43,624 nucleotides of DNA, from positions 1-43,624 of the forward strand of contig CADCHO010000025.1 of the NCBI GenBank assembly GCA_902801255.1, written 5' to 3'. The translations under genes were made by a program, and so were the position numbers. Under the pieces are notes generated by a model. It did not search any database and was not told where the DNA came from. It saw only the letters and a list, made by a program, of their open reading frames with translations. Shown here one piece after another: positions 1 through 43,624 of the stretch. Source of the stretch: an uncultured Eubacteriales bacterium (GTDB taxonomy: Bacteria; Bacillota; Clostridia; Peptostreptococcales; Anaerovoracaceae). Within the stretch, counting starts at the first letter, position 1; each line of letters starts with the position of its first letter.

Positions 1-3
1 CAT
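1..3 (-). CDS. start codon of next V-ATPase operon gene (cut by window edge)
   Basis: Only the ATG (complement of 1-3) is in the window. It has a well-placed Shine-Dalgarno AGGAG (complement of 10-14) just after the DUF2764 stop codon at 16-18, so a further gene begins here. In V-ATPase operons with the order subunit E, DUF2764, the next gene is normally catalytic subunit A (atpA). That identity is inference from gene order; no residue beyond Met is visible. Confidence 0.5.
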
Positions 4-15
4 ATAGCACTCCTG

Positions 16-537
16 TTACAAACTGTATACGCGCTGCTGTATCCCGTCGAATAGAGACTTGAATTCAGCCTTGCCCTTCGTATCCTCGAAGCAGTTCTGA
101 CGCTCCAGCAATTTCAATTTGATCGCATATCCGAACAGCACATGATCATCGAACATATGCAGTCCTACCAGTGAGTCAAGAGCCTCAAACTCATATTCCA
201 AAAGAACCTTTTCTGCCTCCAGCGGATTCTTCGCAGACAGTGCTGCTGCAACGACCTGCGCGATCTGACCATCTTTATCAAAGGCCGATGAATAGCTCTT
301 GCCGAGATTCATGCTTCTCTGATAATTCAGTTCTTTGGTCAGCATCCCGTAGAACTTTGCCCAATCCTCTACAAGCGGACCTTCTGTTGAAGAAAGAGTG
401 AGGTCTTCAAGCAACTGATATTTTGCATCACTCACATTTGACTGGCAGCATGACAGAAATTCGTCGTATGTTATCGGCATATCTCCGTCTGCTTTGAGGT
501 CAGGAAGGCTTGCTATCAGATAATAATACGAAGCCAT
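16..537 (-). CDS. DUF2764 family protein, V-type ATPase-associated subunit
   Basis: This 173-residue soluble protein starts MASYYYLIASLPDL, the typical opening of DUF2764 proteins, which sit between subunits E and A in V/A-type ATPase operons of Bacteroidetes, spirochaetes and some Clostridia. It probably serves as the central-stalk C-like connector; this is inferred from operon position rather than shown. The start has a strong site, AAGGAGG six bases upstream. It lies 15 nt after the subunit E gene, and another start codon follows its stop within 15 nt, so translation is closely linked. No membrane segment or signal peptide is visible. Confidence 0.8.
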   Translation of the reverse strand: MASYYYLIASLPDLKADGDMPITYDEFLSCCQSNVSDAKYQLLEDLTLSSTEGPLVEDWAKFYGMLTKELNYQRSMNLGKSYSSAFDKDGQIAQVVAAALSAKNPLEAEKVLLEYEFEALDSLVGLHMFDDHVLFGYAIKLKLLERQNCFEDTKGKAEFKSLFDGIQQRVYSL

Positions 538-552
538 ACCGCTCCTCCTTCT

Positions 553-1074
553 TTACTGGAAGTCAAGATCTCTGAAGTAAGGCATCAGCATTTCCATTAT
601 TCCGTCGTCGGAACAGTCGAAATAACCGGATCCGTCCTTGGCTGCAAGGCGGAATCCTTTCTGAACATCCTTTGTAGGTCTGATCTCCAGTCCTTTTTTG
701 ATTTCCTCTGCGAGTTCCTTTTTGAGAACGTCGCTGACCTCGGATACTTCTGCTGCGTAATCTGCAACATTTTCACCGGCAACGGCCGCGCGGATCAGTT
801 TGCCGAGTGCTCCTCCTGAAAGTTCTTTACCGATATCAGCAGCGAGGATCTTTTCGAACTCACCCTGGATCTCGGACTTGAACGCCAGAACAGCATCACG
901 TTTTGCCTGATCGGCACTGACTGCGGCACTTTCCTTAAGAATACTAATTTCTTTTTCAGCTGTATCTTTGTACTGCTGTGCCTCAGACTTTGCCCCGGCA
1001 ACGATTGATTCGGCTTTCTTTTTTGCTTCTGCAATAATAGATTCCGCTTCGGCATCCTGATTTTGAACCAACAA
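553..1074 (-). CDS. atpE: V-type ATP synthase subunit E, N-terminally short
   Basis: This is the peripheral stalk subunit of a V/A-type ATPase. The first ~75 residues are an Ala/Lys/Glu-rich helix (AESIIAEAKKKAES and following), typical of the E-subunit coiled coil. The rest is the globular C-terminal domain that binds the catalytic head. At 173 residues it is shorter than the usual ~190-200, and the missing part is the N-terminus. The only in-frame start is a TTG at 1074, with GATGAAGG close in front. A TGA lies in the same frame just upstream. An ATG at 1079-1081 (MKVVGSKS...) is in another frame and would need a +1 shift near 1060 to join. The start is therefore uncertain: TTG start, sequencing indel or real frameshift. 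Confidence 0.78.
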   Translation of the reverse strand: MLVQNQDAEAESIIAEAKKKAESIVAGAKSEAQQYKDTAEKEISILKESAAVSADQAKRDAVLAFKSEIQGEFEKILAADIGKELSGGALGKLIRAAVAGENVADYAAEVSEVSDVLKKELAEEIKKGLEIRPTKDVQKGFRLAAKDGSGYFDCSDDGIMEMLMPYFRDLDFQ

Positions 1075-1100
1075 CCTTCATCACCGAAAACTTATGGGAT

Positions 1101-1129
1101 TGCCCCGAAAACGCATGCGATTTGGGGCA
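1101..1129 (-). promoter_or_regulatory. hairpin in the 5' leader of the V-ATPase operon
   Basis: Between the promoter and the first gene the transcript can fold TGCCCC (1129-1124) with GGGGCA (1106-1101). Inside is an AAA/TTT step and a self-complementary CGCATGCG core. No U-run follows, so it is not a standard intrinsic terminator. It could protect the 5' end or affect translation of subunit E; the role is unknown. Confidence 0.45.
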
Positions 1130-1146
1130 CAGTTTTTCCTATGTTA

Positions 1147-1175
1147 ATTATAACGGCATAGCAGATGCACTTCAA
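1147..1175 (-). promoter_or_regulatory. promoter of the V-ATPase operon
   Basis: On the minus strand there is a -35 box TTGAAG (complement of 1170-1175), a 17-bp spacer and a perfect -10 box TATAAT (complement of 1147-1152). Transcription should start near 1140, giving a leader of about 65 nt before subunit E. The flanks are A/T-rich. Confidence 0.75.
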
Positions 1176-1237
1176 ACAAAACATAATTTATTTTATTTGA
1201 TAATCTTTTAACGCAGTTATTTCAAGGGTTAACAAAA

Positions 1238-1253
1238 GAGCCCTTCCGGGCTC
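1238..1253 (-). terminator. intrinsic terminator of the long secA-prfB-addB-rlmH block
   Basis: GAGCCC-GGAA-GGGCTC forms a perfect 6-bp stem with a four-base loop. On the minus strand it is followed by TTTTGTTAA. It lies about 70 nt after the last small gene of the upstream block and before the V-ATPase promoter, so it separates the two transcription units. Confidence 0.75.
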
Positions 1254-1324
1254 CATACACAAAAAAACAATTTAGCTGCAAAAAGGCTATTTTTCAAGCG
1301 CTTCAGGAAACTATTTTCAACACT

Positions 1325-1480
1325 TCAGTCCCACAAAAACATCCCTGCGGAGATCACATAAAAGACCACCATGGACGCCACCAGTATCAGTGCCATTACT
1401 TTTGCACCGGTGTTGAGACGCTTTCTCCTCTCCTCGTAGTCTTTCATTGTCCTGCCCGAATTGTTGCTTTTCTTTGCCAT
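1325..1480 (-). CDS. 51-residue single-pass membrane protein (unlisted small gene)
   Basis: A short reading frame directly after rlmH, with a good ribosome site (AGAGG seven bases before ATG) and its stop about 70 nt before the operon terminator. The product has a charged cytoplasmic N-terminus (MAKKSNNSGR, then DYEERRKR) followed by one hydrophobic helix of about 21 residues near positions 27-50, and ends ...FLWD. It begins 15 nt downstream of the rlmH stop, so it is almost certainly co-transcribed. The family is not recognised. The pattern of basic N-terminus plus one transmembrane helix suggests a small inner-membrane protein. No function can be assigned. Confidence 0.7.
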   Translation of the reverse strand: MAKKSNNSGRTMKDYEERRKRLNTGAKVMALILVASMVVFYVISAGMFLWD

Positions 1481-1495
1481 CTTTTTTCCTCTTTT

Positions 1496-1975
1496 TTACT
1501 TGTGATAAGTCTCTCCGGCGTTGATCTTGAACGCCCTGTAAATCTGCTCGAGCAGCACTATACGCGCCAGCTGATGAGGGAGTGTGATCCTTCCGAAACT
1601 CAGTCTGAGTGCTGCGCGTGATTTTACTTCCCTGCTGAGGCCCAGGCTGCCGCCGATCACAAAGTCTATCGTGGAGCTTGTGAATGATATCTCTGCAATC
1701 TTTGATGCCAGCTCCTCTGATGAAAGCTCGCGCCCTCCTATATCGAGAGCTATAACATAGTCTCCTGATCCGACCTTGTCAAGAATCGACTTGCCTTCCT
1801 TTATTATAACGTTCTCTTCATCTGCATGTGAAGCATGTGCCGGCAGCTTCTCCTCTTTCACCTCAATAACCGAGATGCTGCAATAGGCTCCGAGCCTTTT
1901 CATGTACTCAGCAGAGGCTGCTTCCCAGTACTTCTCTTTGAATTTTCCTACACAGATGATTCTTACATTAAGCAT
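1496..1975 (-). CDS. rlmH: 23S rRNA (pseudouridine1915-N3)-methyltransferase RlmH
   Basis: RlmH is a small SPOUT methyltransferase that uses S-adenosylmethionine to methylate pseudouridine 1915 of 23S rRNA in assembled 70S ribosomes. The 159-residue length is exactly typical. The protein opens with the family-like LNVRIICVGKFKEKYW. The knotted SAM site is visible as FVIGGSLGLS, and the C-terminus carries RITLPHQLARIVLLEQIYRA and the terminal YHK involved in rRNA recognition. It begins six bases after the upstream YycJ-type gene, a pairing often seen in Bacillota. Confidence 0.95.
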   Translation of the reverse strand: MLNVRIICVGKFKEKYWEAASAEYMKRLGAYCSISVIEVKEEKLPAHASHADEENVIIKEGKSILDKVGSGDYVIALDIGGRELSSEELASKIAEISFTSSTIDFVIGGSLGLSREVKSRAALRLSFGRITLPHQLARIVLLEQIYRAFKINAGETYHK

Positions 1976-1981
1976 ATCGTT

Positions 1982-2824
1982 TTATATTTTAACCTCTTTT
2001 CTTCGCGGTTCCGGCATGAATGTGATGCCCTCTTTTGCGGCTACATCCAGGAGGTAATCTTCTCCCTTGTGAAATCCGGCTGCCCCCAGCGCATCTTCGA
2101 CGGTCTGACGGGCAAAAAGCGGAGCGTTATTGTGGAAGCTCAGGTGAGCCAGCATGATGCGCAACGGTTCTTGCTCCTCCCTTGCTTTCCTGTCCGTAAG
2201 AATGCTCGCAAGCACATCACCGGCGTAATCGTTTGATAAATGTCCTTTTTCGCCCTTTATCCTCACTTTCACAGGGTAAGGATATTCTCCGAACATAAGC
2301 ATGTCCAAATCATGATTCGCCTCAAAGACAAGGAGTCCGGCGTCGTTTATGGCAGCATAGATTTCCTCTGTTACCACACCTGTATCCGTAACTATCGCGA
2401 GCTTTTCACCGCCCGACGTGACGGTAAAGCCAAGAGGCTCCGCAGCGTCGTGGCTAAGCGGAAAAGCGCCTATCTCCATATCATCATCATTATCTATCCT
2501 GACGATCTCTCCTGCGGATAAAAGTACTATCCTCTCCTGCGGCACATAGCAAAAGCCTGCCGCACTTTCAAATGTACCCCGGCTCACGTAAAAGAACGCA
2601 TTGCAGCATTTGCGGGATATCGCCCTTACGCTTTTCACGTGATCGACGTGTTCGTGAGTGATGAGAACTGCATCCACATCAGCAGGATCCGTCCCGAGAT
2701 GCTCAAGCGCGCTGACAATTCTTTTTGCCGGAAGGCCGGCATCAACCAGGATGGTACGGCTTTCGGTCATTATTATATATGAATTTCCGGAGCTGCTGCT
2801 CCCTACTGAAACTATTTCGATCAT
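1982..2824 (-). CDS. yycJ: MBL-fold metallo-hydrolase, YycJ/WalJ type
   Basis: A metallo-beta-lactamase-fold hydrolase of 280 residues. The metal-binding HxHxDH motif is present as THEHVDHV near residue 56. Further metal ligands are probably the histidine of PLSHDAAEPLG, the aspartate of VTDTG, and FEANHD. C-terminal LAHLSFHNN supplies another. The YycJ/WalJ group is linked to cell-wall and DNA-repair phenotypes and is thought to act as an exonuclease; the exact substrate is not shown here. Its ATG overlaps the addB stop by four bases (ATGA), so the two are translationally coupled. It is followed at six bases by rlmH. Confidence 0.9.
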   Translation of the reverse strand: MIEIVSVGSSSSGNSYIIMTESRTILVDAGLPAKRIVSALEHLGTDPADVDAVLITHEHVDHVKSVRAISRKCCNAFFYVSRGTFESAAGFCYVPQERIVLLSAGEIVRIDNDDDMEIGAFPLSHDAAEPLGFTVTSGGEKLAIVTDTGVVTEEIYAAINDAGLLVFEANHDLDMLMFGEYPYPVKVRIKGEKGHLSNDYAGDVLASILTDRKAREEQEPLRIMLAHLSFHNNAPLFARQTVEDALGAAGFHKGEDYLLDVAAKEGITFMPEPRRKEVKI

Positions 2825-5800
2825 TCTTTCTCTTTCGGTTTGGGTTTTATCGACCGGTATGAGTTTTTTACATATCCCCGGTCACGCCTGCAGACCGACC
2901 TGTAACTGCAATAACCGCAAGCCAGTCTTTTATCGACCCTGAGCGGATTTATACCGATCTTTCCGTCAAGTATTCCTTCAGCGGTTTCTTCTATGCGGGC
3001 AATAACATCTCTACGAATCCCCTCATAGTCTTCCCGGCTGACAGCATTTTTCGATGATGAAAGCACTTTCTCAGGCATGGCTCCCAGCACACCCTCTTCG
3101 TTTATGAAAGCTCCCTTCAGTTTGAACACGTCTGCCGCTTCTTTATCGAGCAGCGAGTCAACCTGCTTCACGCTCTTATCGTTTATCGATTCTATCGGAT
3201 CCTTGATGTTGAAGTAGAACATCCCCGCAGGAGAAAGATCTCCCGATGTAGCAGAGATAAGATATATCATCAGCTGCATCTTGTATCCCTGGCGCATCTT
3301 CCAGAGGTCGAGCTTGTCGCTGCCTGTCTTGTAGTCGATGATCCGCACCCGTTTCTCGCCGCCTATGTCCATGATATCCGCACGGTCTATCTTTCCTTCA
3401 ACATACACTTCGCCGTCACCGGCACTGATTTTCAGAGGTTCAAGATCTGCATGCCTTCCGAACGGCTCTTCGAACGAGGCGCTTATCACCGATCCGGCGG
3501 AAAGCTGAGCAGCCATTGCCTTTGCAGCAGAAGCGCATATCTCGCGGATGCGGCTCATGCGGTATTCTTCACAGCCTGTGGATATGAAAAGACCTCCCAT
3601 GTAGTTTTGTGACAGCTCATCGAGGGCAGCGGTTACCAGCTCCTCGAGCGAATCATCGTCGGGGATATCTTCAGCCTTCATTATCTGTCTCGCAACAGCC
3701 ATCAGGCACTCGTGGTAAACATCACCCACCGAACGGGCATCGCTCGCGAAGGTACGTTCCTCTTTTGGTCTGAGGCCTCTGTCAATAAAGTATCTGAACG
3801 GGCAGTCGATATAATTGCCTATCGACGACGCACTCAACGACAGGCTTCCGTCCCTCCTGCAGAACAGATCTTTTGCTGCGGCACGGCCAAGCGGGCGCTG
3901 TACATTATCGTAAGCTGCCGCCCTGAGCATGGTGTCCAGCTCATCTTTGCGATTTTCAGCATACCAGTGAAGCATGGCTCTCGTGAGTGCATCCGGCTCG
4001 TCCGGAGCATTCGTATCTTTTATGCGGTTGATGAGATGTCTCATGCCGTCTCCGGCAGTGTTGATCTTATCAGTCTCACCGGCATTCAGAGTATCTCCGC
4101 GTCCCATGCTTATTATGTCTTTACGGATCAGTCCGTCGGCGTCTATCCTCGGAAACAGCATCCTCAGCGAGTCGATCACAGGCGACGGACTTGTGTCCCG
4201 TCCTTCAGAGTCTGTCATCGCCCAGCTTATGTATATTTTTTCGGAAGGCCTTGCCATCATGCGGTACATGGCCGCATTTTCCTCATCCATCTTTATATCG
4301 TCAAGACTTCCGAGCGCAAAGCCCTTACTCTTGAAGTATTCCTTCTCATCCACCGAGAACAGACCTTCTGTCTGCGGAGAAAGAGGCATAACGCCTTCAC
4401 ATGCGCCGAGTATCACCGCGGCCTTCATCTGACGCGGCCTTGTCCTTATCATGGTACCCATCGAGAGGCCATCGACAGACGGAGGGATGACCCCCACCTC
4501 CACATCAGACAGTCCTGCCACGTATATGTCCGTGAACTCCGCAAGATCCATATCGGAATCGCCCATTATGCCGTCGATCTGACCGAGCAAATCCATAGCC
4601 TTTGCATAGCTCTGAGTCATACGCTGAGCTTCATCATGCAGACCTTCTTCATCCATTGAAGACGCTGCTTCTGCAACCTTGTCGGCCAGCTTCCACTCAT
4701 CGTCCAGATAGACTTTGAAGTGCTTTATGAATTCTGCGACCGTCCCGCTTTTTGACACTTCTGCCAGCTTCGAAACGGAGTCCGAGATACGGGCTCTCAT
4801 TGACTCCAGTCTTCCGAAGGACTCCTCTCCAAGATCATCTCTGCCGTATTTGAAAGGCTTGTCCCACATGGAACCCTTTATGCGGTACCCTCTGGCATAA
4901 TTCTCGAGGTCTTCGATATCGCGGTCATCGTAATCTGTGAGCCCTGTCTTAAGCATGGCGAAAAGATACTGTGATGACTTGCGGTGCACCGGAAATTCGA
5001 GAAGATTCACTATGAACCCCACTGCGGCGCTGTCGGTGATGTCGCGCGATGTATCTGCAAAGACAGGAAGTCCGTACTCTTCAAACACCCGCCTTATGAT
5101 CGGATGCATCGCGCCTTCGTCGTTTGCTATGATCTGGATCTCACGCATCCTGTAGCCGAGATCGCGTATAAGATGCCACACATATGCCGCAGCACTCTCC
5201 GCTTCATAGTACGGATTTGCGGCACAAACGACCGTAAGATCTTCAGGTACAAAAGCTGCATTTTCCGCTCTTTCCTCCGCACTCAGAACATCCTTCCACA
5301 GGGATCTCTCCATGCGCTTTATTGTTTCGCTTTTCTGCGTCCGGTATGAGTCGGGGATCCTATCGCAGCTGATGCCTATATTATTATCTGCGGCAAGCTG
5401 AATGAGAGATGCGGTAAGACGCTCATCCAGGCCGAAATCACTTATATTGACAATAAAACTGACCGATTCTGCAGTCTTTGCAAGCTCCATCAGCGCACCG
5501 GCGAACTTGGGAGTTATGCTGTCATATCCGTAGACCCAGACCGACTTGCCGCGTATAAGATTAGAGTCTTTTATAGCTCTGACATACATCTCTATGTAAT
5601 CCTCAGAGTCAGTGTATCTGCCTTTGATAGCCTCTTCATATGCAGTTATCACTCCGCTGAGCTCCTTCAGCTTGGCCTCAAGTATAGGGTCATCGCCGGT
5701 GTCTCCGCTCATTTCCTGCAGCTTTTCGATAGTACAGTCCTGCTGCTTGAACTCCGAGATGAAGTCGTTTAGCATCGAAGTGAAAGTCAGTTTTCCTGCC

Positions 5801-6117
5801 GACCTGCTGAAAATGTCGAAGTCTTCAGCATGGTCGCGTATGAGCATCGACAGCAGCATGAACCGTCCGTACTTGTCGATCATGCTGACGGATTCTGTCC
5901 CTTGCTCAGTGAGTATCTTCAGGCCGAGACGGTTCATTGATGTGATCTCGACATTGAACAGGCAGCTGGTCTCGAGATATTTCAGCGCCTGCTCCTCAGC
6001 CACCAGAGTGTACTGGTCGGGCACCAAAACAAGCGTCTCACCTCCGTGCTCTTTTATCGAGTCGTAGATGAAACGCTCCTTATCTATATTCTCTCTGCCT
6101 GTATATAGTCTCAGCAT
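2821..6117 (-). CDS. addB: AddB-type ATP-dependent nuclease/helicase subunit B
   Basis: AddB pairs with AddA to resect double-strand breaks up to Chi-like sites. At 1098 residues the length is typical. The C-terminal RecB-type nuclease is intact: a first cysteine in YIDCPFRYF near residue 769, EGKIDRADI and RIIDYKTG near 925, and the three clustered cysteines of ACGYCSYRSVC near 1066-1076, giving four ligands for an iron-sulfur cluster. The N-terminus reads LYTGRENIDKERF where other AddB proteins often have a GxxGxGKT loop, so ATP binding by this subunit looks lost. addA, normally the next gene, is absent: a YycJ-type gene follows instead. It begins 13 nt after prfB. Confidence 0.93.
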   Translation of the reverse strand: MLRLYTGRENIDKERFIYDSIKEHGGETLVLVPDQYTLVAEEQALKYLETSCLFNVEITSMNRLGLKILTEQGTESVSMIDKYGRFMLLSMLIRDHAEDFDIFSRSAGKLTFTSMLNDFISEFKQQDCTIEKLQEMSGDTGDDPILEAKLKELSGVITAYEEAIKGRYTDSEDYIEMYVRAIKDSNLIRGKSVWVYGYDSITPKFAGALMELAKTAESVSFIVNISDFGLDERLTASLIQLAADNNIGISCDRIPDSYRTQKSETIKRMERSLWKDVLSAEERAENAAFVPEDLTVVCAANPYYEAESAAAYVWHLIRDLGYRMREIQIIANDEGAMHPIIRRVFEEYGLPVFADTSRDITDSAAVGFIVNLLEFPVHRKSSQYLFAMLKTGLTDYDDRDIEDLENYARGYRIKGSMWDKPFKYGRDDLGEESFGRLESMRARISDSVSKLAEVSKSGTVAEFIKHFKVYLDDEWKLADKVAEAASSMDEEGLHDEAQRMTQSYAKAMDLLGQIDGIMGDSDMDLAEFTDIYVAGLSDVEVGVIPPSVDGLSMGTMIRTRPRQMKAAVILGACEGVMPLSPQTEGLFSVDEKEYFKSKGFALGSLDDIKMDEENAAMYRMMARPSEKIYISWAMTDSEGRDTSPSPVIDSLRMLFPRIDADGLIRKDIISMGRGDTLNAGETDKINTAGDGMRHLINRIKDTNAPDEPDALTRAMLHWYAENRKDELDTMLRAAAYDNVQRPLGRAAAKDLFCRRDGSLSLSASSIGNYIDCPFRYFIDRGLRPKEERTFASDARSVGDVYHECLMAVARQIMKAEDIPDDDSLEELVTAALDELSQNYMGGLFISTGCEEYRMSRIREICASAAKAMAAQLSAGSVISASFEEPFGRHADLEPLKISAGDGEVYVEGKIDRADIMDIGGEKRVRIIDYKTGSDKLDLWKMRQGYKMQLMIYLISATSGDLSPAGMFYFNIKDPIESINDKSVKQVDSLLDKEAADVFKLKGAFINEEGVLGAMPEKVLSSSKNAVSREDYEGIRRDVIARIEETAEGILDGKIGINPLRVDKRLACGYCSYRSVCRRDRGYVKNSYRSIKPKPKEKE

Positions 6118-6130
6118 TTGATACCGTTAT

Positions 6131-7247
6131 CTATCCGTTTGCCTTGGCCGCGTCCTGCGAGAGTTTGGCACGGACGAACACGTCGAGATCTCCGTCCATT
6201 ACCGCCTCAACATTGCCTACTTCAGCACCGGTTCGCGTATCCTTCACCATGGTGTAAGGCTGGAACACGTAGTTTCTGATCTGTGAACCCCATGTTGCCA
6301 TTGACTGATCGCCCTTTATCTCGTTGAGGTTCTCCTTATGAGCCTCCTCTGCTATCCTTGTCAGCTTGGATACGAGGATCTTCATGGCGACCTCGCGGTT
6401 CATTATCTGCGAGCGCTCATTCTGGCATGTAACGACTATGCCGGTCGGGATGTGAGTGATCCTTACGGCTGAATCCGTCGTGTTGACATGCTGGCCTCCG
6501 GCGCCGCCCGATCTGTAGGTGTCGATTTTCAGATCATTAGGGTCGATGTTTACCTCTATCTCGTCGCCGATATCAGGAACTACCTCCACTGCGGCGAACG
6601 AGGTCTGCCTCTTGCCCATGGCGTTGAACGGTGATATGCGCACCAGTCTGTGGACCCCCGTCTCTGACTTGAGAAGGCCATAGGCGTTGTCACCGCTGAC
6701 CTCAATAGTTGAGCTTTTTATACCGTAGTCCACGTCATCCTGCCTGTCGAGGATCTTCGTCTTGAAGCCCTTCTTCTCGCAGTATCTGAGGTACATCCTC
6801 TCAAGCATCTCAGCCCAATCGTTGGCATCGACTCCGCCCGTGCCTGAATGTATGCTGAGTATACAGTCCTTGCTGTCGTATTTTCCGGACAGGAGCATGT
6901 TTGTCTTGAGATCTTCAAGCTCATCAGAAAGCTTGCCGAAGCTTGCGATAACGCTCTTCGCTTCGTCCTCATCCTCCAGTTCTTCCGCTATATCTATAAG
7001 CTCGGGAAGTTCATCCGCCTCAGAAGCCAGTCTTTCATACAGACCAAGTTTGTCCTCAAGAGATTTTTTCTCCTTGAGCACCTTTTGCGCGTTCTTCTGA
7101 TCATTCCAGAAGCCTTCCTTCAGGCTCTCATCCTCGAGCTCTTTTATCCTTTTTTTAAGACCCTCCGGGTCAAAGATAGCCTCCCACTTCCGCAATCTGC
7201 TCCTTGAGAGCCGGAAGCTGGCTTCTTATTTCATCAAGCTGTAACAT
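6131..7247 (-). CDS. prfB: peptide chain release factor 2, programmed +1 frameshift
   Basis: RF2 ends translation at UGA and UAA codons. The gene is read in two frames: codons 1-25 from ATG at 7247 (MLQLDEIRSQ...VGGYL) end at an in-frame TGA (7172-7170). After a +1 slip, reading continues from GAC at 7171 to 6131, for 371 residues in total. The second frame has the SPF tripeptide that reads the stop codon (VRISPFNAMG) and the catalytic GGQ (SGGAGGQHVNT). The start has GGAGG at correct spacing and overlaps the end of the upstream symporter-fusion gene by 14 nt. The slip makes RF2 level self-limiting, since low RF2 favours frameshifting at UGA. Confidence 0.96.
7169..7185 (-). promoter_or_regulatory. 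prfB recoding site (internal SD plus CTT TGA C)
   Basis: The minus strand reads GGGAGGCTATCTTTGAC. It combines an internal Shine-Dalgarno-like GGGAGG (7185-7180), a slippery CTT codon (7175-7173) and the in-frame stop TGA followed by C, a weak termination context. This is the classic bacterial RF2 autoregulatory frameshift cassette. Both reading frames match RF2 on their own side of it. Confidence 0.95.
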
Positions 7248-9525
7248 TTATTCCTCCATCACTTCTCAGGACATTCCTGTTAAGGAGTCCCATGCGTTCC
7301 GCCTGCAGTATCATATCGAGCTGCAGCATCGTCTGATTGGCTGCAGATGCGAAGGCATTAAACAGTATGTCGAAAATCATAGCCGCGATCACGTATTCTT
7401 TTCCTAAACCAAGCTGCCCTATAATGACTACGTATGACAGCAGATTTACCCCCGGTATTGGTGGTGCCGCTACAAGCAGTATCAGAGCAAATACTATCGC
7501 AGTAAGTATCCATACAGGCGTTATCGCCACACCGTCTCTAAGCGCCGCAAAAACTACAAATGAGATCATTCCTACGATACTCGCGGGCATGTACAGCACC
7601 AGTCCGAGAGGAAGCACCCTCTGAGTGAATATCTTCTGTATGCCCAGACTCTTTATACAGCACTTTTCGGATAGTGCATATGAGTCACCGTCCAGTCCCG
7701 ATCTAAGGGTCAATATGAATGTAGGCCATAACTTCTTTAACAGTACTCCTGCTTTTACACCCGATCTCCTGCCGACCATCAGAAGGATAGCTGCCATGAC
7801 AAGCAATGAAACTATTATCGAAAACGGGATCACAACCATAAGGGAAACGAGCAGCGTCGCATTGCGGCTGATCACAAGCTGTGCTGTAAGGAAAACCGTA
7901 AACACAGGCATCAGCTCTGCTATCCACTGTGCCAGCTGCATGCTTATGCTGTTCAGCTGGTGGATGAGCGATACGATACCGCTGACCTGCTGCCCGACTG
8001 CCATGGTGGCATATGCAAATATGATTCCCATCAGTATGAGCTGAGCGGTGTTGAAATCCCTTATAGGATCGATCATGTTCTCAGGAACAACGCTGAAAAG
8101 GCCCTTTATCAGGTCTGACAGAATCTCTCTCGAAAACCCGTTGTAAGTAAAAGCATGTCCGGATACCAGCACAGCTGCCACTATGGTTATCACGCCCAGT
8201 ATAAGGCTTATAATGAAATACCTTCCTGTGATGACACCCGCGTTTCCGCCCTGCTCCGATACTTCACGGGTATCGAGCATAGTGGACATGACTATGATGA
8301 GCATCGCCGGTGCAGACACGCTGTAAAGTATGTTGTTCCAAAGATCATATACAGGAACAAGAAGGCCTTCTGTCACAAACAGAGCGTCTCCCTCAGTCAA
8401 TGCGACCATGGCTACACTGCCGGTAATTATGCCGAAAATGATAGTAAAGACAACCACGATTACAGGATTCACGCGCAGTCTGTGCAGAGGGATCTTCATT
8501 ATATTTGTCCCGTGCGAATAGCTGTATGTAGGGCTGATTCCTGCCGACGAGAGCAGACCGCGGCTCCATTCTTCAACGGAAGATTTTGTCTTGCTGAAAG
8601 GATTATATGCCTCGCCCACATGTTCTATCCTGATCGAAGGTCTTCCGAACCTTATGCTCGCGATCACCTTCACCATGTTGAGTTCGTCAAAACGCTGCCA
8701 TATGCTCAGCAGGGCTTCTTCTACAGTAAAGCGTATCCTGATGCGGTTCTGCCTTTCCGTTCCGGTACCTTTTAAAAAGGCTTCAAGGTCTTCCGAAATA
8801 CGCTCCACGCTTTCCCCGTTCAATATGAAACTTTTTCTGACCGATATGTCATCGATGATCTCCCGTATAAATACGAGCGTCATGATGATGACCGCGATGG
8901 AATTGCATATGTTTGAAAGTGATATGCCATAATACAGAGTCTGGGCAGCCATTCCAAGAACCGGAAGCACCCATATGCACATAAATGCGTTGTACTCTCT
9001 TTCCGGAAGAGCATCCCGCTCATTAAGCGTCCTGGTTAACAGTATGACAACAGCTGCTGCAGCAAGTACAGGCAGCACAGGATAGAGAACTCCTCTGTGA
9101 TAGAAGTTTTGCCCGTCAAAGCTGTACAGAAAACCGAAAAAAGCCGAAATGACAACAAGTCCCACGCCGGCACCGCACAGACCGTACACTGTATTGCGCT
9201 GTTTCTTATCTTCTCCGGCGCCTCTTTCCTCAAGCAGAGCATCGAGCAGGTTGTTCCCGAGCGCAAGCAGCACAAACATGCCTGTAAAAACAACAAAGTT
9301 GCTTATCCTTACCATTATATATCCGACATTCGTAGGATCTCCGCGGTAAACATAAGCCAGCGCATCTGCAATATTGATCACTGTATTCATAAGCAGACAC
9401 GCGATTATCGCCCTTGTCGCTTTGCGCGAACCGGTGTCATACATACGAATAGAGAGTACTGCCAATAAGCAGAACAGCGCAAATCCTGATTCAAGTGTTA
9501 TGTGCAGGAATGTTATAAGATTCAT
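7234..9525 (-). CDS. fusion: multi-TM sensor-like domain + degenerate HATPase-like domain + dicarboxylate/cation symporter (SDF)
   Basis: Three parts are visible in 763 residues. Residues ~1-240 hold seven hydrophobic helices, resembling membrane sensor domains of histidine kinases. Residues ~245-350 are soluble and resemble the GHKL/anti-sigma ATPase fold: FTVEEALLSIW in place of the N-box, RIEHVGEAYNPF in place of the G1 loop, and YSYSHGTNIMKIPL as the last strand. Residues ~355-745 match the sodium/dicarboxylate symporter fold, with re-entrant-loop-like SALSEKCC-type and ANQTMLQLD segments. The ATPase motifs are degenerate, so ATP binding is doubtful. The likely role is an amino-acid or dicarboxylate importer gated by a built-in sensor (inference). 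It follows a HAD gene by seven bases and overlaps prfB. Confidence 0.75.
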   Translation of the reverse strand: MNLITFLHITLESGFALFCLLAVLSIRMYDTGSRKATRAIIACLLMNTVINIADALAYVYRGDPTNVGYIMVRISNFVVFTGMFVLLALGNNLLDALLEERGAGEDKKQRNTVYGLCGAGVGLVVISAFFGFLYSFDGQNFYHRGVLYPVLPVLAAAAVVILLTRTLNERDALPEREYNAFMCIWVLPVLGMAAQTLYYGISLSNICNSIAVIIMTLVFIREIIDDISVRKSFILNGESVERISEDLEAFLKGTGTERQNRIRIRFTVEEALLSIWQRFDELNMVKVIASIRFGRPSIRIEHVGEAYNPFSKTKSSVEEWSRGLLSSAGISPTYSYSHGTNIMKIPLHRLRVNPVIVVVFTIIFGIITGSVAMVALTEGDALFVTEGLLVPVYDLWNNILYSVSAPAMLIIVMSTMLDTREVSEQGGNAGVITGRYFIISLILGVITIVAAVLVSGHAFTYNGFSREILSDLIKGLFSVVPENMIDPIRDFNTAQLILMGIIFAYATMAVGQQVSGIVSLIHQLNSISMQLAQWIAELMPVFTVFLTAQLVISRNATLLVSLMVVIPFSIIVSLLVMAAILLMVGRRSGVKAGVLLKKLWPTFILTLRSGLDGDSYALSEKCCIKSLGIQKIFTQRVLPLGLVLYMPASIVGMISFVVFAALRDGVAITPVWILTAIVFALILLVAAPPIPGVNLLSYVVIIGQLGLGKEYVIAAMIFDILFNAFASAANQTMLQLDMILQAERMGLLNRNVLRSDGGINVTA

Positions 9526-9532
9526 TTTCTGT

Positions 9533-10225
9533 TCAGATTATCTCCAGCAGCTGCTCAGGTTTTTCCATTCGGTATGTAGGCACAAAGCCTTCTGCCAGCA
9601 TAGCTTCTTCATCAACATAGTGGCTCCAGCCGACCATCACGCTGTCTACTCTTGCGTTGTTGGCACAGCCTATGTCGTATTTAGTATCGCCTATCATTAT
9701 TGCAGCATCCCGGACTGAGTCCGGGATACCGGAATCATCATCAAACGGTTCCCCGGCATGGACCATCATCTTTTTAAGGACTGCGTCAATGGTCTCAGGA
9801 TCCGGCTTATGGGAAGTCACATCATTCATGGTGACGACTTCATCCACGAGCTGATCCATATCGAGCTTCTTCATGTAATTCCAGAAGCTGTATGCAGTCC
9901 TGGACGTGCCGACGCCTATGATGCATCCGCGCTCCCTGAGCTGCTCAAGAAGCTCCCTGACGCCCTCAAAGACATACACTTCATAATCCTGCTGGTGCGA
10001 ATTCTGGTATTCTCTGTAGTAGTCCACAACTTCATTGGCAGGAACTTCCGGAATAAGTCTGCCGATCGTGTTCACGAGTATCTCCCCGAAAGTTGCTTCG
10101 ATCTCCCTGACTGACAGGGAATACCCCAGATATTTCTCAAAAGTCGCCTGCCATGATGCAACGATTATGTTGTTTGTATTGGCAAGAGTGTCATCGAAAT
10201 CAAATATTATGTATCTTTTTTTCAT
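9533..10225 (-). CDS. HAD superfamily phosphatase (PpaX/Gph-like)
   Basis: A 230-residue haloacid-dehalogenase-fold hydrolase. Motif I is FDFDDTLANT near residue 9 (nucleophile and acid aspartates), motif II is the serine of VGTSRT, motif III lysine is in SHKPDPE, and motif IV is MIGDTKYDIGCA. The helical cap between residues ~18 and 90 places it in the phosphoglycolate-phosphatase/PpaX-like subgroup that removes phosphate from small molecules. The substrate cannot be told from sequence. It lies 19 nt after the DUF2207 gene and seven bases before the symporter fusion, so it is an operon member. Confidence 0.88.
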   Translation of the reverse strand: MKKRYIIFDFDDTLANTNNIIVASWQATFEKYLGYSLSVREIEATFGEILVNTIGRLIPEVPANEVVDYYREYQNSHQQDYEVYVFEGVRELLEQLRERGCIIGVGTSRTAYSFWNYMKKLDMDQLVDEVVTMNDVTSHKPDPETIDAVLKKMMVHAGEPFDDDSGIPDSVRDAAIMIGDTKYDIGCANNARVDSVMVGWSHYVDEEAMLAEGFVPTYRMEKPEQLLEII

Positions 10226-10244
10226 CTATTAAAGCAAGCGAGCT

Positions 10245-12200
10245 TTACCAGCCGCCGCCTCCTCCGCCGCCGGCACCGCCGCCGCTGAAACCGCCTCCAC
10301 TGAAGCCGCCTCCGCCACTCCAGCTTCCGCCGCCTCCGCCGCTGCTCCAGCCGCCGCTTCCGCCGGAGCTGCTGTGCGATGGTGCAGGGATGACTATGTT
10401 GTTGCCTACGCTCGCGCTGCAGTCACTCATCATACGTCCCATCATGTAATAGTCGAAACTGTCAAAGCCGCGGGTGCCTCTGTACCAGTTAGGAGCAACA
10501 ACAGGCAGATCCTCGAAGTTCTTGATCCACTTGTTGCTCAGGCCGAATACATAAGCGTAAGGCATTATATGATAGAAGTACTGAGGATCCTCTTCAACGA
10601 GTTCATTCAGTTTATCAAGTTCTGCAGTCTTAATAAATTCTCTGAATCCAAGAACTCTTCCCAGAAGATCAGTGTATGAATCCGTCTTTGCGATCGCAAT
10701 GACAGCAAAGAACATGCAGATCAGCGTGCCGATCACCAGATACATTACCAGAGCGAGAGCTTTCGGTCTTGAAAGCAGGCTGAGCGAATCCGAGGTCATA
10801 GGAAGGATTCCGACTCCCATTGTGAAGAACCAGATGGCGCCGAGGCTCTTGAGCACTGTCTTCACTTTTGATGTGCCGCGGATGTTGTCATATACAGAAC
10901 ACATGAGATATACAGATATGAGAATATGTGCTGCTGCCCAGAACAGGAGGAAACCTCCCATCTCATCTCCGTTGATCCCCGCCCAGGTTATAAATGCAGC
11001 GGACGGCATGATAGCCGCTACTGTGCAGGCGGCTCTCGCCATACGCGAATCAGGCCTGACGATAGCGTTGCTGCCCTTGAACATTTCCTCCAGCTGCTCC
11101 TTGGACTTCAGATATTTTTTTCCGAAGGTAGTCGATGAACCGATCTGGTCGCTCGTCCTCACATTCTTCGTTCCCGGGAATAAGCCTTCATATATATAAC
11201 GTATATACTGAGGAACTTCCGCTCCCGGTTCCCTTATTCCGATGAACCTGAATTTCTTTCTGTCCATCTCCTCTATCTCGATATAACCTTTGTCCGCAAG
11301 GTAAACTATCGTAGAGATCACATCCTGCTTGTCAGCTCTGCCGTCAGCAAGATATCCTATCTCTCCCGGAGTCAGATCGTCCGGAGGATAGAACTCGAGA
11401 GTTTTCACCATATGCTTGTCCCTGCCGTAGAGATACCAGAGCAGGATGGCTCCGACAGGCCCGAGCAGGAACAGGAACATATTGCCTATGCTGAGTTTTC
11501 CGAACTGAGGAGCACCTTCCCAGTACCCCTGCGGAAGTTCGAGCTGAAGCGTTATACCGTGATGTGCAGGGATATCATTTGCAGTGATCGTTATTGTTTT
11601 TCCGTCTTCTCCTGTCTCAAGAACAGCATTGTCCTCGTTGGAAGCAGTGCCGTAAGAGCCCGAGTAGACTCTCGCCTTGCTGAGATCCGCTTCCTTTGGC
11701 AGGTTGATCACGCATTTACTCGCGCCTATATCTGTTTCCCAGTCAGTAGGTACCAGATTCAGGAGCAGCATGTCCTTCTCATTATTCTCATCCTCATACA
11801 TCGCGATGTTGTAGAAGATGTCGTAAGGGTTATCTCCGATGAGAGTGTAATTGCCGCTTCCGATCTTTACGACCTTGTAACCTGACTGCGTATAGATCTC
11901 GTAATCATAGCCCGGCACCTTTATTCCCGACAGCTTCTGGCCCTGCATAGGCAGATATCTGTAAATGCCGTGATGAGCAGTGACATAGTACATGTCCAGG
12001 TGCTCATGGTAATCATATGAATTGTCTTTCGCAACATCGACCGTGATATCGTAGTTGACGGTATACATCGTGTTGTCGCTCGCATAGCTGCCTGTTCCTT
12101 CTGTCGCGAAAGGTATCATCATGATGGCAACTGCTGCGATTGCCAGCACCGCAGCTGCCCTTCTCAGGACACCGGTGCTGCGTGTCTTTATTGTTTTCAT
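10245..12200 (-). CDS. DUF2207 family membrane protein with Gly/Ser-rich tail
   Basis: The protein has 651 residues. An N-terminal signal/anchor helix (AAAVLAIAAVAIMMIPFA) precedes an extracytoplasmic DUF2207 beta domain (VNYDITVDVAKDNSYDYHEHLDMYY onward is typical). A central helix near residue 235-255 is followed by a cytoplasmic segment and further hydrophobic helices at ~395-515. The last ~40 residues are almost pure Gly/Ser/Trp/Phe, the usual end of this family. DUF2207 genes are commonly paired with lemA, as here (12 nt gap). Function is unknown; association with the envelope is inferred. Confidence 0.88.
   Translation of the reverse strand: MKTIKTRSTGVLRRAAAVLAIAAVAIMMIPFATEGTGSYASDNTMYTVNYDITVDVAKDNSYDYHEHLDMYYVTAHHGIYRYLPMQGQKLSGIKVPGYDYEIYTQSGYKVVKIGSGNYTLIGDNPYDIFYNIAMYEDENNEKDMLLLNLVPTDWETDIGASKCVINLPKEADLSKARVYSGSYGTASNEDNAVLETGEDGKTITITANDIPAHHGITLQLELPQGYWEGAPQFGKLSIGNMFLFLLGPVGAILLWYLYGRDKHMVKTLEFYPPDDLTPGEIGYLADGRADKQDVISTIVYLADKGYIEIEEMDRKKFRFIGIREPGAEVPQYIRYIYEGLFPGTKNVRTSDQIGSSTTFGKKYLKSKEQLEEMFKGSNAIVRPDSRMARAACTVAAIMPSAAFITWAGINGDEMGGFLLFWAAAHILISVYLMCSVYDNIRGTSKVKTVLKSLGAIWFFTMGVGILPMTSDSLSLLSRPKALALVMYLVIGTLICMFFAVIAIAKTDSYTDLLGRVLGFREFIKTAELDKLNELVEEDPQYFYHIMPYAYVFGLSNKWIKNFEDLPVVAPNWYRGTRGFDSFDYYMMGRMMSDCSASVGNNIVIPAPSHSSSGGSGGWSSGGGGGSWSGGGGFSGGGFSGGGAGGGGGGGW
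10249..10372 (-). repeat. low-complexity GGN-codon tract
   Basis: The 3' end of the DUF2207 gene is a run of glycine codons with Ser, Trp and Phe spacers. At DNA level this gives dense CCGCC/CCTCC repeats on the plus strand. It encodes the flexible tail and is a likely site for slippage. It is not a mobile element. Confidence 0.7.
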
Positions 12201-12212
12201 GACAGTATCCCC

Positions 12213-12494
12213 CTAGAGACCTTCATCGAAATCCTCAGTGTGCATCTTAGGAAAGTTGAACATGTTTGCGACCAGGCTGGTCGGGAAACTTTCGACCTTG
12301 TTGTTGTAGTCACGGAGCACTGCGCTGAGATACTTTTTAGCGTTGTCAATGTCTTTAGGGTCGCCTGCCTCCTCATACTTGCGCAGTTCAACTTCGGCAA
12401 GTTCGATGCGGTTCTTGTCCTTTGTCAGTGAATTGTAAGTGAGCGCAAAGAATGCAGCTACCACTATCACCAGAATAATAACAAATGTTAACAT
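12213..12494 (-). CDS. miniature LemA family protein
   Basis: This is a 93-residue membrane-anchored protein. The N-terminal helix MLTFVIILVIVVAAFFALTYNSL and the C-terminal motif YLSAVLRDYNNKVESFPTSL, then VANMFNF, match the two ends of LemA. The long central helices of the usual ~185-residue LemA are missing, so helices 1 and 4 are joined by a ~30-residue Glu/Lys-rich stretch. The start is at 12494 because AAGGAG lies six bases upstream; a longer in-frame extension (to 12593) has no such site and overlaps secA. It is paired with DUF2207, as full-length LemA usually is. It could be a natural deletion form; function is unknown. Confidence 0.78.
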   Translation of the reverse strand: MLTFVIILVIVVAAFFALTYNSLTKDKNRIELAEVELRKYEEAGDPKDIDNAKKYLSAVLRDYNNKVESFPTSLVANMFNFPKMHTEDFDEGL

Positions 12495-12538
12495 ACCGGA
12501 CTCCTTTCGTTCCTGTCGTTGTAACTTCTCTATTTTTA

Positions 12539-15304
12539 TCAGGCATTTCTGCCGCAGCAGTTCTTGTACTTTTTGCCGCTTCCGCAAGGACAAGGATCGT
12601 TTCTTCCTACCTTAGGCATGTCGCGCCTGATAGTCTCCTGCTTTCCTGTCTTATCAGCCTTAGGAGCTGCAGCCGGCATATTGCCGCCCTTTGCCTTCGC
12701 CTGGGAGGCTGTATCGTCCTTGTATTCTTCCTTTGCAGCAGATGTTTTGCCTGTGACAACGTTACGTCTCTCAGTCTTGGTCGTCACTGTCACGTTATAG
12801 CAGAACTTGACGGTCTCTTCCCTGATGTCAGCAACCATTTCGTCGAACATGGCGAAGCCTTCCTGGGCGTATGCAACAGCAGGATCCTGCTGTCCGATAC
12901 CTCTGAGGCCGATACCATCCTTCAGCTGATCCATGGCATCGATATGATCCATCCAGCGGTTGTCTACGACCCTCAGTAGGATCATGCGCTCGACTTCCCT
13001 CATCTGCTCGCTGCCGATCTCGGCTTCCTTCTCTGCATACATCTCATCAAAGATCTGCTTTATGTCATCCTTGAGAGTCTGCTCATCGAGGCTCTTTATG
13101 TAGTCCTCATCAACTCTGAGCCTGCCCTTGAAGTTCGGCGTGATCTGCTCGAGTCCGTCGGTGATCCTCTTGATATCCCACTCTTCGGAATATTTGGATT
13201 CCATGACTACCGGGTCGACTATGCCGTCGATCAGCTCGTAAGTCATGTTCTTTATATAGCCCGAAACGTCCTCGCCGTTGAGCACCATACGCCTCTGATC
13301 GTAGATGATCTCACGCTGTTTGTTCATTACGTTATCGTACTGCAGCACGTATTTACGGATACCGAAGTTTTTACCCTCGACTTTCTTCTGGGCGCTCTCG
13401 ATGGATCTTGACAGCATGCCCGCCTCGAGAGGTTCGTCTTCGTCCATTCCAACTCTTTCAAGTATTCCCTGCATCCTTTCGCCTCCGAAGAGCCTCATCA
13501 GATCGTCTTCGAGAGCGATGAAGAACTGCGTTGTACCCGGGTCGCCCTGACGTCCGGAACGTCCTCTGAGCTGGTTATCGATACGTCTTGATTCGTGACG
13601 CTCGGTACCGACTATGCAGAGTCCGCCAAGTTCCCTTACCTTCTGCTGTTCAGGAGCTCTTTCCTTCTTGATCTGCTCATGCAGGGTATTGTATTTTTCG
13701 CGTGCCTCGAGAAGTTCAGGATCGTCCGATTTCTCGAAACCTGTCGCAAATGATATCTGTTCAGGCGTGTATCCTTCCTTGCGCATCTGCTTGCGCGCCT
13801 CGAAATCAGGATTGCCGCCTAAAATGATATCGGTACCACGACCGGCCATGTTGGTCGCTATGGTTACAGCTCCGAGCCTGCCGGCTTCGGCGACGATCTC
13901 AGCCTCCTGCTCATGGTGCTTAGCGTTCAGTACGTTGTGCTTAACGCCGCGCTTCTTGAGCATGCCGCTGATGAGCTCGGATATCTCGATCGAAATGGTA
14001 CCTACCAGTACCGGCTGTCCAGTCTGATGGGCTTCTACGACTTTGTTTACTATTGCCTTATACTTGGCCTTCTGGTGAGCATATACCGAATCCTGCTTAT
14101 CATCCCTGATGACCGGCATATTGGTAGGTATAACAACTACATCCATGTTGTAGATGTCGCGGAATTCGTCTTCCTCTGTCTTTGCTGTACCGGTCATGCC
14201 GGCAAGCTTGTTGTACATCCTGAAGTAGTTCTGGAGAGTGATGGTAGCGAGCGTCTTTGACTCCGACCTTACCTTAACGCCTTCCTTTGCCTCGATAGCC
14301 TGATGCAGGCCGTTGCTGAAGCGTCTTCCATACATGAGACGTCCGGTGAACTCGTCTACGATGAGGATCTCGCCGTCCTTTACGATGTAGTCGACGTCTT
14401 TCTTCATGAGGAAGTTCGCACGGAGAGCCTGATGTACGTAGTGGTTGAGCTCCATGTTGTCAGGATCCGAGAAGTTGTCGATCTTGAAGTAGGACTCGCA
14501 GAGCTTGACTCCTTCGTCTGTCAGCGACACCTGATTGTCCTTCTCTTCAACCTTGTAGTCCGTTCCCTCATTGAGGGTCTTTACGAAGGTGTTGGCATTC
14601 CTGTACATCACGCTGGAGTCAACGCCTCTTCCGGAAATGATGAGCGGTGTTCTGGCTTCATCGATGAGGATAGAGTCGACCTCGTCGACGATGGCATAGT
14701 TGAGCTCTCTCTGTGTGAGCTCCTCCTTGTACGTGACCATGTTGTCGCGCAGGTAGTCGAAACCGAACTCATTGTTGGTGCCGTATGTGATGTCGGCCAT
14801 GTACTGGTCGTGTCTCGCCTTACCCTCGACTGCATGTATTACGCATCCCACCTTAAGGCCGAGGAATGAGTAAAGCTTGCCCATCCACTCCGCGTCACGT
14901 TTGGCCAGATAGTCATTGACCGTAACAACGTGTACGCCGCGTCCTTCAAGAGCGTTGAGGTATGCAGGCAGGGTCGCCACCAGAGTCTTACCTTCACCGG
15001 TCTTCATCTCGGAGATACGGCCCTGATGAAGTACTACGCCTCCTATGAGCTGCACTCTGAAATGCTTCATTCCGAGAGAACGCCACGCTGCCTCGCGGCA
15101 TACAGCGAATGCTTCAGGCAGTATGTCGTCGAGAGTTTCGCCCTCAGCGAGTCTTTCCTTGAATTCCCCGGTCTTGGCTCTCAGTTCATCATCCGAAAGA
15201 GCCTGCATCGACTCATCGTATGATTCAATTACATCTACGATTTTTTCGATCTTTCTGACTTCCTTTGCATTGAGGTCGCCAAAGATCTTCTCCATTAAAC
15301 CCAT
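12539..15304 (-). CDS. secA: preprotein translocase ATPase SecA
   Basis: SecA is the motor that pushes secretory proteins through SecYEG. At 921 residues it is full length. Motor motifs are intact: Walker [13 protein letters not shown] near residue 100, [15 protein letters not shown] near 205-215, and [12 protein letters not shown] and [13 protein letters not shown] in the second motor domain. The C-terminal tail ends in the zinc-binding SEC-C module [13 protein letters not shown] that contacts SecB or ribosomes. It follows the CNNM gene by 54 nt and has AAAGGA ahead of ATG. In many Bacillota secA lies next to prfB; here four genes (lemA-like, DUF2207, HAD, symporter fusion) separate them. 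Confidence 0.97.
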
Positions 15305-15358
15305 TGATATATCGTCCTTTCGTTTTTATTGAGCTGTATGGCTCGTTCCAAAAGAGTA

Positions 15359-16618
15359 TTAATCCTCATCTTCCGGTTTATCCCTGACCGCGATGCGTGT
15401 CATTAATGCGCGCCTTGCATCGGCCTTGGTTACCTTGACGTGGAATAATTTATGTCTCGATTCATAGTCGAACTCATCGCCCACCTTAGGCAGCCTGTCA
15501 AGTTCGATCATCACCCATCCGTTGATGGTTGTGGCGTCAGCCTCGATCTCCTCATCGAACATCTCAAAAAAGTCCTCGAGATTTGCTCCGCCCGCAACCA
15601 TATAGACGCCATCGCCTGCCGGTCTTACATCTCTCGATGTTACAGTGTCGTGCTCATCGTAAATGTCACCGACGATCTCTTCGATGATATCCTCAAGTGT
15701 GACCAGTCCGGTCGTGCCGCCGTACTCATCTACGACTATTGCAATGTGAGTCCTCTTAGCCTGCATCTTTTTGAGCAGAACAGCCGCCTTGAGGGTCTCA
15801 GCCACATAAGCTACCGGCTTGATGATCTTCTCGGTGTCCTTTATTGTCTTTACATTATTGTTATAAAGGTCTTTCTGGTTGATGACGCCGATGATGTTAT
15901 CGAGGTCATCCTCATACACCGGCAGCCTCGAAAGGCCGGACTCCTTGAAGACCTTTTTGATATCTGCGACAGGTGTGCCTCTTTCGACCGCAACAATATC
16001 GACCCTCGGTGTGAGGATGTCGATGGCTTCTATGTCGTTGAACTCTATTGCATTAGCGATGAGCTCGCTCTGCTCTTCTCCTATGGCTCCGCCGGCCTCA
16101 GCCTCCTCGACTATGGTCAGCAGTTCATCCTCGCTGAATTCAGGTCCATCCTTCTTGCCAAAGGCCTTTTTGAGAAAGATTTTCAGTCCGTTGAAGATGA
16201 ATGTCAGCGGAGTCAGTACGAATATGAGCGCCCTGACAAAAGGCGTCAGGAAGAGAGCTACCTCTTCCGCATACTCTCTGGCGAGGATCTTAGGAGAGAT
16301 CTCGCCGAACACGAGTACGAGGAATGTGACCATGACAGTGGCGATGGTCGGGCCTATCTTTCCGCCCCATGTCATGATGCCGTACACTGTAGCGACAGAT
16401 GTCATGGTAATGTTGGATATGGTATTTCCGACCAGCACTGCTGTGATCAGCCTGTCGAAGTCCTCACAGAGCTCAAGTGCGTAAGCTGCGCGCTTGTTGT
16501 CATCAGCCGCGAGATTCTTCAGTTTGATCTTGTTCGCTGAGCTGAACGCTGTCTCGGTAGCCGAGAAAAACGTTGAGCTTAGCGTAAGAAGTATTATTGC
16601 TATAAGATATCCGTTCAT
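15359..16618 (-). CDS. CNNM/CorC-HlyC family membrane protein with CBS pair
   Basis: A 419-residue protein of the hemolysin-C/CNNM family linked to magnesium or cobalt homeostasis. The first ~150 residues hold the CNNM membrane domain (LSSTFFSATETAFSSAN, then LVGNTISNITMTS). Two CBS domains span ~200-320, recognisable from TPRVDIVAVERGTPV and VVDEYGGTTGLVTLEDIIEEI. The C-terminal CorC/HlyC transporter-associated domain begins near 340 (DGVYMVAGGANLEDF). Its ATG shares one base with the stop of the giant repeat gene (TAATG), so it is probably translated by ribosomes finishing that gene. Confidence 0.92.
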   Translation of the reverse strand: MNGYLIAIILLTLSSTFFSATETAFSSANKIKLKNLAADDNKRAAYALELCEDFDRLITAVLVGNTISNITMTSVATVYGIMTWGGKIGPTIATVMVTFLVLVFGEISPKILAREYAEEVALFLTPFVRALIFVLTPLTFIFNGLKIFLKKAFGKKDGPEFSEDELLTIVEEAEAGGAIGEEQSELIANAIEFNDIEAIDILTPRVDIVAVERGTPVADIKKVFKESGLSRLPVYEDDLDNIIGVINQKDLYNNNVKTIKDTEKIIKPVAYVAETLKAAVLLKKMQAKRTHIAIVVDEYGGTTGLVTLEDIIEEIVGDIYDEHDTVTSRDVRPAGDGVYMVAGGANLEDFFEMFDEEIEADATTINGWVMIELDRLPKVGDEFDYESRHKLFHVKVTKADARRALMTRIAVRDKPEDED

Positions 16619-19600
16619 TATTCCTTTCCGGTGATCTCCCAGTCGATGGTTGTATCGATTTCAGGAGTCTCGTAGTTTTCATTATCGTATGTCAGATACG
16701 CCTTGGCAGTGTATCTGCCCGGAGCAACAGCCCTGTTGTCTCTGTATCTGACGGCGATCTGCCAAGGAACTCCCTTCAGAGTGATGTGCTTCTCAGTACC
16801 ATCATATTCGAACGGTTCGTCGTAATCCCAGTGTACTGCAGAAGTATCATATTTAGCTCTGTGTATCCTCCACTTAAGGTCAGGTATCTCTACGGCCTCG
16901 CAGTTGCGTGTATCATAGATGAGCCTTGCTCTTGCAGTGTATGTACCGGCGTTTATCTTGCTGTTGTCAGTGTATACGACCTCGATATCTTCAGGTACTC
17001 CTACGAGCTTCACTTCTTTCGCCTTGTCGTCATAGACGAAGACTGTTTCATCATCGTAGTCCCACTTGATCTCCGAGAGATCGAGAGGCTTCTTGGCGAT
17101 CCTCCACCTGAGTTCAGGTACGGACGGAGCTTCAAAGTTCTCTTTATGTTTGTATCTGAGCTTCGCCTCAGCGGTATATCCGCCTGCATCGACGCCCTTG
17201 TTGCCTACATATGCTTCTACTCTGACGCCTTCAGGCAGACCAAGCAGTCTGACGCTCTTTTCCTTGCCGTTGTATACGAACTCATCCTCGTAATCCCAGT
17301 GGACTTCGGACATGTCATAGCACGCCTTGTCTATATGCCACCAGCATCCGCTTACAGGTGCAGGAGTTTCGAAGTTGACCGGATCCTTTGCCTCTACAAC
17401 AGCCATGGCTTCATACTCACCGGAGTTCACGGCTCTGTTGTTGGTGTAGGTCACCTTTACCGTGTCAGGAAGTCCTTCAAGTTCAACGCACTTCTCTTCG
17501 TTGTCGAACGTGAATGGTCCTTCGTAGTTCCAGTGTACTCCGCTCATGTCGATAGGAGCTTTCAGTATCTCCCATTTGAACGGAGGAAGCTCGCGCTCCG
17601 TATAGTTGCCCGGTTCTCTGTTCACCAGTTTTGCGGTTGTGTAGTAAACACCGGCATCGGTAGCTGTCTCACCTGAGTAGACTACATCGAATCCCTCCGG
17701 GATGCCCGCCAGGTATGGCTTTGCCTCTACTCCGCGCAGCTTCTCAAAGAAGCCGAGCTGACGCGTCTTTGTAGCTATGCATACGCTCTTAGGTGTGCCG
17801 TCGTACATATACGGACCGTCGTAGACCCATTCCACTGCATCAGTGTTCACGTCGACAGCAGCAGGAGCGATGCTCCAGTTGCAGCCTCCGAACGTCGGCT
17901 GCTCGTAGTTTTCCGCATCGTATTTCAGCTCTACCGAAGCCTCGTACGAGCCGGCATCAGTAGCTGTATTGCCCGAATATACCGGGGTGATGCCTTCAGG
18001 GAGTCCTGTGAGCTCAACGGCCTTTGGATTTCCGTCAAATACGAATCCGGTGACGCCCTGCCATGCAGTTCTTGACATGTCGTACGAAGCTTTGCTTATG
18101 CTCCATTCGCATCCGCCCATTTCAGGTGTGTGATAGTTGTCAGCATCATACTCCAGATCCACCGAAGCACTGTAATTGCCTACATTGACTCCGGTATTTC
18201 CATGGTATACAGGCGTGACTCCCTCAGGGAGACCCGCGATGTATACGGACTTTTCGCTTCCGTCATATACGGATTTGAACTCGCCTTCCCATCTTGCTCC
18301 GGACATGTCATAAGCAGCCTTTACTATGCGCCACTCGCAGTCTCTTATAGATGCTCCGTTATAATTATTCGGATCCTTCGGCATGAGCTCTGCATGTGCA
18401 GTGTAAAGTCCTGCGCCTGCTGCAGTATTACCTGTGTATTCAACGCTGAGAGTCTCCGGAACTCCCTCGAGTTTTACTGTTCTGACCTCACCGTTGTAAA
18501 CAAATGCACGTGAGTAATCCCATCTCAGTCTGCGGATATCCGGATCTGCCTTTTCGATCGCCCACTCACAGCTCATTTCTTCAGGGACATTGAAATCCGA
18601 AGTATCGATGCCGAATCTTGCTATAGCCCTGTAGCTGCCTGCGTTTACGGCCGTATTGCCTTCATAGCTGACGCTGACTCCTTCAGGGATGCCTGTCAGT
18701 TGGATCCTCTTAGGCGTACCGTCAAACACGTAGTTTCCGTCATAATCCCATGCAGCTTTGCTCATATCGTAGTCGGCCTTGTCTATGCACCAGTCGATAC
18801 TTATCGGATCCGGAGCACTGAAGTTGCTGTCGGATGTAGCAAAGCTTGCTGTGGCAACGTAATTGCCTGCTCTGTCAGCACTGTTCTCATTGTACGATGC
18901 CGTCACATTCTCAGGCAGTCCATTCAGCTCAACAGTCTTTCTGCTGCCGTCGTAGGTGAAGCATCCCGGTTCATAATCCCAACTGACTGCAGACATGTCA
19001 TAATCAGCCTTAGCGATCTCCCAGTCACAGTCTGCCACCGATGGTGCATTGTAGTTTGCAGGATCAGAAACAGTGAGTATCGCTTTTGCAGTGTAGCTTC
19101 CTGCTTCCTTACCCTCATTGCCTGTATAGTCGGCTTTGATGCCGTTCGGGAGATGCTCGAGCATGACGCTCTGATCTCTTCCGTTGAACACCTTAGGTCT
19201 GTTGTAGTCCCATCTGACAGCCGACATGTCGTAATCGGCTTTCACGATCTGCCACTTGCAGCTCTCGATGACCGGCTGGCTGTAATTGTACGAGTCATAT
19301 GGTATAAGCTCCGCGGCTGCCTCGTATGAGCCTGTATCAGCCGCTGCATTGCCGGAGTAAACCACTCTTATTCCATCAGGAAGTCCTCTGAGTGATACTT
19401 CATGCATTCTTCCGTTATATTTGAACTCGCCTTCATAATCCCAGGAAGCTCCAGACATATCGTATTCGGCTTTCCTGATCTCCCACTCGAGTTCCATAGG
19501 ATCAGGAGTGTTGAAGTTGCGGCTGTCCGCAGCCGTGAATGAAACGCTTGCCTTGTATGAGCCGGCATCACGGGCCGTGTTGCCTCTGTATGAAGGAAGT

Positions 19601-22600
19601 ACGCCCTCAGGCAGTCCCTTCAGTACAACTCTGAACTCACTGCCATCATATGTGAACGGCTTTTCATAATCCCAGCGGACATGGCTCATGTCGTAATTGC
19701 CCTTATCTATCCTCCATGTGAGGTTCTCGAGCCTGGACTTTGTGAGATTGTCCGTATCTTCAGGAATGATCTCTGCAGCAGCTACATATGTACCTGCCTG
19801 ATTTGCTCTTGCGTTGCTGTATTTGACCGATGTGCCTTCCGGAATGTTTCTTGCGGCGACCGTCTTATCAGTACCGTCATATACAAAGGCTTCATCGTAA
19901 TCCCAGTTTACTGCCGATATGTCTACCGGAGCCCTCTCTATTACCCAGTGGCATGTAGCCACTTCAGGTTTTCTGTAGTTTCTCTCATCGTATTCAAATC
20001 CGGCTCTTGCAGTGTATTCACCTGCTTCCGAGGCTGAGCTGCCTTCGTACTGAGGTATGAGTCCGTCAGGCAGTCCTGTCAGCCTGACGCTCTTTGTTTC
20101 GCCGTCATACGAGAAGTCCCTGTTCTCCTGCCACCTGACTCCGCTCATATCGAACGACGCCTTATCTATGCGCCAGTCGAGCATCATGTCCGGGATATTG
20201 TCTTCGTAATTATCGGCGTCCATTACTTTGAACTTCGCCGTCGAAGTATACGCGCCTGCGTCTGTAGCTGTTGCGTTGAAGTATTCAGCAAATACTCCCT
20301 CAGGCAGTCCGGCAACTTTTACAGTCTTAGGGCTTCCGTCATAGATGAACGGCTCGCTGTAATCCCAGTACGCTCCGCTCATATCAAAGTGCGCCTTGTT
20401 TATGCTCCAGGAATAGCCCTGTGGAGCAGGTGCACTGAAGTTGTCATCGTCTGCAGGTGAGAACACGGCTTTTGCGAAGTATCTGCCCGCACCGACTGCG
20501 GTGTTGCCTGTATAGTCAACTCTGACTGCATCACCGAGGTCGTTGATTATACCGACAGTCTTCTCGCTTCCGTCGTAAACAAATGCAGATGAATCAGTCC
20601 ATGAAAGCTGAGGCAGTTTATATTCTGCCTTATCGATCGACCATGAGCAGCCGTTTATCTCAGGAACTTCGTAATTGTTTGCATCTGTCGGCATGAGCAC
20701 TGCGCTCGCGGCATACATGCCTGCTTCAGTGCTTGTGTTGCCGCTGTACTCTACTTCGACGCCCTCAGGAACATTGATAAGATATATGCTGTGCTCATTC
20801 CCGTCATATTCGAACGGCTCGGAGTAATCCCAGCGTACATCGGAAATGTCGATCCTGCTTTTCAGGATCCTCCAGCTGCAGTCTGCAGGGGATGCGACTT
20901 CAAGGTTATCTCCGTCAAATCTGAGATTTGCATGCGCGTTATAAATGCCTGCATCATATGCTGAAGCATTCTCGTATTCGGCATAAACGCCCTCAGGCAG
21001 ACCTTCGAGCTCTACCTTCTTGACCTCTCCGTCATAGGTGAAAGCTCTGTCATAATTCCATCTGACGCCGGACATGTCGATGCTCTTCTTGCCTATCCTC
21101 CAGTCAACGGTCATGTCGTCAGGCGTATTGTAGTTATGTGTGTCCGGATTTACGAAAGATGCGCGTGCTGTATACTCGCCGGCTCTTCTTCCTTCATATC
21201 CGCTGTATCTGACTGTAAGCTCCTCCGGGTACGACACCAGCTTAACGCCGTGTGTTTCTCCGTCGTATTCGAAGTCAGTCTCTTCGCACCAGGCAGTACC
21301 TGACATATCGTAGGAAGCCTTAGCGATCTCCCATTCGTATTCCGCAGGACCCATGAAGCAGTAGTTGCCGTTTATGGAAGCTCTTGCGAGGTATTTGCCG
21401 GCCTGAGTCTCCTCTGCCCCATCGTATTCGACCTCGGCATCCTCAGGAAGATTCATGATGAATACTTTTTTAGGGGATCCGTCATATACGAAATCTTCGC
21501 AGCCTGACCACTCAAGATCAGCAGCGTTGAGTCCTACTTTCTTTATTTCCCAGACGCATGGAGCCACATCCTGCGGCTTCTCGTAATTTGCGCTGTCGTA
21601 ATCGAATCTGGCTTTTGCAGTGTAGACTCCTGCATTAAGCGCTGAATTGTCCTCATAATTTGCAGTGACGCCTTCAGGAAGCCCCTTGAGCCATACGCCG
21701 TGGTTCGATCCATCATATGCGAACGGGCCGTCATAGACCCAGCTCACCTGCGACATGTCGTAGGTGCCTCTGCGGATGGTCCACTCGTGTTCACGTACTA
21801 TCAGCGGCTCATTGAAATTGTCCTGATCGAAATCGAAGTCGATCGTCGAAATGTATGTACCTGCTTCAAGGCCTTCATTTCCTGTATATTTTGGCACTAC
21901 GCCTTCAGGCAGCCCTTCGAGCCACACATGCTTGACGCTGCCGTCATAAGTCATGTCGTCATCTTCCGCCCAGCGTACGCCGGATACGTCGATATTCGCT
22001 CTTCTGATATTCAGTCTTACGGTGTTGGAGACCGCTTCCCCTACACTGTTTGCGGCATGGAGTCTCAGAAGATATCCGTTGCATGATACAGGCAGGATGG
22101 CATTGTGGTTGATCGCACGCCATGTCCCTTCTTCACCCGTCTCACTTATCTCAAGGTAGCCGGTAACCTCGCGGTCATTGACCGAAATGATCTCCGGCAG
22201 TTCGAACGGAATGGTCTCTCCGAATGAGAAAGCTGCCGGCTCGGCGATTTCTCCGATCTTCGGTGCATGTCCCCATATTGCGTAAATATCCAGATCCCTG
22301 TCGACCGAGTTTATCTCAACTCCGGCCGGGATAGCTGCGCCGCTTCCGTCAGGCTGTGAATTCCACATCATGAACTTCCAGCTTTCATCAGGTCTGCTGA
22401 ACATAAGAGCCTCGACACGGTATGCAGAGCCGGGTACTGTTTGTCTTTCTTCGACAAGTTCTTCCGCCTCTCCGTCGAAATTACTGTGGTAAAGCACTCT
22501 GAATCCCTCTACTGCGATCGGCTTTGCCTTCTTATACTTGCCGTATTCTTTCACAGCAAGCCTTCCGCAGTCCGTACTGCCGTCACCGTTTGCGCTGAAA

Positions 22601-23004
22601 CCGGCACCAAGGAGTATTTCATCGAGCTTTGCACACTGAGCAAACATTCTGTTCATATCAGTGCAGCGGCTGGTATCGAAAGATGAGATGTCAAGTTCGC
22701 TGAGATTTGCGCATCCCTCGAACATCGAGTCCATGCGTGTGACATTTGACGTGTCAAATCCGCTCAGGTCTGCCTTTACCATCTTTCTGCAGCCTTTGAA
22801 CAGTCCCGCAAGCGATGCCCCATAAGGGAAGCTCACACCGTTTGTTGCGACCACTGTTCTGATAACGTCCTCGAAGCCCTTCCATGGTGCTCCTTCGTCG
22901 CCAAGATCTGCAGCCATTCCATTGTCGATAAGAAGATTTCCGTTCTCGTCGATTCCCCAGAGACACTCGCCCCATTTTTCTACTTTTTTAAAGTTGCCTG
23001 CCAT
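16618..23004 (-). CDS. giant 2128-residue protein: BspA-like LRR + InlB-like + Ig-like regions + 23 tandem repeats
   Basis: The start at 23004 has AGAGG nine bases upstream; an in-frame stop lies six codons before it, so no signal peptide is being missed. Residues ~65-150 are BspA/DUF285-type repeats (LSGFDTSNVTRMDSMFEGC, then a second unit). Residues ~165-245 resemble an InlB B-type repeat ending DIYAIW. Residues ~250-335 look like an Ig-like strand domain. From ~336 to the end run 23 tandem ~77-residue units built on the pattern DMSxVxWDY..FxYDG..K.V.L.GLPEGV...Y.GN.A..AG.Y.A.A, ending WxIxK, like MBG/YDG-type domains. No sortase motif, membrane helix or lipobox is present. Such repeats are normally extracellular, so the missing export signal is odd. 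Confidence 0.85.
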   Translation of the reverse strand: MAGNFKKVEKWGECLWGIDENGNLLIDNGMAADLGDEGAPWKGFEDVIRTVVATNGVSFPYGASLAGLFKGCRKMVKADLSGFDTSNVTRMDSMFEGCANLSELDISSFDTSRCTDMNRMFAQCAKLDEILLGAGFSANGDGSTDCGRLAVKEYGKYKKAKPIAVEGFRVLYHSNFDGEAEELVEERQTVPGSAYRVEALMFSRPDESWKFMMWNSQPDGSGAAIPAGVEINSVDRDLDIYAIWGHAPKIGEIAEPAAFSFGETIPFELPEIISVNDREVTGYLEISETGEEGTWRAINHNAILPVSCNGYLLRLHAANSVGEAVSNTVRLNIRRANIDVSGVRWAEDDDMTYDGSVKHVWLEGLPEGVVPKYTGNEGLEAGTYISTIDFDFDQDNFNEPLIVREHEWTIRRGTYDMSQVSWVYDGPFAYDGSNHGVWLKGLPEGVTANYEDNSALNAGVYTAKARFDYDSANYEKPQDVAPCVWEIKKVGLNAADLEWSGCEDFVYDGSPKKVFIMNLPEDAEVEYDGAEETQAGKYLARASINGNYCFMGPAEYEWEIAKASYDMSGTAWCEETDFEYDGETHGVKLVSYPEELTVRYSGYEGRRAGEYTARASFVNPDTHNYNTPDDMTVDWRIGKKSIDMSGVRWNYDRAFTYDGEVKKVELEGLPEGVYAEYENASAYDAGIYNAHANLRFDGDNLEVASPADCSWRILKSRIDISDVRWDYSEPFEYDGNEHSIYLINVPEGVEVEYSGNTSTEAGMYAASAVLMPTDANNYEVPEINGCSWSIDKAEYKLPQLSWTDSSAFVYDGSEKTVGIINDLGDAVRVDYTGNTAVGAGRYFAKAVFSPADDDNFSAPAPQGYSWSINKAHFDMSGAYWDYSEPFIYDGSPKTVKVAGLPEGVFAEYFNATATDAGAYTSTAKFKVMDADNYEDNIPDMMLDWRIDKASFDMSGVRWQENRDFSYDGETKSVRLTGLPDGLIPQYEGSSASEAGEYTARAGFEYDERNYRKPEVATCHWVIERAPVDISAVNWDYDEAFVYDGTDKTVAARNIPEGTSVKYSNARANQAGTYVAAAEIIPEDTDNLTKSRLENLTWRIDKGNYDMSHVRWDYEKPFTYDGSEFRVVLKGLPEGVLPSYRGNTARDAGSYKASVSFTAADSRNFNTPDPMELEWEIRKAEYDMSGASWDYEGEFKYNGRMHEVSLRGLPDGIRVVYSGNAAADTGSYEAAAELIPYDSYNYSQPVIESCKWQIVKADYDMSAVRWDYNRPKVFNGRDQSVMLEHLPNGIKADYTGNEGKEAGSYTAKAILTVSDPANYNAPSVADCDWEIAKADYDMSAVSWDYEPGCFTYDGSRKTVELNGLPENVTASYNENSADRAGNYVATASFATSDSNFSAPDPISIDWCIDKADYDMSKAAWDYDGNYVFDGTPKRIQLTGIPEGVSVSYEGNTAVNAGSYRAIARFGIDTSDFNVPEEMSCEWAIEKADPDIRRLRWDYSRAFVYNGEVRTVKLEGVPETLSVEYTGNTAAGAGLYTAHAELMPKDPNNYNGASIRDCEWRIVKAAYDMSGARWEGEFKSVYDGSEKSVYIAGLPEGVTPVYHGNTGVNVGNYSASVDLEYDADNYHTPEMGGCEWSISKASYDMSRTAWQGVTGFVFDGNPKAVELTGLPEGITPVYSGNTATDAGSYEASVELKYDAENYEQPTFGGCNWSIAPAAVDVNTDAVEWVYDGPYMYDGTPKSVCIATKTRQLGFFEKLRGVEAKPYLAGIPEGFDVVYSGETATDAGVYYTTAKLVNREPGNYTERELPPFKWEILKAPIDMSGVHWNYEGPFTFDNEEKCVELEGLPDTVKVTYTNNRAVNSGEYEAMAVVEAKDPVNFETPAPVSGCWWHIDKACYDMSEVHWDYEDEFVYNGKEKSVRLLGLPEGVRVEAYVGNKGVDAGGYTAEAKLRYKHKENFEAPSVPELRWRIAKKPLDLSEIKWDYDDETVFVYDDKAKEVKLVGVPEDIEVVYTDNSKINAGTYTARARLIYDTRNCEAVEIPDLKWRIHRAKYDTSAVHWDYDEPFEYDGTEKHITLKGVPWQIAVRYRDNRAVAPGRYTAKAYLTYDNENYETPEIDTTIDWEITGKE
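16621..21999 (-). repeat. 23 tandem ~231-bp coding repeats (divergent)
   Basis: Each unit encodes about 76-78 residues with invariant landmarks: an opening DMS/DIS, VxWDY, a YDG or YNG turn, GLPEGV, the GN..A..AG.Y segment and a closing WxI followed by Lys or Arg. Unit 3 is the most divergent. Unit 19 carries an insertion of about 20 residues (ATKTRQLGFFEKLRG) between strands. Divergence between neighbours is high, which argues for an old array under protein-level selection rather than a recent expansion. Confidence 0.85.
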
Positions 23005-23017
23005 TATTCTGTACCTC

Positions 23018-23064
23018 TTTTGTTGTTAGAGTTATCTGCTTTTTTGTTGTTAAAGTTATCTGCT
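23018..23064 (-). repeat. two 23-bp direct repeats in the leader of the giant gene
   Basis: AGCAGATAACTYTAACAACA followed by AAA occurs twice, 24 bp apart, differing at one base (complement of 23042-23064 and 23018-23040). The pair lies between the predicted transcription start and the ribosome site of the giant gene. Possible readings are a binding site for a regulator or small RNA, or a simple duplication. Nothing else in the window repeats it. Confidence 0.6.
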
Positions 23065-23100
23065 ATTGTGCTGTCACGAGCACATAATCATACATAGTAG

Positions 23101-23106
23101 ATTATA
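23101..23106 (-). promoter_or_regulatory. -10 box upstream of the giant repeat gene
   Basis: A perfect TATAAT (complement of 23101-23106) lies about 95 bp before the giant gene. The -35 region at 17 bp spacing is TTTATT, a poor match, so the promoter may need an activator or use the A/T-rich context. It sits directly after the terminator of the racemase operon and would start the long block that runs to rlmH. Confidence 0.5.
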
Positions 23107-23133
23107 CTAAATAATCAGCGCAAAATAAAGAAA

Positions 23134-23160
23134 TCCGCAGACCTATTTCAGATCTGCGGA
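23134..23160 (-). terminator. intrinsic terminator of the metNIQ-racemase operon
   Basis: TCCGCAGA pairs with TCTGCGGA in an 8-bp stem with an 11-base loop, followed on the minus strand by TTTCTTTATTTT. It lies 23 nt after the racemase-family stop and before the -10 box of the giant gene. Confidence 0.8.
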
Positions 23161-23183
23161 CCTCTGCTTTATGTTGTATTTAT

Positions 23184-23888
23184 CTATCGGGTAGCTTTGA
23201 GAAGTGCTTCGAACATTTCATCCGCCGGATCAATAATCAGCAGATCAGTCAGTTTTTCGATTTCTTCCTTGATATACGGGAAGTGAGTGCAGCCAAGCAA
23301 AAGAGCTTCAGCTCCGCACGCCTCAAAGTATCTCAGAAGATCACCAATGCCGCATTTATCGACTATTTCTCCCGGGGACAGATCGTCCTCTATCGCACGG
23401 ACTATCGCCATATTGCCGGTCCCTATCATATAAATGTCGGGGTTCGCAGCCATCAGCGCTTCCTCTATCGCGTGAGCCGAGAGATTATTCGCGGCCATGA
23501 CTCCGATGCGGTCATATGCGCTGCCAAGTTTCCTGTATACCTGCAGCGGAGTATAGATCCTTATGTCTTTGCCGGAGTCAATGGATTTTCTCACGGCATA
23601 ACTGTCGAAGTCGAACGCTCCCGAGAGCGAATTGCAGTAGATGAAGAAGTCACTGACTCCATCCTGTATTACCTGATCAAATATGTTATCCATTATCGCA
23701 CGCTTCTCATCGTCGTCCGAATACTGGAATTTCACCTGATCGTCGCAGTCAAGCGCTGCCGGGCAATACAAAGGCATGAAGCCGGGCTCAAAGCCGGCTT
23801 CATGCGTCTTTCTTTCAATGTATTCGACACCCATCTGTGTGTCTACGGGAGTTCCCGCTATGACTGCTATTTTGATACTGTCGCTCAT
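23184..23888 (-). CDS. aspartate/glutamate racemase family protein
   Basis: A cofactor-independent racemase of the Asp/Glu family, 234 residues. The two catalytic cysteines of the family are in IYCNSLSG near residue 85 and LLGCTHFPY near 199. The N-terminal IAVIAGTPVDTQMG replaces the usual D-S-G-x-G of glutamate racemase MurI, so the substrate is not clear. It begins 12 nt after metQ with GGAAGG before its ATG, and is the last gene of the methionine transporter operon. That context suggests a role with an imported amino acid, perhaps a D-enantiomer, but this is inference. Housekeeping D-glutamate supply is the alternative. Confidence 0.82.
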   Translation of the reverse strand: MSDSIKIAVIAGTPVDTQMGVEYIERKTHEAGFEPGFMPLYCPAALDCDDQVKFQYSDDDEKRAIMDNIFDQVIQDGVSDFFIYCNSLSGAFDFDSYAVRKSIDSGKDIRIYTPLQVYRKLGSAYDRIGVMAANNLSAHAIEEALMAANPDIYMIGTGNMAIVRAIEDDLSPGEIVDKCGIGDLLRYFEACGAEALLLGCTHFPYIKEEIEKLTDLLIIDPADEMFEALLKATR

Positions 23889-23900
23889 ATGCCTTCCGCT

Positions 23901-24725
23901 TTAGAACTTAGGCTGGATCAGTCCGTTGTAGTTATCAAGGATGAAGTTCTTAACTGTATCTGACTGAACCGCCTTAACGAGAGCCTGAGTCTTCTCACTG
24001 TTCTCATTGCCGGCATTTACTACGATGACGTTTACAAATGTTTCAGCAGCATCAGAGTCTGCAGTTTCAAGTGCAACAGCATCGTCCTGTGTGAATCCGG
24101 CGCCATTTGCGTAGTTATAGTTGATTACTCCGAGAGCAAGGTCAGGAAGTGATGCCGGTATTGTAGCAGCTTCGAGCGGAACGATCTCGAGGTTCTTTGG
24201 ATTCTCAACGATATCCTGCTCTGTTGCTGTAACGCCTGCATCTTCCTTCAGCTTGAGAACGCCGTTAGCTTCGAGGAGCTGGAGAGCTCTTGCTCCGTTT
24301 GTTCCGTCGTTAGGGATACCGATCTTGTCACCGTCCTCGAGTGCATCGAAGGAGTCCTTTGTTCCCTTGTAAACGCCCATCGCCTCATAGTGTACGTTTC
24401 CTACAGCAACGAGGTCTGTGCCGTTCTGCTCATTGTACTCATCAAGGTAAGGTACATGCTGGAAATAGTTGGCGTCTACATCGCCGTCTGTAGTAGCTAC
24501 GTTAGGCTGTACATAATCATCGAACTCGATGACTTCGAGTGTCCATCCTTCGGCTGCAAGTTCGTCGGAAATCGCATTGAGGATCTCTGCGTGTGGTGTA
24601 GGTGAAGCTGCTACTTTGATTGTCTTGTCTGCGGAATCACCGCTACCGCCGCCACATGCTGTGAGGATGCCGAGCGCGAGTACGAGTACTGCTGCTAAAA
24701 TGCTGAATCTCTTTACGTTCTTCAT
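23901..24725 (-). CDS. metQ: methionine ABC transporter substrate-binding lipoprotein MetQ
   Basis: This is the solute-binding protein of the D/L-methionine uptake system. The start at 24725 has AAGGAG seven bases ahead; an in-frame extension to 24791 has no such site. The 274-residue precursor has a lipoprotein signal ending LALGILTAC, so the mature protein is anchored at Cys24. The NLPA-family body is clear: VAASPTPHAEIL, the YFQHVPYLDEYN segment and IGIPNDGTNGARAL. It lies 76 nt after metI, in the usual metN-metI-metQ order. Confidence 0.95.
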   Translation of the reverse strand: MKNVKRFSILAAVLVLALGILTACGGGSGDSADKTIKVAASPTPHAEILNAISDELAAEGWTLEVIEFDDYVQPNVATTDGDVDANYFQHVPYLDEYNEQNGTDLVAVGNVHYEAMGVYKGTKDSFDALEDGDKIGIPNDGTNGARALQLLEANGVLKLKEDAGVTATEQDIVENPKNLEIVPLEAATIPASLPDLALGVINYNYANGAGFTQDDAVALETADSDAAETFVNVIVVNAGNENSEKTQALVKAVQSDTVKNFILDNYNGLIQPKF

Positions 24726-24801
24726 GTCTTTTCTCCTTTTCTTCTGATTTGTTATCTTAGTTAAATTGTTACCTTTATTATCAACCCTCACGGGGTCTTA
24801 A

Positions 24802-25464
24802 CTAATTGATGCGGTTGTCCATCTTCGCAGCCAGCCTTATGCCGATCTCCTGCATTATCTGAACCAGGACAACCAGTACGATGATCGTTATCCACATAAC
24901 ATCAGGCTGGAACCTGTAGTGTCCGAATCTGATAGCGATATCTCCGAGTCCGCCGCCGCCGAGAGTTCCGGCCATTGCCGAATAACCCAGTATGGTGATC
25001 GTTGCTACAGCAGCTCCGTTCAGAAGCGACGGTCTTGCTTCCAGTAGCATCACCTTGCGGATGATCTGCATATTGCTGGCTCCCATCGCCTGCGCCGCCT
25101 CGATGACTCCCGGATCGACTTCCAGAAGCGACTGCTCTACCATTCTTGCTACAAACGGCCATGCCGCCAGGATCAGCGCCGCTGTGGTCGCCCATGTTCC
25201 GATACCGGTACCGATTATCTTTCTGATGTATGGCATGAACGCTATCATCAGTATCAGGAAAGGCATGGATCTTATCACATTTACGATGAATCCCATGATC
25301 TTGTTGTAAACTGCGGCAGGCTTTATCCCGTTCGGGCCGGTAACTATGAGCGATACTCCTACCGGAAGCCCTATTATGTACGAGACCAGAGTTCCCACCA
25401 GAGTCATGGTCAGCGTCTGTACTGTTCCTTCAGAGAGAAGTTTAAACAATGTTCCTGTATCCAT
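24802..25464 (-). CDS. metI: methionine ABC transporter permease MetI
   Basis: The 220-residue membrane component of the methionine importer has five hydrophobic helices, starting near residue 15 (TLTMTLVGTLVSYIIGLPVG). The cytoplasmic coupling loop is EAAQAMGASNMQIIRKVML, then LEARP, the classic EAA motif that contacts MetN. Its ATG shares a base with the metN stop (TAATG), so the two are co-translated. Confidence 0.96.
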   Translation of the reverse strand: MDTGTLFKLLSEGTVQTLTMTLVGTLVSYIIGLPVGVSLIVTGPNGIKPAAVYNKIMGFIVNVIRSMPFLILMIAFMPYIRKIIGTGIGTWATTAALILAAWPFVARMVEQSLLEVDPGVIEAAQAMGASNMQIIRKVMLLEARPSLLNGAAVATITILGYSAMAGTLGGGGLGDIAIRFGHYRFQPDVMWITIIVLVVLVQIMQEIGIRLAAKMDNRIN

Positions 25465-26534
25465 TATTTCTCTTCCTCCTCTCTGAAACCGTGAAGAGGA
25501 TAATCATAGTAGTTCGAATCCTCTTCTATTTCCGTAAACGCAACACCCTCTTTTATGAGGTATGCTTTCTGCTTTTCCGCCGCTTCCTTGTTGTCTGACA
25601 AGGCTATTACCATCTGCCCTCTCTGCTCATCAAGAAGGGCATCCATATTTGCATACAGGAGATTTACCGGCTCTCCGGTCGCAAGGATCATGTTTGAAAT
25701 GATTGGTTTGTATGCCGTCTTCTCATCAAACACAAGTCTCAGCCTGTTGCGGACTGCGGTCCTTGCCTCAGGAAGCTCACTGTCCTCGCTGTCCGGGAAG
25801 AACAACTTCCTTGCGGCTTTAGTCTTAGGCCTTGCAAAGACATCCTGTACATCACCTCGCTCAACGATCCTGCCGCCTTCTATGACTGCGACCTTGTTGC
25901 AGAGCTGTTTGATAACTCCCATTTCATGGGTTATGACAACGAGTGTGATGCCGCGTTCTTCATTGATCTTGCGGAGCAGGCTCAGGATCGACCTTGTGGT
26001 CTTAGGATCGAGAGCTGATGTAGCCTCATCGCAGAGTATTACTTCCGGATCTGACGCCAGAGCTCTTGCTATGGCGACTCTTTGTTTCTGGCCTCCGGAG
26101 AGCTGTGACGGATACGAGTGTGCCCTTTCTTCGAGATCTACTACCTTAAGCAGTTCTTCGGCCTTCTTAACAGCTTCCTGCTTTGGCACTCCTGCGAGCT
26201 CAAGAGGAAAAAGTATGTTGCCCAGCGCGTCTCTCTGCATCAGCAGGTTGAACTGCTGGAATATCATCGATATTTTACGTCTGTGGCGGTTGAGATCTCT
26301 GCTTCCCAATCCGGTCAGCGCGCTGTCGTTGAAAATGACTTTACCTTCAGTCGGCTGCTCGAGGAGGTTGATCGTTCTGACCAGTGTTGATTTGCCTGCG
26401 CCGGAAAGACCTATTATTCCGTACGAGTCTCCTCTCTCGATGTCCAGATTGATATCCTTCAGTGCGACGACCTTGCCGCCTTTGGTATCAAACTCCTTGG
26501 TTACTCCCTGGAGTCTTATGATGTGTTCTGCCAT
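25464..26534 (-). CDS. metN: methionine ABC transporter ATP-binding protein MetN
   Basis: The energy-coupling ATPase of the methionine importer, 356 residues. It shows Walker A GLSGAGKST near residue 43, the Q-loop FQQFNLL, the signature LSGGQKQR near 143, Walker B VILCDEATSALDP and the H-loop VVITHEMG. The C-terminal ~80 residues form the NIL domain that binds methionine and shuts the transporter at high internal methionine. The start is at 26534 with AAAGGA in front. It is preceded by a 200-nt leader holding a Met-rich peptide and a terminator, so both transcription and activity are likely to respond to methionine. Confidence 0.96.
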   Translation of the reverse strand: MAEHIIRLQGVTKEFDTKGGKVVALKDINLDIERGDSYGIIGLSGAGKSTLVRTINLLEQPTEGKVIFNDSALTGLGSRDLNRHRRKISMIFQQFNLLMQRDALGNILFPLELAGVPKQEAVKKAEELLKVVDLEERAHSYPSQLSGGQKQRVAIARALASDPEVILCDEATSALDPKTTRSILSLLRKINEERGITLVVITHEMGVIKQLCNKVAVIEGGRIVERGDVQDVFARPKTKAARKLFFPDSEDSELPEARTAVRNRLRLVFDEKTAYKPIISNMILATGEPVNLLYANMDALLDEQRGQMVIALSDNKEAAEKQKAYLIKEGVAFTEIEEDSNYYDYPLHGFREEEEK

Positions 26535-26545
26535 TCCGTTCCTTT

Positions 26546-26585
26546 CCTGAAAAATAATATGGGGCAGGTCTTAACGACCTGCCCC
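26546..26585 (-). terminator. leader terminator (attenuator) upstream of metN
   Basis: GGGGCAGGTC (26585-26576) and GACCTGCCCC (26570-26561) make a perfect 10-bp stem with loop GTTAA. On the minus strand it is followed by ATATTATTTTT. It lies only 12 nt before the metN ribosome-site region and inside the transcript that starts at the promoter at 26741-26769, so it must be read through for metN to be expressed. Confidence 0.9.
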
Positions 26586-26635
26586 GGCATCTCACACATG
26601 AGAAATATACACAGTTTCTGGATTCGTTATGACCT
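26566..26635 (-). promoter_or_regulatory. candidate antiterminator competing with the metN leader terminator
   Basis: AGGTCATAACG (26635-26625) can pair with CGTTAAGACCT (26576-26566): 10 of 11 pairs, one A-A mismatch. The second segment contains the terminator loop and the loop-proximal half of its 3' arm, so the two folds exclude each other. The first segment starts 9 nt after the leader-peptide stop codon, where a ribosome resting at the stop would cover it. This is the arrangement expected of amino-acid attenuators. It is derived from base complementarity only. Confidence 0.65.
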
Positions 26636-26644
26636 TATCCTATG

Positions 26645-26710
26645 CTATTCATCGGCTCTGCACATGCACATGCCCATCATTCCCATTTCCATCATCATGT
26701 TTCTTGTCAT
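26645..26710 (-). CDS. Met/Cys-rich leader peptide of the metNIQ operon (21 residues)
   Basis: ATG at 26710-26708 follows AAAGGAG by nine bases and the frame closes with TAG at 26647-26645. Of 21 residues nine are Met (positions 1, 5, 6, 7, 9, 11, 12, 14, 16) and two are Cys (15, 17). Codons 5-7 are three Met codons in a row. The peptide begins MTRNMMMEMG and ends CRADE. It sits about 25 nt into the transcript and is followed by mutually exclusive terminator and antiterminator folds, then metN. The function inferred is to stall ribosomes when Met-tRNA is scarce and so allow transcription into metNIQ. A metal-binding micropeptide is a less likely alternative. Confidence 0.8.
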   Translation of the reverse strand: MTRNMMMEMGMMGMCMCRADE

Positions 26711-26734
26711 GTGAATGTGCTCCTTTCATGTTCA

Positions 26735-26751
26735 GTTGCTAATATAGCAAC
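26735..26751 (-). promoter_or_regulatory. 17-bp palindrome overlapping the metN -10 box
   Basis: GTTGCTA-TAT-TAGCAAC is a perfect inverted repeat with 7-bp arms centred on the -10 region and reaching to the expected transcription start. A dimeric repressor bound here would block RNA polymerase. No regulator gene is visible nearby. Confidence 0.5.
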
Positions 26752-26769
26752 GTTTGCTTGTGTTGTCAA
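26741..26769 (-). promoter_or_regulatory. promoter of the metNIQ operon
   Basis: The minus strand has consensus -35 TTGACA (complement of 26764-26769), a 17-bp spacer and -10 TATATT (complement of 26741-26746). Transcription should start near 26734, giving a leader of about 200 nt before metN. Confidence 0.8.
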
Positions 26770-26811
26770 CTAACAAATTTACAATTTTTTGTTGTTTTTC
26801 ACAAAGTGCAT

Positions 26812-27387
26812 TTATTTGCCGTCATCCGCGAGAGTCCCGCCCGCTTCCTTGACCTTCTGTCTGATCAGCTTATAAGCTTCCTTCATCTCATCCATGCCGC
26901 TGAATGCATGCAGAGGTATCGGCATTATCATGGTTTCACTCATCCAGACATAAATCGCTTCTTCTGTGAGATCAACAGCCATTATGTCTTTATAATCGAA
27001 CGACTGATGATCATCTCCTGCGTCCGTTGTGAGAACATCATCACCTATGGTTATCACATTTTCCTCTGCATGAACTCTCTCCAGAGTATCCGTCGAGTTT
27101 TTAATGGCTTTGTCCTGCTGACGGAGCAGAATTCTCTCCGCAAAGATCGGGCCGCCGATACCGATAACAGCCGCGACTGCGTATGCGATCATGGTGAACT
27201 GATGATCTGCATGGAATACTGTGAAAAGCACGGCTATGCAGATACCGCTGATCAGATATGTCAGCCTCTGTCTGTTTACCAGCTTGCGCCCGCCGGCTGT
27301 GTAGAGGATGCGGTAGCGTCCGAACGCTATATAATCATCGTCTGTGAGCACAAACTTTACTACTCTTGGGTTCTTTTTTGTTGCCAT
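26812..27387 (-). CDS. YcxB-like membrane protein
   Basis: A 191-residue protein with two hydrophobic helices around residues 45-85 (LTYLISGICIAVLFTVF and MIAYAVAAVIGIGG) and a cytoplasmic C-terminal domain with the pattern of YcxB-like proteins: a strand ITIGDDVLTTDAG, then DYKDIMAVDLTEEAIYVWM and a final helix. Function of the family is unknown. The start at 27387 is chosen for AAGGAG six bases upstream; an in-frame extension to 27432 has no site. It is transcribed away from gpsA, and its end lies about 40 nt before the metN promoter with no clear terminator between. Confidence 0.65.
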   Translation of the reverse strand: MATKKNPRVVKFVLTDDDYIAFGRYRILYTAGGRKLVNRQRLTYLISGICIAVLFTVFHADHQFTMIAYAVAAVIGIGGPIFAERILLRQQDKAIKNSTDTLERVHAEENVITIGDDVLTTDAGDDHQSFDYKDIMAVDLTEEAIYVWMSETMIMPIPLHAFSGMDEMKEAYKLIRQKVKEAGGTLADDGK

Positions 27388-27488
27388 CTCTGTCTCCTTA
27401 TTTGCCCGGAAATCATTACCGGCTAGATTCACGGTTAACAGTATACCACATGAAAGGCTTCATGGTTTCAATTTAAGTACAAAAACAG

Positions 27489-27494
27489 TATAAT
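27489..27494 (+). promoter_or_regulatory. -10 box of gpsA
   Basis: A perfect TATAAT lies 64 bp before the gpsA start codon. The -35 region at 17 bp spacing is TTTCAA, a weak match. A short inverted repeat CATGAA-AGGC-TTCATG (27450-27465) lies just upstream, between the divergent gpsA and YcxB-like genes. Confidence 0.55.
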
Positions 27495-27558
27495 TACTTG
27501 GTTGGACCCGTTAAGGGAATTATTTGCTCATACGGATTAACATAGAAGGGATGAAGAT

Positions 27559-28560
27559 ATGACTACAGTTGCATTTATCGGCGGAGGAAGCTTCGGTACA
27601 GCTCTTTCTACAGTTCTTGCAGGCAAAGGCTGCAGGGTCAACATTTTCGATATCGATCAGGATCACCTTGCCCGCATGGCAGCAGACATGGAGAATAAGG
27701 ACTATCTTCCGGGCGTGAAGCTTGAAGGTGACTACCACTTCTGCAAGACCAACGAGGAAGCTCTGAAGGACGCGGACTTCGTTGTCTTTGCCCTTCCGGC
27801 GCAGCATGTAAGAAGCGCTATAAAGGCGGCTGTTCCTTTCATACGCGAGGACGCCATAATCACCTGTATCTCCAAAGGTCTTGAGCAGAAAACGCACAAA
27901 AGAATGTCTGAGGTCATAGGCGAGTACTTCGACCTTGACAGATACGTCTGCATCAGTGGACCTTCGCACGCAGAGGAAGTCGGCATAGGAGTTCCTACAG
28001 TTGTGGCAATGTCATCAAGGAAAGAATCCTCCGCGATTGCTATGGCAGAGCTCTTCAGCACAAATAAATTCAGAGTTTACCTGAACGATGACATGATGGG
28101 CATGGAGCTCGCTGCTTCGCTCAAGAACGTTCTTGCAGTAGGCTCGGGAATCGCAAACGGAGCCGGCTACGGAGACAACACCCTGGCCGCAATGCTCACT
28201 ATCGGCTGCGCTGAAGCAACATCGCTCGGCGTTGTTATGGGTGCAAGGCCTTCAACGTTCTTCGGACTTGCGGGCATCGGCGACATGATAGTAACATGCA
28301 CAAGCATCCACTCCAGAAACTTCCGCTGCGGAAGGCTGCTCGGAAAGGGCTATAAGCCAGAAGATGCTATTAAAGAGATCGGCATGGTATCCGAGGGCAT
28401 GTACACCGCTGAAGTAGTGAAGGAGCTGTCTGAACAGACAGGTGTGGAGATGCCTATCTTCAACGCGATCTATGATGTCATCAACGGCAATATCACCGTT
28501 CAGGAAGCAATGGAAGATCTCATGTGCAGACCGATTGGTCGCGAGGCAGATTACCTCTAG
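27559..28560 (+). CDS. gpsA: NAD(P)H-dependent glycerol-3-phosphate dehydrogenase
   Basis: GpsA reduces dihydroxyacetone phosphate to sn-glycerol 3-phosphate, the backbone for phospholipids. At 333 residues the length is typical. The N-terminal Rossmann motif is IGGGSFGTAL, followed by the substrate-domain motifs ISGPSHAEEV and SLKNVLAVGSGIANG, then GLAGIGDMIVTC and SRNFRCGRLLGKG, and the C-terminal helical domain ends CRPIGREADYL. AAGGGATGAAG precedes ATG. It is followed by a GC-rich hairpin and tRNA-Arg. Confidence 0.97.
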   Translation: MTTVAFIGGGSFGTALSTVLAGKGCRVNIFDIDQDHLARMAADMENKDYLPGVKLEGDYHFCKTNEEALKDADFVVFALPAQHVRSAIKAAVPFIREDAIITCISKGLEQKTHKRMSEVIGEYFDLDRYVCISGPSHAEEVGIGVPTVVAMSSRKESSAIAMAELFSTNKFRVYLNDDMMGMELAASLKNVLAVGSGIANGAGYGDNTLAAMLTIGCAEATSLGVVMGARPSTFFGLAGIGDMIVTCTSIHSRNFRCGRLLGKGYKPEDAIKEIGMVSEGMYTAEVVKELSEQTGVEMPIFNAIYDVINGNITVQEAMEDLMCRPIGREADYL

Positions 28561-28580
28561 ACCATTCCATAACAATCAAA

Positions 28581-28586
28581 TATAAT
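28581..28586 (+). promoter_or_regulatory. possible -10 box for the tRNA-Arg / tandem RNA unit
   Basis: TATAAT occurs 21 nt after the gpsA stop and about 33 bp before tRNA-Arg. No good -35 box is seen at 16-18 bp spacing, so the tRNA may instead be transcribed by readthrough from gpsA. Confidence 0.35.
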
Positions 28587-28591
28587 GAAGA

Positions 28592-28613
28592 ACGCCGGGC
28601 TCATGCCCGGCGT
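28592..28613 (+). terminator. GC-rich hairpin between gpsA and tRNA-Arg
   Basis: ACGCCGGGC-TCAT-GCCCGGCGT is a perfect 9-bp stem with a four-base loop. No U-run follows (ACACATG), so as a terminator it would be weak. It may serve as a processing or stability element for the gpsA mRNA 3' end. It lies six bases before the tRNA. Confidence 0.5.
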
Positions 28614-28619
28614 ACACAT

Positions 28620-28695
28620 GCGCTCGTAGCTCAGTGGATAGAGTGTCTCACTCCGAATGAGAAGGCCGCGGGTTCGATCCCCGCCGGGCGCACCA
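28620..28695 (+). tRNA. tRNA-Arg (anticodon CCG), CCA encoded
   Basis: The 76-nt cloverleaf is clear. Acceptor arms GCGCTCG and CGGGCGC pair with one G-T wobble. The D-arm has TAGCTCAGTGGATAGAG. The anticodon stem TCTCA/TGAGA encloses loop CTCCGAA with anticodon CCG (reads CGG, Arg). The T-loop is GGTTCGATCCC. Discriminator A is followed by encoded CCA at 28693-28695. Confidence 0.95.
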
Positions 28696-28698
28696 AGA

Positions 28699-28817
28699 TG
28701 ACCTATCCCGCCGATTGCCAAGCGTCAGCGCCGGCAGAGGCGCTGGAAGGTCATTTACGCAGTACGCCCACGACTGGCGAGTCGAAGACGAAGCCAAAGT
28801 GGCTGCGTACGAGCCGT
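28699..28817 (+). ncRNA. tandem structured RNA element, copy 1
   Basis: It starts three bases after the tRNA CCA. Stem A: TGACCT/AGGTCA (28699-28704/28748-28753), TCC/GGA, CGCC/GGCG and TGCC/GGCA stacked around a GCG-TCAG-CGC tip, with a GAT/GA internal loop. Part B: TACGCA/TGCGTA (28756-28761/28804-28809) encloses two hairpins, CGACT-GGCG-AGTCG and GCCA-AAG-TGGC. Every stem recurs in copy 2, several with compensatory base changes. The family is not recognised. No ribosome site or conserved reading frame explains it, although some differences are also silent in one frame. Confidence 0.65.
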
Positions 28818-28821
28818 TTGA

Positions 28822-28942
28822 GGAATTGTCCTGACGATTGCCGAGCACGAAGTGCGATGGCAGAGTCATGGAAATTCCTATACGCAGTACGCCCACGACT
28901 GGCAAGTCGAGGACGAAGTCAGAGTGGCTGCGTACGAGCCGT
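28822..28942 (+). ncRNA. tandem structured RNA element, copy 2
   Basis: It is offset by 125 bp from copy 1. Stem A has different bases but the same pairs: GGAATT/AATTCC (28822-28827/28873-28878), TCC/GGA, TGAC/GTCA, TGCC/GGCA, and tip GCAC-GAA-GTGC. Part B is nearly identical to copy 1: TACGCA/TGCGTA (28881-28886/28929-28934), CGACT-GGCA-AGTCG and GTCA-GAG-TGGC, where C to T keeps a G-T pair. Both copies end TACGAGCCGTT. A terminator follows immediately, so tRNA, copy 1 and copy 2 likely form one transcript. Confidence 0.65.
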
Positions 28943-28948
28943 TCATCC

Positions 28949-28976
28949 CAGGCACCTTCACGGTGCCTGTTTTGTT
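28949..28976 (+). terminator. intrinsic terminator of the tRNA-Arg / tandem RNA unit
   Basis: CAGGCACC and GGTGCCTG pair over 8 bp around loop TTCAC, followed by TTTTGTT on the plus strand. It closes the plus-strand unit and faces the end of the convergent membrane-protein gene at 28994. Confidence 0.85.
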
Positions 28977-28993
28977 ATACATATGATTCAGTG

Positions 28994-30118
28994 TTATGCT
29001 TGCTGCTCGTTCAGCAATTCCTTTATCTGCCTTATGCCGCCCGGCACTATGCACGGAACCTTCCTGAAATAGACTCTGACCATTCTGAAGAAGCCGGCGT
29101 CAAGTTCCAGCTGATGTCCCTTCTCGGTTACCATAATGGCTGATCCATCCTCATTGAAGGTGCACGGATACGCCCTGAGGCTTCCGTATTTCTCGCTGTA
29201 GTATCTGCTTGCCTGACCTTTATTACCGTATTCCTTTTCAAAACGGCCACGCTTCAGCCACATAAGGAATGCATCTTCCTGCGCAGCGTCATAAGCAACA
29301 TCGATCGCCTCGTATGAGTATTTCCGGTTGCCCTTTATGATGCCAAGGGCCCAGTTCCCGCATACCCAGAACCTGACCCGACTGCGATTTGCGGTCCTGA
29401 GCATTCTGAAAAGGTCGTTCCATGTGACGACCTCCTTGCGCTGTATGCTGAACACGGATATGCATAGCATGAAGAACGCTGCAAAGTATATGAATGTCGT
29501 TACGACATACGTGTATTTATTGTTCATAAGCTGCAGGCGCAGCAGTCCGGTGAAATCTGAGATGGTGAATACCAGTCCCGCGAGCCAGAAGTAACGGTTC
29601 GACAGGGAGAATGCCATCACAGCTGCTATAATCGCTCCATATATTGTTCCGACTATTATCAGCATCGGGCGGTCGACAAGCTTAAATAATGAAAAAATTG
29701 GTATGAACAGGCTCAGGATGAATATGATCCTCTGCCAGAAGCGGATATATGTAGTCTCAACAATGGCCAGCAAAAGAAACACGTGGCCGAAAGCATACAG
29801 CACCCCACCAGCCGGAACGGAGAACAATACCGCCATGTCTCCGAGAAAATAGAAGATCAGAGTCGGCATCAGCAGATTATTTCGCTTGGTCGGATAATAC
29901 TTTGTACCCATAACAGAGCCTGCAACCCAGCAGATATCAGTCACGCCTTTCATGCAGAGTCTTGGCAAAAAATATGCCTTTTCATCCACAAAAAACAGCA
30001 CGGTATTGTTTATTATGAATACAAGAATGCCTAAGGCGAAAAGGCCTGCAGTTATGCAGGCCAGCGTTCTGTTATCCTCAAAATGATTTGTCAGGGAGAA
30101 TTTTTTTCGCTTCTTCAT
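28994..30118 (-). CDS. YhhN-like membrane domain fused to a nucleotidyltransferase-like domain
   Basis: 374 residues. Residues ~15-225 hold about eight hydrophobic helices, with the layout of YhhN/TMEM86 (lysoplasmalogenase-type) proteins, including FYFLGDMAVLF and YGAIIAAVMAF. Residues ~240-370 are soluble and resemble lincosamide/aminoglycoside nucleotidyltransferase-like domains: FWVCGNWALGIIKGNRKYSYEAIDVAY corresponds to the G-x-W-A ... D-I-D region of that fold (pattern only). The expected acidic pair is partly kept (EAID). The fusion is unusual and its function unknown. No clear ribosome site precedes ATG, which lies three bases after the stop of the gene before it, suggesting coupled translation. 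Confidence 0.6.
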   Translation of the reverse strand: MKKRKKFSLTNHFEDNRTLACITAGLFALGILVFIINNTVLFFVDEKAYFLPRLCMKGVTDICWVAGSVMGTKYYPTKRNNLLMPTLIFYFLGDMAVLFSVPAGGVLYAFGHVFLLLAIVETTYIRFWQRIIFILSLFIPIFSLFKLVDRPMLIIVGTIYGAIIAAVMAFSLSNRYFWLAGLVFTISDFTGLLRLQLMNNKYTYVVTTFIYFAAFFMLCISVFSIQRKEVVTWNDLFRMLRTANRSRVRFWVCGNWALGIIKGNRKYSYEAIDVAYDAAQEDAFLMWLKRGRFEKEYGNKGQASRYYSEKYGSLRAYPCTFNEDGSAIMVTEKGHQLELDAGFFRMVRVYFRKVPCIVPGGIRQIKELLNEQQA

Positions 30119-30121
30119 TAA

Positions 30122-30403
30122 CTATAACGCAATACTGACTATAGCCAGCGCATAAAGTACTGCTATGGAGACCGTTGACAGAATGTCCAGTATTCCCAGA
30201 ATCTTCAGCATCCGGTCCTCCCTTGCGGTCTTTCGCCCGATGAAGAAGAACACAAATCCCAGAAACGCAAGAATGACTGTCACTCCCGTAACCTTACTTA
30301 CCCATGCAGCGCTGAAAGGCCCCAGAATCAGTATATATGATAATGCGGCCGAAATGACCGGTATCAGTTTTGCTATCTTCAGTATCTTTTTATTGTTCAT
30401 CAT
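30122..30403 (-). CDS. small three-helix membrane protein, unknown
   Basis: 93 residues with three hydrophobic helices (LIPVISAALSYILILGP, VTVILAFLGFVFFFIG and IAVLYALAIVSIAL) separated by short charged loops such as RKTAREDRM. The gene overlaps the end of the DUF975 gene by 14 nt and is followed at three bases by the YhhN-like fusion, so the three are co-translated. No family recognised. Confidence 0.65.
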   Translation of the reverse strand: MMNNKKILKIAKLIPVISAALSYILILGPFSAAWVSKVTGVTVILAFLGFVFFFIGRKTAREDRMLKILGILDILSTVSIAVLYALAIVSIAL

Positions 30404-31184
30404 TGCCCTTGAGAGTCAGATAAAGCTCGGTATCAGTCGCGGCCTCATATGGATTGGTAAATACTATATTGACGATTCCAAACGTGATCGCGCCGACCAG
30501 CTTCCATCCGATGAAAGAAAGGTCGAGCACAAACGATGCCCACTTGCTTCCGTTCATCATACTTGCAGATCTGGCTCTGGCTTCCTTGCCTGAGATATCG
30601 GGCTCGTCGGCTATAATGAACGGAACCAGTCTCCAGCAATACGCCTTGTAGATTCCCGGAATAACAAGAAGCAGACCCCATAGCAGATTGATCAGCTGGG
30701 TGCCTAACATGGAGAATACAATGTCCCTGTAATTTTTTCCAAAGACGGAGCCTACGTTCATACCGTCGACTTTCGTTTCCGGGTCTGACGCATTCTGAAT
30801 AAAGAATTTCCTCGCACCTACGTGCAGCGGATTAAGCACCAGTGCCAAAACCATCAGGCCCACCGTCCCGATGATAAGAATCAGAAAAAGCACTACCGAC
30901 GACACTGCTATCACCGGAACTATATTGTCTGATTCACCTATATCAAGATCCTGTCCGTTTACTTCCACCGTAACGGCATTGTTCCCGCTTTGGGAATCAT
31001 CGTATGATTCTACGGCCTGATCATTGTTGTTCAGCTGATTTCTGACAGTGACCGATGGCGAAGTTGTAGATCCGCTGCCAAGTCCGCCCGCGATCATCAG
31101 TATAAGTGCTGCGATTATGCAGGCCACCTTATTGGCATTGTAAGCTGCCTTTCCTTTTGCCTTAAGTTCTTTTCGATCCCACAT
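30390..31184 (-). CDS. DUF975 family membrane protein
   Basis: 264 residues. The N-terminal signature MWDRKELKAKGKAAYNANK is typical of DUF975 (an amphipathic helix followed by a hydrophobic one). Several membrane helices follow, with an extracytoplasmic Ser/Asn-rich insert at ~40-80. The conserved core reads FSMLGTQLINLLWGLLLVIP, GIYKAYCWRLVPFIIADEP and SASMMNGSKWASFVLDLSF. The biochemical role of the family is unknown. AAAGGGACAAAAA precedes ATG. It starts 33 nt after the dehydrogenase. Confidence 0.85.
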   Translation of the reverse strand: MWDRKELKAKGKAAYNANKVACIIAALILMIAGGLGSGSTTSPSVTVRNQLNNNDQAVESYDDSQSGNNAVTVEVNGQDLDIGESDNIVPVIAVSSVVLFLILIIGTVGLMVLALVLNPLHVGARKFFIQNASDPETKVDGMNVGSVFGKNYRDIVFSMLGTQLINLLWGLLLVIPGIYKAYCWRLVPFIIADEPDISGKEARARSASMMNGSKWASFVLDLSFIGWKLVGAITFGIVNIVFTNPYEAATDTELYLTLKGNDEQ

Positions 31185-31217
31185 TTTTTGTCCCTTTCTG
31201 AAAAATAAAGTTGCTGA

Positions 31218-32195
31218 TCAGTATCCCGCGTTTACGTCGATCAGGTTATTCAGCTCTCTGCCCTCTGCATAGCGCCTGAGGTTTTCACAGAAGATATCGA
31301 CCGTGATATCAACAGTTTCAGGAAGCCCCATGTCACCTGAAATATGCGGTGTGATTATGCAGTTCCTTGCTGTCCAAAGTGGGTGATCTTCCGGAAGTGG
31401 TTCAGGATACATGACATCAAGTGCTGCACCGGCAAGACGGCCTTCGTTAAGAGCCTCGATAAGCGCTTCCTGATCTACGACCGTGCCTCGGCCGACATTT
31501 ATAACAAAAGTTTTCTCAGGCAGGAGCGCAATGCGTTCTGCGCTCAGCAGCCCTTCTGTTTCCGGAGTTCCCGGAACGCAGATCACCAGTACGTCTATCT
31601 TTTTCTCTTCAGCGCGTCCGCTAACCACGCTCTCAAAATCATCGACTTTGAATACTGTATCAAAGAATTCACGCCCGCTTCCGCTGCGGCTGAATCCAAT
31701 TACCTTCTTTGCTCCCAGCGCTTTGTATCGCCTTGCTGCGTTCTGCCCCAGATTGCCCGTACCGACAATGGCTATCACGCTGCCTTTTATAGATCTGATT
31801 TTAAGATCTCTGGTCCAGCCTCTCTCCTCAACGACCTTGAAATACTCAGGCATCCGCCTCATCAGCAGAAGAGTCACCATAATAATATGCTCAGATATTG
31901 CCAGTCCGTATGCTCCGGAACTGTTTGTGAGCAGCACATCTCCGCGATCAAACGCCCCGCTCTTCAGGAAGTGGCCTACGCCTGCAGAGACCGAGTGACA
32001 CCACCTGATCTGCGGCATCTCCGCCATGAGTTCCCCGTCATCACAGTAGACCACTTCAGCATCGCCGATCTTTCCGGCCGCTTCCTCACTGCTGTCAAAA
32101 AAGCCCATCTCGAATCCGCATTCCTCAGCAACTGAACGCATATGCTGTTTGTTTGCATCAGATAAGAAGTTGCAGATCGCATAACATTTCTTCAT
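31218..32195 (-). CDS. D-isomer-specific 2-hydroxyacid dehydrogenase
   Basis: 325 residues. This family reduces 2-keto acids to D-2-hydroxy acids with NAD(P)H. The Rossmann motif is AIVGTGNLGQNAARR near residue 142. The catalytic triad is visible as Arg in INVGRGTVVDQ, Glu in DVMYPEPLPEDHPLW and His in IITPHISGD. The substrate is not evident; the set of residues is closest to general hydroxypyruvate/2-ketoacid reductases. AGAGG lies seven bases before ATG. It sits between two unknown membrane-protein genes. Confidence 0.92.
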   Translation of the reverse strand: MKKCYAICNFLSDANKQHMRSVAEECGFEMGFFDSSEEAAGKIGDAEVVYCDDGELMAEMPQIRWCHSVSAGVGHFLKSGAFDRGDVLLTNSSGAYGLAISEHIIMVTLLLMRRMPEYFKVVEERGWTRDLKIRSIKGSVIAIVGTGNLGQNAARRYKALGAKKVIGFSRSGSGREFFDTVFKVDDFESVVSGRAEEKKIDVLVICVPGTPETEGLLSAERIALLPEKTFVINVGRGTVVDQEALIEALNEGRLAGAALDVMYPEPLPEDHPLWTARNCIITPHISGDMGLPETVDITVDIFCENLRRYAEGRELNNLIDVNAGY

Positions 32196-32222
32196 CTCAA
32201 CACCTCTTCTGCCTGCCGGATC

Positions 32223-32996
32223 CTACTTGAACTCGACTTTCAGAGTGTACTTCGAAGACAGGTTCGAGATCATCGGCTGGAAAATCTCCCAGATAGAATG
32301 CTCAGCAGCCATTCTGGCATCTTCAGCGACGTTCTCGGCTTCGAGTTTCTGAAGCATTCTCTCTTTAGCCTGCGTCTCCACCTCAGCCTGCTGCTCAGGC
32401 GTCAGTTTTATGTTTCCGAACGCAAAAGCTTCCGTTTCAACTTCTCCGAACTGTATGCTCTCGCTTGGAATGTTTATAGGCTCAAGCACCGGAGCCGGAA
32501 CCTTCATCGTTACTGTTTTTGTCTCTTCGTCGAGAGTTATGTCATCGGCAGTCAGTCCGCTCAGGTCAACTGTATATATTGCCTTGCCATTGTATGTAAT
32601 GAGCTGATATTTCGAGAACGCTTTTATATTAAAGAGGCCCGTCTGTGTAAGCGTCGCAACATCCGACACCTCTCTCGAATACACTTCAAGTTTCTTAAGC
32701 TGTTCCTCATCACCGAGCACCGCCTCAGCAAAGTCGGCAGCCTTGTAACCGAAGATCCTGTGATTGATCAGCGTAAGGTCATGGTTTTCAACCGCAGTCT
32801 CGGTAGTGAAAAGAGCCTTAAAGGCATCTTTCACAGCAAGGCCATGCATATATGCAGTAAAGCAAGTAAGGATGAGCATGCCGACGATAATGCCCACGAA
32901 AAATGTGCGTATCCTTGCAAACCATCCTTTGCGCCTGCCTTTCTTCTCGGCTTGTCTGAGCGCATGCTTCATTTCGTTATCGTTCATCTCAGCCAT
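32223..32996 (-). CDS. DUF4230 domain-containing membrane-anchored protein
   Basis: 257 residues: a basic cytoplasmic N-terminus (KKGRRKGWFARIR), one membrane helix (TFFVGIIVGMLILTCFTAYM) and an extracytoplasmic DUF4230 domain, recognised from LATLTQTGLFNIKAFSK-like strand order (here VATLTQTGLFNI), KAIYTVDLSGLTADDITLDE and the C-terminal helix of Gln/Glu/Ala repeats. Function unknown. GGAGGGTAAGACAA precedes ATG. Confidence 0.8.
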   Translation of the reverse strand: MAEMNDNEMKHALRQAEKKGRRKGWFARIRTFFVGIIVGMLILTCFTAYMHGLAVKDAFKALFTTETAVENHDLTLINHRIFGYKAADFAEAVLGDEEQLKKLEVYSREVSDVATLTQTGLFNIKAFSKYQLITYNGKAIYTVDLSGLTADDITLDEETKTVTMKVPAPVLEPINIPSESIQFGEVETEAFAFGNIKLTPEQQAEVETQAKERMLQKLEAENVAEDARMAAEHSIWEIFQPMISNLSSKYTLKVEFK

Positions 32997-33011
32997 TTGT
33001 CTTACCCTCCG

Positions 33012-34133
33012 TTACCAGTCCTGCCTGTCTATTCCTCTATTTTTGATATATCCTTTGAACACATGCCTGCTGCTCTGCAGAAAACCTCCCATAATAGCCA
33101 GCATATTTACCCGTTTTTCCTTAGGCAGGCTTTTTATCGTAGATATTATTTTCTCTGTGGAGCTGCGTTTGTTGACGATCATCTCGTCGAAGGTAGCCAT
33201 ACCGGTCGCCTCGAAGAAAGAGAACAGCGTGTTTACGAACATCTCTCTCGATTCGTCATCTATCTTGCTGAGCCATTCCTTCTGGGATTTATTGATAAAC
33301 GATCCCATTGCAGACTGCTTCGTTGTTTTGAACCTGTTTCTCTTGACCATCCATGTCAGAGCGTCATGCTGCCGCAGTCCCCTTTCTCTGCTTTTTACGA
33401 CAATGTGCCCCACATTGCTGGTAAGCAGCATTCCTATGATCGATGTGTCCGGGACTATGCTCACCACCTTTGGAAGTATTCGCTTATACGCTTCCCTCTC
33501 CATTACTTCATTACGGAAACCAGGTCCGTCATTTGTATACACAGTAATGATGCGATCCTGAATCTCCCTTTCACAAAAAGCGGAGGCATATACAGCGAAG
33601 TTTCCGCCCTTGGAATGTCCTCCGACACGTATAGGTCCCTCTATCTCTGCACCGACTTCATTCAGATAGCGCACCGCGCTCAGCTGCCCTTCCGTTTCAG
33701 GCAAGTAGCTCATGTTGAAGTCTTCCTTCCACCCGGCTACAGTAGTGTCGGTGCCTCTGAAAGCTACATACGCACTGCCGTCGCTCAGCAAAAACGTCAC
33801 TGCTGACATCTGCATATCCTTGTCGCTGTTGATTATGTCTACATATTTGGTGAGCAAGGTGTCGCGGAAACGAGCGCCTTTCACCATATCGTCCATGAGC
33901 AGCGGTGCCTTTACAAAATGAAGTATGCTTTTTTTGGCTTCCGCACGCGAATGATTTTCAAAGTATTTTCTGTCAGCCGTACTTATACTGACTGTTTTGA
34001 AACTGTCTTCCAGTATGCCATCGAAATCCGCATATGCCAGCATAGCGAGGACAAGATTATCAACCTCGTTGAACGGATCTTCTCTTAGAGACAGAAAGCC
34101 TCTTTTTTTAAGATAATCGAATATGTCTGCCAT
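33012..34133 (-). CDS. DUF2974 (Mbeg1-like) alpha/beta hydrolase
   Basis: 373 residues. The opening MADIFDYLKKRGFLSLREDPFNEVDNLVLAMLAYADF is the usual DUF2974 start (lipase-like family). The nucleophile elbow is VGGHSKGGNFAVYAS near residue 178 (GxSxG-type), preceded by the oxyanion-loop strand YVAFRGTDTTVAGW. An acidic residue follows in TVYTNDGPGF and a histidine further on in NVGHIVV. The probable activity is a lipase or esterase; the substrate is unknown. It begins 16 nt after the neighbouring membrane gene. Confidence 0.87.
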   Translation of the reverse strand: MADIFDYLKKRGFLSLREDPFNEVDNLVLAMLAYADFDGILEDSFKTVSISTADRKYFENHSRAEAKKSILHFVKAPLLMDDMVKGARFRDTLLTKYVDIINSDKDMQMSAVTFLLSDGSAYVAFRGTDTTVAGWKEDFNMSYLPETEGQLSAVRYLNEVGAEIEGPIRVGGHSKGGNFAVYASAFCEREIQDRIITVYTNDGPGFRNEVMEREAYKRILPKVVSIVPDTSIIGMLLTSNVGHIVVKSRERGLRQHDALTWMVKRNRFKTTKQSAMGSFINKSQKEWLSKIDDESREMFVNTLFSFFEATGMATFDEMIVNKRSSTEKIISTIKSLPKEKRVNMLAIMGGFLQSSRHVFKGYIKNRGIDRQDW

Positions 34134-34149
34134 GATCTGCTTCCCTGTC

Positions 34150-34692
34150 TTATTGAATATATACGATTCCTGTCTTCCTGAATGCTGTTATTATGCGCAG
34201 GATCGATGAATATATGATTCCTATGCTGTATATCCAGACTACGACCCTGAGCCGGTCTGCTGTGATTCCGGATATCACGACAGCTGCTGCGAGGAGAATG
34301 TTTGCTATACCATATGCCATCTTCAGTTTCCACGGTGCTCCGATCTTTCTGGATTCGTTGGCTCTAAGCACAGAGACCGCTCCGGTGAAAACATGCAGCA
34401 ATGAAATGTAGAACAAGGTATATATTGCGGGATGCTCAAAGATGGTGCCAGCAAGTATACCCAGATCGAGGAAAATCATGCCCCTGTAAAGTACATTCTG
34501 TCCGCCAACCATGTGCCTTCCCATGGAAAGGTAATAGGCTATTGCCTGAAGGCCTCTAAGGCTCATGGTAGTCTGTATGACAATAAGGATAAGTTTAATG
34601 CCGTGTATGGCATCCAGGTAGAACAGAAGAACAGCAAATGCGATCGTGATTATGGCAGCTATCACGTTGAGGATCCGTCCGAATCTAGTCAT
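34150..34692 (-). CDS. HdeD/DUF308-like membrane protein
   Basis: 180 residues with about six hydrophobic helices (for example LNVIAAIITIAFAVLLFYL and IANILLAAAVVISGITA). The repeated helix-hairpin pattern and short loops resemble DUF308/HdeD-type proteins, but the match is loose. The start at 34692 has AAGGAGG seven bases upstream; its ATG overlaps the end of the DUF6765 gene by eight bases (ATGACTAG). Confidence 0.6.
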   Translation of the reverse strand: MTRFGRILNVIAAIITIAFAVLLFYLDAIHGIKLILIVIQTTMSLRGLQAIAYYLSMGRHMVGGQNVLYRGMIFLDLGILAGTIFEHPAIYTLFYISLLHVFTGAVSVLRANESRKIGAPWKLKMAYGIANILLAAAVVISGITADRLRVVVWIYSIGIIYSSILRIITAFRKTGIVYIQ

Positions 34693-35854
34693 GCAGATGC
34701 CTCCTTCCATTCTCTTTAGCAAGCTTCTGGAAATCCTTTATCCCTCTGAATCCGCTTTTTTCGAAATCTATGGAAACACCGGCTATCGGATTCCCCGACG
34801 TGAATATCCTGTTGGTCACCATGCTCTTCTGTGCGAGAGCAGCAATGATGTATCTTCCAAGGAAGGTGTCATCTCTGGTTTCTTCGTCAGCATCTGCGTA
34901 CTCGTTCTGATATTTATCGATGTCAAAGTCTTCGATTTCACAGCCCGAGAGCTTTTCGCCAAGAGCTTTCCAGTCTGCAGATGCATCGATCCGGCGCTTC
35001 CCGAGCAGATTCTTTATTTCATTCTCCCATGGTTTGACCGCATCAAAGTCATAGACATCTGTCTCGAACTCCTCATCGGTCCTCAGACATCTGAGAGCAA
35101 AAGTCATCTGACAGAACGCATGATAATAATCGGAAGGGTTGTCTTTCAATATTTCCCTATACCCTCCCCATGCCGGCAGATATTTGTAACGGGCATAACT
35201 ATAGTCCGGGAAGTGTCCTGCCCGACCATGTCCCAGATTCATTATCGAATTTTCATTACCCTGATACAGACTGTTAGTGTAGATGCCTTTTTCCGGGTCG
35301 TCGACGCTGCCGGGATCATGGTTGAACTTTATCTGCACTTCCTTGTAATTGTCGCCCTCAGGGACAAGTTCGTAGAAGTAATAGTTCACGTTGTTGATCG
35401 CAAGCGTAGGTGTGCCTGCAAAATAACGGTGGGCCCAGGTGTCAGAAAGCACATGCATTGCAATGCCCGCAGCCTGAGTGCCCCTGCCCCTCGCCAGCTC
35501 TACTGTATCTTTGAGGAGTTCGCCATTCGTATTACATATGAGCCTGTATTTATTAAGGTATCTTTTTCCGCAATACTTCTCTTTTATGGCGCCAAGATCA
35601 CCCGGGAGGAAGTGGAACGATGCCCATATCCTTGTAATATCATGCAGACCTGTCGGATCAGTACGCGCGTCCATTAGCTCAAGCTGGAGCTGAGTTGTCG
35701 CTGCATTGAGCGGGCCCTTTATCTTATGCAGCAAGGTCCTTGAGCAGCAATCCGTAAACTGGTCACTATAAGCAATCTGCAGGCTCTCATCATGAGTGTA
35801 TCCCGCTATGACTGCTGCACAATATGTTGCATAATAGTGAAAATCCATCTGCAT
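34685..35854 (-). CDS. DUF6765 family protein
   Basis: 389 residues, soluble. It opens MQMDFHYYATYCAAVIAGYTHDESLQIAYSDQFTDCC-like, the characteristic start of this family (Tyr- and His-rich, with the HYYATY and QF/YVD motifs). It also contains AMHVLSDTWAHRYFAG, a histidine/aspartate pattern reminiscent of metal-dependent phospholipase-C-type helical hydrolases. A catalytic role is therefore possible but unproven. Translation is coupled to both neighbours (3-nt gap upstream, 8-nt overlap downstream). Confidence 0.72.
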   Translation of the reverse strand: MQMDFHYYATYCAAVIAGYTHDESLQIAYSDQFTDCCSRTLLHKIKGPLNAATTQLQLELMDARTDPTGLHDITRIWASFHFLPGDLGAIKEKYCGKRYLNKYRLICNTNGELLKDTVELARGRGTQAAGIAMHVLSDTWAHRYFAGTPTLAINNVNYYFYELVPEGDNYKEVQIKFNHDPGSVDDPEKGIYTNSLYQGNENSIMNLGHGRAGHFPDYSYARYKYLPAWGGYREILKDNPSDYYHAFCQMTFALRCLRTDEEFETDVYDFDAVKPWENEIKNLLGKRRIDASADWKALGEKLSGCEIEDFDIDKYQNEYADADEETRDDTFLGRYIIAALAQKSMVTNRIFTSGNPIAGVSIDFEKSGFRGIKDFQKLAKENGRRHLHD

Positions 35855-35857
35855 GGG

Positions 35858-36415
35858 TTATTCCTGCTCTTTCTGTACTGCGCTCTGACTGACGCGGAGC
35901 CGTGCCTTTCTTAACCTTACTGCAGAAACAATCATTTCTGTCAGCATAACCATCGAGGTGAGTTCAATGACAGATGAGGACAGTGAAGTGTCAGCACTGA
36001 GTGCCCCATAGGATGCCTCAGGGTTCGAAAGAATTATGTTAGAAATGACTTCCAGAACGCTGACTATGATTATTATGGCCGCAAGGATGAGATACCCTTT
36101 TCGTCTGCGGCGTCCTCTCCCTTCCGAGATCGCCGCCAGTCCTATCTGTGTTCTGATACCCACAAACAGAAGCATGAATAAAAAAGTGGCCACAAGTATA
36201 AAAAGAAAAATGGATTTATCGGATACAGCTAAACCGTTTTCATCAGCTATCTTTCTAGCGGCAGCAACTGTCTCGTCCTTGAGCAAAAAAAGCGTACCAA
36301 GCGTCTTGACTGCTGTCCAGACGCTGAAGAGTACAGTCCCCATCCCCACTACGATGAGGGTGTTCTGCGATTTTCTTATCAGGATATGATCCGGGTCATT
36401 GTTGATGTGGTTCAC
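35858..36415 (-). CDS. four-helix membrane protein, unknown
   Basis: 185 residues beginning with GTG at 36415, overlapping the Nudix gene by 20 nt. Four hydrophobic helices are visible (IVVGMGTVLFSVWTAVK, FLFILVATFLFMLLFVGI, LILAAIIIIVSVLEVIS and VIELTSMVMLTEMIVSAV), with a strongly basic loop GRGRRRRKG between helices 2 and 3. No family recognised. The start is not firmly fixed since no strong ribosome site is seen. Confidence 0.6.
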   Translation of the reverse strand: MNHINNDPDHILIRKSQNTLIVVGMGTVLFSVWTAVKTLGTLFLLKDETVAAARKIADENGLAVSDKSIFLFILVATFLFMLLFVGIRTQIGLAAISEGRGRRRRKGYLILAAIIIIVSVLEVISNIILSNPEASYGALSADTSLSSSVIELTSMVMLTEMIVSAVRLRKARLRVSQSAVQKEQE

Positions 36416-36797
36416 TTTGATATCTCTCTGTCAGTTTTTCTACGACCTCTATATCCGAAGGCAGCCATTTTACCTGCCACGGATCGCTGAGCGGCAGCCA
36501 TCTGGCAGATTCGTGCTCGAGAAGTGTCAGCTGACCGCTTATGATGCTGCACAAATAGCATCCCATGGAAAGATGGAATTCCGGATAATCATATTCCACG
36601 GTCATCAGGAACTCGTCGACTGATACCAGTGTGTCGAGTTCCTCTTTTATTTCACGTACTAATGCCTCCTCGGGAGTCTCTCCTTCTTCGATCTTGCCTC
36701 CCGGGAATTCCCACCAGTCCTTCCATGCCCCGTAGCCGCGCTGGGTCGCGAAGAGGCTGCCGTTTTCTATTATTATAGCTGCAACAACCTTTATCAA
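36396..36797 (-). CDS. Nudix hydrolase, MutT/NTP-pyrophosphohydrolase type
   Basis: 133 residues starting at TTG (36797); an in-frame TAG lies a few codons upstream. The Nudix box is complete from GGKIEEGETPEEALVREI to KEEL near residues 34-55. WEFPGGK before it and HESARWLPLSDP-like sequence after it match the MutT/(d)CTP-pyrophosphatase subgroup that cleans oxidised or non-canonical nucleotides. The exact nucleotide is unknown. The ribosome site is weak (AGG eight bases upstream). Confidence 0.88.
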   Translation of the reverse strand: MIKVVAAIIIENGSLFATQRGYGAWKDWWEFPGGKIEEGETPEEALVREIKEELDTLVSVDEFLMTVEYDYPEFHLSMGCYLCSIISGQLTLLEHESARWLPLSDPWQVKWLPSDIEVVEKLTERYQSEPHQQ

Positions 36798-36820
36798 TCT
36801 ACATACCTAAACTTTCTTTT

Positions 36821-37105
36821 TTACTTAGAGTAGCGCTCAAGCACAGTTTCGTTCACATACTTTGCTTTCAGCTCACCGAATCTCTTAAAATGAGGCTCGG
36901 TATTATGGCTTTTTACAGCCTCTTCATCACGCCACTTCTCATAGAGAAACAGCTCATCCGGATCAGCTTCGGCAAAGTAGAAACCGTATTTGATATTGCC
37001 TGCTTCTGAGCGGCTTGCCTCATCGAGACCTTCTGCCTTTATTGTCTCCAGGAATTCCTCTCTCATTCCTGATTTACATTTGTAAGTCACATTCAGGATC
37101 TCCAT
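36821..37105 (-). CDS. antibiotic biosynthesis monooxygenase (ABM/YgiN-like) family protein
   Basis: 94 residues, a ferredoxin-like dimeric alpha/beta fold. The pattern is typical: first strand LNVTYKCKSG, helix EEFLETIKAEGLDEASR, then IKYGFYFAEADPDELFLYEKW and a final H.TEPHFKRF helix. The family contains quinol monooxygenases and heme-degrading enzymes, but many members are uncharacterised. AAAGGAG lies before ATG. It is 16 nt after the macro-domain gene. Confidence 0.82.
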   Translation of the reverse strand: MEILNVTYKCKSGMREEFLETIKAEGLDEASRSEAGNIKYGFYFAEADPDELFLYEKWRDEEAVKSHNTEPHFKRFGELKAKYVNETVLERYSK

Positions 37106-37121
37106 AAACTTCTCCTTTCAA

Positions 37122-38270
37122 TTAAGCGCCGAGTGTCGGCTGATCATATTTAAATAAAATGCAGTTGATTTCATATATATCATAATTTGACGTCTCAATG
37201 CAGTATTCGATAATTCTGTCAGATATCATGCTGGGCGACAGGGCGAGCCCGGCGCGTGAAAGCAGGTCCCTTGTCTCATCAAGACTCAGTTCAAGTGCTA
37301 TAGCGAGTGCGAGTGCCGTTTTTTTGCTCGGTGTATAGTCGACATTACTCCTTATTTTGGAAAAATGCTTTCTGTCAATATTTGCTTTTTTATAGACTTC
37401 AGGATCAGTCAGACCCCTGCGGTCTATGAGCATGAAAAGGTATTGCTGAAATGTTTTATCAAGATGCTTCAGCCTCTCGTCAAGCGACTTCTCTTCTGCA
37501 GGAAACGCAGGCGCATATGAAGGTGCATATGATGGCGCGTATGAAGGCGCGTCTTCCATCAGAGTGTATTCTTCCGCTTCCTGCTTTTCTGCTTTTTCTC
37601 TTTTCAGAAATCTGCCAAGGAATCCGCGCCTGCCGGATGACTTTTCAAGGTTTCTGCCCTCACTGCGCTGAGCAGATGATCCGGACATATTGGGGCCGGT
37701 TGCCTCAATCGGACTGTACGACCTGTATAATGCATCATACGTTGCTTCACTGTCACCTATAAATGACTTTATATCTGAAAAGAGCTTGCCCGATACTTCA
37801 AACGACTCTTTGTCGTAGACGACCAGCAGTACTTCCATTTCATTCGCAAGCAGGAACCTGCTGATCTCTGCCATGGCGATGCGCAGCGCCTCATCTTTAG
37901 GGAACCCGTAAGTGCCGGTAGCAATAAGAGGAAAAGCTATCGATTCACAACCGAGCTCCGCTGCCAGTTTCAGAGAGTTGCTGTAGCATCTGGCCACAGT
38001 CTCACGTTCACCAGAACCGCCGCCCCGCCAGGCAGGTCCGACAGTATGGATTATGTACTTCGCATGCAGGTCACACGCAGGCGTCCATGCCGCCTCTCCG
38101 GGAGACATCTCACCAATCTTCGCCCTGGCCTCCAGCAGCCTGTCCCAACCGGCGGCTTCGTAGATAGAATAATCGACTCCTCTGCCTACGCCGACCTTAG
38201 GATTTGCTGTGTTGACTATCGCGTCAGCCTCTACATATATAATATTGTTACGTATTATCTGAAGTGCCAT
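37122..38270 (-). CDS. macro domain protein with C-terminal helical (XRE-like) domain
   Basis: 382 residues. Residues 1-170 form a macro domain that binds ADP-ribose or related nucleotides: IVNTANPKVGVGRGVDYSIY, AKYIIHTVGPAW and IAFPLIATGTYGFP are its loops. A linker follows (~190-260) with KREKAEKQEAEE and three APSY repeats. The C-terminal ~115 residues (TFQQYLFMLIDRRG, IDRKHFSKIRSNVDYTPSKK, LALAIALELSLDETRDLL) look like a helix-turn-helix-like helical domain seen fused to or beside such proteins in Clostridia. Its own promoter and a leader hairpin precede it. The vWA gene upstream suggests a shared stress- or conflict-related system (inference). Confidence 0.85.
   Translation of the reverse strand: MALQIIRNNIIYVEADAIVNTANPKVGVGRGVDYSIYEAAGWDRLLEARAKIGEMSPGEAAWTPACDLHAKYIIHTVGPAWRGGGSGERETVARCYSNSLKLAAELGCESIAFPLIATGTYGFPKDEALRIAMAEISRFLLANEMEVLLVVYDKESFEVSGKLFSDIKSFIGDSEATYDALYRSYSPIEATGPNMSGSSAQRSEGRNLEKSSGRRGFLGRFLKREKAEKQEAEEYTLMEDAPSYAPSYAPSYAPAFPAEEKSLDERLKHLDKTFQQYLFMLIDRRGLTDPEVYKKANIDRKHFSKIRSNVDYTPSKKTALALAIALELSLDETRDLLSRAGLALSPSMISDRIIEYCIETSNYDIYEINCILFKYDQPTLGA
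37509..37553 (-). repeat. short tandem APSY-coding repeats
   Basis: Three to four imperfect 12-bp units, each encoding Ala-Pro-Ser-Tyr, lie in the linker of the macro-domain gene. Codon choice differs between units. It is a flexible proline-rich linker and a slippage-prone spot. Confidence 0.7.
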
Positions 38271-38289
38271 TTTCTTCCCTCGTCATTAC

Positions 38290-38325
38290 GGCAGCGTACC
38301 GGTCCGGCGCGCTGCCTATATTATA
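38290..38325 (-). promoter_or_regulatory. promoter -10 box and 5' hairpin ahead of the macro-domain gene
   Basis: A perfect TATAAT (complement of 38320-38325) is followed, at about the transcription start, by the hairpin GGCAGCG/CGCTGCC (38316-38310 with 38296-38290), with an inner CCGG/CCGG. The -35 region is weak. No U-run follows the hairpin, so it would sit at the very 5' end of the mRNA. It could also act as an end structure for the upstream vWA mRNA. Confidence 0.5.
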
Positions 38326-38376
38326 CACTATATCTATTTTGTCAGAACCTTATCCTTCTCAGAAAAGTATGCCTCA

Positions 38377-39078
38377 TTACTCCGCTCTGCATGCGTAATC
38401 CGCACGTATCTCGTCGAGATCTTCACATACAAGAGTATCACCTCTCGACATCTTCACCATTGACTCCGCTACTACAGAGAAGTTCTTCGCTATACCGATT
38501 CCGTCGTTGTGGAATCTGGCCGATCTCTCCGGAGCAATACCGATCCTGCCGGCCACACCTACCGCATCCATGTTGGCACCGAGAAAGATGAATTCCCATC
38601 CATACTTTTTCTGCTGTCTTTCGATCATGCGCTTTACTCGTCTGTAGTCGAAGATCACGCTTGAGTTCTCCATTCCATCGGTCGTGATAACAAAGAGTGT
38701 CTTTGCCGGCCTGTCTTCTTCCCTGGCATATTTATGTACATTTCCAATATGATGGATCGCTCCGCCGACCGCGTCCAGGAGCGCCGTGCTTCCTCTCACG
38801 TAATATGTATTGCTGTCGAGCTCTTTAACCTTGTCTACCGGCACTCTGTCATGGACTACTTCTGAAATGTGATCGAAAAGAACCGTTGACCAGATGATGT
38901 TGCCGGACTCTTCCTTCTGCTTCCCGAGCATCGCGTTGAATCCTCCGATCGTATCCGCCTCAAGGCCTCCCATCGATCCGCTCCTGTCCATGATGAAAAC
39001 GACTTCCACTTTTTCATTTATTACCGTTGCTTTATCGTCTGCCTTTTCGCCTTTTAAAAAATGTTTCCTGATATCCAT
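38377..39078 (-). CDS. vWA domain protein with intact MIDAS motif
   Basis: 233 residues. The start is at 39078 with GGAGGGAG upstream; an in-frame extension to 39153 is unlikely. The metal-ion-dependent adhesion site is complete: DRSGSMGG near residue 31 (DxSxS), the threonine of RGSTALLDAVGG and the aspartate of VITTDGMEN. The cytoplasmic fold, without signal peptide, resembles TerY/vWA proteins that act as scaffolds in stress-response or phosphorylation modules. It lies 106 nt upstream of the macro-domain gene. Confidence 0.87.
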   Translation of the reverse strand: MDIRKHFLKGEKADDKATVINEKVEVVFIMDRSGSMGGLEADTIGGFNAMLGKQKEESGNIIWSTVLFDHISEVVHDRVPVDKVKELDSNTYYVRGSTALLDAVGGAIHHIGNVHKYAREEDRPAKTLFVITTDGMENSSVIFDYRRVKRMIERQQKKYGWEFIFLGANMDAVGVAGRIGIAPERSARFHNDGIGIAKNFSVVAESMVKMSRGDTLVCEDLDEIRADYACRAE

Positions 39079-39102
39079 TTGTCTCCCTCCGTATCTGTCC
39101 TC

Positions 39103-39123
39103 GCCGACTCTTTCGAGTCCGGC
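39103..39123 (-). promoter_or_regulatory. GAAA-tetraloop hairpin in the vWA leader
   Basis: The minus strand folds as GCC(G)GACTC-GAAA-GAGTCGGC: 8 pairs with one bulged G and a stable GNRA loop. It lies about 25 nt before the vWA start codon. Possible roles are mRNA stability or a binding site; nothing shows which. Confidence 0.4.
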
Positions 39124-39214
39124 TCTCTCGTGTTCTTTATCTTGCAAGCACATAATATCGTTTTAAGGAAAATGGATGGTCGCCTGCCATGCGACAAAAG
39201 GCGATCAAAGCGCA

Positions 39215-39255
39215 ATAAAAAAGGGCCATTTCCGTGAGAAGCTCCGTCTTGGCCC
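39215..39255 (-). terminator. intrinsic terminator after the SEC-C gene
   Basis: TGGGCCA/TGGCCC arms (39255-39250 with 39228-39223) with a 21-base inner region including GAGCTTCTC, followed by TTTTTTATT on the minus strand. It lies about 35 nt after the SEC-C stop, separating it from the vWA gene. Confidence 0.7.
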
Positions 39256-39287
39256 ACATAATTGTTACTTTCAAATATTTTAACGCT

Positions 39288-40298
39288 TCAGCTTCGGCCG
39301 CAGCAGTTTTTGTACTTTTTACCGCTTCCGCAAGGGCACGGATCGTTTCTGCCGATCTTCACACGCCTTACCTGAGTTCCGCTTTTTGCGGAAGCGCTGC
39401 TGCTTCCGCCGTTCTTCAGCGACATTATCGCTACCATTTCATAATAGTCGTGACCGCGGTTGTCTCTGATGCGGCAGTCCCTGCTCATTTCAATAAATAG
39501 CTCCGTAAATCTGAAGCGATCTTCATCAGATTCAAATTCAAAAGCGCCATCAGCCTCGTCCTCTGCTCCGGACCCGCCATGAATGAATGCCTCAACTGCA
39601 TCATTCACGCGCATGTGATTGTTTACGGTCTCATACAGGTCATGCACCTTCAGCGACGCAATGTCAGCGTCACAGCCGAAAGTCTCCTCTATGAACGCCC
39701 TGATCTTCTGATGCGACTCGCGGCTTATAAGACTTCCCTGCTCGTAGAGTTCCTCGACTTCCTCCACAGTAGGTATATAGAACGAAAGATCGCCCTGCAC
39801 CTGCTCTTCGAGGTATTTGTAGTAGTCGTCTTTTTCAAAGCCGTTCAGTACCAGCTTACCGTCCCTTTCGGTGAACCACTGGTAATATGAAGGCGTCGTA
39901 TCGAAAAGTTCCATTACTTCGACAATGTCGGCTCGCGGATACCTGAGAGCAAACAAATCCTTAAGAACATCATATGTCATTACACCATAGAGGTATTTAC
40001 CCGCCTCGATGCACTTGTACATCCAGTTGCGCTTACGCCACCTCAGTATAAGCTCATCAGAGCGGACTTCTTCATATGCCATCCGTACTTCCCCGGGCAT
40101 GATCACTTTATCTCCCGGCTCGCAAAGAACCAGTCCTTCCCTCTCGAGAAGCTGTGCGAGTATCTTGTCTGTGCCGACAGTAAGGATCACCCCTGCAGGT
40201 TTGTCGAGGAGAAAGCGGAACATCGCCATCTCACTTTCACCCAGAGAGGTTATTCTATCTTCGAAATCCGTATAGTTGTTTGATCTGTTATCTTCCAA
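39288..40298 (-). CDS. SEC-C metal-binding domain protein of unknown function
   Basis: 336 residues from a TTG at 40298, chosen for GGAGA seven bases upstream; a GTG at 40340 would add 14 residues but has poorer spacing. The body is a soluble helical region ([21 protein letters not shown], then [15 protein letters not shown]-like segments) with no recognised catalytic motif. The C-terminus is a zinc-binding SEC-C module, [20 protein letters not shown], almost identical to the SecA tail in this window. Such proteins may bind ribosomes or SecB-like partners (inference). Confidence 0.8.
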
Positions 40299-40402
40299 TT
40301 CTGTTCTCCGTTTCAGGCTGAGACCGGTCACGTCCGGCACAGCCCTTCTCTTCAGAATGATGTCATTATTGGCACCTTCAGTCGCAAATATATTCCGCAG
40401 GT

Positions 40403-40468
40403 ATTATACACCGTAGCGGCCATATTGCGCATTGCGATATGTGCAAAGTAACATTCTCATGTTATAAT
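40403..40468. promoter_or_regulatory. divergent promoter region, SEC-C gene / amidohydrolase
   Basis: Two perfect -10 boxes face away from each other: TATAAT on the minus strand (40403-40408) for the SEC-C gene, and on the plus strand (40463-40468) for the amidohydrolase. Neither has a good -35. Between them lies an imperfect palindrome, CATATTGCGC/ATTGCGATATG (40421-40441), a possible shared operator. Confidence 0.5.
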
Positions 40469-40547
40469 TTTGATGTTATCAGTACTTTTGCAGGCAGCAG
40501 GGATAATCGCCGCCGGAGTTCAATATGTTATAAACAGGAGTGCTCAA

Positions 40548-41822
40548 ATGAGAAAAAGACATTACCTTAAAGCTGCATTCGTAGGCGGACAGCTGATCAC
40601 CGGAAGGCATAAGGCAGCGATACAGGATTCGCTGGTAATGATCGACAACGGTGGTATCATCTACGCCGGAGAGCGTAACTACGACATGGCGCCAAGCCTC
40701 GAAGGCTATGATGTTATAGATGTTACAGGCAAAACCATCATGCCGGGGCTTATAGACTCACATCTTCACTTCAGCGGAAACCTCAACGATAATGATTCTG
40801 ACTGGGTCAGAGAGCCGCTGCTTCAGAAGCAGGTAATGGCCGTACAGCAGGCGCATGAGTGCCTCGAGAACGGACTTACTACAGTAGGAGAGATTTCACG
40901 CTTCGGTATCCCTATCAGGGACATGACCAATACCGGACAGATGCAGGGCCCGAGAATCATAGCCACCGGAAGAGGATTCTGTGCAACAGCTTCCCATGGA
41001 GACTCTCACAACTGTTCAATAGAGGAAGTCGCTGCAGGTCATCCGTGGGCAGAAGCCGTGGACGGTCCATGGGAACTGCGCCAGGCAGTAAGGCGCAGGC
41101 TCAGAGAATGTCCTGATGCGATCAAGATCTGGGCTACAGGCGGCGGCATTTACAGATGGGATACTTCGCGTGATCACCACTATACATTTGAGGAGATCAG
41201 AGCAGTAGTAGAAGAGTCCGCGATGAGGGGCATCCCTGTCTGGTCGCACACTTACGGTTCAACAACACCTTCTGTAGACGCAGGCGCGGACTTTATCATC
41301 CATGGATTTGAGATCAATGAGTCCGACATGGAGAAGATGTATAAAAAAGGCATCTACTTCTGCCCTACGATCAACTTCCTGCCTGCATGGCTCTCCACCT
41401 ATCCACCGCAGTATATACCGGGAGTGCATGACAAATATGAGGGCAAAACACTCATTGATAAGGAACTGGCGCGACTCTACGACAACGTCAATAAAGCCTA
41501 CAAAATGGGTGTCATAATCACCGTGGGTTCAGACAGTTTCAACTCCGACTCGACGCCTTACGGCATCACAGCCATCGGCGAGATACACAGATTTGTTGAC
41601 TCATGCGGAATGAGCGAGATGGATGCGATCATAGCCGGAACAGCCAACGGAGCCAGAGCTCTCGGCTGCTACCACATCACCGGCTCCATCACAAGAGGCA
41701 AAAATGCTGACATGCTGATCATTAACGGGGATCCGCTGAAGAGCATTTATGATATCAACGTCGACAACATGGATATGATCATCAAGGACGGCGAGGAAGT
41801 GCTTCGCTACAAAAGCAAATAG
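40548..41822 (+). CDS. amidohydrolase family protein (imidazolonepropionase/prolidase-like)
   Basis: 424 residues from ATG at 40548, with AGGAG seven bases upstream; an in-frame extension to 40470 overlaps the -10 region and is rejected. The metal-dependent amidohydrolase barrel is clear: PGLIDSHLHFSG (HxH), the lysine of AIKIWATGGGIYRW, VWSHTYGS and FIIHGFEINE (two metal histidines), and the catalytic aspartate of ITVGSDSFNSD. The C-terminal beta-sandwich part ends GKNADMLIINGDPL. The likely substrate is a cyclic amide or dipeptide; the exact compound is unknown. No signal peptide. Confidence 0.9.
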   Translation: MRKRHYLKAAFVGGQLITGRHKAAIQDSLVMIDNGGIIYAGERNYDMAPSLEGYDVIDVTGKTIMPGLIDSHLHFSGNLNDNDSDWVREPLLQKQVMAVQQAHECLENGLTTVGEISRFGIPIRDMTNTGQMQGPRIIATGRGFCATASHGDSHNCSIEEVAAGHPWAEAVDGPWELRQAVRRRLRECPDAIKIWATGGGIYRWDTSRDHHYTFEEIRAVVEESAMRGIPVWSHTYGSTTPSVDAGADFIIHGFEINESDMEKMYKKGIYFCPTINFLPAWLSTYPPQYIPGVHDKYEGKTLIDKELARLYDNVNKAYKMGVIITVGSDSFNSDSTPYGITAIGEIHRFVDSCGMSEMDAIIAGTANGARALGCYHITGSITRGKNADMLIINGDPLKSIYDINVDNMDMIIKDGEEVLRYKSK

Positions 41823-41840
41823 AATGCGGGAGGCAGCGAT

Positions 41841-42173
41841 ATGAACGACAAGATAGAAAACGCAAACGAATATATTGACGAGCATATAGACGAGATCCGG
41901 AACAATCTGGCACAGTACCTCACAGTACAGTACGATTATCCGCCAAACGGAGAAGGTTCTGTCGGCTATAAGGGATACAATCTGTACAGATTCAAAGTTG
42001 AGGACGCGGAACGCATCCACGAGGCTGTGAGGAAAAGAGCGGAAACATACAGCCACTCTTACAACTATCAGGTGCTGGCTCAGGAAATAATCACCGACCT
42101 TCTGGATGACGGTCTCATCACTTATGGAGGCTATGCTTTCAAGAAGCAGCAGAAAGAAACCCACAGCATCTGA
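41841..42173 (+). CDS. small protein of unknown function
   Basis: 110 residues, soluble and acidic at the N-terminus (IENANEYIDEHIDEIRNNL). The later part contains DAERIHEAVRKRAETYSHSYN and ends in a basic KKQQKETHSI. GGGAGG precedes ATG by seven bases. It begins 18 nt after the amidohydrolase stop and is followed by a terminator, so the two form an operon. No family recognised. Confidence 0.65.
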   Translation: MNDKIENANEYIDEHIDEIRNNLAQYLTVQYDYPPNGEGSVGYKGYNLYRFKVEDAERIHEAVRKRAETYSHSYNYQVLAQEIITDLLDDGLITYGGYAFKKQQKETHSI

Positions 42174-42188
42174 TCAGATGCAAAATTC

Positions 42189-42216
42189 AAGGCAGCCATA
42201 CAGGCTGCCTTTTGTA
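42189..42216 (+). terminator. intrinsic terminator after the amidohydrolase operon
   Basis: AAGGCAGCC-ATACA-GGCTGCCTT: nine pairs, five-base loop, then TTGTATT. It lies between the convergent small gene and the EamA gene and may work in both directions, since the other strand also has a T-rich flank. Confidence 0.8.
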
Positions 42217-42244
42217 TTGCGTAATAAATGTGTTTTGCTCCGCT

Positions 42245-43138
42245 TCACTCCCGCTGGCCGAGTATCGTAGCTCCGAATATGATCGCAGCTCCCGCTATCT
42301 CCCTGAGACTCATCATCTCGTGCAGGAAGAGCGCGCCGAATATCATTGCAAATACCGCCTCGAGGCTCATGATGAGTGCAGCGGTCGAAGAATCCGTGTA
42401 CTTCTGTCCTATTATCTGCAGAGTGTATCCGCCGGCCGTCGGCACGAATGTCTGGTAAAGAAGTATTGGCACTCCCGCAAATACAGCGGCAATGGTCGGT
42501 CCCTCTGCGATAACGGCGATCACCAGTCCTGCCAGACCGCAGAAGAAGAACTGAGCCTGAGATATAAGTATTGCGTTGTCTTTGTCGACGAAGCAATTTA
42601 CAGCGACTATCTGAGCGGCGAATCCTGCCGCGCTCACAAGAGTCAGCCAGTCACCGGCGGTAGCCCCAACTAATCCGCCCCTGAGACTCATCACTGCAAA
42701 TCCGAACATCGCAAGCGCGATGCAGAATACTGTGCGCTTTTTTACCTTACTGCCCACAATAACACTGAAGAGCGGCGTGAACACAATATATATAGAAGAA
42801 ATAAAGCCCGACTTGCCCGCGCTTACGGTCAGCAGACCTATCTGCTGGGTCGCTGTCCCAATCAGCATGAACAGTCCGCACAGGATGCCGGCCTTCAACA
42901 GTCTCTTTTTTCTGTAGTCGATCTGGCCGGGTGAACTTATTTTCGGTGAAAGGTATCCGCTCTTCCTGAGTCCGCGCATAGCGACAGGAGTCAGCACAAG
43001 AGCAGCCATAAGCTGTCTCACTGCATTGAAAGTCATCGGCGGCATCACCCTGTTTCCGAGCTTCTGTGATATGAATCCCGTTCCCCAGAGTATAGCTGTA
43101 AGAAGCAGTATTAAATTACCCTTATTTTTTTCGCTCAT
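42245..43138 (-). CDS. DMT superfamily transporter (EamA family)
   Basis: 297 residues with ten hydrophobic helices forming two EamA repeats. The first repeat starts NLILLLTAILWGTGFISQKLG (the typical N-x-LLL...WG.G entry) and the second around DWLTLVSAAGFAAQIVAV, ending AGAAIIFGATILGQ. These are metabolite or drug exporters; the substrate is unknown. No ribosome site precedes ATG and the promoter -10 box ends seven bases before it, so the mRNA may begin at the start codon. It is divergent from rplM. Confidence 0.9.
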   Translation of the reverse strand: MSEKNKGNLILLLTAILWGTGFISQKLGNRVMPPMTFNAVRQLMAALVLTPVAMRGLRKSGYLSPKISSPGQIDYRKKRLLKAGILCGLFMLIGTATQQIGLLTVSAGKSGFISSIYIVFTPLFSVIVGSKVKKRTVFCIALAMFGFAVMSLRGGLVGATAGDWLTLVSAAGFAAQIVAVNCFVDKDNAILISQAQFFFCGLAGLVIAVIAEGPTIAAVFAGVPILLYQTFVPTAGGYTLQIIGQKYTDSSTAALIMSLEAVFAMIFGALFLHEMMSLREIAGAAIIFGATILGQRE

Positions 43139-43144
43139 GCGTCG

Positions 43145-43173
43145 ATTTTACACAGAAAACTGCTTGACTTCAA
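43145..43173 (-). promoter_or_regulatory. promoter of the EamA gene, likely leaderless
   Basis: Minus-strand -35 TTGAAG (complement of 43168-43173), 17-bp spacer, -10 TAAAAT (complement of 43145-43150). The first transcribed base is expected near 43138, the A of the start codon. The -35 overlaps that of the divergent rplM promoter by two bases. Confidence 0.6.
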
Positions 43174-43192
43174 GGCTTTGACGCCTTATACT
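43164..43192 (+). promoter_or_regulatory. promoter of rplM
   Basis: -35 TTGACT (43164-43169), 17-bp spacer, -10 TATACT (43187-43192). Transcription should start near 43199, giving a leader of about 228 nt before rplM. The -35 shares bases with the EamA -35 on the other strand, so polymerases may exclude each other. Confidence 0.75.
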
Positions 43193-43198
43193 AATCGA

Positions 43199-43426
43199 GC
43201 GTGTGCGCTGGATATGTTCAGCGCTGCGAGCTGAGGCAGGCAAAAGATGCCGGCAGCCGAAGCACTAATAATTCATTACTAGTTATGCCGAACCAGAAAG
43301 ACGACCGCGTTACGCGGGCAGGTCTCTCCCAGTAGGCGGACCGAAAAAGCTCTGCAATAAGGCAGTCGTACCCTAAAAAAGACGCAAAGCACATAGGCAG
43401 ATCCAAGTAGGTAGAAAGGAATCAAA
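43199..43426 (+). promoter_or_regulatory. structured 5' leader of rplM (candidate L13 leader)
   Basis: The leader folds into several hairpins: GCGCTG/CAGCGC (43205-43224), GCTG-GGC/GCC-CAGC (43230-43257), CCGCG-TTA-CGCGG (43305-43317) and CTGC-AATAAG-GCAG (43352-43365). Leaders upstream of rplM that act in autoregulation by the ribosomal protein are known in Bacillota as L13 leaders. This one is longer than I expect for that family and the match to it is not shown here. No terminator is visible inside. Confidence 0.5.
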
Positions 43427-43624
43427 ATGAAGTCTTACATCGCTAAGCCATCCGATATCGACCGCAAGTGGTACGTTATCGATGCAGAAGGAAAGACTCT
43501 CGGAAAGCTCGCTGTAGAAGCAGCTATGCTCCTGAGAGGAAAGAAAAAGCCGACTTACACACCGCACATCGACACAGGCGACTACGTCATCGTGATCAAT
43601 GCTGAGAAGGTTGCAGTCAGCGGC
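43427..43624 (+). CDS. rplM: 50S ribosomal protein L13, partial at window end
   Basis: The first 66 codons are present. [20 protein letters not shown], followed by [20 protein letters not shown] and [20 protein letters not shown], is the standard L13 N-terminus. AAAGGA lies before ATG. The gene continues beyond 43624, normally followed by rpsI. L13 is an early assembly protein of the 50S subunit. Confidence 0.97.

Follow-up and report, generated by a model that had tools for sequence, protein, structure and literature searches.

The closest described counterparts of the leader reported here are two methionine leader ORFs from other phyla. In Campylobacter jejuni, the 20-aa MetL with its 3 Met codons precedes metBA, and attenuation has been proposed for it (PMC3847290). 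That paper describes MetL as confined to C. jejuni, C. coli and C. doylei, and its translation-initiation signal is treated in PMC11955535. Like the clostridial leaders, MetL is a short ORF with Met codons ahead of methionine genes, and its RNA is described as ending just past the stop codon; unlike them, it belongs to another phylum, has other target genes and has 3 Met codons. In Streptomyces lividans, the ORF metL precedes metNIQ, and PMC8079986 reports no typical Rho-independent terminator. As described there, this ORF has Met-Cys pairs and a position before metNIQ in common with the clostridial leaders, but it is leaderless, has few Met codons and is without a typical Rho-independent terminator. 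The peptides of C. jejuni and S. lividans are too short, and too different, for common descent to be judged. A paper on a Xanthomonas met 5' UTR was also considered and set aside as not being a leader-peptide case.

Other known systems share one feature or another with the locus. PMC3766115 gives the attenuators then in Rfam as His, Leu, Thr and Trp, with Ile/Val and Phe known outside Rfam. Bacillota do have classical leader-peptide attenuators, as PMC2965389 and PMC9413887 (the latter with five Eubacteriales species) describe, but these respond to histidine, not methionine. Mycobacterial cys operons have leader ORFs with Cys codons (PMC1262725; PMC8764745 as cited in PMC9094748), and conserved terminator hairpins were not found in mycobacteria according to PMC1262725. 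Such leaders likewise read a sulfur amino acid through their codons, but they read only cysteine and belong to another phylum. In Clostridioides difficile, SAM-I controls metN-metL-metQ, metY-metA and metK (PMC11477304); the operons are equivalent to those studied here, but SAM is sensed by an aptamer.

More generally, the methionine genes of Clostridia are textbook cases of control by SAM riboswitches and T-boxes. The initial annotation of this locus knew of no described methionine leader-peptide attenuator in Bacillota. This stands for the Clostridia within the PMC literature, where we found none described (subscription journals lie mostly outside it, and an earlier description is possible). 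Beyond them, methionine leader peptides are already in print for C. jejuni metBA and S. lividans metNIQ.

A Met/Cys-rich leader ahead of metNIQ

The window analyzed in this work is a whole stretch of 43,624 nt from an uncultured Eubacteriales bacterium of the family Anaerovoracaceae (assembly GCA_902801255.1, contig CADCHO010000025.1). We consider it highly probable that its metNIQ leader represents ribosome-mediated transcription attenuation that senses charged tRNA-Met at clostridial methionine genes; charged tRNA-Cys is perhaps sensed too. The ORF, its Shine-Dalgarno sequence, the terminator, the alternative pairing, the conservation and the gene context are read from sequence, and the folding switch comes from a model.

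The elements of the leader all lie on the minus strand. A sigma-70-type promoter, TTGACA-17-TATATT (26741..26769), has 11 of 12 consensus matches and a TG ahead of the -10. The Shine-Dalgarno sequence AAAGGAG (26720..26726), read directly, serves the leader peptide ORF MTRNMMMEMGMMGMCMCRADE (26645..26710), whose 21 codons include 9 Met and 2 Cys, with Met at codons 5-7, and which ends in the stop codon TAG (26645..26647). The putative antiterminator segment AGGTCATAACG (26625..26635), hereafter region 2, begins 9 nt past this stop codon and pairs at 10 of its 11 positions with CGTTAAGACCT, which spans the terminator loop and 3' arm. The intrinsic terminator itself (26561..26585) has a stem of 10 bp, 8 of them G-C, and the loop GTTAA; it is also seen in the fold and lies 26 nt from metN. 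Terminator-like sites are expected by chance 0.2 times in the 501-base stretch that holds it. Rereading the sequence thus confirmed the promoter, the Met- and Cys-rich ORF, the terminator and the 10/11 pairing given in the initial annotation; the U-run it described is present as the tail ATATTATTTT (26551..26560), but this run is imperfect.

The concentration of Met codons is unusual. When the window's leader (224 nt) was dinucleotide-shuffled 2000 times, no version reached 8 Met per 16 residues (maximum 7), and the densest Met stretch of the 43.6-kb window, in any frame, is the leader ORF. The Rfam 15 scan of the window leader gave no family at gathering score, and neither the SAM-I riboswitch (RF00162) nor the T-box (RF00230) had a match in the window.

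The leader precedes three genes of a methionine ABC transporter, all on the minus strand and named with Pfam and NCBIfam, their top NCBIfam scores lying under the curated cut-offs: metN, the ATPase with a NIL domain (25464..26534; TIGR02314, 333 bits against a curated cut-off of 499.7), metI, the permease (24802..25464; NF008049, 197.4 bits, cut-off 212), and metQ, the substrate-binding lipoprotein (23901..24791; PF03180, 255.6 bits). A fourth gene after metQ (window 23184-23888) encodes an Asp/Glu racemase-like protein that weakly resembles glutamate and cysteate racemases, and window positions 16618-23004 encode a 2128-aa protein with a DUF285 stretch.

The proposed mechanism starts from a leader ORF that would be translated during its transcription. 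If charged tRNA-Met (perhaps also tRNA-Cys) is plentiful, the ribosome would reach the stop codon and cover, or just pass, region 2, which occupies either the last part of the ORF or the RNA immediately behind it, and the terminator would form before metN. With methionine short, the ribosome would stall among the Met and Cys codons, which in the scored leaders means 5 to 28 codons before the stop, and region 2 would stay free to catch part of the emerging terminator, such that the polymerase would continue into the methionine genes. A shortage of methionine should slow the leader's own initiation as well, which counts against the mechanism and raises the question of how a methionine-starved ribosome, itself needing methionine to start, serves as a sensor.

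In the window's leader, the region from the Shine-Dalgarno sequence to the start, GCACATTCACATG (window 26660-26720), can pair with the MCMC codons. This pairing beats at least 192 of 200 shuffles in six leaders of the window's genus; in L038, L048 and L145 it does not go beyond shuffles. An untranslated leader may in this way hide its own start.

Conservation and spread of the leaders

Searching 197 genomes of the window's family for MetQ led to 40 regions (L031-L070). Three were excluded for contig ends (L032, L057, L069) and one for having no metN upstream of metQ (L070), and the 36 usable loci have a MetN match, weak in L053 (26% identity), and enough upstream sequence. At 21 of these loci metN is preceded by an ORF rich in Met and Cys that has a Shine-Dalgarno-like sequence, the weakest being that of L065; the other 15 have no such ORF before metN, which counts against the attenuator. 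Leaders of the window's genus share the core MMMxMGMMGMCMC almost unchanged, and the flanking codons on both sides vary. Outside the genus the Met/Cys run persists in altered order, as in MMEMNMMGMCM, MMMMGMCMAMMSMC, MMNMCMGMCMC and MCMYMCGIM. The conservation on which the initial annotation depended is therefore present, with the Met/Cys core kept and the adjacent codons variable, in the genus and beyond.

Cysteine is a regular component of these cores. Among 28 leaders hand-picked as representatives, and counted without a background rate, it accounts for 56 of the 220 non-Met residues of the cores, and Met is followed by Cys 53 times; the Cys codons are TGC in 58 cases and TGT in 15. This composition suggests that the leaders may read cysteine supply as well. 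The M-C pairs are strikingly constant, as they might be if a Met/Cys-rich nascent peptide, bound to methionine, SAM or cysteine, arrested the ribosome in place of hungry codons. However, subgroups differ widely in how many Met and Cys residues they have and in how these are ordered and spaced (MMMEMGMMGMCMC, MMMMGMCMAMMSMC, MCMYMCGIM), which does not resemble a fixed arrest motif, and stalling by excess methionine or SAM would turn the genes on when they are unneeded. We regard arrest by the nascent peptide as very unlikely.

The spread of the leaders was followed with a sequence-only model built from 18 leader ORFs. At E<=1e-8 it matched 68 places in 66 of 349 family genomes, a count that includes the source genomes of the model sequences. 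A looser tally, 301 of 349 genomes at E<=0.1, was set aside, as was the simple pattern ATGATGNNNATG, which has 98 matches in the window's own genome and gives no discrimination. Chance matches to the model occur at E<1e-6, one of them inside a CobW-like gene in the genome of the window, so the gene context must be checked for each match. At E<=1e-5 the class-wide search matched 8 of 391 genomes: that of the window, two with leaders judged real ahead of homocysteine synthase (L153 and L155, outside the window's family) and five with matches judged to be chance (L151, L152, L154, L156, L157). A second match in the window's genome (L158) was also judged to be chance.

Named genome records, for which at least 300 nt upstream of metN were required, have a Met/Cys-rich leader at 24 of 75 loci. 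Four are less certain, namely L240 (Lachnospiraceae), L249 (Herbinix), L258 (Christensenella) and L259; the other 20 come from records labelled Mogibacterium, Clostridiales, Clostridia, Bacillota, Peptostreptococcaceae, Oscillospiraceae, Ruminococcaceae or plain bacterium.

Alternative pairing and modelled ribosome positions

Terminators accompany the leaders almost throughout. A script finds one behind 39 of 40 leaders, a count that has no chance control, and the window's terminator was found separately. Among 41 further leaders a hairpin is found in 40; the one without, L119, belongs to the window's genus and is without the terminator 3' arm.

RNA lying downstream of the last Met codon and ahead of the terminator pairs with the terminator beyond shuffles, with a mean z of -1.6 over 40 leaders; in the window this antiterminator is weak (duplex z -1.27). 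Pairing is also better with a leader's own terminator than with terminators taken from other subgroups (Fisher 6e-4, Stouffer 2.5e-5; 48 leaders in 18 subgroups). GGTC[A/G]TAACG is found in 25 of 28 distinct complete rows of the window's genus; L034 has a changed form of it, and L108 and L109 have lost it by deletion. In the strongly pairing permuted-metQ, metF and homocysteine-synthase leaders examined, region 2 is the ORF tail itself, and it changes together with the terminator: CAAATG/CATTTG, CCAATG/CATTGG, TCCGA/TCGGA and AGTCAGA/TCTGACT. For ten leaders, hand-picked because the ORF-tail design had been seen in them, the pairing with the own partner has a mean of -17.5 kcal/mol vs -10.4 kcal/mol for swapped partners (permutation p 2e-5), and the own partner is the best in 7 of 10. 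Covariation supports the predicted pairing between region 2 and the terminator.

We then modelled nascent folding thermodynamically, with 60% of the terminator 3' arm transcribed and the RNA behind the front edge of the ribosome omitted. Over 48 leaders, the mean probability of the terminator is 0.18 with the ribosome at the last Met codon vs 0.76 with the ribosome at the stop codon. The antiterminator is higher by more than 0.1 in the stalled state in 41 of the 48, and lower in one, L033, which runs opposite to the model. Shuffled regions were used as the control for the stalled state because the stop state has less RNA available; they give a terminator probability of 0.60 (Fisher p about 1e-7 over 18 subgroups, 60 shuffles each). 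Eight of the 48 leaders have no support against shuffles, at least 13 of 60 of which match them (L037, L038, L041, L043, L050, L061, L133, L155). With the complete hairpin the difference shrinks to means of 0.75 (stalled) vs 0.96 (stop), and the switch must therefore mostly be kinetic.

Leaders outside this set behave similarly in the model. For 18 further named leaders, unused before, the terminator has a probability of 0.06 when stalled, 0.85 at the stop codon and 0.64 in shuffles. Every one of the 18 has a lower value in the stalled state, and for 13 of them no more than 3 of 60 shuffles fall that low. Of 23 additional leaders of the genus, the 21 that could be scored give 0.25 when stalled, 0.83 at the stop and 0.89 in shuffles; stalling lowers the terminator in 17, and for 16 no more than 3 of 60 shuffles fall that low. 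L111 and L114 have no modelled switch, and L116 has a low terminator in both states.

In the window the model gives 0.06 stalled, 0.91 at the stop and 0.88 in shuffles, of which 1 in 60 is equally low. The idea, already in the initial annotation, that a ribosome at the stop codon favours termination and a stalled one relieves it is hence reproduced by the modelled folding for the window, for the mean of the 48 leaders and for the 18 new ones. For the window the switch appears at 60% of the 3' arm, but the complete terminator wins in every modelled ribosome state. Together with the weak antiterminator, this means that the switch must be kinetic.

Folding in the absence of a ribosome bears on another explanation, in which scarce initiator fMet-tRNA would leave the leader untranslated and region 2 free, and the polymerase would read through. 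The terminator is below 0.3 without a ribosome in 20 of 48 leaders, the window included at 0.18, and the pairing of the Shine-Dalgarno and start region with the MCMC codons in the window's genus would also fit a sensor of initiation. Yet in the other 28 the untranslated RNA is at 0.3 or above, and in group B (L042, L048, L049, L135, L143) it terminates, at 0.87 to 0.97; a long Met run would moreover be unnecessary. We hold sensing by initiation to be very unlikely. In the model, group B looks like classical protection of region 2.

Target operons and other regulators

Within the fetched stretch, a methionine gene is present at 47 of 50 loci found with the ORF model, and the remaining three (L127, L137, L139) end at contig ends. 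The 50 loci overlap and are not all independent, and 20 were hand-chosen from strong matches. Beyond the metNIQ context known to the initial annotation, leaders of the same kind also precede other methionine genes. They head operons of metNIQ, metQ-metN-metI, homocysteine synthase (L133, L153, L155) and homocysteine synthase with metA (L142), and at L138 one stands before metF and then metH. That the ORF is a real small protein, such as a Met/Cys metal-binding peptide with MxMxMC patterns like copper-binding motifs (general knowledge), placed by chance ahead of methionine genes, is extremely improbable given this gene context, on which the copper reading was dropped, the terminators behind nearly all leaders examined, the pairing of the ORF tail with the terminator in several subgroups and the unconserved N- and C-terminal parts.

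Seven family loci (L136, L144-L148, L150) have a circularly permuted MetQ, with the gene order metQ-metN-metI where the sequence suffices. The part similar to window MetQ residues ~156-292 comes before the part similar to ~54-152, with a signal peptide of its own ahead. The permutation was recognized from swapped tblastn/blastp pieces and, in L145, also from two Pfam NlpA stretches.

The known regulators are found elsewhere in these genomes. The window's genome has two SAM-I riboswitches, one before metK and one (L160) before the gene of a 138-aa protein of unknown function, and none before metN. It also has one sub-threshold T-box, ahead of thrS. SAM-I is present in 46 of 60 family genomes. 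The initial annotation had allowed that a different ligand-binding fold might occupy the leader; the Rfam search gave none in the window leader and, across the 40 family loci (L031-L070), four tRNAs only, with no riboswitch or T-box. At 14 named loci without a leader, a T-box lies just upstream of metN in one, Acetanaerobacterium elongatum (L257), SAM-I precedes metN in none, and no known riboswitch was found before metN at the other 13.

Attenuation by a ribosome reading the Met codons would add methionine specificity, possibly cysteine specificity, and several target operons to leader-peptide attenuation in Clostridia. We propose only tentatively, at slightly less than an even chance, that the leaders form a widespread clostridial class that reads Met and Cys codons, controls uptake and late synthesis (homocysteine synthase, MetA, MetF, MetH) and replaces the SAM-I and T-box elements of relatives, with SAM-I kept for metK and with independent leaderless versions in Coriobacteriia. 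With such attenuation, sensing would be split within one cell, methionine being read by the ribosome for uptake and synthesis and SAM by the riboswitch for metK. Leaders of this kind are carried by many clostridia of the gut and rumen, a group for whose methionine genes SAM riboswitches or T-boxes had been expected, and the set matches no Rfam 15 family where scanned.

A few further arrangements upstream of metN were observed. L045 and L046, of one genus, have ~90 nt that are nearly identical, with no Rfam match and no Met leader. L141 (the same place as L115) and L184 have a tandem pair of Met-rich ORFs ahead of a single metN, the second of which (MMMELRMMDMCMCAPK) resembles a decayed copy of the first. 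In Coriobacteriia, short ORFs with Met and Cys codons lie just upstream of metN in L226 (Slackia piriformis), L235 and L199 (Enteroscipio rubneri), and have a similar KPG...A[DE]AQA tail; these ORFs fold into a strong hairpin. Those of L226 and L199 are possibly leaderless, with the putative start codon directly behind a -10-like element.
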